Origin: Planctomycetia bacterium
GTDB lineage: Bacteria > Planctomycetota > Planctomycetia > Pirellulales > UBA1268
Assembly (NCBI GenBank): GCA_021414115.1
Contig: JAIOPD010000115.1
Span: 1-64,000, forward strand
DNA: 64,000 nt
Direction: 5' to 3'
Under the pieces are notes generated by a model. That model had not been told where the DNA came from. It was given only the letters and a program-made list of their open reading frames with translations, and made no database searches. Shown piece after piece: positions 1 to 64,000 of this stretch. Positions within the stretch are counted from its first letter, which is position 1. Each line of letters begins with the position of its first letter. The translations under genes and the position numbers were made by a program.

Positions 1-36
1 CTACCGGGTCGACGAACGACAGGCCAGGGCCGATGC

Positions 37-927
37 TCAGGCGGTCACTCGCGCTCGACGGCGGCTCACGAAGAGCCGCTGATACGGGCGGAACCTGGTC
101 ACACCGGGCCCTGAAGTGGATGGCCGTGGTGCGCGCTCACGCATGTTCAGCGGGCTGACGCACAGGATGGCCTCTGCCTCCCTCCACCTGCCCTGAATGA
201 CATCCCGTGCATAACGCACCAAGGCTGTGCGGGCGGTAGAGACTTGAGCCTGACCAAGCAGAAAGTCCTCCACCACCTTCCAGCGACGACCGATCACCTC
301 TGAAGTGTAGGACACCGCCGTGCTTGGATTGCATTCGCCTCGTTGCACCTTTTCTTCAAAAGCCGGCCAGCGTCCCCCAATCACACCCCGTGCATAAACA
401 GTGATCTGATTTTCTATCATGTCACTGTCTTCCTCGCACCCATACATCATTGCTTCCTGCCAAAAGGTATCGGCATCAAGAATCATCTGCTCCGCGTCTC
501 GCCAACGCTCCTCCAGGCACCACATCGCATAGAGGATGGCAGGTTCGGAAAGCCTTCTGTGCAGAATTAGATTCTCAAGTGTTTCGGATTTGCCTCCGCT
601 CGTGATGTAAGTCTTGAAAGCCCACAGAACATCGTCCTCTGCCCATACCTGCCCTCCCGCACACAGCCAATCTAGGAGGAAAGGCTCAAGGTCGGGCCAG
701 GGGCTATCCAGCACCTCAAGGGCATATTGCACTCCTTCAATGATTTCCGAGGTGTTGCCCTCCTTGATATGGGCGAGCAATCGCTTCTCCCACTCTGGCC
801 ACTCGCCCGTGTCACGGCAGTAGTCCAGCCCTTTAGACACCCAGTCCTCTGACGCCATGATCCGCTCTTTGGCGGTCAGAGGTTGCTTCCGCTTACGCCG
901 ACCCGACTTCACAGTTTTTTTAGCCAT
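37..927 (-). CDS. Protein with Trp-rich helical repeats (R-W repeat protein 1)
   Basis: 296 residues, function unknown. A basic N-terminus is followed by a run of about 18-residue imperfect repeats of the pattern Y-A-x-x-V-I-x-G-R-W-x-x-A-E-x-x-L. Examples are YARGVIGGRWPAFEEKV, YTSEVIGRRWKVVEDFLL and YARDVIQGRWREAEAIL. The repeats should form pairs of short helices, a solenoid-like scaffold. Similar 'VIKGRW'-type repeats are, from general knowledge, seen in phage and giant-virus proteins of unknown role. The ATG at 927 is chosen because a strong AGGAGGT sits about 7 bases upstream. It overlaps the end of the preceding gene by 8 bases, so the two are probably translated together. The gene at 1813-2415 carries the same repeat. 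The last 35 residues are basic and lack the repeat. Confidence 0.75.
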   Translation of the reverse strand: MAKKTVKSGRRKRKQPLTAKERIMASEDWVSKGLDYCRDTGEWPEWEKRLLAHIKEGNTSEIIEGVQYALEVLDSPWPDLEPFLLDWLCAGGQVWAEDDVLWAFKTYITSGGKSETLENLILHRRLSEPAILYAMWCLEERWRDAEQMILDADTFWQEAMMYGCEEDSDMIENQITVYARGVIGGRWPAFEEKVQRGECNPSTAVSYTSEVIGRRWKVVEDFLLGQAQVSTARTALVRYARDVIQGRWREAEAILCVSPLNMRERAPRPSTSGPGVTRFRPYQRLFVSRRRARVTA

Positions 928-1270
928 TGGTGGAACCTCCTGCTCTGCCCTCGTCGGCGACCACTTCCACACGGCCGTTCTCGTCTACCACGAACCTTGC
1001 GTCGGGTTTTTCACGCTTGAGAGCCCCGCGGAGGACAAAAGGCGGATTTTCATCCGCATCCTCTGGTTCCCCGCAATCCTCCTGTTCCCACTCATCGGGT
1101 TCAGGAAGGTCTTGGGCAACTGCACACGCGATTTTTTCTATCTGCTCGTCAGTCATAGCGGTGGGTACCTCAAGCACGATCTCTGCCGACCAATTCACGG
1201 TTGCCCAGCGAGTCCTCTGGACGACAACCTTCCGCATCGCCTGCGGAGCCACATTCTTCTTTCTCATCAC
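920..1270 (-). CDS. Small hypothetical protein of the element
   Basis: 116 residues, not recognised. The middle reads as a beta strand followed by a helix (EIVLEVPTAMTDEQIEKIA), then an acidic stretch rich in Asp and Glu. A matching strand (TIYLEVPEGCRDAQLLQ) occurs in the small gene at 3524-3787, so the two may be diverged paralogues. It is first in a two-gene unit with the repeat protein at 37-927, whose start lies inside its 3' end. Two adjacent ATG codons could be the start. A purine-rich AAGGAAG precedes them. No signal peptide or membrane segment is seen. Function cannot be inferred. Confidence 0.6.
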   Translation of the reverse strand: MMRKKNVAPQAMRKVVVQRTRWATVNWSAEIVLEVPTAMTDEQIEKIACAVAQDLPEPDEWEQEDCGEPEDADENPPFVLRGALKREKPDARFVVDENGRVEVVADEGRAGGSTNG

Positions 1271-1657
1271 CGTTCTTCCTTTCCGTGTGGGTGATGATCG
1301 TCACCAGCGACGACCTCGTACCTCACTATACGCACGGAGAACGGAATGTAATGTGACCACGCAAAAAACATTTAGTCTTCAATCAACACACAACTGAAAG
1401 TCTTCAAGTGCAATATTGCGTTTCAATATCTTTTCACACTTCTCTTTCTTTTTGCGATACACACAAGTTTCAATAAATGCTGAACAAGTGTTTTTCTGCC
1501 CGACAAAAGACATTCATAAACCACAAATAAACACAGAGTTATTCGTGGGCATTCAAATCAACAGCGACTAAACAGAAGCGATCCAAGAGACTGAATACTT
1601 CCCCGTCATAAACGGCAATCATTCAGGATGATCGTGGCAGTAGTCGTAGTTCACCCG
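1271..1657. other. A/T-rich intergenic region of the element
   Basis: About 390 bases without a convincing gene, and the most A/T-rich stretch in the window. It contains a 10-base perfect palindrome GCAATATTGC at 1410-1419 and several CTTCAA/TTTCAA-type words in the surrounding 80 bases. The promoter of the leftward pair of genes at 37-1270 should lie here. A TATAGT at about 1325-1330 on the minus strand is a weak candidate -10 box. An origin or regulatory role is possible but unproven. Confidence 0.4.
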
Positions 1658-1815
1658 CTACACACCCGCACTCATCAGAGCCACCGCCCTGTTGAGGTCG
1701 GGTTCGGCACTGGGGGCATCGGCGGAACACTCCACCAGCCCGCCGTCTGCCCGCCTGCAATAAAGCCCGTTTTGGACGGCGTATTGCTCGGGGGTCTCCA
1801 CAGGGGTGCCGACTA
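1658..1815 (-). pseudogene. Out-of-frame C-terminal continuation of R-W repeat protein 2
   Basis: Directly after the stop codon of the gene at 1813-2415, the next minus-strand frame reads about 50 residues of ordinary-looking protein. It begins VVGTPVETPEQYAVQNGLYC and ends LNRAVALMSAGV before a stop at 1658-1660. It has no start codon of its own. Joining it to the upstream gene requires reading one base twice (a -1 shift) at the CCG-TAG junction near 1813-1816. Either the gene has lost one base and is truncated, or it uses a programmed frameshift, or this is a sequencing error. No clear slippery heptamer is seen, so mutation or error is preferred. Confidence 0.4.
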
Positions 1816-2415
1816 CGGCGACGGGCTGGCTCCGTAGGTCGCCATGTATTCCCGCACAGAGTCGTCAGGGGTTCCCAGCACCATGGCGGCATGCAGGTGG
1901 TCGGGCAACCTTCCTTTCATGGCATCCTCTGCGTACTTGAGCATGGCGTAGGTACTGGCGACCAAATGGTTTTCGCCCACCTCCCAGCGACCCTTCACGA
2001 CATCGGCTGAATACCGCCACACGCCGTAAGCCCTGTCCACGGGTTCAATCAGCCTCGTTTCGGATGAAGGTTCCAAGAGGATCTTCTCTGCGGGAGCCCA
2101 CCGTCCTTGTATGACGACCGTCGCATAGTTGACCAAGGCGTTGTAGAGGCGAGGCGAGTGGGGTTGCTCTTCCAACATGGACTCCACGGGGTGACCGATC
2201 TTGGCGTGGTTGGGAATTCTGTCCACGACATTGAGAAGCACTTCTCCGTCGTCATACCCACCGTACCCTTTAAGAATCGGGATCAGTCCATCGGCATCTA
2301 CGCCATGCCTGGCCGTGAACTGTCGGACAAGGTGGAATCGCTCTGTAGAAGCCTTCTTCCGAATGCGTTTCTTTAGGTGGGCGAAGAGGGTTCCATAGGT
2401 GGGCGAGGTGGTCAT
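1813..2415 (-). CDS. Protein with Trp-rich helical repeats (R-W repeat protein 2)
   Basis: 200 residues, function unknown. After about 95 residues without repeats it carries at least three copies of the same repeat found in the gene at 37-927. These are YATVVIQGRWAPAEKILL, YSADVVKGRWEVGENHLV and a decayed YAEDAMKGRLPDHLHAAM. The shared repeat shows that the two proteins are related. Its ATG overlaps the stop of the next upstream gene by four bases (ATGA), so it is translationally coupled in a leftward operon with the genes at 2412-3787. The frame ends early compared with what may be its proper C-terminus (see 1658-1815). Confidence 0.7.
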   Translation of the reverse strand: MTTSPTYGTLFAHLKKRIRKKASTERFHLVRQFTARHGVDADGLIPILKGYGGYDDGEVLLNVVDRIPNHAKIGHPVESMLEEQPHSPRLYNALVNYATVVIQGRWAPAEKILLEPSSETRLIEPVDRAYGVWRYSADVVKGRWEVGENHLVASTYAMLKYAEDAMKGRLPDHLHAAMVLGTPDDSVREYMATYGASPSP

Positions 2416-2654
2416 GGGTTACTCCTTGCCCAATAGTCAGCGTTCCTTCCGCGGATCCATTCTCCGCCTTCAGGCGGATCAATCACGCCCATATAGATGG
2501 CGTGGCTGTCCTGAACTATCTGCTCCATTTCCTCCCCCAAGCCCTCGCGAGTCTCATACTGGCGACGAAGGCGTTTATGCCATTCGCACTCCCAATAGGA
2601 ATCGCAGGTGCAGAGCAGATCTATCCAACACTCAAACTTGTCATCGCAATACAT
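2412..2654 (-). CDS. Small Cys/Trp-containing hypothetical protein
   Basis: 80 residues from the ATG at 2654, preferred over an upstream start because AAGGAGA lies just before it. Acidic and rich in Trp, Tyr and Cys near the N-terminus (CWIDLLCTCDSYWECEWH contains four Cys and a His), which could bind a metal ion. It overlaps the following repeat-protein gene by four bases and starts about 17 bases after the gene at 2671-3384. No relatives recognised. The operon position suggests an accessory role in the element. Confidence 0.5.
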   Translation of the reverse strand: MYCDDKFECWIDLLCTCDSYWECEWHKRLRRQYETREGLGEEMEQIVQDSHAIYMGVIDPPEGGEWIRGRNADYWARSNP

Positions 2655-2670
2655 GGTTTCTCCTTGTTCT

Positions 2671-3384
2671 TCAGAATGGACACGACCCATCCGACGCAGA
2701 TGGGTCACAGTTCTCGCCAGTGATCACCACGCCCTTCTTCAGAAGGGCAACACGATCTTTCCGTTCCTGACGACGACGCTCCTCACGCCGTTGGCTGTGC
2801 CGAATGTTGCTCGCAATGCAGACGCTCTGCTTCCGTTTACGGGCGACCTTGTGGGCTTTCTTGGACTGCTCCCTCCACCGTCGCTCGCTGTGAGAACGCT
2901 CAAGGTCGGTCAACTCCCTGCTGTTCAGCCCCCGAGTGCGGAGTTCCTCCTCCACGGCCTTGTCGGAGCCATTTGATTCGCAGTACATCCGCTTCAGCGT
3001 TGAGGTGCGGATGCTCGGCAGGTCGCGATCAGTGCGGGCAAGGGCTGGCGGGTGGCTGAGGGTCGGCGACGACGGCGATGCCCCCGACCGTCGCCTTGAT
3101 GCTGGCTTGGTGGGCCGTTGACGCGAGGACACGGCTGGCGGGGTCGGCGGCCATTTCTTGGCGGGCTGTTTCTCTGGCCTTTTTCCAAGAAATGGATACC
3201 TCTTCCGCATCAGCGTGAGATCGTTGTCCACTGCTCCACGGCGTCGGAGTTCAGGCTCAATAACCTTCCTTGGTTCCTCAAACGACGCATAAGTACGGGC
3301 GAGGTACCCAAGAGGGACTTTATTCAGTGGCACGCCCTTGTACTCCCCAAAAAACAGGCATTTGTGCTTGTTCTCGGCTGTCAT
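2671..3384 (-). CDS. DUF3820-like small-domain protein with basic tail
   Basis: 237 residues from the ATG at 3384, which has a GAGGGAGA ribosome site. Longer starts to 3606 add sequence that does not look like protein. Residues 10-50 (FFGEYKGVPLNKVPLGYLAR) resemble the DUF3820 / quorum-sensing-regulated virulence-factor fold, often written xFGKYKGxxLxxxPxxYL, found alone or attached to nucleases in phage and bacteria. The middle is Pro/Ser/Arg-rich and probably disordered. The C-terminal half is strongly basic and helical, with many Arg, Lys and Glu. The basic tail hints at nucleic-acid binding, which is inference. It lies in the middle of the leftward operon. Confidence 0.5.
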   Translation of the reverse strand: MTAENKHKCLFFGEYKGVPLNKVPLGYLARTYASFEEPRKVIEPELRRRGAVDNDLTLMRKRYPFLGKRPEKQPAKKWPPTPPAVSSRQRPTKPASRRRSGASPSSPTLSHPPALARTDRDLPSIRTSTLKRMYCESNGSDKAVEEELRTRGLNSRELTDLERSHSERRWREQSKKAHKVARKRKQSVCIASNIRHSQRREERRRQERKDRVALLKKGVVITGENCDPSASDGSCPF

Positions 3385-3523
3385 ATCTCCCTCACCACGC
3401 CTTCCGGACTTCTCTCCACGAAGCCATCTCGGGCGTTTCCATGCCGACGAGGTATGGAACCAACCCGACAGGTTTTTTGAAACCGATTGAGGAGATCTTT
3501 TTTCTGCAACATCTTTTCGCTGA

Positions 3524-3787
3524 TCACGGCTCCACACCCTCCATGAAAAGGGAGAGATCGGGTTCGACCTGAACGACGCCCATGATCCTGAAGCGGGCTG
3601 GCTCAAGATATTCCGTCCCCTCTACGGGGACGAAGAAATGCTCGGGGAGGAGATGGTCGCTTTCGCGGACGCTTCTCTGGAGCAGTTGGGCATCCCGACA
3701 GCCTTCGGGAACCTCAAGGTAGATGGTGCGGACAACTTCCACGCACCGAAGAGCGGATTGCTCTATTTTCAAAATTTCGGATTTCAA
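3524..3787 (-). CDS. Small hypothetical protein
   Basis: 87 residues from a TTG at 3787. No better start exists, so the N-terminus is uncertain. The sequence VRTIYLEVPEGCRDAQLL resembles the strand-helix segment of the gene at 920-1270. The rest (HFFVPVEGTEYLEPARFRIM) looks like a small alpha/beta protein. It lies about 140 bases upstream of the DUF3820-like gene and may be the first gene of that operon. No known family recognised. About 260 bases between it and the primase-like gene hold no convincing gene. Confidence 0.45.
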   Translation of the reverse strand: MKSEILKIEQSALRCVEVVRTIYLEVPEGCRDAQLLQRSVRESDHLLPEHFFVPVEGTEYLEPARFRIMGVVQVEPDLSLFMEGVEP

Positions 3788-4049
3788 CTTTTTCTATCCT
3801 GCTTCTCACCTCTTTTCGTGGGGTTCTGCCAAGGCTCCATCTCTCACGCGGAGACTTCTGCCGATGGCCAACACCATGAAGACGACCACATTTTATCAAA
3901 ACACAATAGGAACGCCATACATCTTTTCTGTTGTTATGAACACGGGCATGACCACCAACGATGGATTCCGCATCGGTGATTCAACATCTCTCCGACGAGT
4001 TCGTTGAAGCACGGTATTCGGAGGGCGTTGGTGGGGTGAACAGAGGTGG

Positions 4050-5963
4050 TTAATAACCTGCCTCCTTCATCTCTCGGATCACCCAGTCGGTGAGGCGATA
4101 AAGGGTCGCTTTCACCTTGGGGCTACCCGAGAATTTCCAAGATTTCAGAATTTCAGCACCAACTAGGATCTTCTTGTAGCGGTCAGTGAGCCTACGACCT
4201 CTGCCGAGACCAGCGATCTCGTTCATGCGTTTCCACTGAATTCGGCGTTTTCCTTCCAGGCCGATCTCGTCAAGCAGTCCACGGGCAAGGTTAATAATCC
4301 GCCCGTGAGTCCTGGCTTGCAGTCCTTTGACGCGGGCTAAATGGTCACGAAGACGAGCCTCCACGAGGGGAGGAAGCGGGGGAGGCGGAGAGCGGGAGGA
4401 AGGAGGTAGGGGATTTACTTTACTGTTGTATGTGTAGCCCTTTTCCACCTCCTCCACCTGACTGCCACCCAGCCCCTCCAGCAACCTATTCACCTGCTGC
4501 AGCGTCCCCTTCGTCACCAAAAAAGGCGTTTTCAACTCGGCTTTCATGCAAGCAACCAAGGAGATTCTCTGGTTCGGATATTTGGCGTCGTTCTCCCGAA
4601 CCTTCGCCCAATAATCCTGAATCGCAGGCGGAGTCTCGTGCATGTGCCGAACGATATGGTGGCAGACCGCAACAAGGTTCCGTCTGTTGCCCTTGTTGAT
4701 CCGCGTAACCATTCCGTTGTGCTTACGCTCAATCCAATCCATGACGGTGCTGACGACGAGATGCCTCTGGTTGGGGTGGTCGTGGAAGTCCCTATAGAAC
4801 AAAGCACGGGATAGGAGCGACAGGTATGATTCAAAAAGGATGTCGGCCTCTCTGACACCGTTGAGAGCCGAATCAACAAGGGATGCAAAATAATTTCCCT
4901 TCTTGTCGGGGCGGGTGATCAGGAGATTCGGCAGACAGCCCTCTACCTTGGTGGACGATGGGCTGTCGGGGGCTGGGTCAGCCTGAAGGCCTGCGAGAGC
5001 CAGGTCGGCATACCTCGGGTATGGGTTCCCATCCGTGACCTTGGCAAGGATGTGGCGGTAGAGGGCTTCCGCATCAAACCAGCCGGCCTTCGGCTTGAGT
5101 TCCGTGGTCGTGAAGACACGGCGATAGCACGAGCCGAACAGGCGGATCAGGTGGCCTTCGGTAGGGAGGATTTCCGTGGCCTGCATTTTGCGTAGCCCAC
5201 GGCGGTCGAGTTCCCGATCCAGATCGGGATCCGAATGAGACTTCAGAAAGTCTCGCACCTTCGCGTGGAGGTTCTTGGTGATTCGGGGCAGGCCATGGAG
5301 GGTGACCCAAATATGGATCCCTTGGGGCGAGTCCTGTCGGTAGGCATAAAAGACGCTCCCGCCACCAAGGACACGCACCAAGGCGGGCATGAGCGATACC
5401 AGCCGTTTGACGAGCATGAGGTGGGCGTTGGTGGACTCGGCTGTAGCGTCGTGGTTGTCCACATCCAGCACGAACCAGTTCGTGTAGTCGCCCGCCCGAA
5501 CATAGAAATCGTCTACGCGTAGGGTCTGGCGTGGCCAACGGAGAGGCGTGGACACGCCTTTGTGGGAATACTTGTAGTTAAAGGACTTGTAGACCAAGTC
5601 CCTCAAGGAGCCGAAGAGAGCGGACTGATGCCACTGCGTGATATCGCCCGTTTCATGGCTTTTCAGCCCCACCACTTCAGGCTTGTGGATGAAGCGGGAA
5701 ATCAGAAGTCGCCGAGAGTGTTGTGGCTCGGCAAGCAAGCGAGTCTGCTTGCGATGAAACAAGGGGACGAATTTTCCGTCCGCCGAAAAGTGTGCGGTAG
5801 TTTGTTCCTTCTTGCTGATTCCAAGGCCGTTGTAGAGCCAGTAGTTCCTCGTCCCGTATCCGTGGCTCGTGACCTCGTCCCATTTGGAAAAAGTGCGGAG
5901 TCCACCCGCGTCAGAAATCGTGGGCGACGGGACTACATTATTCTTGCGGACTGTCGCGTTCAT
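4050..5963 (-). CDS. Archaeo-eukaryotic primase-like replication protein
   Basis: 637 residues. The central part carries three motifs of the archaeo-eukaryotic primase (AEP) fold in the right order. WFVLDVDNHD (about 163-172) gives the metal-binding Asp pair, GIHIWV (215-220) the His motif, and EILPTEGHLIRLFGS (264-278) a motif III-like segment. AEP proteins make primers or fill gaps and often serve as replication initiators of plasmids and integrated elements. The N-terminal 150 residues are rich in basic and aromatic residues. A Pro/Ser linker near residue 520 precedes a C-terminal part that looks like a winged helix for DNA binding. No helicase domain is fused to it. It stands upstream of the small HTH gene at 6016-6198 in the same direction. 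The match is by motif only, so the exact AEP subgroup is unknown. Confidence 0.6.
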   Translation of the reverse strand: MNATVRKNNVVPSPTISDAGGLRTFSKWDEVTSHGYGTRNYWLYNGLGISKKEQTTAHFSADGKFVPLFHRKQTRLLAEPQHSRRLLISRFIHKPEVVGLKSHETGDITQWHQSALFGSLRDLVYKSFNYKYSHKGVSTPLRWPRQTLRVDDFYVRAGDYTNWFVLDVDNHDATAESTNAHLMLVKRLVSLMPALVRVLGGGSVFYAYRQDSPQGIHIWVTLHGLPRITKNLHAKVRDFLKSHSDPDLDRELDRRGLRKMQATEILPTEGHLIRLFGSCYRRVFTTTELKPKAGWFDAEALYRHILAKVTDGNPYPRYADLALAGLQADPAPDSPSSTKVEGCLPNLLITRPDKKGNYFASLVDSALNGVREADILFESYLSLLSRALFYRDFHDHPNQRHLVVSTVMDWIERKHNGMVTRINKGNRRNLVAVCHHIVRHMHETPPAIQDYWAKVRENDAKYPNQRISLVACMKAELKTPFLVTKGTLQQVNRLLEGLGGSQVEEVEKGYTYNSKVNPLPPSSRSPPPPLPPLVEARLRDHLARVKGLQARTHGRIINLARGLLDEIGLEGKRRIQWKRMNEIAGLGRGRRLTDRYKKILVGAEILKSWKFSGSPKVKATLYRLTDWVIREMKEAGY

Positions 5964-6015
5964 GGCATTCCTTTGACCTCATGGCGGAAAGTCGTTCCTC
6001 CGCCATGAGGTCGTT

Positions 6016-6198
6016 TTATTTGGCCTCTGGTCGGAAAAACTGCTTGATCTGCTCAAGGTCTCGTGCGGTGAAGCACCGTCTATTTTGGAGACGTTGAGGC
6101 TCGTTCAGTCGTCCCGTGGAGAGTGCATAAATTATTTTGTGGCGGGGGATCCCCGATTCCTTTGAGACATCGGTGATGGAAAGCAGTCTTGTCGGCAT
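6016..6198 (-). CDS. Small MerR/excisionase-type HTH protein
   Basis: 60 residues from the ATG at 6198, which has a strong AGGAGG site 6-7 bases upstream. The sequence SITDVSKESGIPRHKIIYAL is a MerR/Xis-like helix-turn-helix, followed by RRCFTARDLEQIKQFF, the typical wing and third helix. Such proteins serve as excisionases or as small transcription regulators. It lies just upstream of the primase-like gene in the same direction, so it may control replication. The gene at 7030-7257 is a second protein of this kind, next to the integrase. Confidence 0.7.
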   Translation of the reverse strand: MPTRLLSITDVSKESGIPRHKIIYALSTGRLNEPQRLQNRRCFTARDLEQIKQFFRPEAK

Positions 6199-7029
6199 GA
6201 GAAACCTCCTTTTCGCTGTATCTATGCACGAGGGGTGATTTCTTCTCCTTGGTGCAACGAAATAAACGAGTGTCGTCCCGTTGTTTTTGAAACGGGTTTC
6301 TGGGCGACCCACCGCCCCCGTCGGAAACGCTCCTCGTGGGAAAGGCGTCCTAGGGGGATGCGGGCAGGCCACCCCACAACCATTTCCATTTCGGGATGGA
6401 TTTTTTGAAAAAATCCCCCTAGTAGGGTCTGAAAGCCCGAAAAATGCTTGGCAAATGCAGGCGGTCTCGCCTCGCGGACGGAAATCCGACGGCTTGAGGC
6501 AGAAGCTCTCGGGGGTAGAGCAAGTAGCGGGGGTCGGGATGAATGCCATCTCTGGGACACGCCCCCAAGGGGATGCGGGTACGCCACCTCCTAATCCATT
6601 TGCCGTTTCGGTCTGGATTTTCCGACGGCACCCTTGGTCGGGGCGGAGCCGTTAGGGGGTCGCCACCGCCCCGAAATTCCCTTTTGGGATGGTGGATCAG
6701 GGCTCGTCAGAAGGCACAACCAGGTGATCCGAAGTCCCAGTCCGACAGGATGTTACGGACGATCCGAGGGAATTTTGCGGTGAGTTTTCAGAAAAACGCT
6801 TGGGCAAATGGTTGGAGATCTCCTGCCATCGGTGTTCGGTGCGGGCGTGACCGCCAAGAGAGGAGGTCGTGAAGAAGAAGTTGGAGGTTTGGAGGTCAGG
6901 AAAATGGTTGCTGGTAACGGGGATGTTTTTCATCTCGCTCGGAATGGACGGGTCGGGGGCGATGGTCGGGGAGTTCGTCCTCCGAGACGACCCAAGAAGT
7001 CCATCTCATCCAGAAGAGAGGACTCCGAG
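6199..7029. repeat. Non-coding control region with degenerate direct repeats
   Basis: About 830 bases between divergent genes. Two related segments of about 75 bases (6336-6412 and 6550-6627, 215 bases apart) share GGGGATGCGGG, a GCCAC block, CCATTT, TTTCGG and TGGATTTT in the same order. A shorter third copy may lie at 6651-6697. A second repeated word, GAAAAAyGCTTGGgCAAATG, occurs at about 6440-6460 and 6790-6811. Frames here do not look coding. The layout between divergent promoters and beside a primase gene fits a replication origin or operator region, which is inference. Confidence 0.5.
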
Positions 7030-7257
7030 ATGTGGGCAGAGAGTGTTGAGAAGCCGAAGGAGCCAAAGCCCCTGCTGGCCGTGGAACCCTTGCTTGTCAG
7101 TGAGGAGACGGCGTCGGACATGCTCGGCATATGCCCCCGCTCCGTCTGGGAATTGGGCGACAAGGGTGTTCTTCAGTTCAAGCGGATCGGTCGTCGGAAA
7201 CTCTATCTCTTCAACAGCCTCAAGGCTTTCGCTGAAGGCGGAAAGGAGGTGGAGTGA
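7030..7257 (+). CDS. Excisionase-like helix-turn-helix protein
   Basis: 75 residues from the ATG at 7030. An in-frame start as early as 6808 is possible but the added sequence looks unlike protein. Residues 22-68 (VSEETASDMLGICPRSVWEL, then a wing ending RRKLYLFNSLKAF) are a HTH_17/Xis-type DNA-binding domain. Proteins of this type bend the attachment site and direct integrase toward excision. The stop codon TGA overlaps the integrase ATG by one base (TGATG), preceded by AAAGGAGG. The two proteins are therefore made together, which supports an excisionase role. Confidence 0.7.
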   Translation: MWAESVEKPKEPKPLLAVEPLLVSEETASDMLGICPRSVWELGDKGVLQFKRIGRRKLYLFNSLKAFAEGGKEVE

Positions 7258-8408
7258 TGGCTAGTGCCAGCCAGGAACAGAATGGGTCTTGGAGAGTGCA
7301 GTTCATGCCTCCGTCGGATGGCCGTCGGCAGATTCTGCGACTGGGGCGGGTGACGAAGCGAGTGGCAGACGAGATCAAGAACCACATTGGATTGATCCTA
7401 GAGAGCCGTAAGGCGGGTCTGCCACTTGCGGAACGCTCGGAGAAGTGGATTGCATCGCTTCCAGAGCAACTTCGTCAGCGTCTGATTGAGACAGGAGTCA
7501 TTCAGGACGGTGGGCGAAGGGTGAGAACCACCTTGTCAGGCTTCATTGATGACTACCTGTCTGCCCGAACGGACATCAAGCCAGGAACCCAATCCAACCT
7601 TCGGGTAGCGAGAATGTGGCTTGAGAAACGCTTTGGGGCGAACCGAGAGATGGATTCCATAACACCAGGGGAAGCAGAACTCTTTCGTGACTGGTTGCGA
7701 ACTGAGGGCGGGCTTGCAGAAAACACGATCCGAGGAATCTGCCGAAAGGCTCGCCAGTTTTTTCGGTCGGCGTTTCGTCAGCGTCTCATTCGTGAAAATC
7801 CCTTCGCGGGCATGAAGCGGTTGACGGATTTGGCGAGTCCAGAGGATCGGAAGTTCTATGTGAGCCGTTCCTTGGCGGAGCAAGTGCTGGCCAATTGTCC
7901 CACCGACCAGTGGAGGCTGATCTTCGCCCTCTGCCGTTACGGCGGACTGCGATGCCCCACCGAGATCCTTGCCTTGAGGTGGAGCGATGTGGACTGGAAG
8001 AAGGAACAGTTCACCGTGACCTGCATCAAGACCGCTCGCTATGACGGTAGGGGGACAAGAACAGTGCCTCTGTTCCCTGAACTCCGACCGTTCCTGGAGG
8101 CTTGTTTTTCGGCGAGGAGCGAGGATTCGGAGTGGGTGATTTCCCGAATCCGAAACCCGAAGACGAATCTCCGAACGCAAATGCAACGGATTCTGAAAAG
8201 GGCGGGAATCAAGGTCTGGCCGAAGTTGTTCCAGAATCTCCGTTCAAGCAGGGAGTCAGAGTTGATGAAGGTGCATGGAGTTGAGTTGGCTTGTGCATGG
8301 ATCGGAAACACTCCTGCCGTAGCCACCAAGCACTACTTGCAGATCACCGACGACGACCATTTGCAGGCACTTGAGGCATGGCGGGCTTTGAATCGCAAGG
8401 CAGTGTGA
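7257..8408 (+). CDS. Tyrosine-type site-specific integrase
   Basis: 383 residues. A SAM-like core-binding domain at about 95-175 is followed by the catalytic domain. The first Arg is in GGLRCPTEIL. The usual HxLR box reads QNLRSSR, with Gln for His, as is common in planctomycete integrases. The last box is WIGNTPAVATKHYL, with Trp in place of the second His and the Tyr nucleophile in KHY. The protein should recombine the element with its chromosomal site. The ATG at 7257 (TGATG) is preferred over GTG at 7254. The gene points toward the tRNA-Asn gene. It ends before a hairpin at 8428-8467. Confidence 0.9.
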   Translation: MASASQEQNGSWRVQFMPPSDGRRQILRLGRVTKRVADEIKNHIGLILESRKAGLPLAERSEKWIASLPEQLRQRLIETGVIQDGGRRVRTTLSGFIDDYLSARTDIKPGTQSNLRVARMWLEKRFGANREMDSITPGEAELFRDWLRTEGGLAENTIRGICRKARQFFRSAFRQRLIRENPFAGMKRLTDLASPEDRKFYVSRSLAEQVLANCPTDQWRLIFALCRYGGLRCPTEILALRWSDVDWKKEQFTVTCIKTARYDGRGTRTVPLFPELRPFLEACFSARSEDSEWVISRIRNPKTNLRTQMQRILKRAGIKVWPKLFQNLRSSRESELMKVHGVELACAWIGNTPAVATKHYLQITDDDHLQALEAWRALNRKAV

Positions 8409-8427
8409 TTCAGGCGAAAAAAAGCAA

Positions 8428-8467
8428 AGCCACCCGACCGAGTTCCGAGAAGGGCGGTCGGGTGGCT
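8428..8467. terminator. Bidirectional intrinsic terminator
   Basis: A 13-base perfect stem (AGCCACCCGACCG paired with CGGTCGGGTGGCT) encloses a 14-base loop. On the minus strand it is soon followed by a run of seven T, making a strong terminator for the leftward DUF167 gene. On the plus strand it follows the integrase stop by 20 bases. Confidence 0.8.
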
Positions 8468-8491
8468 TCATTGTGGAATCAATGGCGACGG

Positions 8492-8769
8492 CTATCCGAG
8501 AGCCTTCTTGATCGCCTCGTCGTCCATGCCATTGATGGCCATCACCTTGGACGGCGATGAATGACCGCTTGCCACCGCGACCGCATCAGCGGGTAGGCCG
8601 AGTCGCTCCGCGAGCAGTGACACCACGGCCTCATTGGCACGCCCTTTCTCTGGCGGTGCTGTGACCCTGATCTTGAGGGCGTCACCGAGCCAGCCCACGA
8701 TCCCGTCTCGTGATGACCCTGCACCACCTTCACCTTGAGGCGGACAGACGGTTCGGGAGCCTTCGTCAC
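8492..8769 (-). pseudogene. DUF167 (YggU-type) gene broken by a one-base frameshift
   Basis: The first frame, from a GTG at 8769, reads VRLKVKVVQG. The next frame then continues with GIVGWLGDALKIRVTAPPEK and GRANEAVVSLLAERLGLP. Together they give the normal DUF167 protein of about 92 residues, whose usual junction is VVPGASRDGIVGWLGDAL. One base is missing at about 8712-8718 in the codon after GGT, so no intact protein can be made in a single frame. Either the gene is inactive or the assembly has an error. DUF167 proteins are small and widespread, of unclear role. The gene sits between the integrase and the tRNA and may be an original neighbour of the tRNA or cargo of the element. Confidence 0.75.
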
Positions 8770-8805
8770 GGTGCCTGCGATTCCGTAAGTGTTCGCTTTT
8801 GAGGG

Positions 8806-8835
8806 CGACTCAAAAAACGACTCAAAAAACGACTC
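8806..8835 (+). repeat. 12-base tandem repeat near the tRNA
   Basis: CGACTCAAAAAA occurs twice in tandem, followed by a partial third CGACTC. Just to the right, TCGTGCGAA occurs twice (about 8933-8952) and CGCACGAG/CTCGTGCG form an inverted pair (8856-8863 and 8942-8949). Clusters of short direct and inverted repeats next to a tRNA 3' end are typical of integrase arm sites, but this role is inferred. Confidence 0.5.
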
Positions 8836-8900
8836 ACTCTATGTCCGCAGGAGCCCGCACGAGGTCGCACCGACAAAACGGCACCCCCATCAAAAGAGCA

Positions 8901-8932
8901 AGCCGTAGAAGGACTTGCGACCTCCTACGGCT
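8901..8932. terminator. Hairpin downstream of tRNA-Asn
   Basis: AGCCGTAGAAGG and CCTCCTACGGCT form a 12-base stem with one mismatch and an 8-base loop, 30 bases beyond the tRNA 3' end on the minus strand. No long T run follows, so termination is likely but not certain. Confidence 0.5.
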
Positions 8933-8962
8933 TCGTGCGAACTCGTGCGAAAAGAGCCAAAG

Positions 8963-9034
8963 CTCCCCGAGTAGGATTCGAACCTACAACCTACCGGTTA
9001 ACAGCCGGCCGCTCTACCGTTGAGCTATCGGGGA
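8963..9034 (-). tRNA. tRNA-Asn (anticodon GTT)
   Basis: The reverse strand folds as a tRNA. The acceptor stem TCCCCGA pairs with TCGGGGA, the D arm holds AGCTC..GAGC, the anticodon loop is CTGTTAA with GTT, and the T arm contains GGTTCGAATCC. The discriminator base is G, as expected for tRNA-Asn. CCA is not encoded. Its 3' end faces the integrated element, making it the probable integration target. Confidence 0.95.
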
Positions 9035-9101
9035 TCGTTTGACCGTACGGTAGCGTATTTTTTGCCCAAAATCGATACGGCTCCGCACCCGCCCGGGTAC
9101 G

Positions 9102-9539
9102 TCAGCCGTCGGCCGGATTTCGGATCTTCTCCAGGACAACGGCGTTGCCTTTGGCGTTGTATTCGATCCGGCTCATGAACGACCGCATCAGCATCACCCC
9201 GCGGCCGCTCGAGGCCTCGAGCCTCTCCTCGGAGGTGCAATCGGGAACGCTGGCCGGATCGAATCCGGCACCCTCGTCGGTGATGGCGATCCGCGCGACC
9301 CCCGGTGACACCTCGCACTCCACGTGAACCTTCTTGGCGGGGTCGAGCCGGTTGCCGTGGACGATGGCGTTGACGATCGCCTCCTCGGCCGCCAGATGAA
9401 TGGCGAAGATGTCGGAGGGAGACCATCCGTGGAGGCCAAGGTGCTCGAGCAGATCATCGGTCACCCGACGGCTCGCCCCGCGTTCGCTCGGCAGATCGAT
9501 GGAAAGCCGCCAGGCATCCGCCGCAGGTTGATCGACCAT
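9102..9539 (-). CDS. Anti-sigma factor / serine kinase (RsbW-like)
   Basis: 145 residues, a single HATPase_c_2 domain of the RsbW/SpoIIAB type. The N box is EEAIVNAIVHGN, the G1 box DEGAGFDP and the G2 region SGRGVMLMRS. These cytoplasmic kinases bind a sigma factor or other partner and phosphorylate a STAS-domain antagonist on Ser. The STAS gene lies 37 bases upstream in the same direction (9577-9933), so the two form a partner-switching pair. No sigma-factor gene is adjacent, so the target is unknown. Confidence 0.85.
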   Translation of the reverse strand: MVDQPAADAWRLSIDLPSERGASRRVTDDLLEHLGLHGWSPSDIFAIHLAAEEAIVNAIVHGNRLDPAKKVHVECEVSPGVARIAITDEGAGFDPASVPDCTSEERLEASSGRGVMLMRSFMSRIEYNAKGNAVVLEKIRNPADG

Positions 9540-9576
9540 GCGTCCACGTCACTCCCGCCCCGCATCGCGGCGGCGA

Positions 9577-9933
9577 CTATTGGAAGGCCGAGATCGCCTC
9601 GGCCTCCTCGGCACGGATGTCGAACACCTTGTTGAGCTTCGTGATCTGAAAGACCTCGAGAATCTCGGGTCGAATGTTGCTCATCTTGAGCCGGCCTTGG
9701 GCCGACTTCATCTTGCGGTCGAGCGTGATCAGCTTGCCGAGCGCCGCGCTCGAGAGGAAATCGACGTTCTCGAAGTTGAGCAGCATGCTGCGGCGGTTGT
9801 CGTGTTCGATCAGGGAGAACAGTTCCGCGCCGAGTTCCTGAATCCCGGCCTCGTCGAGAATCTTCTTGTCGACGAATCTGACGACCGTGACGTCGCCGAC
9901 CTTTGAAACGTCGATCCGCTTGTGCGAGGGCAT
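9577..9933 (-). CDS. STAS-domain anti-sigma factor antagonist
   Basis: 118 residues from the ATG at 9933. Longer starts reach into the groES control region and do not look coding. It is a single STAS domain (SpoIIAA/RsbV type), with the phosphorylatable Ser in VDFLSSAALGKL (Ser61 or Ser62). Unphosphorylated antagonist binds the kinase partner and frees its target, here most likely the product of the adjacent gene at 9102-9539. The pair is transcribed away from groES. Confidence 0.85.
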   Translation of the reverse strand: MPSHKRIDVSKVGDVTVVRFVDKKILDEAGIQELGAELFSLIEHDNRRSMLLNFENVDFLSSAALGKLITLDRKMKSAQGRLKMSNIRPEILEVFQITKLNKVFDIRAEEAEAISAFQ

Positions 9934-10383
9934 AGGCAACCTGTCGGCCTGGACGGGCGAAGACCAAATCGGTCTGCAGACTAACGGCTGGGTATCGCAT
10001 TTGCCATGCGGCGTGAACGTCCGAGCGGCCATTGGCCAACCGTTGGCAATCCCCGGCGCTACAGAGGCGTGTTTCCGGTGAGGCCGTGCGGCATGGTGCT
10101 GCCAAACTGGCAGCGTGAGTGTGGTCGGGGTCCCGGCCCATCGCGTGTCCCAATCGATGCAAAACAGCGGAAAAGTTGCCAAACCGCGGTTTCTGGTGGG
10201 AATCCCCACCGTTCCGGCGCGCCACTTGCTTTGCTCTGTGCAACCGGTCTGATTGACGGTCGCCGCGGGCAGGCCATCTGGCCTCGCGACGCGGTTCGTC
10301 ATCGTCCTTGTCAGGCAGCGCGTTGCCCGACAGAGATGTCCATCCTACAGATCCACGAGACCCAGAGATCCACGAGAGGAACC
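9934..10383. promoter_or_regulatory. groES upstream region with inverted repeats
   Basis: 450 bases between divergent genes. GCTGCCA-AAC-TGGCAGC (10098-10114) is a perfect 7-base inverted repeat. AAACCGCGGTTT (10181-10192) is a perfect 12-base palindrome. The word AGATCCACGAGA occurs twice just before the groES ribosome site. No CIRCE element (TTAGCACTC-N9-GAGTGCTAA) is present, so HrcA-type control is unlikely. The inverted repeats are candidates for another heat-shock or stress operator. Confidence 0.4.
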
Positions 10384-12316
<1,933 letters not shown>

Positions 12317-12364
12317 GCCCGGGCTCGGCTGCCGCCCGCCTCCAGGCGGCGGAAGCGATCGAAA

Positions 12365-12553
12365 TCATCGACCGGGGCGTTCTGCGGAACGCCCCGGTTT
12401 TTGTTTGGTCAGGCGGTCGAGCGGGATAAAGCCGTCGGCTCCGGCCGGGTTGGCCGGCTTGCCGCAACCCGGGGCGAGCAGCTGCCGCCAGAGGGTCCGC
12501 GCGAGCCAGACGCACGCGGCGATGGCAACGGCGATGGCGACGGCGTCTTGCAT
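12365..12553 (-). CDS. Small membrane protein following feoB
   Basis: 62 residues. The ATG lies one base after the feoB stop (TGA-G-ATG), so it is almost certainly translated with feoB. An N-terminal membrane segment (AVAIAVAIAACVWLARTLW) is followed by a basic tail containing PGCGKPAN. This matches the FeoB-associated Cys-rich membrane protein family in position and layout, though only one Cys pair region remains and the Cys-rich tail is poor. The last 15 codons run through the groEL terminator hairpin, so the true C-terminus may be functionally unimportant. Confidence 0.55.
   Translation of the reverse strand: MQDAVAIAVAIAACVWLARTLWRQLLAPGCGKPANPAGADGFIPLDRLTKQKPGRSAERPGR
12371..12406. terminator. 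Intrinsic terminator of groESL
   Basis: ACCGGGGCGTTC and GAACGCCCCGGT form a perfect 12-base stem with a TGCG tetraloop, followed by TTTTGTTT. It lies 54 bases after the groEL stop and also faces the end of the convergent feo operon. Confidence 0.9.
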
Positions 12554-12554
12554 C

Positions 12555-14627
12555 TCACCAGCCGAGAAATAGGCCAAGCCTGTAGATCGCGAAGGCGCCG
12601 AGCCAGGCCAGGACGGTCATGTAGACGAACGTCACGATGGGCCAGACCCAGGATCCCGTCTCGCGGCCGATCACGACGAGCGTGCTTGCGCATTGGGCAC
12701 ACAGTGCGAAGAACACCATGATCGACAGGGCGACCGGCAGCGTGAACACGCGGCGATTCGTACCGTCCCAGCGAGCCGCCTTGAGCCGTCGCTGGAGGAG
12801 TGTCGCCCCCTCCTCCTCGCCGGGGTCGACGTCACCGAGGTTGTAGATCACGCCCAGCGTGCCGAGCACCACCTCCCGTGCCGGAAAGCTCGCGATCGCG
12901 GCGCAGCCGATCCGCCAGTCCCAGCCCAGCGGCCGCACCACCGGCTCGATGAATCGCCCGCCGCGGCCGAGAAAACTCTGCCGCTGGGCAGCCCCCCGGC
13001 GGGCCGACTCGAGGCCTTCCGGGGTGTCGAGCGACGCACGCTCGGCGACGAGATCACCCCGCTCGGGATCATCGCTGCCGGTGGCCGCGATCTGGGATTC
13101 GAGCGTCGTACGGAGGGCGGTGACGTCGGCGTCGATGCTGCGGTCGTCGCGGGGATAGTTCATCAGGGCCCAGATCACGACGCTCACCGCGACGATCAGC
13201 GTGCCCGCATTCACGAGGAACGACCAGGCGGCCTCGCGGGCCCGCTCCAGGACCACCGCCGGCCGCGGCCATCGCCAGCCCGGCAGCTCCATCACGAACG
13301 ACTGCGGCGGCCCCCGAAACAGGGTCCGCGAGAGGACGATCGCCACGACCGCAGCCACGACCACACCCAGGGCATAGAGGCCCGTGAGCACGGCGGCCTT
13401 GAGCGGCAGCCAGGGGAGGCCCGCGGCCCGGTCGGGCACGAAGGCGCCGCAGAGCAGCAGATAGACGGGCAGTCGCGCCGAGCAGCTCATGAGCGGGGCG
13501 ACGAGGATCGTGAGCAGCCGATCACGGCGGTTCTCGATCGTGCGGGCGGCCATGATGCCCGGGATCGCGCAGGCAAAACTCGAGAGCAGCGGGATGAAGG
13601 ACTTGCCGCTGAGCCCCGCGCCGACCAAGAGCCGGTCCATGAGGAAGGCAGCCCGCGAGAGGTAGCCGCAGCCCTCCAGGACGGCGATGAACAGGAATAA
13701 GAGCGCAATCTGCGGCACGAACACGACGCTCCCCGCGACGCCCGCCAGAACGCCGTCAATGAGGAGGGACCGGACGGGGCCCGACGGGAGCAGCCCCTCC
13801 AGCAAGGCCGACAGTCCGTCCATGCCTGCCGAGATGAGGTCCATGAGCGGTGCCGCCAGCCAGAAGATCGACGCGAACATCGTGAGCATCACGGCGGCGA
13901 AAAAGAGTGTGCCCCAGAGGCGGTGCGTAAGCAGCGCGTCGATCCGGTCTTCGGTCAATCGGAGGGCAGGGCGTGACGTGCCCGAGATTCCCTCGAGCAG
14001 CCGGCCGATCGCGGCGTAGCGGGCGATCGCATCACTCGCTGCCGGCGGCCGAGTGACGCCGCTGGCCGTCGGGGCATCCGTCGCACTCAATGCGAGCGGC
14101 CGCGGTGGAGGACCGCCAATGGCATCGAGCATGCGATCGCGCACGGCCCCGATGCCCTCCCCCGTCGGCGCGGCCACGCGGACAACCGGGCAGCCGAGCC
14201 TGTGAGTCAGCTCATCGGCGTCGATCCGAATCCCGCGGCGATCGGCGACATCCGAGAGCGTCAGCGCGATGACGGCGGGCAGGCCCACTTCCAGCGCTTG
14301 CGTGGCGAGGTAGAGATTGCGTTCGAGGTTGGTCGCATCGACGACCAGGATCAGGCAGTCGGGACGCGGCACGCCGGCCATGCGGCCCTGCAGGACATCG
14401 ACCGTGACCCGCTCGTCGGGGCTCTGGGGGGCGAGGCTGTAGGTGCCCGGCAGGTCGACGAGGTCGATCTGTCGACCACGGTGCAAGAAGCGACCGACCT
14501 TCTCTTCGACGGTGACTCCGGGATAGTTGCCCACCCGCGTGGGAATCCCCGCCAACAACGTAAAGAGGGTGCTCTTGCCGACATTGGGATTGCCGAGCAA
14601 CGCCACGGTGAGAGGTCTGGGCGTCAT
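12555..14627 (-). CDS. feoB: Ferrous iron transporter FeoB
   Basis: 690 residues. The N-terminal G domain has the P-loop GNPNVGKST (12-20) and DLPGTYSL (58-65). The base-specificity motif reads TLSD (123-126) instead of the usual NxxD. The remainder is a membrane domain with the two Gate segments. The FeoB signature (LEGCGYLSRAAFLMDRLLVG, then SFACAIPGIMAARTI and PLMSCSARLPVY) is clear. FeoB brings Fe2+ across the inner membrane. feoA ends 7 bases upstream and a small membrane protein follows, giving a feoA-feoB-small gene operon behind a Fur-like site. Confidence 0.95.
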   Translation of the reverse strand: MTPRPLTVALLGNPNVGKSTLFTLLAGIPTRVGNYPGVTVEEKVGRFLHRGRQIDLVDLPGTYSLAPQSPDERVTVDVLQGRMAGVPRPDCLILVVDATNLERNLYLATQALEVGLPAVIALTLSDVADRRGIRIDADELTHRLGCPVVRVAAPTGEGIGAVRDRMLDAIGGPPPRPLALSATDAPTASGVTRPPAASDAIARYAAIGRLLEGISGTSRPALRLTEDRIDALLTHRLWGTLFFAAVMLTMFASIFWLAAPLMDLISAGMDGLSALLEGLLPSGPVRSLLIDGVLAGVAGSVVFVPQIALLFLFIAVLEGCGYLSRAAFLMDRLLVGAGLSGKSFIPLLSSFACAIPGIMAARTIENRRDRLLTILVAPLMSCSARLPVYLLLCGAFVPDRAAGLPWLPLKAAVLTGLYALGVVVAAVVAIVLSRTLFRGPPQSFVMELPGWRWPRPAVVLERAREAAWSFLVNAGTLIVAVSVVIWALMNYPRDDRSIDADVTALRTTLESQIAATGSDDPERGDLVAERASLDTPEGLESARRGAAQRQSFLGRGGRFIEPVVRPLGWDWRIGCAAIASFPAREVVLGTLGVIYNLGDVDPGEEEGATLLQRRLKAARWDGTNRRVFTLPVALSIMVFFALCAQCASTLVVIGRETGSWVWPIVTFVYMTVLAWLGAFAIYRLGLFLGW

Positions 14628-14634
14628 CCGTTGT

Positions 14635-14862
14635 TCAGCGGTCGCCGATCGAGACCCGGGCAGCCTCCTGCCGCCGGATCGAAAGGCGATAGCCGCGGAC
14701 CTCGAGTTCGAGCGGGTCGCCGAAGGGCGCTCGGCCCACGAGACGAATCTCGATGCCGGGGGTCAGCCCCATCTCCAGGAGCCGGAGCGACACCGGGTCT
14801 GCCCCATGAACGTCCTGGACGCGGACCGTGGTGCCTACGGGAATGTCGTCGAGCGAGACCAT
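14635..14862 (-). CDS. feoA: Ferrous iron transport protein FeoA
   Basis: 75 residues with one SH3-like FeoA domain (LDDIPVGTTVRVQDV, LRLLEMGLTPGIEIRLV, GDPLELEVRGYRLSIRR). FeoA is a small cytoplasmic protein that supports FeoB. The start at 14862 gives the normal family length. The open frame extends upstream antisense to bioD but that part is not coding. It is first in the feo operon, just downstream of a Fur-type inverted repeat. Confidence 0.9.
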   Translation of the reverse strand: MVSLDDIPVGTTVRVQDVHGADPVSLRLLEMGLTPGIEIRLVGRAPFGDPLELEVRGYRLSIRRQEAARVSIGDR

Positions 14863-14894
14863 GAGGAGGTGCCGGAAATGGATTGCAAGCGAGT

Positions 14895-14909
14895 TGAGAA
14901 CGAATCTCA
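14895..14909 (-). promoter_or_regulatory. Probable Fur box
   Basis: TGAGAACGAATCTCA matches the common 7-1-7 Fur site TGAGAATnATTCTCA at 12 of 14 positions and lies 33 bases before feoA. A second inverted repeat overlaps it, GAACGAA with TTCGTTC (14898-14918). Iron-dependent repression of feoAB is therefore likely. It may also affect bioD, which starts 70 bases to the right on the other strand. Confidence 0.6.
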
Positions 14910-14979
14910 AGTTCGTTCCCAGTGTAAAACAGTGGCCGTGCTGAAGCAATGACCGTGTCGGGTACGGCGTGGGATTTTG

Positions 14980-15678
14980 ATGAAGCGAGCCGGGTTGTTC
15001 GTCGTTGGCACGGATACGGGCGTGGGCAAAACGCACGTCGCCGCGGCCATCGTGCGAACGCTGGTAACCGCCGGCCGGCGGGTAGGGGTGTATAAGCCCG
15101 TCGCCAGTGGTTGCACGACCGCCGCCGACATCGCGAGCGATGCCTGGCAGCTGTGGGACGCCGCGGGACGGCCGCTCACGCCCGAAGACGTCTGTCCGCA
15201 GGTGTTTGCGGCCCCGATCGCCCCCCATCGCAGCAGCCGCCACGCCGGCCGCGAGGTCGATGAGCGACTGCTCCGCACCGGACTCGACGCCTGGTTCTCC
15301 GCAGCCGACGTCGTGGTCGTCGAGGGGGCCGGCGGACTGTTTTCGCCGGTGGGCGCTGCCACCCTCGTCAGCGACCTCGCCCGCGACTTCCGCCTGCCGC
15401 TCGTGATCGTCGACGCCGCGCGGCTCGGTGCGGTTGGACGATCGCTGGCGACGTGTCGGGCCGCCGAGGCCGAGGGCCTCGAAGTGGCCGCCGTGGTGCT
15501 CTCGCACACGACGCCGCCGACGGGAGTCGTCGCCGACCCGGCGAGCGCTGTCGCGATCGCCCGCGACAGCGCGGCCGACATCGCCAGCCGACTGCCGACG
15601 ATCCCCGTGGCGATTCTCGAACACGCCGCGAGCCGCATGCCGCCGGGCATTGACTGGGCGGCCATCGCCCGCTGTTAG
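14980..15678 (+). CDS. bioD: Dethiobiotin synthetase
   Basis: 232 residues, BioD family. It makes the ureido ring of dethiobiotin from 7,8-diaminopelargonate, CO2 and ATP in the cytoplasm. The P-loop GTDTGVGKT (10-18), the substrate region YKPVASG and VVVEGAGGLFSPV are all present. The ATG at 14980 is preferred over a TTG one codon upstream. No other biotin genes are nearby. Its TAG stop overlaps the TAA of the convergent galT gene (TTAG). Confidence 0.9.
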   Translation: MKRAGLFVVGTDTGVGKTHVAAAIVRTLVTAGRRVGVYKPVASGCTTAADIASDAWQLWDAAGRPLTPEDVCPQVFAAPIAPHRSSRHAGREVDERLLRTGLDAWFSAADVVVVEGAGGLFSPVGAATLVSDLARDFRLPLVIVDAARLGAVGRSLATCRAAEAEGLEVAAVVLSHTTPPTGVVADPASAVAIARDSAADIASRLPTIPVAILEHAASRMPPGIDWAAIARC

Positions 15679-16703
15679 CCGGTGGCGGCTTGCAGTCGCT
15701 CTGCCGCTTCGGCGGCTGGGAGGGTCGTGATGTGACAGCCGGTGCCGAGTTCAAATCCGGCCAGCTCCGTGAGTCGTGGCAGGATCTCCAGGTGCCAGTG
15801 CCACGCGGTCGCGCCACCCGCGGCGCGGATGGACCGCTCAAACGGGGCCTGGTGCAGCCACCAGTTGTAGTCACAGCCCGGCACCAGCCGTTCGAGCCGG
15901 CCGACGATGTCGCGGGTCAGGTCGGCGACCGCCATCACGCGGGCGGCCGACGCGGTATGAAAGTGCCGCTCCGGCTCCGCCACGATGATCCATGTCTCGA
16001 AGGGCTGCCGCGGGGCAGGGGGCACGAGTGCGATGAGATCGCCCGCCGTCGCGATGATCCGGCCAGCCGACCGCGCTTCCGCGAGCAGGCGACCGAAGAG
16101 GTCGCTCGTGGACTCGAGCATCGCAAGTTCGGTGCGCATCGCTGGTGGGATGACGTCGATACCGACCAACTGGCTGTGAACATGTTCGAGTGAGGCCCCT
16201 GCCCCGGGACCAGAGTTTTTAAAGACCGTGGCCCACGCGATGTCCGGCTGCTCGAAGAGCATCGCCAGTCGGCGCTGGCAGATCGTCCAGACATCACGCC
16301 ATGCGTCTGGCGTGATGGCGAGAATCGAGCGGTCGTGACAAGGGGATTCGATGACCACGTCGTGGGTGCCGTGGGCGGGGTGGCCGCCACCCGGCAGGAC
16401 CATCTCCGACGGACCCGTCAGTTGTCGATCGATCGCGATCGGATAGCGGTTGGGGACGATCCGTGCCTGCCACGCGGCAGCCGTGTCGGCGGGCGAGCGG
16501 ACGATGTCGGGTGGTGTGCGGGACTCGTTGCCCACACAGAACGGGCACCACGACGACGGATCGTCGGTGACGCCGCCGAGCGACCGGGAGAGTTCCCGGT
16601 CGTCTGGCTTGCCGCCGCGCTGGGGTGCCACGAAGACGGGACGGCCGGAGAGAGGATCCTGGCAGATGCGTGGCGCGGAATCGGTGCGTTGGTCTGGAGG
16701 CAT
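15675..16703 (-). CDS. galT: Galactose-1-phosphate uridylyltransferase family protein
   Basis: 342 residues from the ATG at 16703, which puts the family opening (ICQDPLSGRPVFVAPQR) close to the N-terminus. CPFCVGNE carries the zinc-binding Cys pair. SLEHVHSQLVG contains the catalytic His-x-His-x-Gln. AWHWHLEILPR is the second histidine cluster. It transfers UMP between UDP-glucose and galactose-1-phosphate in the Leloir pathway. No galK or galE is adjacent, so the substrate could differ (for example an ADP-glucose phosphorylase-like member). It is transcribed divergently from the peroxiredoxin gene. Confidence 0.8.
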   Translation of the reverse strand: MPPDQRTDSAPRICQDPLSGRPVFVAPQRGGKPDDRELSRSLGGVTDDPSSWCPFCVGNESRTPPDIVRSPADTAAAWQARIVPNRYPIAIDRQLTGPSEMVLPGGGHPAHGTHDVVIESPCHDRSILAITPDAWRDVWTICQRRLAMLFEQPDIAWATVFKNSGPGAGASLEHVHSQLVGIDVIPPAMRTELAMLESTSDLFGRLLAEARSAGRIIATAGDLIALVPPAPRQPFETWIIVAEPERHFHTASAARVMAVADLTRDIVGRLERLVPGCDYNWWLHQAPFERSIRAAGGATAWHWHLEILPRLTELAGFELGTGCHITTLPAAEAAERLQAATG

Positions 16704-16860
16704 GACCAGCCTAGTATGCCCGTCCGAGCCCGGGAGCGCGCTGCGGTTCATGTTGAAGGAGCGGTGCAGCACCCGTACACTCGACCCGCCAAATGCGAGC
16801 GCCCATGGGCGCGGCGAGAATCAAGAGTCGGTCCGGTCGATCCCCGTGGAGACAAGAGGC

Positions 16861-17391
16861 ATGCTCACCGTCGGCGATACATTCCCCCAGTTTTCCTGTC
16901 AGGCGTGCGTTGGCACCGGCAAAGACGACATGAAGCTGCTGTCCAATGCCGACTATGCCGGCAGGTGGGTGGTCTATTTTTTCTACCCGAAGGACTTCAC
17001 GTTCGTCTGCCCGACGGAACTCGCCGAGTTCAACAAGCAGCTCAAGGCCTTCGCCGACCGCGACACGAGTGTCGTCGGTGGCAGCACCGACAACGAGTGG
17101 TCGCACCTCGCCTGGCGGCGGAGCCATGCCGACCTGACGAACCTCGACTATCCGCTGATCGCGGCCCAGAAACTCGCCCCCGAACTCGGCATCCTGGAGA
17201 AGACCGAGGGCTACTGCCTGCGGGCCACGTTCATCGTCGATCCGCACGGCGTCATCCAGTGGGTCGACGTCAACCAGGGCCGCGTGGGCCGCAACGTCGC
17301 CGAGGTGATTCGCGTGCTCGACGCGCTGCAGAGCGACGAGCTCTGCCCGTGCAACTGGAAGAAGGGCGACCCGTACGTGAAGGTCGGCTGA
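16861..17391 (+). CDS. ahpC: Typical 2-Cys peroxiredoxin (AhpC-type)
   Basis: 176 residues. The peroxidatic Cys50 is in KDFTFVCPTELAEF, preceded by FFYPKD. The resolving Cys lies near the C-terminus in ELCPCNWKKGD (Cys162/Cys164). It reduces hydrogen peroxide and alkyl hydroperoxides in the cytoplasm. GAGACAAGAGG precedes the ATG. No ahpF is adjacent, so electrons probably come from thioredoxin. Similar peroxiredoxins usually read STDS at residues 71-74 of this protein, where it has STDNEW. The diacylglycerol kinase gene starts two bases after its stop. Confidence 0.9.
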   Translation: MLTVGDTFPQFSCQACVGTGKDDMKLLSNADYAGRWVVYFFYPKDFTFVCPTELAEFNKQLKAFADRDTSVVGGSTDNEWSHLAWRRSHADLTNLDYPLIAAQKLAPELGILEKTEGYCLRATFIVDPHGVIQWVDVNQGRVGRNVAEVIRVLDALQSDELCPCNWKKGDPYVKVG

Positions 17392-17392
17392 C

Positions 17393-17782
17393 GTGGCCCC
17401 TGCGGAACAGCATCCTGCCCCGCCGCGATCGTGGCTCCACAAGTTCGGCGACGCGTTTCGTGGACTCTTCCACGCAGTCACGAACGAGTGGAGTTTCGCG
17501 GCCCATCTGCCGGTGGCGGCCGTGGCCGTTGGCTGCGCGGCATGGTTTCGGATCAGTCCCGTGGAATGGTGCCTGGTGACGCTCGCGATCGGGGCCGTCC
17601 TGGCGGCCGAGGTTTTCAACACCTCGATCGAATCGCTGGCCAAGGCGATGGAGACCGGTCCCGATCCACGGATTGGCGTGGCCCTCGACACGGCCAGCGC
17701 CGCGGTGCTCGTGGCCGTGGGCACCGCGATCGTGGTGGGCCTTGTAATCTTCGGGCCCCGAGCCTTGGCGCTCGTCGGCTGA
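17393..17782 (+). CDS. dgkA: Diacylglycerol/undecaprenol kinase family membrane protein
   Basis: 129 residues with three membrane helices. AAEVFNTSIESLAKAMETG and ALDTASAAVLVAVG correspond to the conserved ExxNTAIE and KDxxAAAVL motifs of prokaryotic DagK. It phosphorylates diacylglycerol or undecaprenol in the inner membrane, the latter feeding wall and surface-glycan synthesis. The usual Lys before DxAxAAV is Leu here. It starts at a GTG two bases past the peroxiredoxin stop. Confidence 0.8.
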   Translation: MAPAEQHPAPPRSWLHKFGDAFRGLFHAVTNEWSFAAHLPVAAVAVGCAAWFRISPVEWCLVTLAIGAVLAAEVFNTSIESLAKAMETGPDPRIGVALDTASAAVLVAVGTAIVVGLVIFGPRALALVG

Positions 17783-17919
17783 CGCCGGCCGGCGTGGCCG
17801 GTTTTGACCGCGATTGCGATTGACCGCGGCCCCGACGTGGCCATAGCGTGTTTCGCAATCGCGGACATCGAGCGGCGCAGCCGATCCCTCGTCCGCGACC
17901 CTTCTGGAGAACGAGACCC

Positions 17920-18633
17920 ATGATTGGAAAACTGCTTGCCGAGGCGATCGGCACCTTCTGGCTGGTGCTCGGGGGCTGCGGCAGTGCCGTCCTCGCCGCC
18001 GCCTATCCCGAACTTGGCATCGGCTTCGCCGGCGTGGCGCTGGCCTTCGGCCTGACCGTGCTCTCGATGGCCACGGCCATCGGGCACATTTCGGGATGCC
18101 ACCTGAATCCGGCGGTGACCGCCGGTCTCGTGGCCAGCGGCCGCGTGCCCGCCAAAGACCTGATCCCCTACTGGGTCGCGCAGGTGGCCGGTGGCATCGC
18201 CGGTGCGGGGATTCTCTATCTCGTGGCCAAGGGGCTGCCTGGGTTTGATGCGGTGGCCAGCGGCTTCGCCTCCAACGGCTATGGCGACCACTCGCCGACA
18301 GCGAGTCTCGGCAACGGCGGCTACCCCTGGCAGAGCTGCTTCATCATCGAGGCGGTGCTGACGGCCGTGTTTCTGTTCGTGATTCACGGGGCGACCGACA
18401 AGAAGGCCGGCAGCGTGATCGCCCCGATCGCGATCGGCCTGTGCCTGACGCTCATCCACCTCGTGAGCATCCCGGTCACCAACACCTCGGTGAACCCGGC
18501 GCGGAGCACCGCCACGGCCGTGTTCGTCGGCGGCTGGGCTCTCGAGCAGCTCTGGCTCTTTTGGGTGGCGCCGATCGTCGGCGGCATCGTGGGCGGCCTC
18601 GTCTACCGCAGCGTCGCCGACTGCGCCGAGTGA
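17920..18633 (+). CDS. aqpZ: Aquaporin Z-type water channel
   Basis: 237 residues with six membrane helices and two half-helices carrying NPA boxes, [13 protein letters not shown] (Asn63) and [15 protein letters not shown] and the Arg after the second NPA match AqpZ, a water-selective channel of the inner membrane. The ATG at 17920 with CTGGAGAACG upstream fits better than longer starts. A Cys in GCHLNP lies near the pore. Confidence 0.9.
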
Positions 18634-18696
18634 CCGGCTCGACGTCGCCAAGACGATCGTCTGGACAGGCATCCCGCGCCGGTGCGGCCTCTTCGT

Positions 18697-18729
18697 GGCC
18701 GTGCCGGTGCGGGGGCCGTGCCGGTGCGG
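18697..18729 (+). repeat. Short 16-base tandem repeat
   Basis: GGCCGTGCCGGTGCGG occurs twice with a 17-base period between the convergent aquaporin and PQQ-repeat genes. A partial third copy lies just upstream (GCGCCGGTGCGG). No function is apparent. Confidence 0.5.
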
Positions 18730-18730
18730 A

Positions 18731-20014
18731 TCACTTCGCCCGCACGTCGTAGCAGAGAATGGCGTCGCCCTCGCGGAGGTAGAGCCTGCCGTCGAGGATC
18801 ACCATGTGGGCCCAACTCGGTCGGTCGCCACTACCCGGCACCTTGAAACTGCCCACTTCCTGATAGGCCGTCGGATCGGCCTTCACGAGCGACACCGTCC
18901 CGTCGGCGTAACGGATGTAGACATGGCCGTCGGCGGCCAGGACGTTGGCCGAGTTCTTGCCGCTGCCCCGCTGCTTCCAGGCGATTTTTCCCGTCAGCAG
19001 TTCGGCGCAAAACGGGATGCCCTTGTCGTCGGAGTCGCCGTAGAGGTGGTCGCCGACCAGTACGATGCCGCCGTGCTTGTTGGCGAGGTCGGGATTGAGA
19101 CCGTAGACCTCCTCGGCCTTCACGCTGCCGCCGGGACCGGGCACCTGCCGCAAGAGCGCACCACCGCGCTTATAGCCGGCCGAGAAGAACACGAGGTCAT
19201 CCTTCACGATCGGCGTGGGGATCACGGCCGTCGTCTGGTCGATCGGGTAGCCCCAGAGGAGAGTGCCTGTGTTGGCATCGACGCCGATCGGGCCGCTGGC
19301 GGTCGTCTGCACGTAGATCCGCCGATGATTGACCTCGGAGATCACGATCGACGAGTGCCCGGCGCCGCGAATACCGGGCACGGCACACGTCCAGAGCGGC
19401 CGGCCCGTCTTCCGATCGAGTGCCGCCATCGCCGCCTGCTCCCCGCCGGGCGTGCAGACGAGCCGGTCGCCATCGATGAGGACCGATTCGCTGTAGCCCC
19501 AGCTGTCTCCCTTCTTGCCGCCGAACTGCTGCTTGAGATCGACACGGAAGACCTCGCGGCCATCGGCGGCCGTGCAGGCGACGAGCTGGCCGAAGGGCGT
19601 GATCACATAGACCATGTCGCCGGCGACGGTGGGCGTGCTCCGCGAGCTCTGCCACGACTCCTGGCCGTCGGTCCACGGCCCGCCCGTCTTCGTCTTCCAG
19701 AGTTGCCGGCCCGTCGTCCGCTCGAAGCAGGAGAGGTATTCGTCCGCATCCTCGGCCGTCGACAGCCCGTCGCCGAGCGTGAAGATCCGATCGCCCACGA
19801 TCGCGAGGCTCGCGTAGCCGCGGCCGGCCCCCTTCGTCTCCCAGACGAGCGGCGGCCCGTCGGCGGGCCAGGCGTCGAGGAGATCGGTGTCGGGGGCGAT
19901 CGCGGTGCGGTCGGCGCCGCGAAAGGTCGGCCAGTCGGCGGCGGTGGCCGCCACGACGAGGATGACCGGGCCCAGTGCGGCCAGGGGGAGGGATCGCAGG
20001 CTGGCCAAAATCAT
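18731..20014 (-). CDS. Secreted PQQ-like beta-propeller repeat protein
   Basis: 427 residues from the ATG at 20014. The N-terminus ([22 protein letters not shown]) is a signal peptide followed by [13 protein letters not shown], the usual start of planctomycete PQQ-like proteins. The rest is repeated strands such as [16 protein letters not shown] and [16 protein letters not shown], which form a beta-propeller. Proteins of this kind act in the periplasm as scaffolds or, with bound PQQ, as dehydrogenases. The calcium- and PQQ-binding residues of true alcohol dehydrogenases are not obvious, so an enzyme role is doubtful. It is divergent from hisI. Confidence 0.75.
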
Positions 20015-20136
20015 GGCGACGTGCTCCGGAGCGGAAGGAATGCGGCGGCTCCGCTCCGAGCCATCGGCGGCCCAAGCGGTGGGAAACACGGTGGTATAGT
20101 ACCAGCCGAACGAGTCTGTCAGCGAGGAGCAACGCC

Positions 20137-20622
20137 GTGTCGAGCGAGCCGGAAAGCGTGTTTGGCCAGCGGGTCAGCGTCGAGCAGGTGGAGGAGGGCA
20201 ACGACTTCGCCCCCAAGTTTGATTCCAGCGGCCTCATTCCCTGCGTGACGACCGACTTCCATTCGGGCGAGGTGCTGATGGTGGCGGTGATGAACCGCGA
20301 GGCGCTTGCCAGGACGATCGCCACGGGGGAGGCCCACTACTGGAGCCGCAGCCGCCAGCAGCTCTGGCACAAGGGGGCCACCAGCGGCCTCGTGCAGAAG
20401 GTCGCCGAGATGCGGATCGACGACGACCAGGACTGCGTCTGGCTCCGCGTGGAGATCGCCGGCGGCGCCAGCTGTCACGTCGGCTACCGCTCGTGCTTCT
20501 ACCGCAAGGTGCCGGTCGGTGCGGAACGAACCCAGGGCACCACGCTCGAGTTTCTCGAGCACGAGAAGGCCTTCGATCCGAAGGCAGTCTACGGCGACGC
20601 ACCGAACCCGACGCAGCTTTAG
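20137..20622 (+). CDS. hisI: Phosphoribosyl-AMP cyclohydrolase
   Basis: 161 residues from a GTG at 20137 with GCGAGGAGC upstream. It catalyses ring opening of phosphoribosyl-AMP, the third step of histidine synthesis. [10 protein letters not shown], the [14 protein letters not shown] block, the Mg-binding DDDQDC and the zinc-binding [11 protein letters not shown] are all present. The PRA-PH (HisE) domain is not fused. Other his genes are not nearby. Its TAG overlaps the stop of the convergent polymerase gene. Confidence 0.95.
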
Positions 20623-22550
20623 AGCGCATCCGACTTGGGTGCCTCACCGGCTTCGGCTGCAAGCTGCTCGCGGGCGAAGGCGAGCATCTCCTGCAGCGGC
20701 TCGGTCCGATACTCCTCGGGCACCGTTTCGATCACGTCCACGGCCTCCGCAAACCTGCCCGCGTCGATGAGGCAGCCGGCGAGATTGTGCCGCGGCTCGA
20801 GCCGGTCGGGGTAGCGGTCGGCCGCTGCGGCGAACAGAGGAATCGCGTCGTCGAACCGGCCGGCCTCGGCGTAGAGGGCGGCGAGGTTGTTCGTGATGTA
20901 CATCCGGCTGGGATTGACGGCGAAGGCGCGTTCCAGGCAGACGGTCGCCTCTTCACGCCGGCCGAGCCGCATCTCCGCCATGCCCTCCAGGAAGGCGATG
21001 GGTGTGGCCAGCGGGTCGAGCGACTTCCACGGGGTCGCCCCCGCGCGGGCCGCGGCCCGCATCGTCTTCCAGTCGCCCGCCTGCCCCGCCTGCCGCGCGA
21101 TCATGACCTGCCGCTCCTGGTCGAGCGCCGCCTGCGCATAGGTCACACCGAGCGCGAGGGCCGCGGCCACCGGCGGCACGACGAGCCAGCCGGGCAGCGG
21201 CACGGGCCGCATCGAGGCGGGCCGCACCGCGTGCTTTCCGAGTGCGATCACGGCCAGCAGGATCGCCAGATGCACCTGATGGGTGATGCGATCGAGCGGA
21301 AAGTCGACGCAGGAGAAGACGAGGTAGGCCACGAGCGCCATCAGGCAGACGAGCGCGAGCCGCGCCTCGGATGGCGAGCCCGAGCGGAGCACGGCGCGGA
21401 CGGCAAGGAGGGCCGCGACGAAGATCGCCGCGAAGGCCACGAGCCCTGGCAGCCCCTTCTCGGCCGCCACCCAGAGGAAGTCGTTGTGCGGCTGGATCCA
21501 GTTGTCGCTCGAAAGATTCGCAAAGTCGAGGTCGCCGCCGTAGTAGTCGTGGAGCCGGATGGTGAAGTTGCCGGCGCCGACACCCGTGAGTGGATGGTCG
21601 GCGATCATCCGAGCCGTGACGCCCCAGATCATCATGCGTCCGCCGTCGGTCGGGCCGGCTGCCTGATGGGGCCGCGTCACGATCGTCGTCTGGAGCAGGC
21701 GACCGAGCGGCGTGTCGCTGCCGGTCAGCGCTGCCACGCCGCCGATGGCCGCGGCACCGCCGAGAAATGCCGCCGCGAGCGACCGCCGCAGGTTCCGCGA
21801 GACCGCGAGGCGGTCGTGGCAAGCCAGTGCCGTGGCGCCAGCCACGGCCGCGGAGACGAGCACCGCGAGCCATGCCGCCCGCGACTGGAGCATCACGATC
21901 AGCGCCAGGGTGCTGCCGGCGGTTGCGATGGAAAGCCAGCGCCAACCGCCGGCCAGGAGCGCCGTTCCGCCCAGACACCACGGCAGGAGCAGCGCGAGCA
22001 GGCCGGCGTAGAGGTTGACGTTCGACATGCGTCCGGTCACGACCTCCATCGTCCGGCGGCCATGGAGACCGAATCCACAGCGAGTCAGCGTTTCGGAGGT
22101 GCCGATGGCGACGGCCACCGCGGCGGCGAGCACGAGCGTCTGGACGACTCGCTGTCGCCAATCACGGTCGAGCGGCAGGAGCAGGCAGGCCATGCAGAGG
22201 ACGCCGACCGCCGCAAGCGACCGGAAGATGTCGGTCCACCCAGCCGACACGTTGGTCGCGAAGGCGAGCGACGCCGTGGACACGAGAAGCGCGACGGCCG
22301 AGGCCACCACGATGGGCTCGCGAAGCACCGATGTGTCGAGCCGGGAAGCCACTGCGGGCACGAGCAGCGCGAGCGGGAGGAGGACGAGCAGCAATGCCGA
22401 AAGCACGAGCAGCCGCGGCAGTTGCGACACGTCGTACGCAGACGGGTCGATGACCACGTTGAGGCCGACGATCACGACCGCCAGGAATGCCACGGGGACG
22501 ATCGCGATCCAGCGTGCCAGAGCCTCTCGAAACGGGGATGGCGATGTCAT
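20619..22550 (-). CDS. O-antigen ligase/polymerase-like membrane protein fused to TPRs
   Basis: 643 residues. The first 470 hold about 11-12 membrane helices of the Wzy_C/O-antigen ligase fold. The diagnostic loop reads [21 protein letters not shown] with [16 protein letters not shown] after it. Residues from about 485 are tetratricopeptide repeats (for example [20 protein letters not shown]). The protein probably polymerises or attaches a surface polysaccharide on the outer side of the inner membrane, with the TPR part binding a partner. It is the last gene of a leftward group with an epimerase and two glycosyltransferases. The chosen ATG follows the epimerase stop by five bases. Confidence 0.75.
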
Positions 22551-22555
22551 GGAGA

Positions 22556-23431
22556 TCAAGCCTCGGCAGCGAGCCGATCGACCGCGAACGGCCGGGGCCG
22601 GAAGCCCAGGTCGCGGACCGCGTCGGCATGGTCGAAGACGAGGTCGTCGTTCATCCGTGCGGCCATGCCGTTCGACGCCCCGGCGGCGATGCCGAGTGAT
22701 CGGGCGAGCGGCAGGAGCATGGCCCACAGCGGGCGGGGCACGTGGATGATTCGCGGCGGCAGCTTGCACGCGGCGAAGACCGTCGCCACGAGATCACGAA
22801 ACAAGAGCGGCTCACCGCCCGAGAGCGTGTAGGCGGGAGCGAGCGAGTCGCGGCCCAGCGCCGCGACGCAGGCGGCCGCGATGCACTCGGCATGCACCGG
22901 CTGCCGTCGTCCCCGCGCGGGGCCGGCCACCGGAAACCAGCCGTGGCGGCGGACGAACGCGGCGATGGCGGCCACGTTTCCATCGCGCACGCCGTCGTAG
23001 ATCATCGTCGGCCGGAGCAGGCAGAGTTCGACGCCCCGGGTTTGGCTCCAGATCCGCAGCGTCTCTTCGGCGGCAGCCAGCGCCGCGGCGACGCGTCTTT
23101 CATCGGGGTCTGGAGAATCCCGCTTCGTGAGCAGGCTCGTCGACGAGAGGGCGACGAGCCTGCGGATCGCGAGCGACTCGAGCCACGGAAGGTGCCCGGG
23201 CAGCGCCCACAGCGGGCAGAGCGCGAGCCACGTGGCGACGACCGTCTCGCCCCCCGGTCGCGGATCGCCGGGATGGCACCAGATCGCACCGCCGCCGGCA
23301 GACCCCTCCGGAGGGCATGCGGCCCGCGTGCAGGCGACCGTCCGCCAGCCCGCTGCGGCGAGCAGCGGAAGGAGCGGCCTGCCGACGAGACTCGTGCCGC
23401 CCAGCACGCCGACGGTGCGATCATGATTCAT
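22556..23431 (-). CDS. NAD(P)-binding epimerase/dehydratase-like protein
   Basis: 291 residues from the ATG at 23431. The N-terminal Rossmann motif is GVLGGTSLVG. The segment where extended SDR enzymes carry Ser and YxxxK reads ALSSTSLLTKRDS, so the catalytic Tyr is missing. LLRPTMIYDG and PVHAECIAAACVAAL resemble sugar-nucleotide epimerases. It may be a reductase of another type or a non-catalytic relative. Its place between a polymerase and glycosyltransferases suggests work on sugar nucleotides or lipid-linked sugars. Confidence 0.6.
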   Translation of the reverse strand: MNHDRTVGVLGGTSLVGRPLLPLLAAAGWRTVACTRAACPPEGSAGGGAIWCHPGDPRPGGETVVATWLALCPLWALPGHLPWLESLAIRRLVALSSTSLLTKRDSPDPDERRVAAALAAAEETLRIWSQTRGVELCLLRPTMIYDGVRDGNVAAIAAFVRRHGWFPVAGPARGRRQPVHAECIAAACVAALGRDSLAPAYTLSGGEPLLFRDLVATVFAACKLPPRIIHVPRPLWAMLLPLARSLGIAAGASNGMAARMNDDLVFDHADAVRDLGFRPRPFAVDRLAAEA

Positions 23432-23466
23432 ACGCCGCGGCCCATGACGGTCCGCTTCCCTGCCGG

Positions 23467-24444
23467 TCATGAAGACGACGCCGGGGCGGAGGCAGCCCGT
23501 GTCTTCGTGGCAGCCCATGGCCGCGGGATGCCGGTGACGAGCTGCCGCACGGCGATCCGCACCCGCCGCACGGCGATGCGGGAGGCGATCGCCGCGAACC
23601 GCAGCCAGACGCCAGCGGTCACGAGGCCCATCAGCCCGAGCGGATATTGGTGACGGAAGTGCTTCGTGTAGAAGCGGATCATCCCCTTGTGCTTATGCCA
23701 CTCGACGAAGACCGGTCGGGATCGCCCGCACATGCCGCGATGATGCATCGCCCGCGCCGCGGGCACGAACTGGATTCTCCAGCCCCGCTGCCGGAAACGC
23801 ATGCAGAGGTCGAGGTCTTCGCAATGCAGGAAGAAGCCCTCGTCCCAGGGGCCGACGTCGTCGAGGGACCGCCGCTTCACCATCGTGCATGCCCCCGATA
23901 CGGCCTCGACGTCGATCGGGGCCTTGGGCAGCGGCTGGCCGTGGAGATTGAAATCCGAGAAGAGCCGCGGCCACCGGTTGGAGAATCGCGTAAGCCCGAA
24001 GCCCCTCACGAACGACCGCCACGGCGTGGGGACGGCCCGTCGCGAACCCCCCTGCTCGAACCCCTTGGCGTCTGTCAGCAGCCCGCCAACCATCCCGATA
24101 CGGTCGTCGCCTTCGAGCGCGCGCACCATGGCGGCGACCGCGCCTGCCGCGAGGATGCAGTCGGGGTTGAGGAAGAGCACGATCGGCTCGCGGGCGAGCG
24201 CCAGTCCGCGGTTCGAGCCCGCGGCGAAGCCGGCGTTGACGGGACAGCGCACCACGTCGAGACCGGGGTGATTCAGAAAAGAGCCGAGCGCCTCGTCGAG
24301 GGGTTGGGGCTCGGAGGCGTTGTCGACGAGCACCACCTGCCGCGACTGGGCCAACGCGGCCCGCAGGCAGTCGGCCAGGAATTGCCCGGCGTTGTGGTTG
24401 ACGATCACCACGGTCACCGGCGGCATGGCGTGCATCTGATCCAT
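23467..24444 (-). CDS. Family 2 glycosyltransferase (rhamnosyltransferase-like)
   Basis: 325 residues. A GT-A fold opens with VTVVIVNHNAGQFLADCL. NAGFAAGSNRGL and the metal-binding region VLFLNPDC are followed by GACTMVKRRSLDDVGPWDEG and HCEDLDLCMRFRQRG. It transfers a sugar from a nucleotide donor, plausibly dTDP-rhamnose made by the rfb genes in this locus. The C-terminal 80 residues are basic with a short hydrophobic segment that may contact the membrane. It lies 12 bases downstream of a second GT2 gene in the same direction. Confidence 0.85.
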   Translation of the reverse strand: MDQMHAMPPVTVVIVNHNAGQFLADCLRAALAQSRQVVLVDNASEPQPLDEALGSFLNHPGLDVVRCPVNAGFAAGSNRGLALAREPIVLFLNPDCILAAGAVAAMVRALEGDDRIGMVGGLLTDAKGFEQGGSRRAVPTPWRSFVRGFGLTRFSNRWPRLFSDFNLHGQPLPKAPIDVEAVSGACTMVKRRSLDDVGPWDEGFFLHCEDLDLCMRFRQRGWRIQFVPAARAMHHRGMCGRSRPVFVEWHKHKGMIRFYTKHFRHQYPLGLMGLVTAGVWLRFAAIASRIAVRRVRIAVRQLVTGIPRPWAATKTRAASAPASSS

Positions 24445-24456
24445 GAACGTGTCGTC

Positions 24457-25440
24457 CTAGTTTATGCGGACGAGTCCCTTGTCGATCGCCTGCCAGATCG
24501 AAGCCGCCGAGGCCACCCGCGATGCCTGGACTTGTCGCCGCTTCCGCCACGCGTTCGGGAGCCCTCGAATCGCTTCCAGTTTGGCCCGTGCGAACACGGC
24601 GGTCTGTCCACGACACGCGAGCATGACAGCTGCCAGAATAGTCTGCAGAAAATGCGCGGGCAAAGACGCGGCCAGCAGCGGTCCCGGCATGTTTTTGACG
24701 AGCGTCCACACGAGATTGCGATGGCCGAGGGCAGTCGCCAGACCTGGGTCGCCCTTGGAACTCGCCCCACACACGTGGTGGACGACGGCATCGGGCACGT
24801 ACCACGCGTGATGGCCGGCGAGCCGGAGCCGAAAGCCGAGGTCGACGTCCTCGCCATAGCAGAAGAAGTCCTCGTCAAATCCCCCGATAGCGACAATGGC
24901 GGCTCTGCGATAGAGAGCCGCGGCGGCACATACCGAGAAGATCTCGCGCTCCGCGAGGTCGCCGGGGCGGATGGGGCGACCATGCCCCTGCCGCCAGGCG
25001 AGGCCACCGAGGTGATAGCGGTCGCCGATGCCGTCGAGTACGTCGGGATGGTCGGCAAGCATCTGCCGCGAACCGAAGGCCGCGCAGGCAGGATGGGCGG
25101 CTGCGGCGGCCACGAGCCGCTCGAGCCACTCGGGCTCGGGGAATGCATCGGGGTTGAGCAGCGCGACCAACGGTGTATCGGCAGACGCGATGGCACGGTT
25201 GTTGGCCGCCGCAAAGCCGACGTTCTCCCCGAGTCGCCCCAGCTCGACGCGGTCCCGCAGTCGTGGGTCGGCCGCGGTCGCCGCCTCGACGGCCGCGATC
25301 GTGCCGTCGTGGCTGTCGGTGTCACGGACGAGGATTCGCCGAGGCGATCGTGTCTGCTCCGCGAGGCACGCCAGGCAGCGGGCCACATGCTCGACGGAGT
25401 CGTGGGTCACCACGATCACGGTCACGTCGGCGTCGGTCAT
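24457..25440 (-). CDS. Family 2 glycosyltransferase
   Basis: 327 residues from the ATG at 25440. VTVIVVTHDSVEHVARCL opens the GT-A fold, followed by NVGFAAANNRAI, LVALLNPDAFPEPEW and CYGEDVDLGFRLRLAGH. It resembles its neighbour at 23467-24444 in domain order but not closely in sequence. The last 90 residues hold a hydrophobic segment (LPAHFLQTILAAVMLACRG) and a basic tail. Likely adds a sugar to the surface polysaccharide. It is the first gene of the leftward group, divergent from the ABC exporter genes. Confidence 0.85.
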   Translation of the reverse strand: MTDADVTVIVVTHDSVEHVARCLACLAEQTRSPRRILVRDTDSHDGTIAAVEAATAADPRLRDRVELGRLGENVGFAAANNRAIASADTPLVALLNPDAFPEPEWLERLVAAAAAHPACAAFGSRQMLADHPDVLDGIGDRYHLGGLAWRQGHGRPIRPGDLAEREIFSVCAAAALYRRAAIVAIGGFDEDFFCYGEDVDLGFRLRLAGHHAWYVPDAVVHHVCGASSKGDPGLATALGHRNLVWTLVKNMPGPLLAASLPAHFLQTILAAVMLACRGQTAVFARAKLEAIRGLPNAWRKRRQVQASRVASAASIWQAIDKGLVRIN

Positions 25441-25597
25441 GTGGACGTCCTGGGTGCGGTCGAGAACGGCTGCTTGACCCGGTGGGCCACACAACCTAGT
25501 GTCGCTGGCATGGTCGCGCGGGCGGTTCCTGCACGGTATCCCGGTCCTCACGCGACTTCCACTCCGCGGCCAGCCCCCGCGGTCCCGGGACGAACCG

Positions 25598-26404
25598 ATG
25601 CCAGCGCCAGCCAACGCCCATACCGCCGACGGACCCCTCGCCGACTGGCTGGCCGGGACGCGAAAGATCGACCTCTGGGGCACGCTCGCCTGGTATGACA
25701 CGATCCTGCGGTATCGGCGGTCGATGCTCGGGCCGCTCTGGATCACGCTCAGCATGGGGATCATGCTGCTCGGCATGGGCCCGCTCTATTCGGGACTCTT
25801 CGACGTGCCGCTGCGGCAGTTTTATCCCCACCTGGCGCTCGGCATCATTTTCTGGCATTTTCTGGTCGCGAGCATCAACGACGGCTGCCAGGTCTTCATC
25901 GCCGCGGCTGCGTACCTCAAGCAGGGCCGGTTCTCGCTGAGCGTGTTCGTGTGGCGCAGCCTGGCGAAGCAGGTGATCCTGTTGGCCCACCACATGGTGC
26001 TCTACCTGCCGATCGCAGTCTGGGCGGGCGTTGGCTGGTCGCCGCGGCAACTGCTCTTCGTGCCCGGCTTCGTCGTCGTGCTCGTCAATCTGCATGCGAC
26101 CGCGATCATTCTCGGCATCCTCACGGCGCGGTTCCGCGACGTGACGCAGATCGTGGCTAGCGCCATGCAGTTCCTGATGTTCCTCACGCCGGTGTTCTGG
26201 ATGCCCGACCGGCTGCCGCCGCGGACGAAGTTCATCCTCCTGAACCCGCTGGCCCAGATGCTCGACGTGATGCGGCTGCCACTCCTCGGCGGTCAGCCGG
26301 CCCCTGGCACGTGGTGGTTTCTGGTCGGCTGGACCATCCTCACCGTGACGCTGGCCGCCATGCTCTTCACAGCCTTTCGCCGCCGCGTCGTCTACTGGAT
26401 CTAG
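25598..26404 (+). CDS. ABC-2 type polysaccharide exporter permease (Wzm-like)
   Basis: 268 residues from the ATG at 25598. Longer starts add sequence unlike protein. It has six membrane helices. YRRSMLGPLWITLSMGIMLL is the typical start of O-antigen/capsule ABC permeases, and MFLTPVFWMPDRLP and LNPLAQMLDVMRLPLLG are further family landmarks. It forms the membrane channel through which a lipid-linked polysaccharide crosses the inner membrane. The ATPase partner gene begins four bases after its stop. Confidence 0.9.
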   Translation: MPAPANAHTADGPLADWLAGTRKIDLWGTLAWYDTILRYRRSMLGPLWITLSMGIMLLGMGPLYSGLFDVPLRQFYPHLALGIIFWHFLVASINDGCQVFIAAAAYLKQGRFSLSVFVWRSLAKQVILLAHHMVLYLPIAVWAGVGWSPRQLLFVPGFVVVLVNLHATAIILGILTARFRDVTQIVASAMQFLMFLTPVFWMPDRLPPRTKFILLNPLAQMLDVMRLPLLGGQPAPGTWWFLVGWTILTVTLAAMLFTAFRRRVVYWI

Positions 26405-26408
26405 GGCC

Positions 26409-28220
26409 ATGGCGTCCATCGTGCTCGAAGGCGTGACGGTCGCGTTTCCGGTCTACGGGGCGAATGCGGCGTCGCTGAAGACGACGCTGGCCGCCGCGGC
26501 GACGGGCGGCAGGATCGGCCGTGAGACCGGCGTCACCGTGGTCGAGGCCCTGCGCGACGTGTCACTTTCGCTGTCGGCCGGCGACCGGCTCGGCATCATG
26601 GGCCACAACGGAGCCGGCAAGTCGACGCTCCTGCAGACGCTGGCCGGCGTCTACGAGCCCGCGCGTGGCCGAATCGTCCGGCAGGGCACGGTGGCGAGCC
26701 TCATCAATCCGACGCTGGGCATCGAGCGGGATGCCACCGGCTATGAAAACATCATGATTCTGGGGCTCGTTCAGGGGCTCTCCCGGCGCGAGATCGTGAG
26801 GCTGACCCCTGAGATCATGGAGTTCAGCGGTCTGGGCGATTACCTCGCGATGCCCGTGCGGACCTACTCGACGGGCATGCTCATGCGGCTGGCCTTCTCG
26901 ATCGTGACGAGTTTCCGCGCTGACATCGTGCTCATGGATGAGTGGCTGTCGGTCGGAGACGCGGAGTTTCGGGAGCGGGGCGCGGTGCGACTGCGGGAAA
27001 TGATCCGCTCAACGGGGATTCTCGTGCTCGCTTCGCATTCCCCCGAGCTGATCGCCCGCGAGTGCGACAGCGTCATCGAACTCTCCCACGGTGCCATCGT
27101 GGCCCGGCGCGGCGTGCCCACCGGCATCAGTGGAACAGGAATCACGGCCGCGGCGAGTCCGGCCACCGCCGAACTGGTCCTACACATAGGGGCACCGAAG
27201 ACCGGTTCGTCGGCCGTCCAGCGACACTTTTGCACGCACGCGGATGAGATCGGCCGGGAAGGGGTGCACTATCCCGTCCATCCGCTCGATACCAATGGAA
27301 TCTCGAGCGGTCACGTCGAACTCACCACCCTGCTCGACACCGCCCGCGCAGCCGAGGCGGAACGCCGGATCAGATCGCACCTTGCCGAGGCTCGCCAGGC
27401 GGGACGGCGGCTGTTTCTCTCCTCGGAGAGTTTCATCCGGCACGCCCGCGAACTGTCCACGGTGCTTCCCCGTCACCTGTCACACGTCGTGTGCATCGTT
27501 CGTCATCCGCTCGACGCACTGGTATCCCATTACAACCAGCAGGTGAAGCGTCATCTCATGAAGAATCGCTTGCAGCAGGTCGCCAGGGCGATTCTTTCCA
27601 ATCGGCGATCGAATCCCGTACTTTCGGGCACGGCGCTGTTCGAGTGGCTCGAGTGGTGTGGGCGTGAGCAGATGACGGTCGTGCCCTACGTCGAGCATGG
27701 GAGGGCGATCGACGCGACCGCCACCATCCGCGGGCTCCTCGGCTTGCCTCCGGGCCTGGGGGACGACCCGCCGGTGAATCGGAGTTACACCCCGGCAGCG
27801 GTCGAGTTCAAGCGGCTTGTCAACAGTCTGCCACCGGAACGGATGCTGCCGTTCGACGAGCCGCTCGATGTGTCGCTGCAGACCTACTCGGACGCGAGGA
27901 CGCTCGGCTGGCCGGTTCTCGAGGAGATCCTCGCTGCCGACCAGGTCGCCGCGCTCGAGCGACATTACCGTCCTGACGTCGACAGGATTGCCGAGACGTT
28001 CGGCATCACCATCGACCGCCTCCCCCCACCGTCGCGTGAGGCCGACGTCACGGACTCCAGCGACTCGCTCGCCCTCGTGTGGGAACACGTGAGCAGCGAT
28101 CCCCGGCTCGCAGCTGCGCTCGAGGCCGCGGTGGCCGCTGCTCACGCCGTCGGCAATCCCGGCGAGAGTCTCGTGGCCCTCGCCCGGATCATCGGCGGAT
28201 CGCCGCCCGCGGTCGGGTGA
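26409..28220 (+). CDS. ABC exporter ATPase (Wzt-like) fused to a sulfotransferase domain
   Basis: 603 residues in one uninterrupted frame. Residues 1-235 form the nucleotide-binding domain with Walker A GHNGAGKST (65-73), the signature TYSTGMLMRL, Walker B DIVLMDEWLSVGD (172-184) and switch His210. From about 255 a second domain begins with ELVLHIGAPKTGSSAVQRHF, the PAPS 5'-phosphosulfate loop of sulfotransferases. It continues with LFLSSE and HVVCIVRHPLDALVSHYNQQ, the 3'-phosphate-binding region, ending near residue 520. In usual Wzt proteins this position is held by a carbohydrate-binding domain. The fusion suggests sulfation coupled to export. The C-terminal 80 residues are of unknown type. 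Its partner permease lies immediately upstream. Confidence 0.85.
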   Translation: MASIVLEGVTVAFPVYGANAASLKTTLAAAATGGRIGRETGVTVVEALRDVSLSLSAGDRLGIMGHNGAGKSTLLQTLAGVYEPARGRIVRQGTVASLINPTLGIERDATGYENIMILGLVQGLSRREIVRLTPEIMEFSGLGDYLAMPVRTYSTGMLMRLAFSIVTSFRADIVLMDEWLSVGDAEFRERGAVRLREMIRSTGILVLASHSPELIARECDSVIELSHGAIVARRGVPTGISGTGITAAASPATAELVLHIGAPKTGSSAVQRHFCTHADEIGREGVHYPVHPLDTNGISSGHVELTTLLDTARAAEAERRIRSHLAEARQAGRRLFLSSESFIRHARELSTVLPRHLSHVVCIVRHPLDALVSHYNQQVKRHLMKNRLQQVARAILSNRRSNPVLSGTALFEWLEWCGREQMTVVPYVEHGRAIDATATIRGLLGLPPGLGDDPPVNRSYTPAAVEFKRLVNSLPPERMLPFDEPLDVSLQTYSDARTLGWPVLEEILAADQVAALERHYRPDVDRIAETFGITIDRLPPPSREADVTDSSDSLALVWEHVSSDPRLAAALEAAVAAAHAVGNPGESLVALARIIGGSPPAVG

Positions 28221-28244
28221 CTCGCGGTTGCTCTGGCAGGGAGC

Positions 28245-29411
28245 TCATCCGGCGAGGATGCGTTCGTAGAGGGCCGCGACGGAGTCGGCCGCGGCGGACC
28301 AGGTGAGCGACCGCCTGGCGAACTCGGCGCCAGCCGCACCAATCCCGGCCAGAGCCTCCCGCCGCGGCAGCCAGTCGATCAAGGCCGTGGCGATGGGCTC
28401 GGCCGTCGCCTCAGGGAGCACGATGGCGTTGCGGCCGTGGTCGAGTTCCGTGCCGAGATTCACCCGCGGCAGCATCACCGGCCGGCCCGACACGAGATAG
28501 TCGGGCAGTTTCGAGGGAAATCGCAGGGAGTTCCACGCGTCGACGCGGCCGGGCTGGACGAGGATGTCGGCCGCGTGGACGAGATCGGGCAGCTCGTCGC
28601 GGAGCACGGTGCCGAGCTCGATCGTATGTGCGCGGAGCAGGGCGGCGCCGTGGTCCGCGAGCGGCACGTGGTCGCTGCCGGTGCGGACGAGCGTCGTGGC
28701 GCGTCCCCTGCGGTTGGCCAGCGCGACGGCGATCGAGAGGCTTCGCACCTCAGCGACGTTCGAGGCGTGCACGTTGCCGGTATAGGTCACGATTGCAGAG
28801 TCGGCCGGAATGCCCAGGCGCCGTCGCACGGCGGCTGCGGCCTCGGGCCTGGTCGGCGCGAAGATGGGGTCGTAACCAGGATGGAACACCGCCGTCGGCT
28901 GTCTGGCAGGCAGGCCGGCGACAAGGGGCTCGACCAGGGCGGTGACGCCCGCCGCCGCGGCGATGAGCTGCCGTCCATGCAGCGGGTGGGTCAGGTGGTC
29001 AGGAACGTCGAGCGGCCGCAGTCCGTCGCGGACATCCTCGATCTCGTCGGGGGTGAGCCGCATCTGATCGGCGAGCAGGAGCGACTCATTGTCCTCGAGG
29101 TGGACGACGTGGGGCACAGCCGCCCCCAGCCGTCGCGACACGTCGTGGTGAAAGGTTCGCATCCGCTCGCGGGCCGTCCAGAGGTGCAGGATGCGGGGTG
29201 GGGCGTCGGCGGCGACGCGCACCGCGTCGGCGAACGAGAGCAGCCGGATGGATCGGGGGAGTTCGGCGTCGGCCGACGGCCGTTCCGGCACGCACACCGT
29301 GACCGCGAAGCCACGGTCGGCGAGCGCGCCGGCCAGCGACCGCACGTGGTTGCCGCTGTTGCAGGCGAGCGGGCCGTGACAGGCCAGCCAGACGTCAGGT
29401 GCGACAGGCAT
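28245..29411 (-). CDS. Family 4 glycosyltransferase
   Basis: 388 residues from the ATG at 29411. GT-B fold: an N-terminal half starting VWLACHGPLACNSGNHVRSL is followed by VTYTGNVHASN at the domain junction and LVHAADILVQPGRVDAWNSL, then FPSKLPDYLVSGRPVMLP. These are the donor-binding landmarks of GT4 enzymes. Its start overlaps the 3' end of the large glycosyltransferase gene at 29395 by 17 bases, so the two are coupled. Likely adds a sugar to the surface glycan. Donor and linkage cannot be told. Confidence 0.8.
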   Translation of the reverse strand: MPVAPDVWLACHGPLACNSGNHVRSLAGALADRGFAVTVCVPERPSADAELPRSIRLLSFADAVRVAADAPPRILHLWTARERMRTFHHDVSRRLGAAVPHVVHLEDNESLLLADQMRLTPDEIEDVRDGLRPLDVPDHLTHPLHGRQLIAAAAGVTALVEPLVAGLPARQPTAVFHPGYDPIFAPTRPEAAAAVRRRLGIPADSAIVTYTGNVHASNVAEVRSLSIAVALANRRGRATTLVRTGSDHVPLADHGAALLRAHTIELGTVLRDELPDLVHAADILVQPGRVDAWNSLRFPSKLPDYLVSGRPVMLPRVNLGTELDHGRNAIVLPEATAEPIATALIDWLPRREALAGIGAAGAEFARRSLTWSAAADSVAALYERILAG

Positions 29412-32394
29412 CGGCCGGCTCCGCGCGATGGTCGCGTGGCGAATAATCCAGACGCTCGAGCGAGCAGGCGAACGGATAGGCGGAATCGCCTCCGGCCAGT
29501 TCATCCCGCCACGTGTCGATGAGCAGCAGCCGATCGAGGAAGTCGTAGCGGTCGCCCCGGGTCGGGCTCTCGTGGTGCGTGAGCCGCGTATCCGGGGTGA
29601 AGACGACCCGCAGGCCCTCGCGCCGCAGCCGCAGGCAGAGATCGACGTCCTGATAATGGGTGGCGTAGAGTTCGTTCCAGCCGCCGACCCGGTCGAGCGT
29701 GCTGCGACGGATCGCCAGGCAGGCGCCGGTGACGGCCGACACCTCGCGCGGACACGAGAGACTGCCGGCATAGCCGTCGGCATCGGCCGGAAACCGCCGC
29801 ATTACGTGGTCGGCCGTCCCGCGTGCGCCGAGGACCACACCGGCGTGCTGCACGCTGCCGTCGGGATAGAGCAGGAGCGGCCCGACGGCGCCCACGTCCG
29901 CCGCCAAGAGATGGAAGACGAGATGCTCGAGCCAGTCGGGCGTGAGCACCGTCGTGTCGTTGTTGAGAAAGACGAGCACGTCGCCCGTGGCCGTCGCCGC
30001 CCCGGCATTGTTGGCGGCCGAATAGTTGAAGGGGGCCGTGAACTCGACCACGCGGACGGGATGGGAGCGGAGGATCGTCGCCGCCGACACGTCCCGGGTG
30101 CCGGTGTCGACGACCACGACCTCGAAGTCGGGGTAGCGGGTCTTCGTGAAGATCGAGGCGAGGCAGCCGCCGATATAGTCGGGCTGGTCCTTCGTGGGGA
30201 TCACGATCGACACCCGGGGGAACCGCGTGAGCTTCGGCGACACGACGCAGCGGTGGCGAAATCGCGGGTGGGCCGCAGCGGTGGCCGGAATGCCGAGGCG
30301 GTCGAGGTGGGCCTGGACGGCTCGGGCCTGGAGATCGTCGATCCCGCGCTTCGCATCGCTTGCCGCCGCGAGGCTCCCGTCGATCGCCCGCCAGTGATAG
30401 AGCACGGCGGGGATGTGGGCGATCCTGCCGGTCTGCTCGCCGAGTCGAAGCATGAACTCGAAATCCTGCACGCCGTCGAACTCGCTCGAGAAGCCGCCGA
30501 GACGATTCGCCAGCGACCGACGGACGACGAGCAGGTGCCCCACGTACATCACATGGCGGAGGTACTCGGGCGACCAGTCCGGCTTGTGAAACGTCCAGCT
30601 GCGCCTCCCCAGGCGGTCGATCGTGTCTTGATCGGTGTAGACCGCGTCGGCTTCGGTGGTCCGCAGGGCGGCGGTGCACCGAACGAGCGCGTCGGGAGTG
30701 AGCAGGTCGTCATGGTCGAGAAACGCCACGAACTCGCCTGTGGCCCGCGCGAGCGCGTCGTTTGTCGCCTCGCTGATGCCGCCGTTGGTGCCGCGACGAT
30801 GCACCCGGATTCGCGAGTCCCGGGCCGCGTGACGAGCGAGGATCTCGGGCACGTGGCGGGCTGACGAGGCGTCGTCGACGACGACCAGCTCCCAGCGGGA
30901 GCACGACTGTGCGAGCACCGAGCCGATCGTCGCCTCAAGTACCTCGGCAGGCGTGTCGAAGACGGGCATAAGCACCGACACGAGCGGCCCATCGCCGTCG
31001 GTGACGGTCGGCCGCAGCGGCCGCGGCACTTCCAGCGGCATCCGCACGACCCGCTGCGCCTCGGCCGGGCCGGATGACGGCTCGAGGGAGCGTTCGAGCC
31101 TGTGGGCCGTGCTGACGGCCCGCAGCAGACCCATGACGCCCTGCGACCGCAGCACCATCGCGGCTCGCGACAGCGATCGGGCCGCGACGGCCGGCGAGGC
31201 GAGGCGGCGGAGCAGGAACCGGCCGCGCCCGGAGATCCGTGACAGCAGCCGCTGGTCGCGGAGCCGTCGGGCGAACGCCCGCAGCGGCGCCGTGAGCCGC
31301 CATGAACTGCTGCCTCGTATGCCGTCCACGAGCTGCTCGAGCGCGGCAACGCGGAGGCTGCCGTCGTGAGCGATCTGCCGCGTCGCGGCGAGCTCGTGCT
31401 CCAGCCGCTGTATCGTCGCGGAGGTGTGGGCGTCGCGGAGGTCGACCAGCTCCGTGAGCCGCTCGTTCTCGGCGGTTCCCTCGGCAAGCTGCGTGGTGAG
31501 CGTGGTATGCTGGGTTTCGAGCGTCGCGGTGCGAATCCGCGTGGTCTGCGCGTCGCGTTCGAGCGCCCGCATGCGCTGCCACGCGATCAGGCCGTGGTCG
31601 AGGATCGGTGTGGCGACGGCGACGGACGACTCACCGCGGGGAGGTGGGCCGCTGCCGGCCAGTTCGCGGAGCTCGGCGAGCAACTCGCCGCAGGCCGGCA
31701 CGGCCGTTGCGAGAAATGCCGCGTCATGTGGGGATGCGGACGTCATCAACTCCGACGCGAATGTCGGCGCAGCCTGACCCAGCGGGATGCCGAACCGCGT
31801 CCGCAGCGTGTCGATGGTCTCGGCGGGATTCGTCGCCAGTTGCGAGACCTCGCGGAGGAGCACGCGCTCGGGATGGCGGCGGGCGAAGTCGCGGATCAGC
31901 CGGTTGGCATGCAACCAGACCGCGAGGGCGAACGGCGGGTTGGCCACGAATGTGGGGTCGCCGCGGCGATAGAGCGAGTCGATCACGTCCCACGCCGGAC
32001 GAAACACGAACAGGTAGCGGGCATCGGGCAGCAGGCTGTGCCAGAAGTCGAGCAGAAGGACGGTCCGCGGATCCTTCCAACCCCATGGCCCGCCGCGCGC
32101 CTGCCGCGCCGCCAGGAGCGTCTGCGCCTGCTCACGAAACGTGGCGGCGGGCTCGATCACGCCGTCAGCCAGGAAGCCCTCATCGGACCGGCCGTGTCCC
32201 TGCAGCAGAGACTGGTGAAAGTCGAGAAAGTCGAGGTCTTCGAAGTGGCCGCGGGGGTTCGTGGGATCGGCCCCCAGCAGGCGGTCGCCGAGGAACAGGC
32301 CCGCCGAGTGCACGAGCGACGCCGCGTACGACGTCCCGGAACGATGCATACCGCCGATCACGAGCACGGGCGAAGAGACGGCGGTAGCGCTCAT
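29395..32394 (-). CDS. Sulfotransferase - coiled coil - double GT2 fusion protein
   Basis: 999 residues from the ATG at 32394. Residues 9-225 are a sulfotransferase, with the phosphosulfate loop LVIGGMHRSGTSYAASL (11-27), PWGWKDPR (103-110) and YLFVFRPAWDVIDSLYRR. Residues about 270-355 form a coiled coil. SSSWRLTAPLR (362-372) is a linker often found before glycan-synthase domains. Residues 470-690 are a first GT2 domain (VSVLMPVFDTP, VVVDDAS, AFLDHDD). Residues 728-960 are a second (VSIVIPTKDQPDY, VFLNNDT, HYQDVDLCLRL). One protein may therefore transfer two sugars and a sulfate. It sits upstream of the GT4 gene and downstream of the rfb genes across a 350-base gap of repeats. Confidence 0.85.
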   Translation of the reverse strand: MSATAVSSPVLVIGGMHRSGTSYAASLVHSAGLFLGDRLLGADPTNPRGHFEDLDFLDFHQSLLQGHGRSDEGFLADGVIEPAATFREQAQTLLAARQARGGPWGWKDPRTVLLLDFWHSLLPDARYLFVFRPAWDVIDSLYRRGDPTFVANPPFALAVWLHANRLIRDFARRHPERVLLREVSQLATNPAETIDTLRTRFGIPLGQAAPTFASELMTSASPHDAAFLATAVPACGELLAELRELAGSGPPPRGESSVAVATPILDHGLIAWQRMRALERDAQTTRIRTATLETQHTTLTTQLAEGTAENERLTELVDLRDAHTSATIQRLEHELAATRQIAHDGSLRVAALEQLVDGIRGSSSWRLTAPLRAFARRLRDQRLLSRISGRGRFLLRRLASPAVAARSLSRAAMVLRSQGVMGLLRAVSTAHRLERSLEPSSGPAEAQRVVRMPLEVPRPLRPTVTDGDGPLVSVLMPVFDTPAEVLEATIGSVLAQSCSRWELVVVDDASSARHVPEILARHAARDSRIRVHRRGTNGGISEATNDALARATGEFVAFLDHDDLLTPDALVRCTAALRTTEADAVYTDQDTIDRLGRRSWTFHKPDWSPEYLRHVMYVGHLLVVRRSLANRLGGFSSEFDGVQDFEFMLRLGEQTGRIAHIPAVLYHWRAIDGSLAAASDAKRGIDDLQARAVQAHLDRLGIPATAAAHPRFRHRCVVSPKLTRFPRVSIVIPTKDQPDYIGGCLASIFTKTRYPDFEVVVVDTGTRDVSAATILRSHPVRVVEFTAPFNYSAANNAGAATATGDVLVFLNNDTTVLTPDWLEHLVFHLLAADVGAVGPLLLYPDGSVQHAGVVLGARGTADHVMRRFPADADGYAGSLSCPREVSAVTGACLAIRRSTLDRVGGWNELYATHYQDVDLCLRLRREGLRVVFTPDTRLTHHESPTRGDRYDFLDRLLLIDTWRDELAGGDSAYPFACSLERLDYSPRDHRAEPADACRT

Positions 32395-32744
32395 GTCGTC
32401 GCTTCGTGCGGCCGAGGTGCCTCGGGCAGCTGCCCGGCCGTCCGCGGGCCGGTGGGCGGCCGGAGCGAACGCCCCGATCAACCGTACCCGTGGCAGGGTG
32501 CAAGTCAAGAAAATCCGGGCCACCCAGCTTTTTGTGGAGCGGGATTCACCAGCCGCCCTTGCGACCGCGGACGAACGATCCCGGCCACGTGGGCCAAGAG
32601 GTGCTCGGGAAGCCCGGAGCGCAAGCGACGGGTTAACGGGTGCCGATCCGTGAGGGGAGCGCGGCGCGAGCCGGCGTGGGGGACCTATTCCCCGCGCTCC
32701 CGCTTGGGGCTTCCTGACGGGAGGCATGTCGTCGCCGGAACGGC
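32395..32744. repeat. Intergenic gap with paired palindromic repeats A and inverted B
   Basis: No gene is seen in these 350 bases. Repeat A (core GAAGCCCGGAGCGCAAGCGA) lies at 32609-32640. An inverted repeat B (core CGCGCTCCCGCTTGGGGCTT) lies at 32692-32713, about 50 bases apart. The two can pair into a long imperfect hairpin. The same pair recurs at 60311-60500, and single B copies are found at 41644 and 62652. Confidence 0.7.
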
Positions 32745-33293
32745 TCAGACTGGCCGTGGAGCGGCGGAGGCGAACGTCGTTCCCTGCCGATCCTTCGCGG
32801 ACACGACCGGCTCCACGGTGAGCGGCCAGGCGATCGCGAGCGTGGGGTCGTTCCAGAGGATGCACCGCTCCGCTGCGGGGGCGTAGTAGTCGGTCGTTTT
32901 GTAGAGGACCTCGGCCGCGGCGGACAGCACGAGGAAGCCGTGGGCCAGCCCGGCGGGAATCCAGAGTTGGCGGCGGTTCTCCGCAGAAAGCTCGACGCCC
33001 ACCCACGTGCCGTAGGCCGGAGAGCCTGCGCGGATGTCGACTGCCACGTCGTAGATCGCGCCGCGGACCGCGCGGACGAGTTTGCCCTGCGGCTGTTCGA
33101 CCTGGAAGTGCAGACCCCGCAGCACGTTCGCCTTGCTGAAACTCTGGTTGTCCTGCACGAAGCGGACATCGCCGCCGATCGCCCGCTCGAAGGCTTTGTG
33201 GTTGAAGCTCTCGAAGAAGTGTCCGCGGTCGTCCGCGAAGACTCGCGGCTCGATCACGAGCACGCCGGGTATGGACGTCGTCTCCACGTTCAT
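32745..33293 (-). CDS. rfbC: dTDP-4-dehydrorhamnose 3,5-epimerase
   Basis: 182 residues, normal length. It inverts C3 and C5 of dTDP-4-keto-6-deoxyglucose, the third step to dTDP-L-rhamnose. [40 protein letters not shown] (catalytic His region) and [20 protein letters not shown] are all present. It overlaps rfbA by four bases and is the last gene of the rfbB-rfbD-rfbA-rfbC operon. Confidence 0.95.
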
Positions 33294-34177
33294 GCCCGGT
33301 CCGCCTCGTGCTTCAGTTCGAGGAGATAGCGGCCATAACCGCTCTTGGAAAGCGGTGTCGCGAGCCGCTCGAGCTGGTCGCCGTCGATCCAGCCGTTTCG
33401 CCAGGCGATCTCCTCGGGGCAGCAGATCTTGAGCCCCTGCCGTTTCTCCAGCGACTGGATGAACTGCCCCGCCTCGAGCAGGCTGTCGTGCGTGCCGGTG
33501 TCGAGCCAGGCGTCGCCGCGGCCCATCACCTGCACGTCGAGCTGGCCGCGGTCGAGGTAGACGCGGTTGACGTCGGTGATCTCGAGCTCGCCTCGGGGGC
33601 TCGGCTTCATCTGTCTGGCGATATCGACCACCTGCTCGTCGTAGAAGTAGAGCCCCGTCACGGCGTAGCGGCTTTGAGGATCCTTCGGCTTCTCGGCGAG
33701 CGACTTCGCGCGACCGTCCGCGGCGAACTCGACGACGCCGTAGCGCTCGGGATCAGCGACGGGATAGGCAAACACCGTCGCGCCCGCCGTCTGGCTGCTC
33801 GCCCCCCTGAGCCGACTCCCGAGGCCGTGGCCGTAGAAGATGTTGTCGCCGAGCACGAGCGCCGACGGGCCGGATCCCACGAAGTCGGCCCCGATGATGA
33901 ACGCCTGCGCGAGGCCGTCCGGGCTCGGCTGCACGGCGTAGCGGATGTCGACGCCCCAGCCGCCGCCGTCGCCGAGCAAGTCACAAAACCGCGGCGTGTC
34001 CTGCGGCGTCGAGATCACGAGGATCTCACGGATGCCCGCGAGCATGAGCACGCTCAGCGGGTAGTAGATCATCGGCTTGTCGTAGACCGGCATCAGTTGC
34101 TTCGAGACGGCGAGCGTCACCGGATGGAGCCGCGAGCCCGAGCCACCGGCGAGGATGATGCCTTTGCGTGTCTGCAT
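33290..34177 (-). CDS. rfbA: Glucose-1-phosphate thymidylyltransferase
   Basis: 295 residues. It joins dTTP and glucose-1-phosphate to dTDP-glucose, the first step of the pathway. The nucleotide-binding motif [16 protein letters not shown], the region [18 protein letters not shown] and the metal Asp in [12 protein letters not shown] are clear. It lies 18 bases after rfbD and overlaps rfbC. Confidence 0.95.
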
Positions 34178-34195
34178 GCCGGGCGTCGACTCTGG

Positions 34196-35119
34196 TCAGG
34201 AGACGGATTCCGCCGCGAGGGCCGCGACGACGGGGATCACTCCATCCTGCCACTCTGGAAGCGTCTTCCCAAGGGCGGCTTCGAGCTTCGCCGTGCAAAG
34301 GCGGGAATTGGGGGGCCGCCGGGCCGGGAGTGGGTAGTCGGCCGTCACGATCGCCTGCACCTGTTCGGGCCCGCATCGCAGGATCAGTCCCTGGTCGCGG
34401 GCGGCCGCCAGCACGAACCGGGCAAACCCGCACCAGGTCGTCTCCCCGCGTGGCGCGAGATGATAGAGGCCTGCTGCGGGAGCCGCGGCGGGCTCCGCGA
34501 GCCAGCTGACAAACGTCGCCGTCACGTCGGCGATCAGCCGCGCGGGAGTGGGGGCGCCGAACTGGTCGGCGACCACCCGCAACTCCTCCCGTTCCCGCGC
34601 CAGTCGGAGCATCGTGCGGACGAAGTTGTGGCCGTGGGCCGCGTAGACCCAGGTCGTGCGAAAAATCCAGTGGCGGCAGCCCGAGGACCGGATCAGCCGC
34701 TCCCCCTCGAGTTTCGTGCCGCCGTAGACGGAGAGCGGATGGGCTTCGTCGGTTTCGGCGTAGCAGCCTGCCTTCATGCCGTCGAAGACATAGTCGGTGG
34801 AGTAGTGGACGAGCGTCGCGTCCAGTCGCCTCGCCTCTGCGGCAATCAGGCCGACGGCGGTCGCGTTGACGAGCCTGGTGCGGTCGGGCTCCGACTCGGC
34901 TCGATCGACGGCCGTGTAGGCGGCGGCGTTGACGATCACCTGCGGCTGCTCACGCCGCAGGAGTTGGACCACGCCCTCGGGCCGTTCGAGGTCGGCCTGA
35001 CGGCGGTCGCAGGCCACCAACTCGCCACAGGCGGCGAGGGGGCCGAGCAGTTCGCGGCCCACCTGGCCGGTGGCTCCCAGCAGAACGATCTTCAGCGGTC
35101 GCGTCGTGGTCGTGGCCAT
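34196..35119 (-). CDS. rfbD: dTDP-4-dehydrorhamnose reductase
   Basis: 307 residues. It reduces the 4-keto group to give dTDP-L-rhamnose with NAD(P)H. The Rossmann motif is LLGATGQVGREL. NAAAYTAVDRAE, STDYVFDGMK and the active-site SVYGGTKLEGE (YxxxK) are complete. Its ATG shares its A with the rfbB stop codon (TGATG), so the two are translationally coupled. Confidence 0.95.
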   Translation of the reverse strand: MATTTTRPLKIVLLGATGQVGRELLGPLAACGELVACDRRQADLERPEGVVQLLRREQPQVIVNAAAYTAVDRAESEPDRTRLVNATAVGLIAAEARRLDATLVHYSTDYVFDGMKAGCYAETDEAHPLSVYGGTKLEGERLIRSSGCRHWIFRTTWVYAAHGHNFVRTMLRLAREREELRVVADQFGAPTPARLIADVTATFVSWLAEPAAAPAAGLYHLAPRGETTWCGFARFVLAAARDQGLILRCGPEQVQAIVTADYPLPARRPPNSRLCTAKLEAALGKTLPEWQDGVIPVVAALAAESVS

Positions 35120-36177
35120 CAGGAGGCGTAGTGCTTCGCAATCCAGTCGCGGTAGCCACCACTCGTCACGTCGGCGACCCAGTCCTGGTGGTCGAGATAC
35201 CAGCGGACGGTCCGCCGCATGCCCGTCGCGAAGGTCTCAGCGGGCTTCCAGCCGAGTTCGGCCGAGATCTTCCGGGCGTCGATCGCGTAGCGCCGGTCGT
35301 GTCCCGGCCGATCCTTCACATAGGTGATGAGCGAGGCGTAGGGCGTGCCATCGGCCCGCGGCCGCTCCACGTCGAGGATGCCGCAGAGCGTGTGCACGAC
35401 GTCGAGATTCGGCTTCTCGCTCGAGCCACCTATGCAGTAGACCTGCCCCGGTCTTCCCGCTTCGAGCACGCGGCGGATCGCGGAGCAGTGGTCGCCAACG
35501 TACAGCCAGTCACGGATCTGGCGGCCGTCGCCGTAGATCGGCAGCGGCTTCCCCGCGAGCGCGTTGGCGATGATCAACGGAATGAGCTTTTCGGGAAACT
35601 GCCAGGGACCATAGTTGTTGGAGCAGTTGGTCGTGAGCACCGGGAGGCCGTAGGTGTGGTGGTGGCCGCGAACGAGATGATCCGACGCGGCCTTGCTGGC
35701 GGCGTAGGGGCTGTTGGGCAGGTATTGATTGGTCTCCGCAAACGGGGGATCGTCGGCGGCGAGCGTGCCGAAGACCTCGTCGGTCGAAACGTGGAGGAAG
35801 CGGAAGGCGTCACGCTCGGTCGGAGCGAGCGCCGACCAGTAGGCCCGGGCCGCCTCCAAGAGCCGGAAGGTGCCCACGATGTTGGTGTCGACGAAGTCGC
35901 CGGGACCGTGGATCGAGCGATCGACGTGGCTCTCGGCGGCGAAGTGCACGATCGCGCGAACCCGGTGCTCGGCCAGCAGTGACTCGACGAGTTCCCGGTC
36001 GGCGATGTCGCCGCGGACGAAACGGTGCCGCTGGTCAGCGGCGAGGCCGTCGAGGTTCCGGACGTTGCCGGCGTAGGTGAGCTTGTCGAGATTCAGCACC
36101 GGCTCGTCAGAGCCGGCGAGCCAGTCGATCACGAAGTTGGAGCCGATGAAGCCGGCGCCGCCGGTGACGAGGATCAT
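35119..36177 (-). CDS. rfbB: dTDP-glucose 4,6-dehydratase
   Basis: 352 residues from the ATG at 36177. Longer starts are not supported. It converts dTDP-glucose to dTDP-4-keto-6-deoxyglucose. The NAD motif is VTGGAGFIGSNF. The catalytic STDEVFG and YAASKAASDHLV (YxxxK), and NNYGPWQFPEKLIP, match the family exactly. It is the first gene of the rhamnose operon. The promoter should lie in the 140 bases before it, which are shared with the divergent small gene at 36320. Confidence 0.95.
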   Translation of the reverse strand: MILVTGGAGFIGSNFVIDWLAGSDEPVLNLDKLTYAGNVRNLDGLAADQRHRFVRGDIADRELVESLLAEHRVRAIVHFAAESHVDRSIHGPGDFVDTNIVGTFRLLEAARAYWSALAPTERDAFRFLHVSTDEVFGTLAADDPPFAETNQYLPNSPYAASKAASDHLVRGHHHTYGLPVLTTNCSNNYGPWQFPEKLIPLIIANALAGKPLPIYGDGRQIRDWLYVGDHCSAIRRVLEAGRPGQVYCIGGSSEKPNLDVVHTLCGILDVERPRADGTPYASLITYVKDRPGHDRRYAIDARKISAELGWKPAETFATGMRRTVRWYLDHQDWVADVTSGGYRDWIAKHYAS

Positions 36178-36319
36178 GCGTGATTGCGGTTTCGTGATGC
36201 GGGAGTGGCGGCGACCACAATGCCGGGTGAACGCCAGACATGCCGCCGGACGGAGGCTATTATGGAGTGGAGACGGTCCGGCCGTCCCCCCCAGCCGCAT
36301 CCCCCCTACAGGTTTCCAG

Positions 36320-36568
36320 ATGCTGTCGCCTGAGCAGGTCGTCGACACGTATTTCCTCGAAGCCCGGCACATGCTCCTTGAAATCGCTGCGCTGCTCGAC
36401 CGGTATGACGCCGCCGCGGCCCGCTGCGAAGGCGATCCCGCCAACGGCCGGGCGACGGCGGGCGCGGCGAAACTGGCCACTCTCCGCGAGGCTCTGGGTA
36501 TTCTCCGGGAGCAGGCTCCGACGCGGGAGCGGACCGTCGCCCTGCTCGAACTCTTCGCCCGCGTCTGA
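36320..36568 (+). CDS. Small helical protein upstream of a TatD-like gene
   Basis: 82 residues, all helical by eye (MLSPEQVVDTYFLEARHMLL, then RYDAAAARCEG). No metal site, signal peptide or membrane segment is seen. It has normal host codon use and stands 43 bases before the TatD-like gene in the same direction, so the two are probably one operon. Function unknown. Small size and helix content would suit a binding partner of that hydrolase. Confidence 0.7.
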   Translation: MLSPEQVVDTYFLEARHMLLEIAALLDRYDAAAARCEGDPANGRATAGAAKLATLREALGILREQAPTRERTVALLELFARV

Positions 36569-36611
36569 CGTTCCCTCCCGGCGGTGCCGGGCACTCGGAG
36601 GAATCGACCGC

Positions 36612-37448
36612 ATGCAGATCATCCAGCCCCACTACCACGGAATCGCCCGCACCGCGCAGGACTACGAGCGGATGGCGATGAGTGGCGTCGTCGCCGTCGC
36701 CGAGCCCGCCTTCTGGGCCGGCTTCGATCGTCTCTATCCCGAAACCTTCATCGATTACTTCCGGCAGATCTCGGAGTTCGAACCGACGCGGGCCGCCCAG
36801 TACGGTATCCGGCATTTTTCCTGGGTGGCCGTGAACCCCAAGGAGGCCGAGAACCCGACGCTCACCCGCGAGGTCCTGAAACACTTCCCCGAGTTCTTCG
36901 CGAAGCCGACGGTGCTCGGCGTCGGCGAGACCGGCCTGCACAAGTCCACGAAGAATGAATGCGACTCGCTCGAAGCCCACGTCGAGATCGCGATGAAGCA
37001 CGACCAGCTCGTGCTCATCCACACGCCCCACCTCGCCGACAAGGCCCACGGCACGAAACGGGTGCTCGAGGTGCTCGCCGGGATGAACATCGACCGCGAC
37101 CGGGTCTGGATCGACCACGTCGAGGAGCAGACGATCCGCCCGTGTCTCGACGCCGGCTACTGGGTCGGTTTCACGCTCTATCCGATCACCAAGTGCTCGC
37201 CGAGGCGGGCCGTCGACATGCTGGAGAAGTACGGCACCGAGCGGATCCTCGTCAACTCGTCGGCCGACTGGGGGCCGAGCGACCCGTTCACGCTCCAGGA
37301 ATGCATCCTCGAGTACCGCCGCCGCGGCCACTCGCTCCAGGAGGCGATCGAAGTGTTCCACAACAATCCCTGCCGCTTCCTCGGCCAGAATCCCAAGTTT
37401 GACATCAAGCCGATCCGCGTCGAGACCCTCGCCGAGGCGCCGGCGTGA
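36612..37448 (+). CDS. TatD-family metal-dependent hydrolase
   Basis: 278 residues, a TIM-barrel amidohydrolase. IIQPHYHGIART gives the HxH pair (His7, His9). VLGVGETGLHKSTKNE carries the metal-bridging Glu, VLIHTPH and WIDHVEEQT further His ligands, and LVNSSADWG the final Asp. TatD enzymes hydrolyse nucleic acids, but this branch differs from E. coli TatD (few phosphate-binding residues conserved) and resembles members of uncharacterised biosynthetic operons. It overlaps the next gene by four bases. Confidence 0.8.
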   Translation: MQIIQPHYHGIARTAQDYERMAMSGVVAVAEPAFWAGFDRLYPETFIDYFRQISEFEPTRAAQYGIRHFSWVAVNPKEAENPTLTREVLKHFPEFFAKPTVLGVGETGLHKSTKNECDSLEAHVEIAMKHDQLVLIHTPHLADKAHGTKRVLEVLAGMNIDRDRVWIDHVEEQTIRPCLDAGYWVGFTLYPITKCSPRRAVDMLEKYGTERILVNSSADWGPSDPFTLQECILEYRRRGHSLQEAIEVFHNNPCRFLGQNPKFDIKPIRVETLAEAPA

Positions 37449-37948
37449 CCCACCTTTCGCTCGTTCGCCAACTCTCGTTCTGTGCCGGGCACCGGCTCTA
37501 CGGCCACGAGGGCCGCTGTGCCTTTCTTCACGGCCACAACTACCGTGTCGACATCGAGGTCGAAGCCGAGGAGGGCGGCGCGGCGGTTGACGACGTGGGC
37601 CGCGTGATCGACTTTTCGTTGATCAAGAAGCGGATGCTCGGCTGGCTCGACGAGCACTGGGATCACGCCTTCATCGTCTTCGAGAAGGATGCGACCACGC
37701 TCTCCGCGGTGCGTCTTGCCGAGCCCACCAAGTATTTCGTGTTGCCCTGGAACCCCACGGCCGAAAACATGGCCCGCTACCTGCTCGAGGTGGTCGCTCC
37801 GCACGTGCTCGCCGATCTGGGCGTCGTGGCCCGCCGCGTGAGCCTCTGGGAGACCGAGGAGGCCTGTGCAGTCGCTTCGCTCGTCGGCCGACCCGGCACG
37901 CCGCCGGTGCCGCTTGGTTCGGCCGTCGTCGTCGATACGAGGAACTGA
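37445..37948 (+). CDS. 6-pyruvoyl-tetrahydropterin synthase / QueD-family protein
   Basis: 167 residues from a GTG overlapping the TatD stop (GTGA). Zinc ligands are His16 in CAGHRLYG and His29/His31 in FLHGHNY, with Cys25 four residues before the first of these as the catalytic Cys. VIDFSLIKK, DHAFIVFE and ETEEACAV are further family landmarks. It could make 6-carboxytetrahydropterin for queuosine or a related pterin. No other queuosine genes are adjacent. The hemB start shares a base with its stop (TGATG). Confidence 0.85.
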   Translation: MTHLSLVRQLSFCAGHRLYGHEGRCAFLHGHNYRVDIEVEAEEGGAAVDDVGRVIDFSLIKKRMLGWLDEHWDHAFIVFEKDATTLSAVRLAEPTKYFVLPWNPTAENMARYLLEVVAPHVLADLGVVARRVSLWETEEACAVASLVGRPGTPPVPLGSAVVVDTRN

Positions 37949-38973
37949 TGTCAGAGCATGCCTATCCCGGCCGGTTTCCCGACACCCGGCTTCGCCGCAC
38001 GCGGAGGCACGAGTGGCTGAGGCGCGCCGTCGCCGAGACGAGGCTCTCGGCCGCCGATCTCGTCTGGCCGCTCTTTGTGCACGACTACGAGGCCGCGTCG
38101 CCGGTGACCAGCATGCCGGGCGTGGAGCGGCTGCCGATCGAGGGCATCGTGCGGGCCGCAGGCGAGGCAATCCGCCTCGGCATCCCGGCGATCGCGCTCT
38201 TTCCAGTCGTCGATGCCGCGTTCAAGACCGATGACGCGGCCCACGCGTGTGATCCCGCCAACCTCGCCTGCCGGACCGTCCGCGCCGTGAAGCAGGAGTT
38301 TGGCGACGCCCTCGGCATCGTCTGCGACGTGGCCCTCGATCCCTATACGAGCCACGGTCACGATGGCCTCTTGCGAGACGGCGAGATCCTCAACGACGAG
38401 ACGGTCGAGGTGCTCTGCCGGCAGGCAGTGGCGCTCGCCGCCGCCGGCTGTGATGTCGTCGCGCCCTCCGACATGATGGACGGCCGCGTGGGCTCGCTCA
38501 GGCTCGCGCTCGACGAGGAGGATCACGACGACGTCGCGATCCTTTCCTATGCCGCGAAGTATGCCTCTGCCTTCTACGGTCCCTTTCGGGATGCGGTGGG
38601 AAGTGCGGCGGCGCTCGGGACCGCGGCGGGCCGCGGGGTGGGTGACAAGAAGACCTACCAGATGGATCCGGCCAACGCCGACGAGGCCCTTCGCGAAGTG
38701 GCCCTCGACATCGCCGAAGGGGCCGACATGGTGATGGTGAAGCCGGCGGGCACCTCGCTCGACATCATCCACCGCGTGAAGGCGACGTTTGGGGTGCCAA
38801 CCTTCGCCTACCAGGTGAGCGGCGAGTACGCGATGATCAGGGCGGCCGCCGAGAACGGCTGGCTCGACGGGCCGCAGGCGGCTCTCGAGAGCGTGCTCGT
38901 GATCAAGCGTGCCGGCGCCGACGGCATCCTCACCTACTTCGCCCCCGAGATCGCCCGGGCGGTTCGCGGCTGA
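37948..38973 (+). CDS. hemB: Delta-aminolevulinic acid dehydratase (porphobilinogen synthase)
   Basis: 341 residues. It condenses two 5-aminolevulinate molecules to porphobilinogen in heme synthesis. The two active-site lysines are in YAAKYASAFYGPFRDA (Lys204) and MVMVKPAGTSLD (Lys265). The metal-binding stretch reads CDVALDPYTSHGHDG, with Ala and Asp in place of the Cys cluster of zinc enzymes. It therefore belongs to the Mg/K-dependent class. It is coupled to the upstream pterin synthase gene. Confidence 0.95.
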   Translation: MSEHAYPGRFPDTRLRRTRRHEWLRRAVAETRLSAADLVWPLFVHDYEAASPVTSMPGVERLPIEGIVRAAGEAIRLGIPAIALFPVVDAAFKTDDAAHACDPANLACRTVRAVKQEFGDALGIVCDVALDPYTSHGHDGLLRDGEILNDETVEVLCRQAVALAAAGCDVVAPSDMMDGRVGSLRLALDEEDHDDVAILSYAAKYASAFYGPFRDAVGSAAALGTAAGRGVGDKKTYQMDPANADEALREVALDIAEGADMVMVKPAGTSLDIIHRVKATFGVPTFAYQVSGEYAMIRAAAENGWLDGPQAALESVLVIKRAGADGILTYFAPEIARAVRG

Positions 38974-39017
38974 CCCTCCCCACATGCGACGGCTCGGCAT
39001 CCTGCACGTCCCTGCGA

Positions 39018-39572
39018 TCATCCCTGCGGGCGAAAAGCGACCATTCGTTCGGGCTTCGTGTCGAGTCGCGGAGGGGAATGAGTGCCGGTGTGGATCAGGT
39101 CGATGCAATACGGGATCGCCGGAAACACGGCGTCGAGGCACTGCCGGATGCTCCGCGGCCGACCGGGCAGATTGACCACCAGCGCAGTGCCGCACACGCC
39201 CGCCGTCTGCCGCGAAAGGATCGCCGTCGGCACGTGTTTCAGCGACTCCTGCCGCATCAGTTCTCCAAACCCCGGCAGCATCCGCGTGCAGACCTTTTCC
39301 GTCGCCTCTGGGGTGACGTCGCGGGGCGCGGGGCCCGTGCCGCCGGTCGTGATCACGAGGCAGCAGCCCTCGGTTGCGAGCTCACGGATCGCCGTCGCGA
39401 TCGTGTCGAGGTCGTCCGGCACGATCCGCTCGCGGGGTTCCCACGGGCTCGCTAGCACCTCGCGGAGATAGTCGCGGATCGCGGGGCCGCCCTCGTCGGC
39501 ATACTCCCCGCGGCTGGCGCGATCGGAGACCGTGAGAATGCCAATGAGCACGGGCGTCGTCGGCTCGTTCAT
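39018..39572 (-). CDS. mogA: Molybdopterin adenylyltransferase (MogA/MoaB family)
   Basis: 184 residues. It activates molybdopterin with ATP for molybdenum insertion. ILTVSDRASRGEYADEGGP, TTGGTGPAPRDVTPEAT, SRQTAGVCGTALVVNLPGRP and DLIHTG are the family boxes. The start overlaps the stop of the upstream VOC gene by four bases. No other moa/moe genes are nearby. Confidence 0.9.
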   Translation of the reverse strand: MNEPTTPVLIGILTVSDRASRGEYADEGGPAIRDYLREVLASPWEPRERIVPDDLDTIATAIRELATEGCCLVITTGGTGPAPRDVTPEATEKVCTRMLPGFGELMRQESLKHVPTAILSRQTAGVCGTALVVNLPGRPRSIRQCLDAVFPAIPYCIDLIHTGTHSPPRLDTKPERMVAFRPQG

Positions 39573-39952
39573 GGGTGATTCCCTGGGGCCCAGGCGAAGA
39601 GACGGAGCCGGTTGCCGTCGGGATCGACGACGCGGAGTTCGCTGAATCCCTCCGGATGGATGGTCGGTTCGCCGACGGTCATCGACGTGCCAACGAGCCG
39701 TTCGCGGGCCGCCGCGACGTCAGGCACCTCGAAGCCAAGGCTCCAGCGGCCACTGGCCTCGCCGGGTGACCCGCGGCCGAGGATGGCCAGCCGCGTGTCC
39801 CCAGCCTCGAGCAGAGCGTATTCGTCGTCGAGCACGCGCACGAGCACCCTAAGCCCGAGGGCATCACGGTACCAGTCCACGAGCCCTTCCCAGCTCGCCG
39901 TGCGGAGTTCGATGCTGAAGAGCGACGGTCGCGGCAGGCTCGAATGGCTCAT
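39569..39952 (-). CDS. Glyoxalase/VOC-superfamily protein
   Basis: 127 residues from the ATG at 39952. It has two beta-alpha-beta-beta-beta units: SIELRTASWEGLVDWYRDAL with YALLEAGDTRLAIL, and WSLGFEVPDVAAARERL with FSELRVVDPDGNRLRLFAW. The terminal Glu and His/Glu positions could hold a metal. The substrate is unknown. VOC proteins include lyases, isomerases and antibiotic-binding proteins. It is coupled to mogA by a four-base overlap, but no functional link is evident. Confidence 0.75.
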   Translation of the reverse strand: MSHSSLPRPSLFSIELRTASWEGLVDWYRDALGLRVLVRVLDDEYALLEAGDTRLAILGRGSPGEASGRWSLGFEVPDVAAARERLVGTSMTVGEPTIHPEGFSELRVVDPDGNRLRLFAWAPGNHP

Positions 39953-40099
39953 GGAAAATGCTTCTGGTGGGCTCGTCGCCGCAGTGTAGCCGTGCCGCCG
40001 GCAAACGCATCTTCTCCAAACCGGCTCGAAAGCCGACAATCTCCGGGCAGCGTGGCGCCAGCCGCGCCGATTCACCGTCCTCCGCCCCCCGACTCACGC

Positions 40100-41635
40100 A
40101 TGCACGACTCGACCGACTCGCCCCGCCAGCCCGCCGCCCCCATTCCCGCACCCAGCGGCAGTGCCAGTGCCGGCACCGCGGCCCAGCTCGAAAAGGCCCG
40201 CCGCGACAAGTTTGACCGGCTCGTCGCCCTGGGGATCGATCCCTGGGGCCAGCGGTTTGCCGATGCGATGCCGATCGCGGAGGTCCGAGGACAGGGCGAG
40301 TCGCTCGACAAGACGAGCGAGACGGGGCCGACCGTGCGCGTCGCCGGCCGGATCATGCTCCTGCGCAGCGCCGGCAGCCTCGTGTTCATCGAGCTCCACG
40401 ATCGCACCGGCCGCATCCAGCTCATGCTCGGCAAGAAGCAGGTTGGCCCCGATCTCTGGAGCATCGTCGCCTGCCTCGACCTCGGCGATCTGGTCGGTGT
40501 GGACGGCCGGCTCGGCTGGTCGAAGTCCGGGGAGATGACGATCTTCGTCTCGCACCTCGCGTTTCTCACCAAGTCGCTGGAGACGCCTCCCGACAAATAC
40601 CACGGGCTGGTCGATGCCGACCTCCGCCAGCGGATGCGGTATCTCGACCTGATCCACGGCGAGGGTGTTCGCGAGCGGTTCGTGGCCCGCAGCAAAATCG
40701 TGGAGGCCGTTCGCCGCGTGCTCACGTCTCGGGGCTACCTCGAGGTGGAGGGGCCGACGCTGCAGGAGAGCGCCGGCGGCGCCGCGGCACGGCCGTTCAA
40801 GACCCACCACAATGCCCTCGACATGCCGCTGGTGCTCAGGATCGCGCTCGAGCTCCATCTTAAGCGGCTGCTCGTCGGCGGCATGGAACGCGTCTTCGAG
40901 CTCGGCCGCGTCTACCGCAACGAGGGTGTCAGCCCCCGGCACAATCCCGAGTTCACGATGCTCGAGGCTTACGAGGCCTACGGCGATTACGGCACGATGA
41001 TGGATCTCACCGAGGCGATCCTCGTGGAGGCGGGAAGGGCCGCGGGCACGCCGATGCGGTTCGAGTGGATGGGCCGCACCGTCGACCTCACGCCGCCGTT
41101 CCGCCGGGCCAAGTATGACGACCTCATCCGCGAGACGACCGGCTGCGACCCCACCGATCCGGCGAGCGTGGCCGCTGCGGCCGCCGCAGTGGGCATCGAG
41201 ACGGCGGGCCGTCACCCCGACGTGGTCAAGAGCGACCTCTTCGAGGCGAAGGTCGAGCAGACGCTCGACGGCCCCGTGTTCGTGATCGATTATCCGGCGT
41301 CGATCTGTCCGCTGACGAAGCGCAAGGCGGGCCAGCCCCACGTCGCCGAACGATTCGAGCTCTACGTCGCGGGTATGGAACTGGCCAATGCCTACACCGA
41401 GCTCAACGACCCGGATCTGCAGGAAGAACTCTTCCGCACGCAACTCGCGGGCCTCGCGGCCGATGAGTCGATGGCCCGCATGGACACCGACTTCATCAAG
41501 GCGCTGCGGCACGGGATGCCACCGGCGGGAGGTCTGGGCATCGGGATCGACCGGCTGGTGATGTTCCTCACCGCCGCGCCGAGCATCCGCGACGTGATCC
41601 TGTTTCCGATCCACCGCCCTCGTGCCGGCGGGTGA
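40100..41635 (+). CDS. lysS: Lysyl-tRNA synthetase, class II
   Basis: 511 residues from the ATG at 40100. An OB-fold anticodon-binding domain (VRVAGRIMLLRSAGSLVFIE) is followed by the class II catalytic core. Motif 2 lies in MERVFELGRVYRNEGVSPRH with NPEFTMLEAYEAYGDY after it. Motif 3 is GGLGIGIDRLVMFLT. It charges tRNA-Lys. The N-terminal 30 residues are Pro/Ser/Ala-rich and probably disordered. One unusual point is the Gly/Ala insertion EGPTLQESAGGAAARPFKTH, which is normal for the family. Confidence 0.95.
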   Translation: MHDSTDSPRQPAAPIPAPSGSASAGTAAQLEKARRDKFDRLVALGIDPWGQRFADAMPIAEVRGQGESLDKTSETGPTVRVAGRIMLLRSAGSLVFIELHDRTGRIQLMLGKKQVGPDLWSIVACLDLGDLVGVDGRLGWSKSGEMTIFVSHLAFLTKSLETPPDKYHGLVDADLRQRMRYLDLIHGEGVRERFVARSKIVEAVRRVLTSRGYLEVEGPTLQESAGGAAARPFKTHHNALDMPLVLRIALELHLKRLLVGGMERVFELGRVYRNEGVSPRHNPEFTMLEAYEAYGDYGTMMDLTEAILVEAGRAAGTPMRFEWMGRTVDLTPPFRRAKYDDLIRETTGCDPTDPASVAAAAAAVGIETAGRHPDVVKSDLFEAKVEQTLDGPVFVIDYPASICPLTKRKAGQPHVAERFELYVAGMELANAYTELNDPDLQEELFRTQLAGLAADESMARMDTDFIKALRHGMPPAGGLGIGIDRLVMFLTAAPSIRDVILFPIHRPRAGG

Positions 41636-41643
41636 CGAGCCTC

Positions 41644-41686
41644 CGTCAGGAAGCCCCAAGCGCGAGCGCGGGGTAGACGCGTCGCC
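41644..41686 (+). repeat. Palindromic intergenic repeat, type B
   Basis: Core GCCCCAAGCGCGAGCGCGGG followed by GTAGACGCGTCGCC. A nearly identical copy lies at 62652-62695, and inverted copies at about 32692 and 60396. It starts 8 bases after the lysS stop. Confidence 0.8.
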
Positions 41687-41732
41687 TCGAGACGGTGCCG
41701 GAATCGTTCGCTGGCGGTGGCCTGCGTGGATC

Positions 41733-41863
41733 GGGGTTGCCCGTGCCCTCTCGCCGGACGTTCCCTACGGCCCTCCAGGCCTCCGTTCACTGCGTGTCCG
41801 CCGCGCTTCGCCATCCATGGCTTCGCTTGCTCCCACAGCCCGCTCAAGGGCACGGGCAACCCC
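41733..41863 (+). repeat. 131-base element with 17-base perfect terminal inverted repeats (copy 1)
   Basis: It starts GGGGTTGCCCGTGCCCT and ends AGGGCACGGGCAACCCC, an exact inverted match. Inside are CGGACGTTC and a GCGCTTCGCC word that are shared with the longer copy at 62423-62580. It does not encode a protein. It could be a MITE-like mobile repeat or a large hairpin made as RNA between lysS and lolE. Confidence 0.75.
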
Positions 41864-41975
41864 TGGCGTTATCCGCCGGCTGCCGCATCTTCCGGAAAAC
41901 GGGTCGATTCCGGGGTTTCGGCGGAGTGGGGCGGGCTGCTACCCTTCCCGCCCCCCTCCTGAGACCGCCACGCCG

Positions 41976-43616
41976 ATGTACAAACTCCTCCTCTGCTGGC
42001 GATATCTGCGGACCCGCTGGATCGCGCTGGCGAGCATCATCAGCGTGACGCTCGGCGTGGCGACGATGATCGTCGTCAACTCCGTGATGGCCGGCTTCTC
42101 GCACGAGATGCAGACTCGGATTCACGGCATCCTCTCGGACCTCGTCTTCGAGAGTCATTCGCTCTCCGGGTTCCAGGATCCCCAGTGGCACATGGATGAG
42201 ATCCGCCGCGCGGCGGGCGGCGACATCGTCGGCATGACACCCACGGTGGCCGTCCCGGCGATGCTCAACTTTCAGGTCCGCGGCCAGTGGGTCACGCGGC
42301 AGATCATGTTCATCGGGATCGACGAGGCGACCCACGCCCAGGTCAGCGACTTCGGCCGCTACCTCCAGCATCCCGGCAACCGCACGCAACTCTCCTTCGA
42401 CCTCCGCGAAGGGGGCTACGACACCGTCGACAGCCAGTCGGAAACGACCACGCCGACGCGGCCCGCCCTCGAGGGGGCCGGCTGGCAGCATCGTCGCATG
42501 CGGGTCGAGCGGGAGCGGGTGTGGCGCGAGAAACTCGAGGCCGACCGCCGGGCCAGCGAAGCCGCCCTTCCCGTGGCAGCCGGTGGAAGTGCCGGTCCCG
42601 CCCGATCGATCGACCAGCAGGTCGACGCGGTGCTCGCGGCCACGACTGGCGACGAGCCGCCGGTGGCCAGCCCTGCGGCAGACGCGGCCGCCGCGACGCG
42701 AGCCGATCCGTTTCGGCAGGCCCGGCCCGAGGAGGGCACCCGGATGGACCCCGCCAAGGAGCAGTTCACCGGTATCGTGCCGGGCATCGGCCTGGCGAGT
42801 TTTCGCGACTCTTCCGGCATCGATCGCTTCCTGGTCCTGCCGGGCGACGACGTGAAGGTGACGTTTCCGACGGCGGGCACGCCCCCCAAGGCGGTGAGCG
42901 ACTCGTTTACCATCGTCGACTACTACGAGAGCAAGATGAGCGAATACGACTCGAACTTCGTCTTCGTGCCGCTCGCGACATTGCAGCGGATGCGGGGCAT
43001 GATCGATCCGCAGACGGGCCTGGCGAGCGTCAACTCGATCCAGATCAAGCTCCGTGACGGGGCCGACCTCGATGTCGTTCGCGACAAGCTCCGCAAGGTC
43101 TTTCCCGCCGACCTGTATGCCGTCGCGACCTGGCGGGACAAGCAGGGGCCACTGCTCGCCGCGGTCGACATGGAGATGTCGGTGCTCAACATCCTCCTGT
43201 TCCTGATCATCGCCGTAGCGGGCTTCGGCATTCTCGCGATCTTCTTCATGATCGTGGTGGAGAAGACACGCGACATCGGCATCCTCAAGTCGCTGGGCGC
43301 CGGAGCCTCGGGGATCGCCGGCATCTTCCTCGGCTACGGTCTGTTTCTCGGCCTCGTCGGGGCCGGGGCCGGGCTGGCGCTGGGCCTGGCGATCGCCTGG
43401 AACATCAACTCCATTCGCGTCGGCGTCGAATGGCTGACCGGCCAGCGGGTCTTCGACCCCTCGATCTACTACTTCCACAGGATTCCCTCGATCGTCGATC
43501 CGTTCACTGTGGCGTGGATCATCGTCGGCGCGGTGGGAATCGCCGTGGCGTCGAGCGTGCTGCCTGCGCTGCGGGCGGCGGGACTGCATCCCGTCGAGGC
43601 CCTTCGCCATGACTGA
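41976..43616 (+). CDS. lolE: LolC/LolE-type ABC transporter permease
   Basis: 546 residues from the ATG at 41976. One N-terminal membrane helix (WIALASIISVTLGVATMIVV), a large periplasmic domain and three C-terminal helices form the FtsX/MacB-like layout. VVEKTRDIGILKSLGAGASG is the usual coupling loop to the ATPase. The family moves lipoproteins from the inner membrane toward the outer membrane. Residues about 150-270 form an unusual Ala/Arg/Pro-rich insertion that is probably disordered. The lolD gene overlaps its 3' end by eight bases. Confidence 0.85.
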   Translation: MYKLLLCWRYLRTRWIALASIISVTLGVATMIVVNSVMAGFSHEMQTRIHGILSDLVFESHSLSGFQDPQWHMDEIRRAAGGDIVGMTPTVAVPAMLNFQVRGQWVTRQIMFIGIDEATHAQVSDFGRYLQHPGNRTQLSFDLREGGYDTVDSQSETTTPTRPALEGAGWQHRRMRVERERVWREKLEADRRASEAALPVAAGGSAGPARSIDQQVDAVLAATTGDEPPVASPAADAAAATRADPFRQARPEEGTRMDPAKEQFTGIVPGIGLASFRDSSGIDRFLVLPGDDVKVTFPTAGTPPKAVSDSFTIVDYYESKMSEYDSNFVFVPLATLQRMRGMIDPQTGLASVNSIQIKLRDGADLDVVRDKLRKVFPADLYAVATWRDKQGPLLAAVDMEMSVLNILLFLIIAVAGFGILAIFFMIVVEKTRDIGILKSLGAGASGIAGIFLGYGLFLGLVGAGAGLALGLAIAWNINSIRVGVEWLTGQRVFDPSIYYFHRIPSIVDPFTVAWIIVGAVGIAVASSVLPALRAAGLHPVEALRHD

Positions 43617-44343
43617 AGTCGCGACCGACATCCTCCGCGTGCGGAACCTCCGCAAGAGCTACCAGTCGGGCGACACCCGGCTCGAGGTGCTCCGCGGCGT
43701 CGACTTCGACCTCGCCGCCGGCGAGTTCGTGTCGGTGGTCGGCCAGAGCGGCTCCGGCAAGAGCACGCTGTTGCACCTCATGGGCCTGCTCGACGCCGCC
43801 GACTCGGGCGAGGTCGTGCTCGCCGGCACGCGGATCGCCGGTCTGCCGGCCAGCCGCCGCGACCGGCTCCGCAACACCTGCGTCGGCATGGTGTTTCAGT
43901 CGTATCACCTGCTTCCGGAGCTCGACGCGCTGGAAAACGTGATGGCGCCGCTGATGGTGAGGCATGGCATCTTCGAGTGGCTTTCCGTCCGTTCAGCCGT
44001 GCGGGCGCGGGCCTGCGAACTGCTCGACCGCTTCGGGCTCGGCGGCCGCCTCCACCACCGGCCCCGGCAACTCTCCGGCGGGGAGATGCAGCGGGTGGCG
44101 ATCGCCCGTGCGCTCGTCACGCAGCCGCAGGTGCTGCTCGCCGACGAGCCGACGGGCAATCTCGACGAGGCAACTGGCGCGGGAATCCTCGACACGCTCT
44201 GCGAGTTGAACCGCGCCGACGGCCTTTCTATAGTTCTGGTCACCCACGACGCGGCCGTGGCCCGCCGAGCCGACCGGATCGTGCGTCTGGCGGCGGGTCG
44301 CGTCGATGAGACATGCCCGGCCGCGGAGCGGAAGGCGGGATAG
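43609..44343 (+). CDS. lolD: LolD-type ABC transporter ATPase
   Basis: 244 residues. Walker A is GQSGSGKST, the signature LSGGEMQRV and Walker B VLLADEPTGNLD, followed by the switch His in VTHD. It matches the MacB/LolD/FtsE group and should power the permease encoded just upstream, with which it overlaps. A short insertion (RHGIFEWLSVRSAVRARACE) precedes the signature. Confidence 0.9.
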   Translation: MTEVATDILRVRNLRKSYQSGDTRLEVLRGVDFDLAAGEFVSVVGQSGSGKSTLLHLMGLLDAADSGEVVLAGTRIAGLPASRRDRLRNTCVGMVFQSYHLLPELDALENVMAPLMVRHGIFEWLSVRSAVRARACELLDRFGLGGRLHHRPRQLSGGEMQRVAIARALVTQPQVLLADEPTGNLDEATGAGILDTLCELNRADGLSIVLVTHDAAVARRADRIVRLAAGRVDETCPAAERKAG

Positions 44344-44401
44344 TCGATCATCGCCGGCACGACGAGGGCCGGCCCGTCGTTCCATTCGTCAGGAATAGCC
44401 C

Positions 44402-45259
44402 ATGCCGCGCATCATCTTCATGAACGACCGCCTCGTCCCCGAGGAGCAGGCCGTCGTCAGCGTCTTCGACCATGGGCTCCTGTACGGCGACGGCGTCTTC
44501 GAGGGCCTGCGGAGCTATGCCGGCAAGGTCTTCCGGCTCGATGCCCACCTCGACCGCCTCTACGCCAGCGCCCGGGCGATCTGCCTGGAGATTCCGCTGG
44601 CGAAGGAGGTCGTGGCGCGGGCCGTGATCGACACGCTCGCCGCCAACAGCCTCACCGACGGGTACATCCGCCTGGTGGTGACCCGCGGTGCCGGGAGCCT
44701 TGGACTCGACCCCAACAAGACGAGGCATCCGCAGGTGATCGTGATCGCTGACACGATCAGCCTCTATCCCGGTGAGTTTTACGAGAAGGGCTTGAGGATC
44801 GTGACGGCCGCCACGCAGCGGACGCAGTCGGCAGCCCTCTCGCCCCGGATCAAGTCGCTCAACTACCTCAACAACATCATGGCCAAGCTCGAGGGACTGC
44901 AGGCCGGCTGCGTCGAGGCGCTGATGCTCAACAGCAAGGGCGAGGTGGCCGAGTGCACCGGCGACAACATCTTCGTGTTTCGGGGTGGGAAGCTGCTCAC
45001 GCCCCCGCCCGACGCCGGCATCCTCGAGGGCATCACCCGCGGGGCCGTGATGGAACTTGCCGTGGCGGCGGGCCTCGACTGCCGTGAAGCCACGCTCGTG
45101 CGGCATGACCTCTACACGGCCGACGAGTGCTTCCTCACCGGCACGGCCGCGGAGGTGATCCCCGTCGTCGAGATCGACGGCCGCAAGGTGGGAGCGGGCG
45201 TGCCGGGGCCGGTCACCGCGCGGCTCACGCGAGAGTTCCATGCGCTCGTGAGGCGCTGA
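44402..45259 (+). CDS. ilvE: Branched-chain or D-amino acid aminotransferase (class IV)
   Basis: 285 residues. The PLP Lys is K151 in PRIKSLNYLNNI, and SVFDHGLLYGDGVFEGLRSY, ALMLNSKGEVAECTGDNIF and GITRGAVMELA are the family landmarks. The sequence fits BCAT-type enzymes that make Leu, Ile and Val, though D-alanine transaminase or ADC lyase cannot be excluded. It stands alone, 58 bases after lolD. Confidence 0.85.
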   Translation: MPRIIFMNDRLVPEEQAVVSVFDHGLLYGDGVFEGLRSYAGKVFRLDAHLDRLYASARAICLEIPLAKEVVARAVIDTLAANSLTDGYIRLVVTRGAGSLGLDPNKTRHPQVIVIADTISLYPGEFYEKGLRIVTAATQRTQSAALSPRIKSLNYLNNIMAKLEGLQAGCVEALMLNSKGEVAECTGDNIFVFRGGKLLTPPPDAGILEGITRGAVMELAVAAGLDCREATLVRHDLYTADECFLTGTAAEVIPVVEIDGRKVGAGVPGPVTARLTREFHALVRR

Positions 45260-45262
45260 GCT

Positions 45263-45700
45263 TCAGCGCCGCGAGCGGTGCGCCTCGTCGTCGATGTCGT
45301 CGTATCGCGAGACGTAGCCCGGCTCGCGGGCGCGGATGAGTTCGTGCTCGTACTCGGCCACGATCCGCTTCTGGAGCATCTCTCGGCAGGACGCATTGAT
45401 CGGATGGGCGATGTCTGCATAGAGCCGTGGACGTCCGTCGGCATCCCGGGCCGCCTGCGTGGCGGACAGGCGGCCGCCACACTGGTTGCAGTAGTTGGAC
45501 CGGAGCGGATTTTTGGCACTGCAGCCGTGACAATGGGTGCAGAGTTTGCGGCTGGGCATCGCCACGAATGGCCCGGCCGGACCGCCGATCAGTTTCAAGT
45601 CGCGCACGACGAACGCCGCGTCGATCGTGATCGAGCAGAATGCGAGCAGTCGCTCGGCACCGCCGTCCACAAGCTTGATGCGTACCTCGGAAATCTCCAT
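45263..45700 (-). CDS. spoVG: SpoVG-family protein carrying a zinc ribbon
   Basis: 145 residues. The start ([20 protein letters not shown]), [18 protein letters not shown] and FVAMPSRK are the SpoVG fold. Instead of the usual short loop, residues 54-74 hold CTHCHGC and CNQC, a four-to-five-Cys zinc ribbon. The protein then returns to SpoVG sequence ([18 protein letters not shown]), typical of the C-terminal half. SpoVG is a nucleic-acid-binding regulator. The ispE gene lies directly upstream on the same strand, an arrangement also seen in Bacillus (ispE, purR, yabJ, spoVG). Confidence 0.85.
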
Positions 45701-45773
45701 GTCCGGCGCCCCCCTGAGTCGACATCATGGAGCGCAACCGCTTCCCGGGGCACCCCCCCTAAGACGGGAAGTG

Positions 45774-46724
45774 CTATGCCGGGGCCGTGAGCCGGACGAC
45801 AAACACCGCGGCGCAGGAGGGCAGGCCGCCGGCCCGCATCGCGGCGAGTCGGGCTGCGACGCTCTCGGCCTCGCCGATCGAGCGGGCCAAGGCAAAGCAG
45901 GCGCTGCCGCTGCCGGTGAGCCGCGGAGCGAATCCGCCCGCCTGGCCGAGGGCCTCGAGCAGGGCATCGACTTCGGGCGAGAGGCTCCGGGCTGGCGGCT
46001 CGAGGGCATTGGTCATGAAGGGCAGGCCCGCCTGAAGCCCGCCACTCGAAAGGGCGGCCGCCAGCCGGGCCGCCTCGCCCCGGCGTGAGGCATCGGGCAC
46101 GCAGCGGCCGTAAACGGCCGCCGTCGAGAGGCCCGTGGGCGGGCAGGCGATCACCGCGGCGAGTGGCGGCAGTCCGGCGACGCGGTCGATCCGTTCACCC
46201 CTGCCGGAGGCGATCGCGGGGCCGCCGGCGAAGAACCAGGGCACGTCGCTGCCGATCTCCGCGGCCAGCCGGGCCAGCCGCTCGGCCGGCCAGTCAAGAT
46301 TCCAGAGTCGCGCCGCCGCCATCAGCACGGCCGCAGCGTCGCTCGAGCCACCGCCCAGTCCGGCGCCCGACGGGATGCGCTTCACGAGCTCGATCTCGAG
46401 ACCGGTGGTGGCGCCAGCATCGCGGGCGAGCCGTTCGGCCGCGCGGACGACGAGGTTCCGGCCATCCGCGGGCACGTCACGGGCCAGGGCTCGGCCCGGC
46501 CCCACCGCGAGCTGCCCGTCGAATGACACCTCGAGCCGTACGCCAGAGTGTTCGCAGCGCCGGACGTGGAGCGTGTCGGCGAGCGACACCGGCACCATGA
46601 GCGACTCGATCTCATGAAACCCGTCGTCCCGCCGCGCGAGCACCGCAAGCGAGAGATTGAGTTTGGCCGGGGCCAGCACGGTGAGGCTGTGTCCCGTCGC
46701 CGGCTGCGGTCCAGGCGTCGGCAT
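45774..46724 (-). CDS. ispE: 4-diphosphocytidyl-2-C-methyl-D-erythritol kinase
   Basis: 316 residues from the ATG at 46724. GHMP kinase: LAPAKLNLSLAVLARRDDGF opens the fold and the phosphate loop is PSGAGLGGGSSDAA. GSDVPWFFAGGPAIASGRGE and LTGSGSACFAL follow. It phosphorylates CDP-methylerythritol in the MEP isoprenoid pathway. spoVG follows it on the same strand and a small membrane-protein gene precedes it. Confidence 0.9.
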   Translation of the reverse strand: MPTPGPQPATGHSLTVLAPAKLNLSLAVLARRDDGFHEIESLMVPVSLADTLHVRRCEHSGVRLEVSFDGQLAVGPGRALARDVPADGRNLVVRAAERLARDAGATTGLEIELVKRIPSGAGLGGGSSDAAAVLMAAARLWNLDWPAERLARLAAEIGSDVPWFFAGGPAIASGRGERIDRVAGLPPLAAVIACPPTGLSTAAVYGRCVPDASRRGEAARLAAALSSGGLQAGLPFMTNALEPPARSLSPEVDALLEALGQAGGFAPRLTGSGSACFALARSIGEAESVAARLAAMRAGGLPSCAAVFVVRLTAPA

Positions 46725-46743
46725 CACTGGCACCGTCGGCGGG

Positions 46744-46959
46744 TCACCGCCAGTTGGCGACGAAGGCAAGCGTGCCGAGGGCGAGTGCCAGCCCAATGGC
46801 CACGAGCACGGCCAGAAGGATCGCGATGCTGCGGCCGGCCCAGAGGTCTTCGTCGATCATCGACACGCGGTCGGACTTGTCGAAGGAGCCGTTCCACACG
46901 GGAAACGCCCGCTCGTCATACACCCACTGCGTGCGCTCTTCGTAGTTCTTGTGGCTCAT
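46744..46959 (-). CDS. Small single-span membrane protein
   Basis: 71 residues from the ATG at 46959. Residues 1-43 are charged (NYEERTQWVYDERAFPVWNG), then one membrane helix (SIAILLAVLVAIGLALALG) runs to near the C-terminus. It ends 19 bases before the ispE start in the same direction. Function unknown. Confidence 0.65.
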   Translation of the reverse strand: MSHKNYEERTQWVYDERAFPVWNGSFDKSDRVSMIDEDLWAGRSIAILLAVLVAIGLALALGTLAFVANWR

Positions 46960-47072
46960 GCTGGCAGGGCGGCCGTCAAAAGGCCGGAATGCGGGATATG
47001 ATGACGATGTCCGTTCGTGAGAAATGTACCCCGCGATATCGGCACCCGCCAGTGCTGAAAGCCGCCTCGCCG

Positions 47073-48164
47073 ATGACTTTCGAACCCACCCTCGACCCGG
47101 TTGCCGGCGCCGCCGCTGCTCCCGAGGCCCGCCGCCACGTGCTCGATCCGGCCAGCGGCCTGGCTGCGTGGCTCGGCCAGCGTGGCCAGCCAGCGTGGCG
47201 GGCCGGGGCGATCCGCCGCTGGCTGCACGGCCGGCGGGCCCAGTCGTTCGCCGACATGACCGATCTGCCGCGTGGCCTGCGGAGTGAACTCGACGCCGAC
47301 TTTCGGATCTGGACCACGACGGTGGCCGTCCATCAGCGGGCCGATGACGGCACCGAAAAACTGCTGCTCGCACTCGCCGACGGCCAGCGGATCGAGTGCG
47401 TGCTTTTGCGCGAGGAGGATGGCGACCGTCGCACCGTCTGCATCAGTTCGCAGGTGGGCTGCGCGATGGGCTGCGTGTTTTGCGCCAGCGGCATCGACGG
47501 CGTGGTCCGCAACCTGACCACCGGCGAGATCGTGGAGCAACTGCTCCGACTCGCCTTGCTCCTGCCCGGCGACGAGCGGCTCAGTCACATCGTGGTCATG
47601 GGCATGGGCGAGCCGCTGGCCAATCTCGACCGCCTCCTGCCCGCACTCGCCGAGGCGCAGGATCCCGAGGGCCTCGGGATCTCGCAGCGACGCATCACGA
47701 TCTCCACCGTCGGCCTGCCGCAGGCCATCGACCGCCTCGGCGCCGCGAATCCCGGCTACCATCTCGCCGTCAGCCTGCACGCGGCCGACGACGATCTCCG
47801 CACGCGGCTGGTGCCGGTCAACAAGGCGACCGGTCTGGCCGACGTGATGGCAGCCGCCGACCGCTACTGGGAGACGTCCGGCCGCCGCCTGACGTTCGAG
47901 TATGTCCTCCTCGGCGGGGTCAACGACTCGCGCGAGCAGGCCGAACGGCTCGCACGGTTGCTCGGCGGCCGTGCCGCCCTCGTCAACGTGATTCCCTACA
48001 ACGCTGTCTCGGGCATGCCCTGGAAGGAACCGACGACCGCGGCCCGCGAGCAGTTTCTGGACGTCTTGCGAGCCGCGGGGGTCAACGTGCAGGTCCGCCG
48101 CCGCAAAGGCGCCAGGATCGACGCCGCCTGCGGCCAACTCCGCCGCCTCGCCGCCAAGTTCTAG
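47073..48164 (+). CDS. rlmN: 23S rRNA/tRNA adenine C2-methyltransferase RlmN
   Basis: 363 residues from the ATG at 47073. It is a radical SAM enzyme with the cluster CxxxCxxC as CAMGCVFC (Cys130, 134, 137), the methyl-carrying Cys near the C-terminus (DAACGQLRRL, Cys353) and GMGEPLANLD, NVIPYN and RRRKGARID. It methylates A2503 of 23S rRNA and some tRNAs. An upstream in-frame start would add about 25 residues. Its TAG overlaps the stop of the convergent small membrane gene (CTAG). Confidence 0.95.
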   Translation: MTFEPTLDPVAGAAAAPEARRHVLDPASGLAAWLGQRGQPAWRAGAIRRWLHGRRAQSFADMTDLPRGLRSELDADFRIWTTTVAVHQRADDGTEKLLLALADGQRIECVLLREEDGDRRTVCISSQVGCAMGCVFCASGIDGVVRNLTTGEIVEQLLRLALLLPGDERLSHIVVMGMGEPLANLDRLLPALAEAQDPEGLGISQRRITISTVGLPQAIDRLGAANPGYHLAVSLHAADDDLRTRLVPVNKATGLADVMAAADRYWETSGRRLTFEYVLLGGVNDSREQAERLARLLGGRAALVNVIPYNAVSGMPWKEPTTAAREQFLDVLRAAGVNVQVRRRKGARIDAACGQLRRLAAKF

Positions 48165-48397
48165 GCCAGCCACCCCAGCAACGACACCGCGACGAGCACG
48201 GCGCCGAGGATTCCGCCGAGCCAGCCGATCCACTGGATCGTCGCGTGACGGATCGCCGGTGGGCTCTCGTGGTGCGTGGCCGCGAAGACGATCGACGCCA
48301 CGAGGATCAGCGGGATGCCGAATGCGATGCCGGGCACACGGTCTCCCAACACGGCGACGACGGGACCTGGCAGTGACCAGAGCGACAGATCGATCAT
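48161..48397 (-). CDS. Small two-span membrane protein
   Basis: 78 residues with two membrane helices (GIAFGIPLILVASIVFAATH and WIGWLGGILGAVLVAVSLLG) separated by a His-rich loop. Its ATG overlaps the stop of the upstream gene by four bases (ATGA). No family recognised. Probably works with the membrane protein encoded upstream. Confidence 0.6.
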   Translation of the reverse strand: MIDLSLWSLPGPVVAVLGDRVPGIAFGIPLILVASIVFAATHHESPPAIRHATIQWIGWLGGILGAVLVAVSLLGWLA

Positions 48398-49092
48398 GAG
48401 CTACTTTTTCCTTCTGGCGCAGTCTCGGTCGTGAGCCGCATTGGTCCGGACCAGGCGTCGTAGATCACGAGCAGGTTGAGCATCCCCGCCAGCATCGTGT
48501 AGAGGGTGCCGATGTCGAAGAACCGGCCGAGCCGTTGGTGCCAGAGCGAGAGCTGGTCGGCCGGCCGACGGTCGAGCACGCCGCCCCGTGGCAGGGGGCG
48601 GAACTGTTGCCAGGGGGGCAGCGGTTGGAAGTCGTCGGCATCGAGGTCGGGGTCGCGGCTGGCGAGCCGCTGGGCATAGGCCTGCGTGACCGGTTGGCCG
48701 CGGGACAGGGGCGGGGCCATGAAGTCGCTGGCGAAGAGAGGCTCCCGAGTCGGGCCTTCCAGTCGCCACGATTGAAGCATGGCTGGAATGGCTGCCGCGC
48801 CGATGCCAGCCTGACAGAGAAACGCCCACCGCTTCTCGCCCGGTTTCCACGACGCGTAAACGACCCGGCCACCACCCAGCCACATCCCCGTCACAAACGC
48901 GGTGAGCAGTATCGCCATGAAGACGACGCCCTTGAACCTGCGGCCCTGATAGATCTGGCCGAGACCGGGAACGAGCCAGGAGAGCAGGGCGGCGACCGCG
49001 GGATGCCCGAGATCGATCGCCGATCCATCGTCGGGCGAGAGCGCCACAAAGCGACGGGCCGCGGTGGATTCCTGTCTTCCCAACGGTCGCAC
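48394..49092 (-). CDS. Integral membrane protein with GLGQIYQGR motif (DUF6677-like)
   Basis: About 232 residues, with GTG at 49092 (CAGGAG upstream) as the best start. AVAALLSWLVPGLGQIYQGRRFKGVVFM is the TM2/DUF6677 signature near the N-terminus. It is followed by a cytoplasmic or periplasmic stretch and a C-terminal membrane helix (DIGTLYTMLAGMLNLLVIYD). Such proteins are common in planctomycetes and of unknown function. It is coupled to the next small membrane gene. Confidence 0.65.
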   Translation of the reverse strand: MRPLGRQESTAARRFVALSPDDGSAIDLGHPAVAALLSWLVPGLGQIYQGRRFKGVVFMAILLTAFVTGMWLGGGRVVYASWKPGEKRWAFLCQAGIGAAAIPAMLQSWRLEGPTREPLFASDFMAPPLSRGQPVTQAYAQRLASRDPDLDADDFQPLPPWQQFRPLPRGGVLDRRPADQLSLWHQRLGRFFDIGTLYTMLAGMLNLLVIYDAWSGPMRLTTETAPEGKSSS

Positions 49093-49262
49093 TCCTGCTG
49101 AACGGATTCCCGTCGGGAGTTTATTCGAAGCCGTGCGGTGCAGGAATGACCGGGCCGGACCAGCGGTATTTTTCAGGCACCGCTGCTTCCTGCTAGCATC
49201 GTCGTCGAATCCGGCGCGTCGCAGCGGCGGGCGAAAGAGACGGCGATGGAGGTTGACGACGC

Positions 49263-49586
49263 ATGCGGCGCAGGGCCTGGCTGACGGCGATGCTTCTGAT
49301 GGTGGCGGGATGCTCGGGCAAGGCCACGAAGGCGCGGGCGAAGAAGACGGGACCATCCCAGAAACGTCCGAAGGGCCCCCAGACGATGGGCGGGCTGCTG
49401 CTCGACGCCTACATCGAGGATCTGAAGAGCCCCGCCCCCGACAAACGGATCAATGCGGCCCGCGAGCTTGCGAACATGGGCCCCAACGCAAAAAAGGCCG
49501 TGCCGTCGCTCGAGAAGATGGCGACCGACAAAAACGGCAAGGTGAGCGCCGCCGCAAAGCAGGCCCTTGCGTCGATCCGCAAATAG
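49263..49586 (+). CDS. Small lipoprotein with HEAT-like repeats
   Basis: 107 residues. The signal peptide (WLTAMLLMVAGCSGK) has a lipobox LMVAGC, so the mature protein is lipid-anchored at Cys17. A basic linker is followed by DKRINAARELANMG and KAVPSLEKMATDKNGKVSAA, HEAT-repeat helices. Anchored protein-protein interaction module of unknown role. Confidence 0.75.
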   Translation: MRRRAWLTAMLLMVAGCSGKATKARAKKTGPSQKRPKGPQTMGGLLLDAYIEDLKSPAPDKRINAARELANMGPNAKKAVPSLEKMATDKNGKVSAAAKQALASIRK

Positions 49587-49612
49587 GCGGCGGCCGCTGG
49601 TCCGCGTGCCGA

Positions 49613-50497
49613 CTATCCCCAGAGCCTGCGCACGGCTTTGACCTGGGGACGGGCGGCGGGTCGCCGCGGGGAGTCGTCGGCCTCGGCGGCGGTGTCGGTT
49701 TCCGCGGGGAGAAGCTCCCGCCAGACGCGTTCGACCGTCGCGGCATCGACGCGATCGAGCGACTCGCCGGCGGCGGCGATGGCGGAGAGCCGTGCGAGCC
49801 GGCAGGCCATGCGGGGCACGCCCCCGGAAAATCGTGCGAGCGTGGTGACCGCGGTATCCGAGAACGCGTCGGCGTCGGCCGAGCCGCGGTGGAGCGCCGT
49901 GGCCATGTAGGCCGCGACGTCGTCTTCGCTCCACAGAGGCAGGTCGATGCGGACCGCGGCGCGAAGCCGGACGGCATCGGGAACCCGTGGGAGGCCCGTC
50001 GGAGTCGCCAGCGCCACGATCACCGTCGATGCGAACCGCGGCTCACCCGCCGCCACCAGGCGGGCGATGCCGTCGAGCGCGTCATCCGGAGCGTGATCGA
50101 CATCGTCGAAGATGAGAACGGTGGGCCGCTCCATCAGGGTGTTTTCACGAAGCCGGTTTTCGAGCGCGAGCCAGGGTCGGATCGCCTCGGCGCGGCTCGC
50201 CGGATCGAGCGGCAGCCGCGCGAGCAGGAGATCGAGCCATTCGCCCACGGGCAGGCCGTGCAGCGAGAGCACCGCCACCTCGGCCCCGAGGCCACCGAGC
50301 CGCCGGGCCGCGACGGCCGCCAGATGGCTTTTGCCGAGGCCGGCCGCAGCCACCACGAGCCCGCACCGCTGCCGCTCGGTGAGCAGCCATTCGAGCCGCG
50401 CCAGAGCCTCCTCCTGCGCGGGCCCCATGTGGAAACCAGCGGGGTCGATCGCGGCGTCGAAGGCTGCTGCGGCGAGATGGAGTCGTTCGCGTACCAT
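49613..50497 (-). CDS. AAA+ ATPase of the ExeA/MshM type
   Basis: 294 residues from the ATG at 50497. Walker A reads AAAGLGKSH (the usual first Gly is Ala) and Walker B LIFDDVD. The sensor region SEDDVAAYMATALHRG and PRMACRLARLS match the AAA_22/ExeA domain. ExeA-type ATPases help assemble secretion or pilus machines or load transposition complexes. No peptidoglycan-binding domain is fused to it. A DUF1559 prepilin-like gene lies about 2 kb away. A long upstream in-frame extension is not coding. Confidence 0.7.
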   Translation of the reverse strand: MVRERLHLAAAAFDAAIDPAGFHMGPAQEEALARLEWLLTERQRCGLVVAAAGLGKSHLAAVAARRLGGLGAEVAVLSLHGLPVGEWLDLLLARLPLDPASRAEAIRPWLALENRLRENTLMERPTVLIFDDVDHAPDDALDGIARLVAAGEPRFASTVIVALATPTGLPRVPDAVRLRAAVRIDLPLWSEDDVAAYMATALHRGSADADAFSDTAVTTLARFSGGVPRMACRLARLSAIAAAGESLDRVDAATVERVWRELLPAETDTAAEADDSPRRPAARPQVKAVRRLWG

Positions 50498-50751
50498 GGC
50501 CGGAGTGTAGCGGCGGCACGGCGGCGGGTCAGGAGCGACTTGGCCGATGTTTCTCGCGTGTTCTCGATCCATCGGGGCGGTCAGCAAGCGGCACGCGGGA
50601 TTGCGGGAATCCGCCCTCCACGTCGCTTCGCTTCGCGGTTGTTTCACGGATCGCCACGCCACGTTGGCTCCGGTAGTCTCTGGTGACAGTCCCCGACTCC
50701 ATTCTCCACAGAACACTGGATGGAACCTTTGTTCCCCGCGGATCAGGCCCG

Positions 50752-51444
50752 ATGAGCGAGCGATTCTTTCTGTCGTCGCCCCCCCATGCAGGTCGGGCCG
50801 TGCTCGAGGGAGACGAAGCGCGGCACCTCGTCCGCGTACTGCGCGGGAAGGTCGGCGACCTGGTCCGCGTGTTCGACGGCTCGGGTGTCGAGTGGCCCGC
50901 GCGGGTGATGGCAATCGGCCGCGACGAGGTGACGCTCGAGCTTGACGAGCCGCTGAGCGTTGCGGTCGCAGCCGCCCCGCCGCTCACGCTCGCCGTCGCC
51001 CTGCCCAAGGGAGACCGGCAGAAGTGGCTCGTCGAAAAACTCACCGAACTCGGCGTGGCTCGGCTCGTGCCGCTGGTCACGCTGCGGGGCGTGGCGGAGG
51101 CGACTCCGGGGGCGCTCGAGAGGCTCCGCCGTGGCGTGCTCGAGGCCTGCAAACAGTCGGGCCGCAACACGCTCATGGAGATCGGCGAGCCGCGGACGAT
51201 CGCCGAGATCCTTCGCGAGCGGCCGGCTACGGTCCGGATGCTCGTCGCCGATCCGGGGGCAGCGCCGCTCGACGCGGCGGATGCCGCCGCCACCGCCGCC
51301 ATCGCGCTCGTCGGCCCGGAAGGAGGCTTCGCGGCGGAAGAGCTTGCCGCGCTCGATGCGGCGGGTGTCGTTCGCGTCGGCCTCGGCCCTCACATTCTCC
51401 GCGTCGAGACGGCCGCGATCGCGCTGGCCGCCCGGCTGGCATAG
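50752..51444 (+). CDS. rsmE: 16S rRNA uracil-1498 N3-methyltransferase
   Basis: 230 residues from the ATG at 50752. A PUA-like N-terminal domain (GDEARHLVRVLRGKVGDLV) is followed by the SPOUT knot: LAVALPKGDRQKWLVEKLTE, ALVGPEGGFAAEEL and LGPHILRVETA. It methylates U1498 in the ribosome decoding region. Stands alone, divergent from the AAA ATPase gene. Confidence 0.9.
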   Translation: MSERFFLSSPPHAGRAVLEGDEARHLVRVLRGKVGDLVRVFDGSGVEWPARVMAIGRDEVTLELDEPLSVAVAAAPPLTLAVALPKGDRQKWLVEKLTELGVARLVPLVTLRGVAEATPGALERLRRGVLEACKQSGRNTLMEIGEPRTIAEILRERPATVRMLVADPGAAPLDAADAAATAAIALVGPEGGFAAEELAALDAAGVVRVGLGPHILRVETAAIALAARLA

Positions 51445-51448
51445 CCGT

Positions 51449-52246
51449 TCAGTCGCAGCAGTCGCACCGCTCAGGCACGTTGAGAACCAGCGTGGCGGCG
51501 TACGAGGTCTTGTCGTACCCCTCGCCCTTCTCGTCGGGCTTCACGAGATGGGCGACGACGAGGATGAACGTGCCCTCCGTGGGCGTGTAGTGGCAGCGGC
51601 CTTCCGTGTCGGTCATCCGCTCGTAGTTGGGATCGAAGCCCTCGTCGAGCGTCGCGCCCCGCGGGATGAACGACACGCGGTGGTCGGCGAGCGGCTTGCC
51701 TTTGAAGAGCAGTCGCAAGGCGATCGGCTTGCCGGGGCCGGTGCCGAGCACGGGATGCGTTTCGGGGACCAGTTCGAGCGGATGCCCCAGCGGTGTGGTG
51801 AACTCCGCGGTGGGTTGCGGTGGCGCATCGACCGCGTGGGCCGCGAGGAACCAGGTTTTGCCCCCTTTGAATCCCCTGCCGCCGTGGCGGATGCCCGACC
51901 GGGCGTGGGCCACGCAGTGCAGCCCTTCATCGGCGGCGACGAACCGCGCCGACCAGTAGCCCTCCTTGGGGGCGAAGCCGAGATCGACGAGTGCCGGCAC
52001 CAGATCGGTGGTCGTGCCGTCTGGCCCGAGCACGGCGAGCGTCGTGCCGTCGAGCGAGCCGAGTTTTCCGGCGATCTTGAAGTCGCGGTGATCATTGCCG
52101 TGGTTGCCGAGCACGAGATCGACGTGCACGACGTCATGGGTGCGGGCCACGGTCGTGGCGGTCTGCACCCAGGTGTCGTGAGCCTGCACGACTGCCGCGG
52201 CGCACGCCACAGCCATGGTCGCTGCGCGAAACAGGTGAGCCTTCAT
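51449..52246 (-). CDS. Secreted DUF4198 protein
   Basis: 265 residues. A signal peptide (FRAATMAVACAAAVVQAH) precedes HDTWVQTATTVARTHDVVHV, the start of the DUF4198 domain, which is often linked to metal uptake or tolerance. VLGTGPGKPIALRLLFKGKP and MTDTEGRCHYTPTEGTFILV are typical beta strands. The mature protein begins with His-Asp. The C-terminus ends CDCCD, an extra cluster that could bind a metal. It lies just upstream (in sequence order) of a DUF1559 gene on the same strand. Confidence 0.75.
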   Translation of the reverse strand: MKAHLFRAATMAVACAAAVVQAHDTWVQTATTVARTHDVVHVDLVLGNHGNDHRDFKIAGKLGSLDGTTLAVLGPDGTTTDLVPALVDLGFAPKEGYWSARFVAADEGLHCVAHARSGIRHGGRGFKGGKTWFLAAHAVDAPPQPTAEFTTPLGHPLELVPETHPVLGTGPGKPIALRLLFKGKPLADHRVSFIPRGATLDEGFDPNYERMTDTEGRCHYTPTEGTFILVVAHLVKPDEKGEGYDKTSYAATLVLNVPERCDCCD

Positions 52247-52274
52247 GGTGAAATCGCTCCGGAAGGAAAATGGA

Positions 52275-53420
52275 TCAGTAACCGCTCGATGTCGTCTCGC
52301 CGCCGGCGATGCTGTGCAGCCCGCGGTGGAGGCGGGTGTCGGTGTCTTCGGACAACGAGGCGACGTGGCCGTCGGCGAAGAGCACGTTGGCGCCGCCGCG
52401 ATGCCAGCTCTTCGGCCCGAAGAAGCCCGACCAGTGCACGACGTAGTCGGGGATCGGGCTATTGGGCGTCAGAAAGCCGTTGGTCAGGCTGTTGCCCGCC
52501 GTCGTCGTCGCCCAGGCGAGTCCCCGGCCGCGCATCGACGGGCTCGCGGCATGCCGCCATGTGGTGATCGTTGTCCAGTTTGCGATCAGCGCGTCGATGT
52601 CGGCCGTCGTCGGATTCGCATTGCCATTGAGCGTGATCCGGTTGGGTGAGCCGTTGCTGCCGTTTGCGTTGGTCCATCCCGTCGACCCGTTCAGCGTGTA
52701 TTGATAGGGAAACGAGGGGGCCGCGTTGGCCGGGAACGCGATGCCGTCGCTCGTGCCGTTGGCGACGCTGCGAACAGCCTCGCTGCCGATGACCGTATGG
52801 GACGTGCCATCCGTGACCTGCGCGATCCTCACTCTCGAGTTCTCGTAGACAATTCCATCGGTCGGCTTGCTGAACTCCCAGTAGGTCGTCCCAGATCCGT
52901 CGGCCGTGGCGCTGCCGATGCTCACCATGTAGTTGTTGCCGCCGTAGTCGGCGCCGTTGCAGCGGTTCACCGTTGGCGCCGGATCGCTCGAGCACAGGAA
53001 CATGGGCACGGGCGTGGCGAAGACCGCGACGAACGCCGGATCGGGCACCTGGTTGCTGAAGCTCCCGGTGAACGGTGTCTTCTTGAAGTCCAATCGTCCG
53101 GCGATGGCGGCCTCCTCCGCATAGGGCAGGAGCCGCGCGTGCAGCGACCAGCCGGCGCTCTGGCTCGTTCGCGCGTCGGTCGGCGGAAACCGGCCGCGGG
53201 CACTCTCGTAATTCAGCATGGCCAGGCCGAACTGCCGGAGGTTGCTCGCGCAGTTCATGCGTCGGGCGGCTTCACGGGCCGACTGGACGGCGGGCAGCAG
53301 CAGGCCGATGAGGATGGCGATGATCGCGACCACCACGAGGAGTTCGATCACCGTAACACCATGAATGAGCCGAAGGCGGCGACGGCTCTGCGCCGCCGGC
53401 CCCGATGAAGGAACGGACAT
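52275..53420 (-). CDS. DUF1559 prepilin-type secreted protein
   Basis: 381 residues from the ATG at 53420. RRRLRLIHG is followed by VTVIELLVVVAIIAILIGLL, a type IV prepilin signal: the peptidase cuts after Gly and the residue is methylated. The rest is the DUF1559 domain with NCASNLRQFGLAMLNYESAR, MFLCSSDPAP and ANVLFADGHVASLSED. Planctomycetes encode many copies, with roles in extracellular assembly still unclear. DUF4198 and Cys-rich genes flank it on the same strand. Confidence 0.85.
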   Translation of the reverse strand: MSVPSSGPAAQSRRRLRLIHGVTVIELLVVVAIIAILIGLLLPAVQSAREAARRMNCASNLRQFGLAMLNYESARGRFPPTDARTSQSAGWSLHARLLPYAEEAAIAGRLDFKKTPFTGSFSNQVPDPAFVAVFATPVPMFLCSSDPAPTVNRCNGADYGGNNYMVSIGSATADGSGTTYWEFSKPTDGIVYENSRVRIAQVTDGTSHTVIGSEAVRSVANGTSDGIAFPANAAPSFPYQYTLNGSTGWTNANGSNGSPNRITLNGNANPTTADIDALIANWTTITTWRHAASPSMRGRGLAWATTTAGNSLTNGFLTPNSPIPDYVVHWSGFFGPKSWHRGGANVLFADGHVASLSEDTDTRLHRGLHSIAGGETTSSGY

Positions 53421-53560
53421 GAATCGGCTCCCGAAAGGTGGCGACACCCCGGCGGCCGATGGCGCGCACGCTGCGCGCAGGCTCGACCAACGAGCGTGGC
53501 GGGACCGCACGCTTGCAGGCACGGTGCGGACGCCGCGGAAGGCTGGAGGCAATTGCCAGC

Positions 53561-54223
53561 TCAGCAGGCCCTGGGGGGCGGCGCGTCGGGAGAACGGGGG
53601 AGGGCTTTGATCGGGTCGTCGGCGATCGTGATCGTCGCTGTCGGGCTCGGCCGGGAAACCGAGGTCACGAGCGGAGGTGGCAGCGAGAGGCCCCCCGAAG
53701 ACCACTCGTCTGCGACGCCGCCACAGGCCAGCATCGCCCGGAGCACGATGCTCCGCACGCCGACGACGTGGGCCGCGTCGGGGATGCGGGCCGGCGGCTC
53801 GTCTCCCTGATCGACGGCGCAGCACGACGGCTCGGCCGCCTCACAGCAGCTCGGCGTCGCGGCACTGCAGCACGAGCCGGAAGCCTTGGGCAGGCTCGCA
53901 GCGGCGCGTTGCATGAGGCTGGCGAGGATCGCGGGGGCGACGTCGTGGGCCCGTGCCCAGGCGAGCGTCTCGGCGGGAGTATTACAGCAGCAGTCTTGGA
54001 GGCACTGCTCGGCGGTGGCACAGCCGCACGCCTTGTCCATGCACGGAAACGGCGTCGAGCGGTCCTTGCCGGCCAGCCGCGCTGCCGCCGCAGGGTTCGT
54101 CCGACCGCCGCCGATCCCAGCCTTCGAGCCGCCCAGCGGCAGGGGCAGTCCGGAGGCGACGAGGCAGAAGACGGCGAGGCAGCCCCACGTGGTGGCTCGG
54201 GTTGTCGTTGCACTCAGCTGCAT
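53561..54223 (-). CDS. Secreted Cys-rich protein with CC pairs
   Basis: 220 residues from the ATG at 54223. A signal peptide (TTWGCLAVFCLVASGLPLPL) is followed by repeated Cys pairs: FPCMDKACGCATAEQCLQDC, CCNTPAET and SCCSAATPSCCEAAEPSCCA. At least fifteen Cys lie in the middle 100 residues. The C-terminus is Pro/Ser/Thr-rich. The pattern fits binding of several metal ions or disulfide links outside the cell. It stands next to the DUF1559 gene and near the DUF4198 protein, whose tail is also CDCCD. No family recognised. Confidence 0.7.
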   Translation of the reverse strand: MQLSATTTRATTWGCLAVFCLVASGLPLPLGGSKAGIGGGRTNPAAAARLAGKDRSTPFPCMDKACGCATAEQCLQDCCCNTPAETLAWARAHDVAPAILASLMQRAAASLPKASGSCCSAATPSCCEAAEPSCCAVDQGDEPPARIPDAAHVVGVRSIVLRAMLACGGVADEWSSGGLSLPPPLVTSVSRPSPTATITIADDPIKALPRSPDAPPPRAC

Positions 54224-54282
54224 GGCGTCCTCGAGAGTATCCCCTGGAGGGCGGTGATCCAAGTGCGGCCCTGGCTTCGCGA

Positions 54283-55065
54283 TCAGAGCGCTACGAGGGA
54301 GGCGATCGCGGCGGCGAGTTCCGTCCGGCTCGCCCGCTCGTCGACCGGTTCCAGGCCGATCCAGCCGCGGTAGCCGCACTCCTCGAGCGTCGCAAGCGTG
54401 GTGGCCAAGTCCACCTGCCCCGTGCCGAGGATCACCGCGCGGCCGCGGCCCGCGAACGGTCCCGCGATGGCGTCGGTCGCATGCACCGCGGCGACGTGGG
54501 CCGCGAGTGTTTCGACCGCGGCGGCCGGATCGTGGCCGTGGACGACGAGCGAACCGGTGACGATGTCGCAGGTCAGCGAGCCGGCGGGAAGCGTCGAAAT
54601 GAGTCGGGCGAGATCGGCCGGCGCGGCCCGGCCGGCCTCGGCGCAGAGTGTCGCGCCGACGTGCTGCCCGAAGTTGCCGATGTCGGTGAGCACGTCGACG
54701 AGCAGATTCCAATGCGGCCCCGCCGCCTCTTCAGGAATGTCGCCCACGTGGTTGAGCACGACACCGGCGCCGAGATCGTGCGCCAGTTTCAGGGCGGCCT
54801 TCGTCGCGGCGATCCGGCCCTCGAGCCGCGCGCCATCGGCATAGCCGCCCCGCGTGCGGAATGAGACTGCCGACACGGTGACTCCCTCGTCGCCGAGCCA
54901 CTTGCGGATCTGCCGCAGGCCGGTCTGCGTGAGCTGCTCCGGATCGATCCCGCTACGGGCGTCGAGTTCGATGCCGTGGACACCCAGATCGCGGGCCAGC
55001 CGCAGGGCCCTGCGGAGATCTGTCGAGAACGCGGCTGCCGGCACGGAGAGTCGGGAGGTGTCCAT
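54283..55065 (-). CDS. Sugar phosphate isomerase/epimerase (xylose isomerase-like)
   Basis: 260 residues from the ATG at 55065. A TIM barrel of the AP_endonuc_2 family: GVHGIELDARSGIDP, VVLNHVGDIPEEAAG, TLCAEAGRAAP, TCDIVTGSLVVHGHDP (metal Asp and His) and ILGTGQVDLATTL with GYRGWIGLEPVDE. It probably isomerises or epimerises a sugar or hydroxypyruvate-like substrate. The exact substrate cannot be told. Divergent from nif3. Confidence 0.8.
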   Translation of the reverse strand: MDTSRLSVPAAAFSTDLRRALRLARDLGVHGIELDARSGIDPEQLTQTGLRQIRKWLGDEGVTVSAVSFRTRGGYADGARLEGRIAATKAALKLAHDLGAGVVLNHVGDIPEEAAGPHWNLLVDVLTDIGNFGQHVGATLCAEAGRAAPADLARLISTLPAGSLTCDIVTGSLVVHGHDPAAAVETLAAHVAAVHATDAIAGPFAGRGRAVILGTGQVDLATTLATLEECGYRGWIGLEPVDERASRTELAAAIASLVAL

Positions 55066-55135
55066 AGAAGGGCAGGGGAGACGAGCAGAGGGTCCGGGGA
55101 TCGCGTCGGCCGAACCACCATAGTATCTTCTCCGC

Positions 55136-55924
55136 ATGCCCGTGCTCGCCGTCGTGACCGCCGCCCTCGAGCATCTCGCGCCCCTGCGGCTCGCTGCCGA
55201 ATGGGATTCGGTCGGATTGCTCGTCGCCCCGCGCCGCGAGTCGATCGACCGAGTGATGACCTGCCTCACGCTCACCCCCGAGGTGGTGGCCGAGGCGGTG
55301 CGGGAGCGTGCCGATCTGGTGGTCTCCCACCATCCGCTGCCGTTCAGGCCCGTGCCGAGGATCACGACCGCGACCCATGCGGGCCGCACGCTGCTCGATC
55401 TCATCCATGCGGGGGCCGGCATCTGGAGCAGTCACACCGCCTGGGATTCGGCGGCCGGTGGCATCAACGACCAGCTCGCCCATTTGCTCGAACTCGTCAA
55501 CGTGTCGCCGATCACGCCCGATGCCCAGTTTCCGCAGGTGGGGTTTGGCCGCGCGGGCACCGCCGACGACCGCTCTACGGTGGCCCTCTTGGCGGCGCGG
55601 GCCGGGAAGGCCCTCGGGGGAGCGCGGGTACAGCTTGCCGGCGACGCCACCCGGCCGGCCGGCCGGGTGGGAATCGTCTGCGGGTCGGGGGGCGACTGCC
55701 TTGACGACGTGTGCCGGGGTGGCTGCGACACGCTCGTCACCGGCGAGATCAAGCTTCATCAGGCGATCGAGGCCGTGGCCGCCGGCCTGGCCGTGGTGGC
55801 CGTCGGGCACCATGCCAGCGAGCGGTTTTCGATGGACGTGCTCGCCGGCCGGCTCGCCGCAGCCGTGGCGGGGTTGTCCTGCTGGGCCAGCCGCGACGAG
55901 CGTGATCCCCTGGAATGGTTGTAG
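55136..55924 (+). CDS. NIF3-like dinuclear metal protein
   Basis: 262 residues. DSVGLLVAPRRES, the metal pair His65-His66 in LVVSHHPLPFR, WSSHTAWDSAAGG and, near the end, AVGHHASERFSMD complete the two-metal site. NIF3 proteins form hexameric rings; one branch acts as a type 2 GTP cyclohydrolase, but for most the reaction is unknown. It is transcribed away from the isomerase gene. Confidence 0.85.
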   Translation: MPVLAVVTAALEHLAPLRLAAEWDSVGLLVAPRRESIDRVMTCLTLTPEVVAEAVRERADLVVSHHPLPFRPVPRITTATHAGRTLLDLIHAGAGIWSSHTAWDSAAGGINDQLAHLLELVNVSPITPDAQFPQVGFGRAGTADDRSTVALLAARAGKALGGARVQLAGDATRPAGRVGIVCGSGGDCLDDVCRGGCDTLVTGEIKLHQAIEAVAAGLAVVAVGHHASERFSMDVLAGRLAAAVAGLSCWASRDERDPLEWL

Positions 55925-56015
55925 GGGCGGCGCCGGCGCGTTGCTCCAGCCGTTTCGTGCGCTACACTTGGGGGAGTTTGTCGATCCGGCGAAAAGCCCT
56001 TTTTGAGGCGGTGGC

Positions 56016-56765
56016 ATGCCCCGGTTTCTCACTGCATTGCCGGTCTACAACGAAGCCGCCCACGTCGAGGGCGTGCTCGACGAGGTGCTGCGGTTCGCCC
56101 CCGACGTGCTCGTGGTCGATGACGGCTCCAATGACGGCACGTCGGAACTGCTCGCCGAGAGAGTCGCCCGCCGCGGCGACGTCCGCATGGTCCGGCATGC
56201 CCTCAATGCCGGCTACGGCGCCGCGCTCGCCACGGCATTCCGCGAAACCCTCGCCGGCCCCTGGGACGGGCTGGTGACGATCGACTGCGACGGCCAGCAC
56301 CAGCCGCGGCTGATTCCCGAGTTCATCGCCGCCGCCAGCGACCGGGCGGTGCCGGCGGACATGGTCAGCGGGAGCCGCTACCTGCGGAAGTTTGCAGGCG
56401 ACACCGCCCCGCCGGAGGCGCGGCGGAAAATCAACGCCGAGATCACCGCCGAGATCAACGACCGGCTCGGGCTCGACCTGACCGACGCCTTCTGCGGGTT
56501 CAAGGCCTATACGCGGCACGCCCTCGAGCAGCTCCATGTCACCGAGACCGGGTATGCGATGCCGCTCGAGGTGTGGGTGCAGGCCGCCGCCGCGGGCCTC
56601 GCCGTCGTCGAACTTCCGGTTCCGCTGGTCTACCTCGACCTGGCGCGGAGTTTCGGAGGCGCTCTGGACGTCGCGGCGACCCGTCTGGCCTACTATCGAC
56701 GCGTCCTCGATCGGGCCGAAGCGGCGGTCGCTGCGGCTGCCGCGGGACGCGACGCTTCGGCCTGA
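56016..56765 (+). CDS. Family 2 glycosyltransferase (dolichyl-phosphate mannosyltransferase-like)
   Basis: 249 residues. FLTALPVYNEAAHVEGVLDE, LVVDDGSNDGTSELLAE, GYGAALATAFRE and VTIDCDGQHQPRLIPEFI (the DxD site) are the GT2 boxes of polyprenyl-phosphate sugar transferases. AFCGFKAYTRHAL is also typical. No C-terminal membrane segment is present. It probably loads a lipid carrier with a sugar. Confidence 0.85.
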   Translation: MPRFLTALPVYNEAAHVEGVLDEVLRFAPDVLVVDDGSNDGTSELLAERVARRGDVRMVRHALNAGYGAALATAFRETLAGPWDGLVTIDCDGQHQPRLIPEFIAAASDRAVPADMVSGSRYLRKFAGDTAPPEARRKINAEITAEINDRLGLDLTDAFCGFKAYTRHALEQLHVTETGYAMPLEVWVQAAAAGLAVVELPVPLVYLDLARSFGGALDVAATRLAYYRRVLDRAEAAVAAAAAGRDASA

Positions 56766-56819
56766 GGTTTTTCATCCGCCGGCGAGAACGTCGTCCGTCC
56801 CAGGGCCCCGTTGCCGGCA

Positions 56820-58490
56820 ATGCCTCCGTCGCGTCGAACTTACTCTCCGCCCGAGCCTTCCGGCGGCCGCCTGATCGAGCCTCCCGTGGCCCCGAGCCCC
56901 GGCAGCGGTTCGATCGAGGCCCTCGTCGACAACAACCGACTCCTGCGGGCAGCCCTCGATGTCCGCATCGGCGACATGCGGCTCTGGGAGCTCGTGGCCG
57001 CGACCCGCCGCGAGGTGCTGATGGTGGCGGCCGAATACACGGGCCACTACCGCGACGTCACCCGGCCGGCCGACGTGGCCGACTGGATCGCCAGGCCGAT
57101 CATCATGGGCGGTCATCAGCCCGAACTCTTCCATCCCGGGGTCTGGCTCAAGAACTCGGCGCTCGACGCCTACGCCAGGCAGGTCGGCGGCACGGCGCTG
57201 AATCTCGTCGTCGATACCGATCGCTGCGGCCGCACGAGCGTGCCGGTGCCGCTCGGCGGGCCCCGGGCGGCACACGTCGAGGACGTGCCCTTCGACGCCT
57301 TCAACGGCGAGATGGCCTGGGAGGAGCGGCCGGTCATCGATCCCGACTGCTTCGCTTCTTTTGGGCAGCGTGCGAGCGACCTGCTCGGGCCGCTCGTGCC
57401 CAGGCCGATCCTGCGCCGCTGGTGGCCGCTGGCCGTCGACCGCGCGCGGGAGAGCCACCGCATCGGCCTCGGGATCGCGCAGGCGCGTCACATGCTCGAG
57501 GAACGCCTCGGGCTCGAGACCCTGGAGCTGCCGGTGAGCGAAATGGTTCGCTTGCCGACGGTGATGGTCTTCATGGGCTGGCTGCTCGCCCATGGTCGTC
57601 AGTTGCACGATGCCTACAACGCGGCGCTGGCCACCTACCGTCGCGAGCGGCGTGTCCGCGGCCGCGGCCGGCCCATGCCCGATCTCGCCGTGCGGCACGA
57701 CGCCTCCGGCGAGTGGATCGAGGTGCCATGGTGGATGTGGTCGCGGGACGATCCGCGCCGGCGGCGGGTGTTTGCCAACACGGCGACCACGGGCGTGCTG
57801 GCCCTCTCCGACATGGATACGCTCCGCATCGAACTCCCGATCACGGCCGACACGTCGCCGTCGAAGTGGGTCGATGCGCTGTCGCGGATGGAAGAGCATT
57901 CGATACGGCTGCGGCCGCGGGCGATCGTGACGACGCTCGTGTCGCGGCTCCTGGTCGCCGACGTATTCGTGCACGGGATCGGCGGGGCGGCCTACGATTC
58001 CATCACCGACGACATCGTCTGCCGGCTCGTCGGCTCCGACCCGCCGCGGCATGCCGTGGTGTCTGGCACGCTGCGGCTGCCGCTCGAGGAGGTGTTTCCG
58101 GGATTCGAGGCGGTGAATCCCGCCGGTGAACTCGCGGCGGTGAAGGCGATGCTCCGCGACATCGAGTTTCATCCGGAGCGGCACCTCCTGCCGCAGGCGG
58201 CGCAATCCGAGGAGGTGCGGGAGCTCATCGCGGCGAAACTCCGCTGGATTGACACGCATCCCACGGTCACGCTCGCCAAACGCCGCTGCCGGGAGATTCG
58301 TGGAATCAACGAGCGACTCGCGGCGCGACTCGATGTCGCCCGCCGCGACGTCATGGCCCGAACGACGCAACTGTCGGATGCCACCAAGGCCAGAGCGGTG
58401 CTGCGAGCCCGCGACTATCCCTGGTGTTTTTTCCCGGAAAACGCGCTCAAAACATTCCTGCTACTGGAAAACGAGCCAGACCCGGCATAG
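56820..58490 (+). CDS. Large conserved hypothetical protein (weakly BshC-like)
   Basis: 556 residues from the ATG at 56820. IIMGGHQPELFHPGVWLKNS followed by NLVVDTDRCGRTSVPVPLGG recalls the start of the bacillithiol-synthesis enzyme BshC (GxQPxxxxGPLY..K and D-x-D), but the match is weak and lacks its C-terminal coiled coil. The N-terminal 40 residues are Pro/Ser-rich. The last 60 residues are helical and basic. No membrane segment. The neighbour is a GNAT protein. Function unknown. Confidence 0.6.
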   Translation: MPPSRRTYSPPEPSGGRLIEPPVAPSPGSGSIEALVDNNRLLRAALDVRIGDMRLWELVAATRREVLMVAAEYTGHYRDVTRPADVADWIARPIIMGGHQPELFHPGVWLKNSALDAYARQVGGTALNLVVDTDRCGRTSVPVPLGGPRAAHVEDVPFDAFNGEMAWEERPVIDPDCFASFGQRASDLLGPLVPRPILRRWWPLAVDRARESHRIGLGIAQARHMLEERLGLETLELPVSEMVRLPTVMVFMGWLLAHGRQLHDAYNAALATYRRERRVRGRGRPMPDLAVRHDASGEWIEVPWWMWSRDDPRRRRVFANTATTGVLALSDMDTLRIELPITADTSPSKWVDALSRMEEHSIRLRPRAIVTTLVSRLLVADVFVHGIGGAAYDSITDDIVCRLVGSDPPRHAVVSGTLRLPLEEVFPGFEAVNPAGELAAVKAMLRDIEFHPERHLLPQAAQSEEVRELIAAKLRWIDTHPTVTLAKRRCREIRGINERLAARLDVARRDVMARTTQLSDATKARAVLRARDYPWCFFPENALKTFLLLENEPDPA

Positions 58491-58540
58491 ATTGATCGCC
58501 AACGGACTGGTTTCGAGTTGCTCCAGGGACAGGAGGCATC

Positions 58541-60271
58541 ATGCATCGGGTGGGTTGTTTCCCGAGAAGGCGTCGAGCGGCGTTCCGAGGCCGCTCAGGT
58601 GCGCCACGCAGAGGTTCTTCAGGCCATCGGCCGGCCCCTCGTTCAGCGTCCGGCTCCACGGCCCGTTCGCGGTCGGCGTCAGGCGGCACCGCGGCGACGG
58701 CGCAGCGAAAAAAGGCGAAGAACCGGCTCTCTGTGCGGGCAGCCGATGCCGCGGTGCGTCCCGCGAAGCAGAAGGCCGTGAGCGGCCCGGCAGTCGCCAA
58801 TGCCGCCGTCAAAATCGCGGAAGGAACCGAGCGCCGCTCCACCAAAGTCGTCGCCAAGGATCGGACGGAGCGGTCGGCCGGAGTGGTCGAGACCCTGGAA
58901 ATCCGCCCGTCCGGCACCGTCGTGAGCCGTCGTCCCCTCGAGAAGAGGCCGGCGATCCAGCACCTCCCCCAGCACCCGATTCTGCCGCTCAAGCCGCCGG
59001 CCTGGATGCTCGAGGAGTGCCATGTCGCACCCGCCCGGGCGGGTGATCAAAGCGAGATTCTCCAACTGCTGTCCGGCCTGCCGACTCCCCCTTCGCGGGC
59101 GGAGTTTCATGCAGCCGTCGATCATCCGGAGCACGACTCGGCCAATCGGCTCGTTGCTCGGCTCGCCGGTCGCATCGTCGGCCATGTTGAAATCGTTCCC
59201 CGCGACCTCCTCGTGGGGCCGGTCTCGGTGCGGGGCGCGGTCATCGACCGCGTCGCCGTGTTGCCGGAGTGTCGCGGTGCCGGTCACGGCCAGCGGCTCG
59301 TCCGCGCGGCGGAAGACCGGATGCGGCAGTCGGGAGCGGTGGTCGCATTTTCACGCACGCGGATCGCGCCCTCGTTTCACGAACTCGGCTGGAGCGTGCT
59401 CGGTCGCGACTCGGCCACGCCCGGCCGTCCGACGGACATCCTCGCTCGGCTCCTCGAGGGCACGCAGCGGACGGGCGAGCCGGTGACGATGCGGCAGTGG
59501 CGGCATGTCGAACTGCCGGCGATCCTGCGCATCTTCAAGCAGAATGCCTCGCGATTCGTCGGCCCGCTCGACCGGAGCGAGAACTATTGCCGGTGGCTGG
59601 TGAGCCGCGGCGCCTTTGATTCGATCATCGTGGCCCTCGTCGGCCAGGATCGCTACGAGCTCCACGAGTCGAGCGCGCGGATCGTGGGCTACGCGATCCA
59701 GTCGGGCAACCGGGTGCTCGAGCTCATGGCCGACCCCGAGTTTGCGGGTCTGGAGCGGGAGATTCTCGCCCGGGTCTGTGCCGAGGCCATCGAAAACGAT
59801 CGTCAGGAGATCGTGTACGAATCGAGCGCGTCAGACCCACTCCACGAAGCGGTGGCCGGCGACGGCAGTCTCGTGCAGGGGGGCGACCGCATGCTCGTCG
59901 CCAAGGTGTTCAGGCCGCTCGACCTGCTCACCGCGCTGGTGCCTGCCGTGGCGGCCCGCGTGGCCGAAGCCGACATTCGCGAGACGCTCGAACTCGGGCT
60001 CGACGCGCCCTCGTTCCGCGGCTCGATCATCGTCGCCGAGGCCAAGGGGTCCGAGCGTCAGGCCACGGTCCAGCCCGGCCGGGTGGGTCGCAGTTACCTG
60101 CGGCTCTCCGACGACGAACTGGGCCGACTCCTCCTCGGCCAGTGTGACCCTGCCGAGGCGGCCGCCGCCGGTAGGCTCGAGGCCTCGACGCAGGTCGCGC
60201 AGAAGCTCGCCTCACAGCTCTTTCCGCGGACGCCCCTCTGGTGCCCGATGTGGGACGATCTGCCCGCGTAG
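58541..60271 (+). CDS. Eis-like acetyltransferase with C-terminal SCP2-type domain
   Basis: Up to 576 residues. Residues from about 160 form a GNAT domain (IDRVAVLPECRGAGHGQRLV is the acetyl-CoA motif), then a second degenerate GNAT-like domain. From about 465 a domain rich in beta strands (ADIRETLELGLDAPSFRGSI, YLRLSDDELGRLLLGQ) resembles sterol carrier protein 2. This order is that of Eis-type N-acetyltransferases. The N-terminal 150 residues are Arg/Lys/Ala-rich and low-complexity; an alternative start is the ATG at 59006. Substrate unknown. Confidence 0.65.
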   Translation: MHRVGCFPRRRRAAFRGRSGAPRRGSSGHRPAPRSASGSTARSRSASGGTAATAQRKKAKNRLSVRAADAAVRPAKQKAVSGPAVANAAVKIAEGTERRSTKVVAKDRTERSAGVVETLEIRPSGTVVSRRPLEKRPAIQHLPQHPILPLKPPAWMLEECHVAPARAGDQSEILQLLSGLPTPPSRAEFHAAVDHPEHDSANRLVARLAGRIVGHVEIVPRDLLVGPVSVRGAVIDRVAVLPECRGAGHGQRLVRAAEDRMRQSGAVVAFSRTRIAPSFHELGWSVLGRDSATPGRPTDILARLLEGTQRTGEPVTMRQWRHVELPAILRIFKQNASRFVGPLDRSENYCRWLVSRGAFDSIIVALVGQDRYELHESSARIVGYAIQSGNRVLELMADPEFAGLEREILARVCAEAIENDRQEIVYESSASDPLHEAVAGDGSLVQGGDRMLVAKVFRPLDLLTALVPAVAARVAEADIRETLELGLDAPSFRGSIIVAEAKGSERQATVQPGRVGRSYLRLSDDELGRLLLGQCDPAEAAAAGRLEASTQVAQKLASQLFPRTPLWCPMWDDLPA

Positions 60272-60310
60272 CAGCGGCAGGCGAAGCTGCTGCAGTCGGT
60301 GCGTTGGGTC

Positions 60311-60500
60311 CCCAAAAAGCCCGGAGCGCGAGCGACGGGTAGACGGGTGGCGGTCGCGATGGCGCCGCGGAGCGAGTTGGAGTGGAGGGCGTATGCCCCG
60401 CGCTCGCGCTTGGGGCTTCCCGATGGAGAGGCGTGGCGATCCAGGCGCCGTGGCATCGGGTGCTCGGGAAGCCCGGAGCGCGAGCGACGGGTAGACGGTT
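60311..60500. repeat. Repeat cluster A - inverted B - A
   Basis: Repeat A (core GCCCGGAGCGCGAGCGACGG) lies at 60319-60338 and again at 60471-60490. An inverted B (core CCCGCGCTCGCGCTTGGGGC) lies between at 60398-60417. They can pair into hairpins. The block fills the gap between the convergent acetyltransferase and sulfite reductase genes. Confidence 0.8.
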
Positions 60501-60541
60501 AGCGACCTCAAGGAGGCCGCGGCGCTTCGGAAGCCGCAGCG

Positions 60542-62326
60542 TCAGCCGCCGCCGGCGAGCCACGCGTCGGCCCACGTGCGGACGTGGTCGATGCCCGTGC
60601 GGTGGCAGAAGTCGCCGAGCGTCTCGTTCTCCTGTCGCTGCGCCTTGTAGCAGGCGAGCACGGCCGTGATCTCGCGGGCGAGATCCTCGAACGGCACGAC
60701 GTCTTTGTAGTGTTCGTTGAGCCGGTCGCCGAGCAGCCGTCCGCCGAGAAAGATCGTGTACTTGCCCGCGGTGCGGCCCACGATGCCGATGTCGGAGTTG
60801 TAGGGGCGGGCGCAGGCGTTGGGGCAGCCGGTCATCCGGAGCGTGAAGGCCTCGTCGGAGAGGCCGAGCTTCGCCACCTCGGGCTCGAGCGCGTCGATCA
60901 GGCCGGGCAACACCCGCTCGCTCTCGGCGACCGCGAGCCCGCAGGTCGGCAGGGCGACGCAGGCCATGCTCCAGCGGCGGATCGTGCTGATCTCCTCGGA
61001 GGTCTTCACGCCATGGGAATGGAGGATGTCCGCGATCCGCTCCCGGTCGGTGATTTTGAGGTCGGTGAAGAGCAGGCTCTGGTGGGCCGTGATCCGCACG
61101 CTGGGCTCGAGATCGCGGAGGATTCGCCGCAGCGCGTTCTTGAGCCGGAAGTGGCCGGTATCGTGGATCCGGCCGTTCTCGACGTTGAGCCCGTAGAAAT
61201 ACTTCCCGTCACCCTGTGGATGCCAGCCGATGTGGTCGTCGAAGCCGTGCACGTCGGCCGGATGGCAGGGGGCCAGCGGCTTGCCGAAATACTCTTCGAC
61301 CTTCGCCCGGAAGGCGTCGAGCCCCATGGTGTGGATCGTGTACTTGAGCCGCGCGACCTTGCGGTCGGAGCGGTTGCCGTAGTCGCGCTGCACCTTCACG
61401 ATGGCCTCGGCGATCGCGCACACGTCCTGCGGCGGCACGAAGCCGAGCCGCTTGGCGAGCGCCGGAAACGTCTTGGCGGCGCTCGGTGTCACACCCATGC
61501 CACCACCGGCGAGGACGTTGTAGCCGAGGATTTTTCCCTGCTCGTGGATCGTGAGGAAGCCCAGGTCATTGGCATAGACGTCGACACAGTTGTCTTCGGG
61601 GAGCGCGAAGGCCGTCTTGAACTTCCGGGGAAGATAGGTGCGGCCGTAGATCGGCTCGACGTCGTCCGCTCCCGGGGCGATGTCCTTGTCGCCCGAGGTG
61701 CCGCCGGCGAGCGTCTTCTCGCCGGTGTCGGGATCGGTGAGCCAGATCTCGTAGTAGGCCCGCGTGCGCGGGGCCAGGTGCTTCGCGAGCTCGTCCACCT
61801 TGGCCTGCATCTCGTCGCGGACGGGATCGCCGTGGATCGGCGCGGGGCAGCACATGATGTTTCGCTCCACGTCGCCGCAGGCCGCGAGCGTGGTCATCTG
61901 ATTGGCATGCACCCGCTGCATGAAGCCCTTGAGGTCGCCCTTCACCACGCCGTGGTGCTGGATCGCCTGACGGGTCGTGAGCCGGATCGTGCCGTTGCCC
62001 AGCTCGTCGCCCATGTCCATCGCCGACAGGAGCTGCTCGGCCGTGAGCTTTCCGCCGGGCACGCAGGTGCGGATCATGAACGAGATCTCGCGTTGGCTCT
62101 TGGCGCCGTCGCGGGCCTTGCGGGCCTCGCGGTCGTCCTGCTGGTAGGTGCCGTGATTCTTGAGCAGCTGCACGCTCGCCTTGCCGAAGCCCGGGTTGGC
62201 GTCGACGAGCTCCTGCGGAATGTCGCCCTTGAGGTAGTTGCTCGCGGTCTTGGCGACCTCGACGGCCGAGGGCTTTGCCGTGGCGGCGGTCGAGGATGCG
62301 GTGTCGGTTGGGTCTGTGTCGGCCAT
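60542..62326 (-). CDS. cysI: Sulfite reductase hemoprotein (CysI/Sir type)
   Basis: 594 residues from the ATG at 62326. Two ferredoxin-like and siroheme domain pairs are present: MIRTCVPGGKLTAEQL, IRLTTRQAIQHHGV, GDVERNIMCCPAPIHGD and GGGMGVTPSAAKTFP. The siroheme-[4Fe-4S] cluster Cys residues are in ACVALPTCGLAV and MTGCPNACARPY. It reduces sulfite to sulfide with six electrons. An assimilatory role is likely; NADPH or ferredoxin as donor cannot be decided. The similar nitrite reductase is less likely given the length and sequence. Confidence 0.9.
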   Translation of the reverse strand: MADTDPTDTASSTAATAKPSAVEVAKTASNYLKGDIPQELVDANPGFGKASVQLLKNHGTYQQDDREARKARDGAKSQREISFMIRTCVPGGKLTAEQLLSAMDMGDELGNGTIRLTTRQAIQHHGVVKGDLKGFMQRVHANQMTTLAACGDVERNIMCCPAPIHGDPVRDEMQAKVDELAKHLAPRTRAYYEIWLTDPDTGEKTLAGGTSGDKDIAPGADDVEPIYGRTYLPRKFKTAFALPEDNCVDVYANDLGFLTIHEQGKILGYNVLAGGGMGVTPSAAKTFPALAKRLGFVPPQDVCAIAEAIVKVQRDYGNRSDRKVARLKYTIHTMGLDAFRAKVEEYFGKPLAPCHPADVHGFDDHIGWHPQGDGKYFYGLNVENGRIHDTGHFRLKNALRRILRDLEPSVRITAHQSLLFTDLKITDRERIADILHSHGVKTSEEISTIRRWSMACVALPTCGLAVAESERVLPGLIDALEPEVAKLGLSDEAFTLRMTGCPNACARPYNSDIGIVGRTAGKYTIFLGGRLLGDRLNEHYKDVVPFEDLAREITAVLACYKAQRQENETLGDFCHRTGIDHVRTWADAWLAGGG

Positions 62327-62422
62327 GGTGCGGACGGTCTTCCAGAGGGGGAACTTCCAGTGGACTTTAGGATAGGTGATCGGGGGTTCGGGGGCGATAT
62401 CGGGTCTTGCGGTACGCGGCTC

Positions 62423-62580
62423 GGGGCTGCCCGTGCCCCGGGAGCCGGACGTTCGCTCCGGGCATCCTGCCCTGCGCTCTCTGCACGCCGGCTGCGCTTC
62501 GCCGACCAATCCGCCTGTGGCGGATCGGTGCCCGGGCTCCGCTGGCCGCCGAGCCCGGCTCGCGGGGCACGGGCAGCCCC
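62423..62580 (+). repeat. 158-base element with 18-base perfect terminal inverted repeats (copy 2)
   Basis: It starts GGGGCTGCCCGTGCCCCG and ends CGGGGCACGGGCAGCCCC, an exact inverted match. It shares CGGACGTTC and TGCGCTTCGCC with copy 1 at 41733-41863, with the same end sequences apart from one base change. Not coding. A type B palindromic repeat lies 70 bases to the right. Confidence 0.75.
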
Positions 62581-62651
62581 TTCGCGGAATCAATGAGATA
62601 TCCGGGGCGCATTGTGGTCGCGCGGGATTGGCTGGCACGCGTCGTCTCCCG

Positions 62652-62695
62652 CCAGGAAGCCCCAAGCGCGAGCGCGGGGTATACGGGTCGCCTCA
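62652..62695 (+). repeat. Palindromic intergenic repeat, type B
   Basis: Core GCCCCAAGCGCGAGCGCGGG followed by GTATACGGGTCGCC, with the same flanks as the copy at 41644-41686. Confidence 0.8.
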
Positions 62696-62700
62696 CGACG

Positions 62701-62846
62701 GCGTCGCCGGCGGCCCGAGCGTGAACGGGCCAGGGATGGCCGTTCACGCGTCAAAACGATCGCAGGACGCGATCATGGCCGCAGGCGACAGCGTCGCCGG
62801 AGGCCCGAGCGTGAACGGGCCAGGGATGGCCGTTCACGCGTCAAAA
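62701..62846. repeat. 56-base direct repeat with 90-base period at the glnA 3' end
   Basis: 62701-62756 and 62791-62846 match at 55 of 56 positions. Each contains the hairpin-forming pair GTGAACGG / CCGTTCAC. The right copy includes the last codons and stop of glnA, so the left copy looks like a duplicated tail of glnA and its downstream hairpin. Confidence 0.85.
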
Positions 62847-64000
62847 TAGAGGCAGAACTCGTACGGGTGCGGCCGTAGCCGCATCGGGTCGATTTCCTTC
62901 TCGCGCTTCCACTTCAGCCAGGTCGTGATCACGTCTTCGGTGAAGACGTCCCCCCTGAGCAGGAAGTCGGAGTCTTTCTCGAGGGCGTCGAGCGCCTCGT
63001 CGAGCGAGGCGGGCGCCTTGGGCACATTGGCCAGCTCCTCCGGCGGCATATCGTAGATGTCGCGGTCGAGCGGCTCGCCGGGGTGGATCTTGTTTTGGAT
63101 GCCGTCGATCGCCGCCAGCAGGATCGCCGAGAACGCCAGGTAGGGGTTGCAGGTCGGATCGGGGCAGCGGAACTCGACTCGCTTCGTCTTCGGGCTCGCC
63201 GAATACATCGGAATCCGGCAGCTGGCCGAGCGGTTGCGCTGCGAGTAGGCGAGATTCACCGGGGCTTCGTAGCCGGGCACGAGCCGCTTGTAGCTGTTGG
63301 TGGTGGGATTCGAGATCGCGAGGATCGCCGGGGCGTGGCGGAGGATGCCGCCGATCGCGTGGATCGCCATCTCGGAGAGGCCCGCGTAGCCGGTGCCGGC
63401 GAAGAGCGGATGGCCGTCCTTCCAGAGCGAGATGTGGGTGTGCATGCCGGAGCCGTTGTCGCCATAGATCGGCTTGGGCATGAACGTGGCCGTCTTACCG
63501 TAGCGGCGGGCGACGTTGCGCACGATGTATTTGTAGAGGCACATCTGGTCGGCCATGCGGACGAGTTCCTGAAACCGCATGTCGATTTCGCACTGGCCCG
63601 CCGTCGCCACCTCGTGATGCTGGGCCTCGACGTCGATCCCGCAGTGGATCATCGTCTGCATCATCTCGTTGCGCACGTCCATCAGTTGGTCGGAGGGAGC
63701 GCAGGGAAAGTAGCCCTCCTTGTGCCGCAGCTTGTAGCCGAGGTTGGGCCCTTCGGCGCGGCCGCGGTTCCACTCCGCCTCGCAGGAATCGAGGTGGAAA
63801 TAGCCCTCGTGGGCGTTCTGGTCGAACCGCACGTCGTCGAACACGAAGAACTCGGCCTCCGGGCCGATGAAGCAGGTGTCGGCGATGCCGGTGCTCTTCA
63901 GATAGTTCACCGCCTTCTTGGCGATGTTCCGTGGATCGCGGGAATAGTCCTCGCGGGTGATCGGATCCTGCACCATGCAGATCATCACGAGCGTCGGAAT
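62834..64000 (-). CDS. glnA: Glutamine synthetase, type I (5' end cut off by the window)
   Basis: 388 residues are visible; the reading frame is open to the right edge, so roughly the first 90 residues lie outside. It joins ammonia and glutamate with ATP. The metal/ATP region EAEFFVFDD, the [14 protein letters not shown] loop and [20 protein letters not shown] are typical of GS type I. The adenylation-site region is absent or altered ([20 protein letters not shown] is present, but no NLYDLP-like box). It ends CLYFDA, with the stop inside a 56-base repeat. Confidence 0.9.

Follow-up and report, generated by a model that had tools for sequence, protein, structure and literature searches.

A foldback repeat with a covarying three-way-junction fold at gene 3' ends in one planctomycete family

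Background

The attC site of integrons is a folded single strand of which the shape is conserved and the sequence is not. ERIC elements, also called IRU, are palindromic, non-autonomous, intergenic repeats of about 127 bp with TA termini and a target duplication, and their transcripts are predicted to form long stem-loops (PMC2229807). RUP of pneumococcus is a MITE derived from IS630, is linked with IS630-Spn1 and lies at TA or CTAG (PMC2229807). REP and BIME sequences are palindromic and dispersed, lie mostly downstream of genes, between unidirectional or convergent genes, and are known in Planctomycetes (PMC3733652).

Two segments of a planctomycete window (the whole stretch of DNA that was analysed, 64,000 nucleotides) were compared with these systems. 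The element is like ERIC in being similarly sized, palindromic, non-autonomous and intergenic, but it has neither TA termini nor a target duplication, its arms are far longer and it belongs to another taxon; it was set apart on these features. It shares with REP and BIME the position at gene 3' ends, whereas REP units are 20-40 bp long with a GTAG or CGTC tag and the element is about 135 bp, untagged and built as a three-way junction, in a genome from which the RAYT (Y1) transposase is absent. The likeness to RUP lies in a larger unit around about half of the own-genome copies, which has IS630-like ends and lies at TA/CTAG; these ends are those of the carrier unit, and the foldback element exists without the carrier in other genomes. 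The conservation of shape and not of sequence is shared with attC, but the element is dispersed singly, forms no cassette arrays and was never seen as a cassette boundary. An attC identity was rejected on the lack of arrays and on the inner ends, where both strands read GTT and then AAC, the opposite order to attC.

Results

The positions and the inverted ends given for the two copies in a preliminary description were confirmed (Table 1). The arms are perfect over 17 bp in copy 1 and over 18 bp in copy 2, where they are part of a longer inverted repeat. Both segments fold much better than shuffled sequence (z = -5.1 to -6.5). The covariance model built from the alignment matched copy 1 at 41721-41875 (118 bits, E 1.4e-25) and copy 2 at 62411-62593 (119.9 bits, E 5.3e-26), and the true edge of copy 1 probably lies about 4 nt further out on each side. 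The placement between codirectional genes also held for both: copy 1 is flanked by lysS and a LolC-like permease gene and copy 2 by glnA and a nitrite-or-sulfite-reductase-like gene, these names being a reading of the proteins. A type B palindrome does lie near each copy, as had been described. The two interiors, said to share words and to differ in length and sequence, do differ, but the differences are largely compensatory base-pair changes plus one hairpin inserted in copy 2.

Table 1. Features of the two window copies and of the neighbouring type B hairpins
Feature	Position in window	Strand	Basis
Copy 1, foldback repeat, 131 bp	41733..41863	+	arms, fold, comparison with recovered copies
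P1 5' arm, copy 1; pairs with 41847-41863	41733..41749	+	fold; compensatory P1 changes across species
P2 hairpin, copy 1; tip region GGCC-CTCCA-GGCC	41758..41792	+	alignment columns, covariation
P3 hairpin, copy 1; tip GCC-ATCCAT-GGC	41793..41838	+	alignment columns, covariation
P1 3' arm, copy 1	41847..41863	+	fold
Copy 2, foldback repeat, 158 bp	62423..62580	+	arms, fold, comparison with recovered copies
P1 5' arm, copy 2; pairs with 62555-62580 over 26 nt at 96%	62423..62448	+	inverted repeat I11
P2 hairpin, copy 2; tip GGGC-ATCCT-GCCC	62449..62483	+	recovered copies, covariation
P3 hairpin, copy 2; extra hairpin inserted at its tip	62484..62554	+	fold, insert comparison
Inserted 30-nt hairpin GACCAATCCGCC..GGCGGATCGGTGCCC at P3 tip, copy 2	62504..62533	+	insert comparison
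P1 3' arm, copy 2	62555..62580	+	inverted repeat
Type B hairpin GGAAGCCCCAAGCGCGAGCGCGGGG, separate repeat, near copy 1	41649..41673	+	palindrome listing
Type B hairpin near copy 2	62655..62679	+	palindrome listing

The number of copies had been put at two, with an absence of further copies named as evidence against a repeat; a genome-wide search with the arm run revealed many more. The arm GGGGYTGCCCGTGCCC occurs at 179 sites in the 4.35-Mb genome (92 forward and 87 reverse) and the reversed-pattern control at 0, so that chance is excluded. The genome holds about 90 copies, a total that is only approximate, copies being taken from stretches around the listed arm sites. Full-length copies were recovered 54 times in the own genome, mostly of 131-134 bp, and 77 times in related genomes, and nearly all copies measure 129-134 bp. 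The sequence next to the arms suggests an element about 4 nt longer at either end, commonly with G[C/T]TC on the left and TC[G/A]C on the right; 86 copies have a TC/TC mismatch at these extended edges, and in 67 a C-G or T-A pair lies beyond it. The proposed test for target-site duplications gave none in 52 own and 76 other copies, the left and right flanks matching no better than mis-paired flanks (3-10 bp). Among the listed places, an incomplete set, neither a transposase-carrying copy bounded by the arms nor an arm pair 0.3-5 kb apart was present.

The fold is a three-way junction of an outer closing stem P1 (about 25-28 bp) and two hairpins, P2 and P3, each with internal loops and a tip that most often reads ATCCT. 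When RNAalifold was run on the raw alignments, the structures were weak or made no sense, at first because orientations were mixed and later probably because stem columns were gapped; the structure was therefore defined by column covariation and tested separately. One row, on the wrong strand in alignment A1, was dropped for A2. The covariance analysis that had been suggested for the interior showed compensatory change in all three stems. The column-pair scan of 122 cores revealed strong covariation, with counts of GC 85, CG 27 and TA 8 for one pair at the P2 tip, CG 71, GC 41 and AT 4 for another, and CG 67 and GC 52 at the P3 tip. In a diverse set of 26 copies, 91.4% of cells are paired under the named structure, and double-change cells numbered 107 compared with 34.9 in shuffled and 10-36 in slid controls. 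For 26 distant copies, drawn largely from genomes in which the exact arm is rare or absent, the figure was 191 compared with 53.5 shuffled and 13-41 slid; this alignment was fitted to the model and leans towards the structure, and the slid controls are the fairer comparison.

In P1, 16 of the 25 outer-stem pairs are altered on both sides in the distant copies. The terminal inverted repeats are swapped in other species and genera for different, still complementary sequences, and the distant outer arms, for example GGGGTTGCCCACACCCCGACG, GGGGTGGCCGGTGCCATCTCG, GGGGGAGCCCGATGCTGTCCC and GGGGTGAGCCCAAGCCGATGAG, are each largely complementary to their own partner. The internal loops are kept, TC/TC of P2 in 119 and 118 of the 122 copies and TNC/TNC of P3 in 118 and 122; on the complementary, purine strand the loops are GA/GA and GNA/GNA and the tip is A(N)GGAT. 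The picture of conserved ends and a variable loop is thus roughly reversed across the family: the stems vary with compensation, and the internal loops and GGA-type tips are constant. The fold itself is probably under selection, because self-correction of a palindrome would erase the conserved loop mismatches. The purine strand is likely the folded one. Non-Watson-Crick cells stayed G.U/G.T on that strand in 96 vs 23 cases, and in 63 vs 23 without one hot column; by column the bias is weak (18 vs 10), and the copies are related rather than independent.

In the family to which the genome belongs (11 genera), 55 of 60 genomes gave a match to the covariance model; none of the 38 examined from the other families of the order did, and in a class-wide draw of 148 genomes only the 2 family members matched. 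Copy number ranges from 2-5 to about 90 per genome, and family genomes without the exact arm can hold tens of copies (52 in G013, 90 in G020 and 73 in G042). Records with the exact arm are nearly all labelled as planctomycete MAGs. The exact 26-mer was absent from IMG/VR and BLAST of plasmid and phage collections gave no match, and spread on mobile replicons was rejected on these results. No Rfam 15 family reached its gathering score at the element, a tRNA being the only match in the window, and relaxed Rfam searches returned chance-level matches only. No description of such a repeat was found in the literature searched.

The position of the copies relative to genes was strongly biased towards 3' ends. 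The 104 placeable copies comprised 52 in convergent and 52 in codirectional gaps, with 0 divergent and 0 intragenic, compared with 39 codirectional, 26 divergent and 8 convergent among the gaps of ≥100 bp that served as background, from 224 kb of the own genome. The convergent enrichment had a Fisher p of 3e-8 and the chance of zero divergent copies was about 1e-20; placement used a simple, rough codon-usage gene caller and 62 of the 104 copies came from other family genomes, but the difference is a large one. Relative to codirectional genes the two orientations were nearly equal in number (31 vs 21).

The individual sites were compared with those of congeners. The lysS-lolC gap contained no element, by arm search or covariance model, in 11 congeners with both genes adjacent, and the glnA-nirA gap is 148 bp in the nearest congener compared with 516 bp here. 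Congeners carry elements elsewhere in the same neighbourhoods, for example just downstream of nirA in three. The repeat family is thus old and the individual window sites are not. As neither a target-site duplication nor a clean within-species empty site was seen, insertion is inferred from comparison between species.

About 30 of the 54 own-genome copies are embedded in a larger repeat unit. Its beginning, TAGAGCGCATCCGAC, is similar to an IS630-type end. The unit consists of a left module, which begins TAGAGCGCATCCGACTTTGGTG and often starts exactly at a TAG stop codon, the core about 53 nt further on, and a right module with type B hairpins. At one locus (L178; G000:C78, about 26-470) the composite has a left end TAGAGCGCATCCGACTTTGGTG and a right end ..GGATGCGGTCTAG, inverted to one another, with CTAG on both sides. 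A similar end, TAGAGCGCGTCTGAAA, lies near an IS630-type transposase gene in a congener (L209). The composite is also present at many contig ends, and the left module recurs at window 20620-20641. Riding on this IS630-like composite probably accounts for part of the copy number; it explains neither the copies outside the unit nor the family-wide fold. Clean empty composites were considered as excision footprints and rejected, only slippage-type remnants such as GGGGCTGCCCC being seen, with no exact boundary. A Y1/RAYT transposase was absent from the own genome (95%-complete) and its presence does not follow copy number in relatives; a RAYT/Y1 mobiliser was rejected on both grounds.

Other hairpins and repeats were observed in and around the element. 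The hairpin inserted at the P3 tip of copy 2 is found at the same tip in one other own copy (L141), a relative of it occupies the P2 tip in L038, a copy from another genome, and two further copies (L036 and L111) have a different P2-tip insert in common; the tips of hairpins seem to be places where other hairpins insert. The type B hairpin, a separate repeat that often adjoins the element, follows the palindrome GGAAGCCC[C/G][A/G]AGCGCGAGCG[A/C]CGGG at window 32608, 32690, 41649, 60315, 60396, 60467 and 62655, often as inverted pairs 60-90 nt apart in the manner of BIMEs. It can be read from its sequence as CCCG-GA-GC-GCGA-GC-GA-CGGG, a tandem G.A design like that of the element with a GNRA-like loop. 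GTAG-type REPs CCGTAGCACAGGTTTTCAACCTGTGCC flank the element in several relatives, sometimes on both sides (L051, L056, L057, L074, L087, L091, L104, L105, L106, L107 and L111). Between glnA and copy 2, window 62696-62861 holds a direct repeat of 76 nt (90 nt apart, 88% identity) with a hairpin GTGAACGGGCCAGGGATGGCCGTTCAC; its similarity to RsmW is weak (E 0.03, well short of the gathering score) and probably due to chance.

Discussion

The explanation that fits best, and one that we consider fairly probable, is that both segments belong to a non-autonomous intergenic repeat of the REP/BIME/ERIC kind, confined to one planctomycete family, of which the folded strand is read for spread and which survives at 3' ends. 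The purine strand would fold as single-stranded DNA when replication or excision exposes it, and perhaps as 3'-UTR RNA too, a reading that the near-even orientation in codirectional gaps does not favour. The tandem G.A loops and GGA-type tips would be read by a putative transposase-like or hairpin-binding protein, and such recognition would both maintain the structure and permit spread. Insertions outside 3' ends would be purged and survivors would remain at 3' ends only, because so stable a foldback is expected to be harmful within a gene or before a start codon. The element may secondarily aid termination or the separation of convergent transcripts. The repeat is new among those of this kind, as a defining feature of each was looked for and was absent: no GTAG/CGTC tag, RAYT, TA termini or target duplication is present. 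Rfam has no match to it either.

The preliminary description had left the choice between a MITE family and a structured RNA. A dispersed repeat family and a structure were both borne out; a strict MITE was not. A classical MITE would be a deletion derivative of a DDE insertion sequence, with a transposase that binds the terminal repeat GGGGYTGCCCGTGCCC and moves copies in trans. The element is short and non-coding, at about 130 bp, has perfect inverted ends, is intergenic and numerous, and about half of the own copies lie within the unit with IS630-like ends. These ends belong to the outer unit, no arm pair was spaced at 0.3-5 kb among the places listed, target-site duplications are missing, and the fixed terminal repeats that a MITE has in common with its autonomous element are not seen, the arms differing between species and staying complementary; we therefore regard this origin as improbable. 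A host element at the 3' end, whether a bidirectional terminator, a stabiliser of the mRNA 3' end or a topological site between convergent genes, is in accordance with the convergent enrichment and the empty divergent gaps, with the conservation of fold and loops across genera and with the presence of the element in nearly all family genomes. The loss of harmful insertions gives the same position bias, as for REPs (PMC3733652). The sites are not conserved in congeners, the copy number is very uneven among genomes and the two window copies have no U-tract terminator form, so that such a role, possible in itself, is unlikely to be the main explanation.

The fold could also be of mechanical origin, a palindrome being corrected during replication by template switching that copies arm into arm; selection on the fold would then play no part. 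Self-correction is known for long foldbacks, and the composites without a core, which hold remnants such as GGGGCTGCCCC, suggest replication instability of the palindrome. Under such correction the TC/TC and TNC/TNC positions should become pairs, yet they are unpaired in 97-100% of copies at the best sites and persist unpaired in other genera. Self-correction may contribute to the stem changes; loop conservation stands strongly against it as the whole story, and we give a mechanical origin very little credence. A more specific proposal, which we hold to be quite doubtful, is that a dedicated protein binds the purine strand as a functional nucleic-acid domain that recurs in the genome. The domain would be a three-way junction that has tandem G.A loops and two hairpins, both GGA-tipped and separated by about 40 nt, and the protein would use its approximately 100 copies at gene 3' ends as a dispersed network for regulation or mobilisation, different from the REP systems known so far. 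The protein could be, for example, one of four CsrA paralogues, acting on RNA, or a single-strand endonuclease, acting on DNA. Four csrA genes were located (G000:C52:41737, C52:56713, C116:11879 and C117:30289). GGA is present in most purine-strand tips, and the commonest loop, AGGAU, is without the A of ANGGA; binding of the element by CsrA is a lead only.

Conclusion

What look like terminal inverted repeats in the REP/BIME/ERIC-like element form the stem that closes a conserved fold; they are not fixed-sequence binding sites, and the arms have been replaced within one bacterial family while the junction and the G.A loops persist. This allows a test of whether repeats of this sort are recognised as single strands in folded form, and it separates structure-read repeats from IS-derived MITEs. 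The covariance model allows the annotation of a repeat, often in tens of copies, in most members of a planctomycete family that is represented here by MAGs alone.
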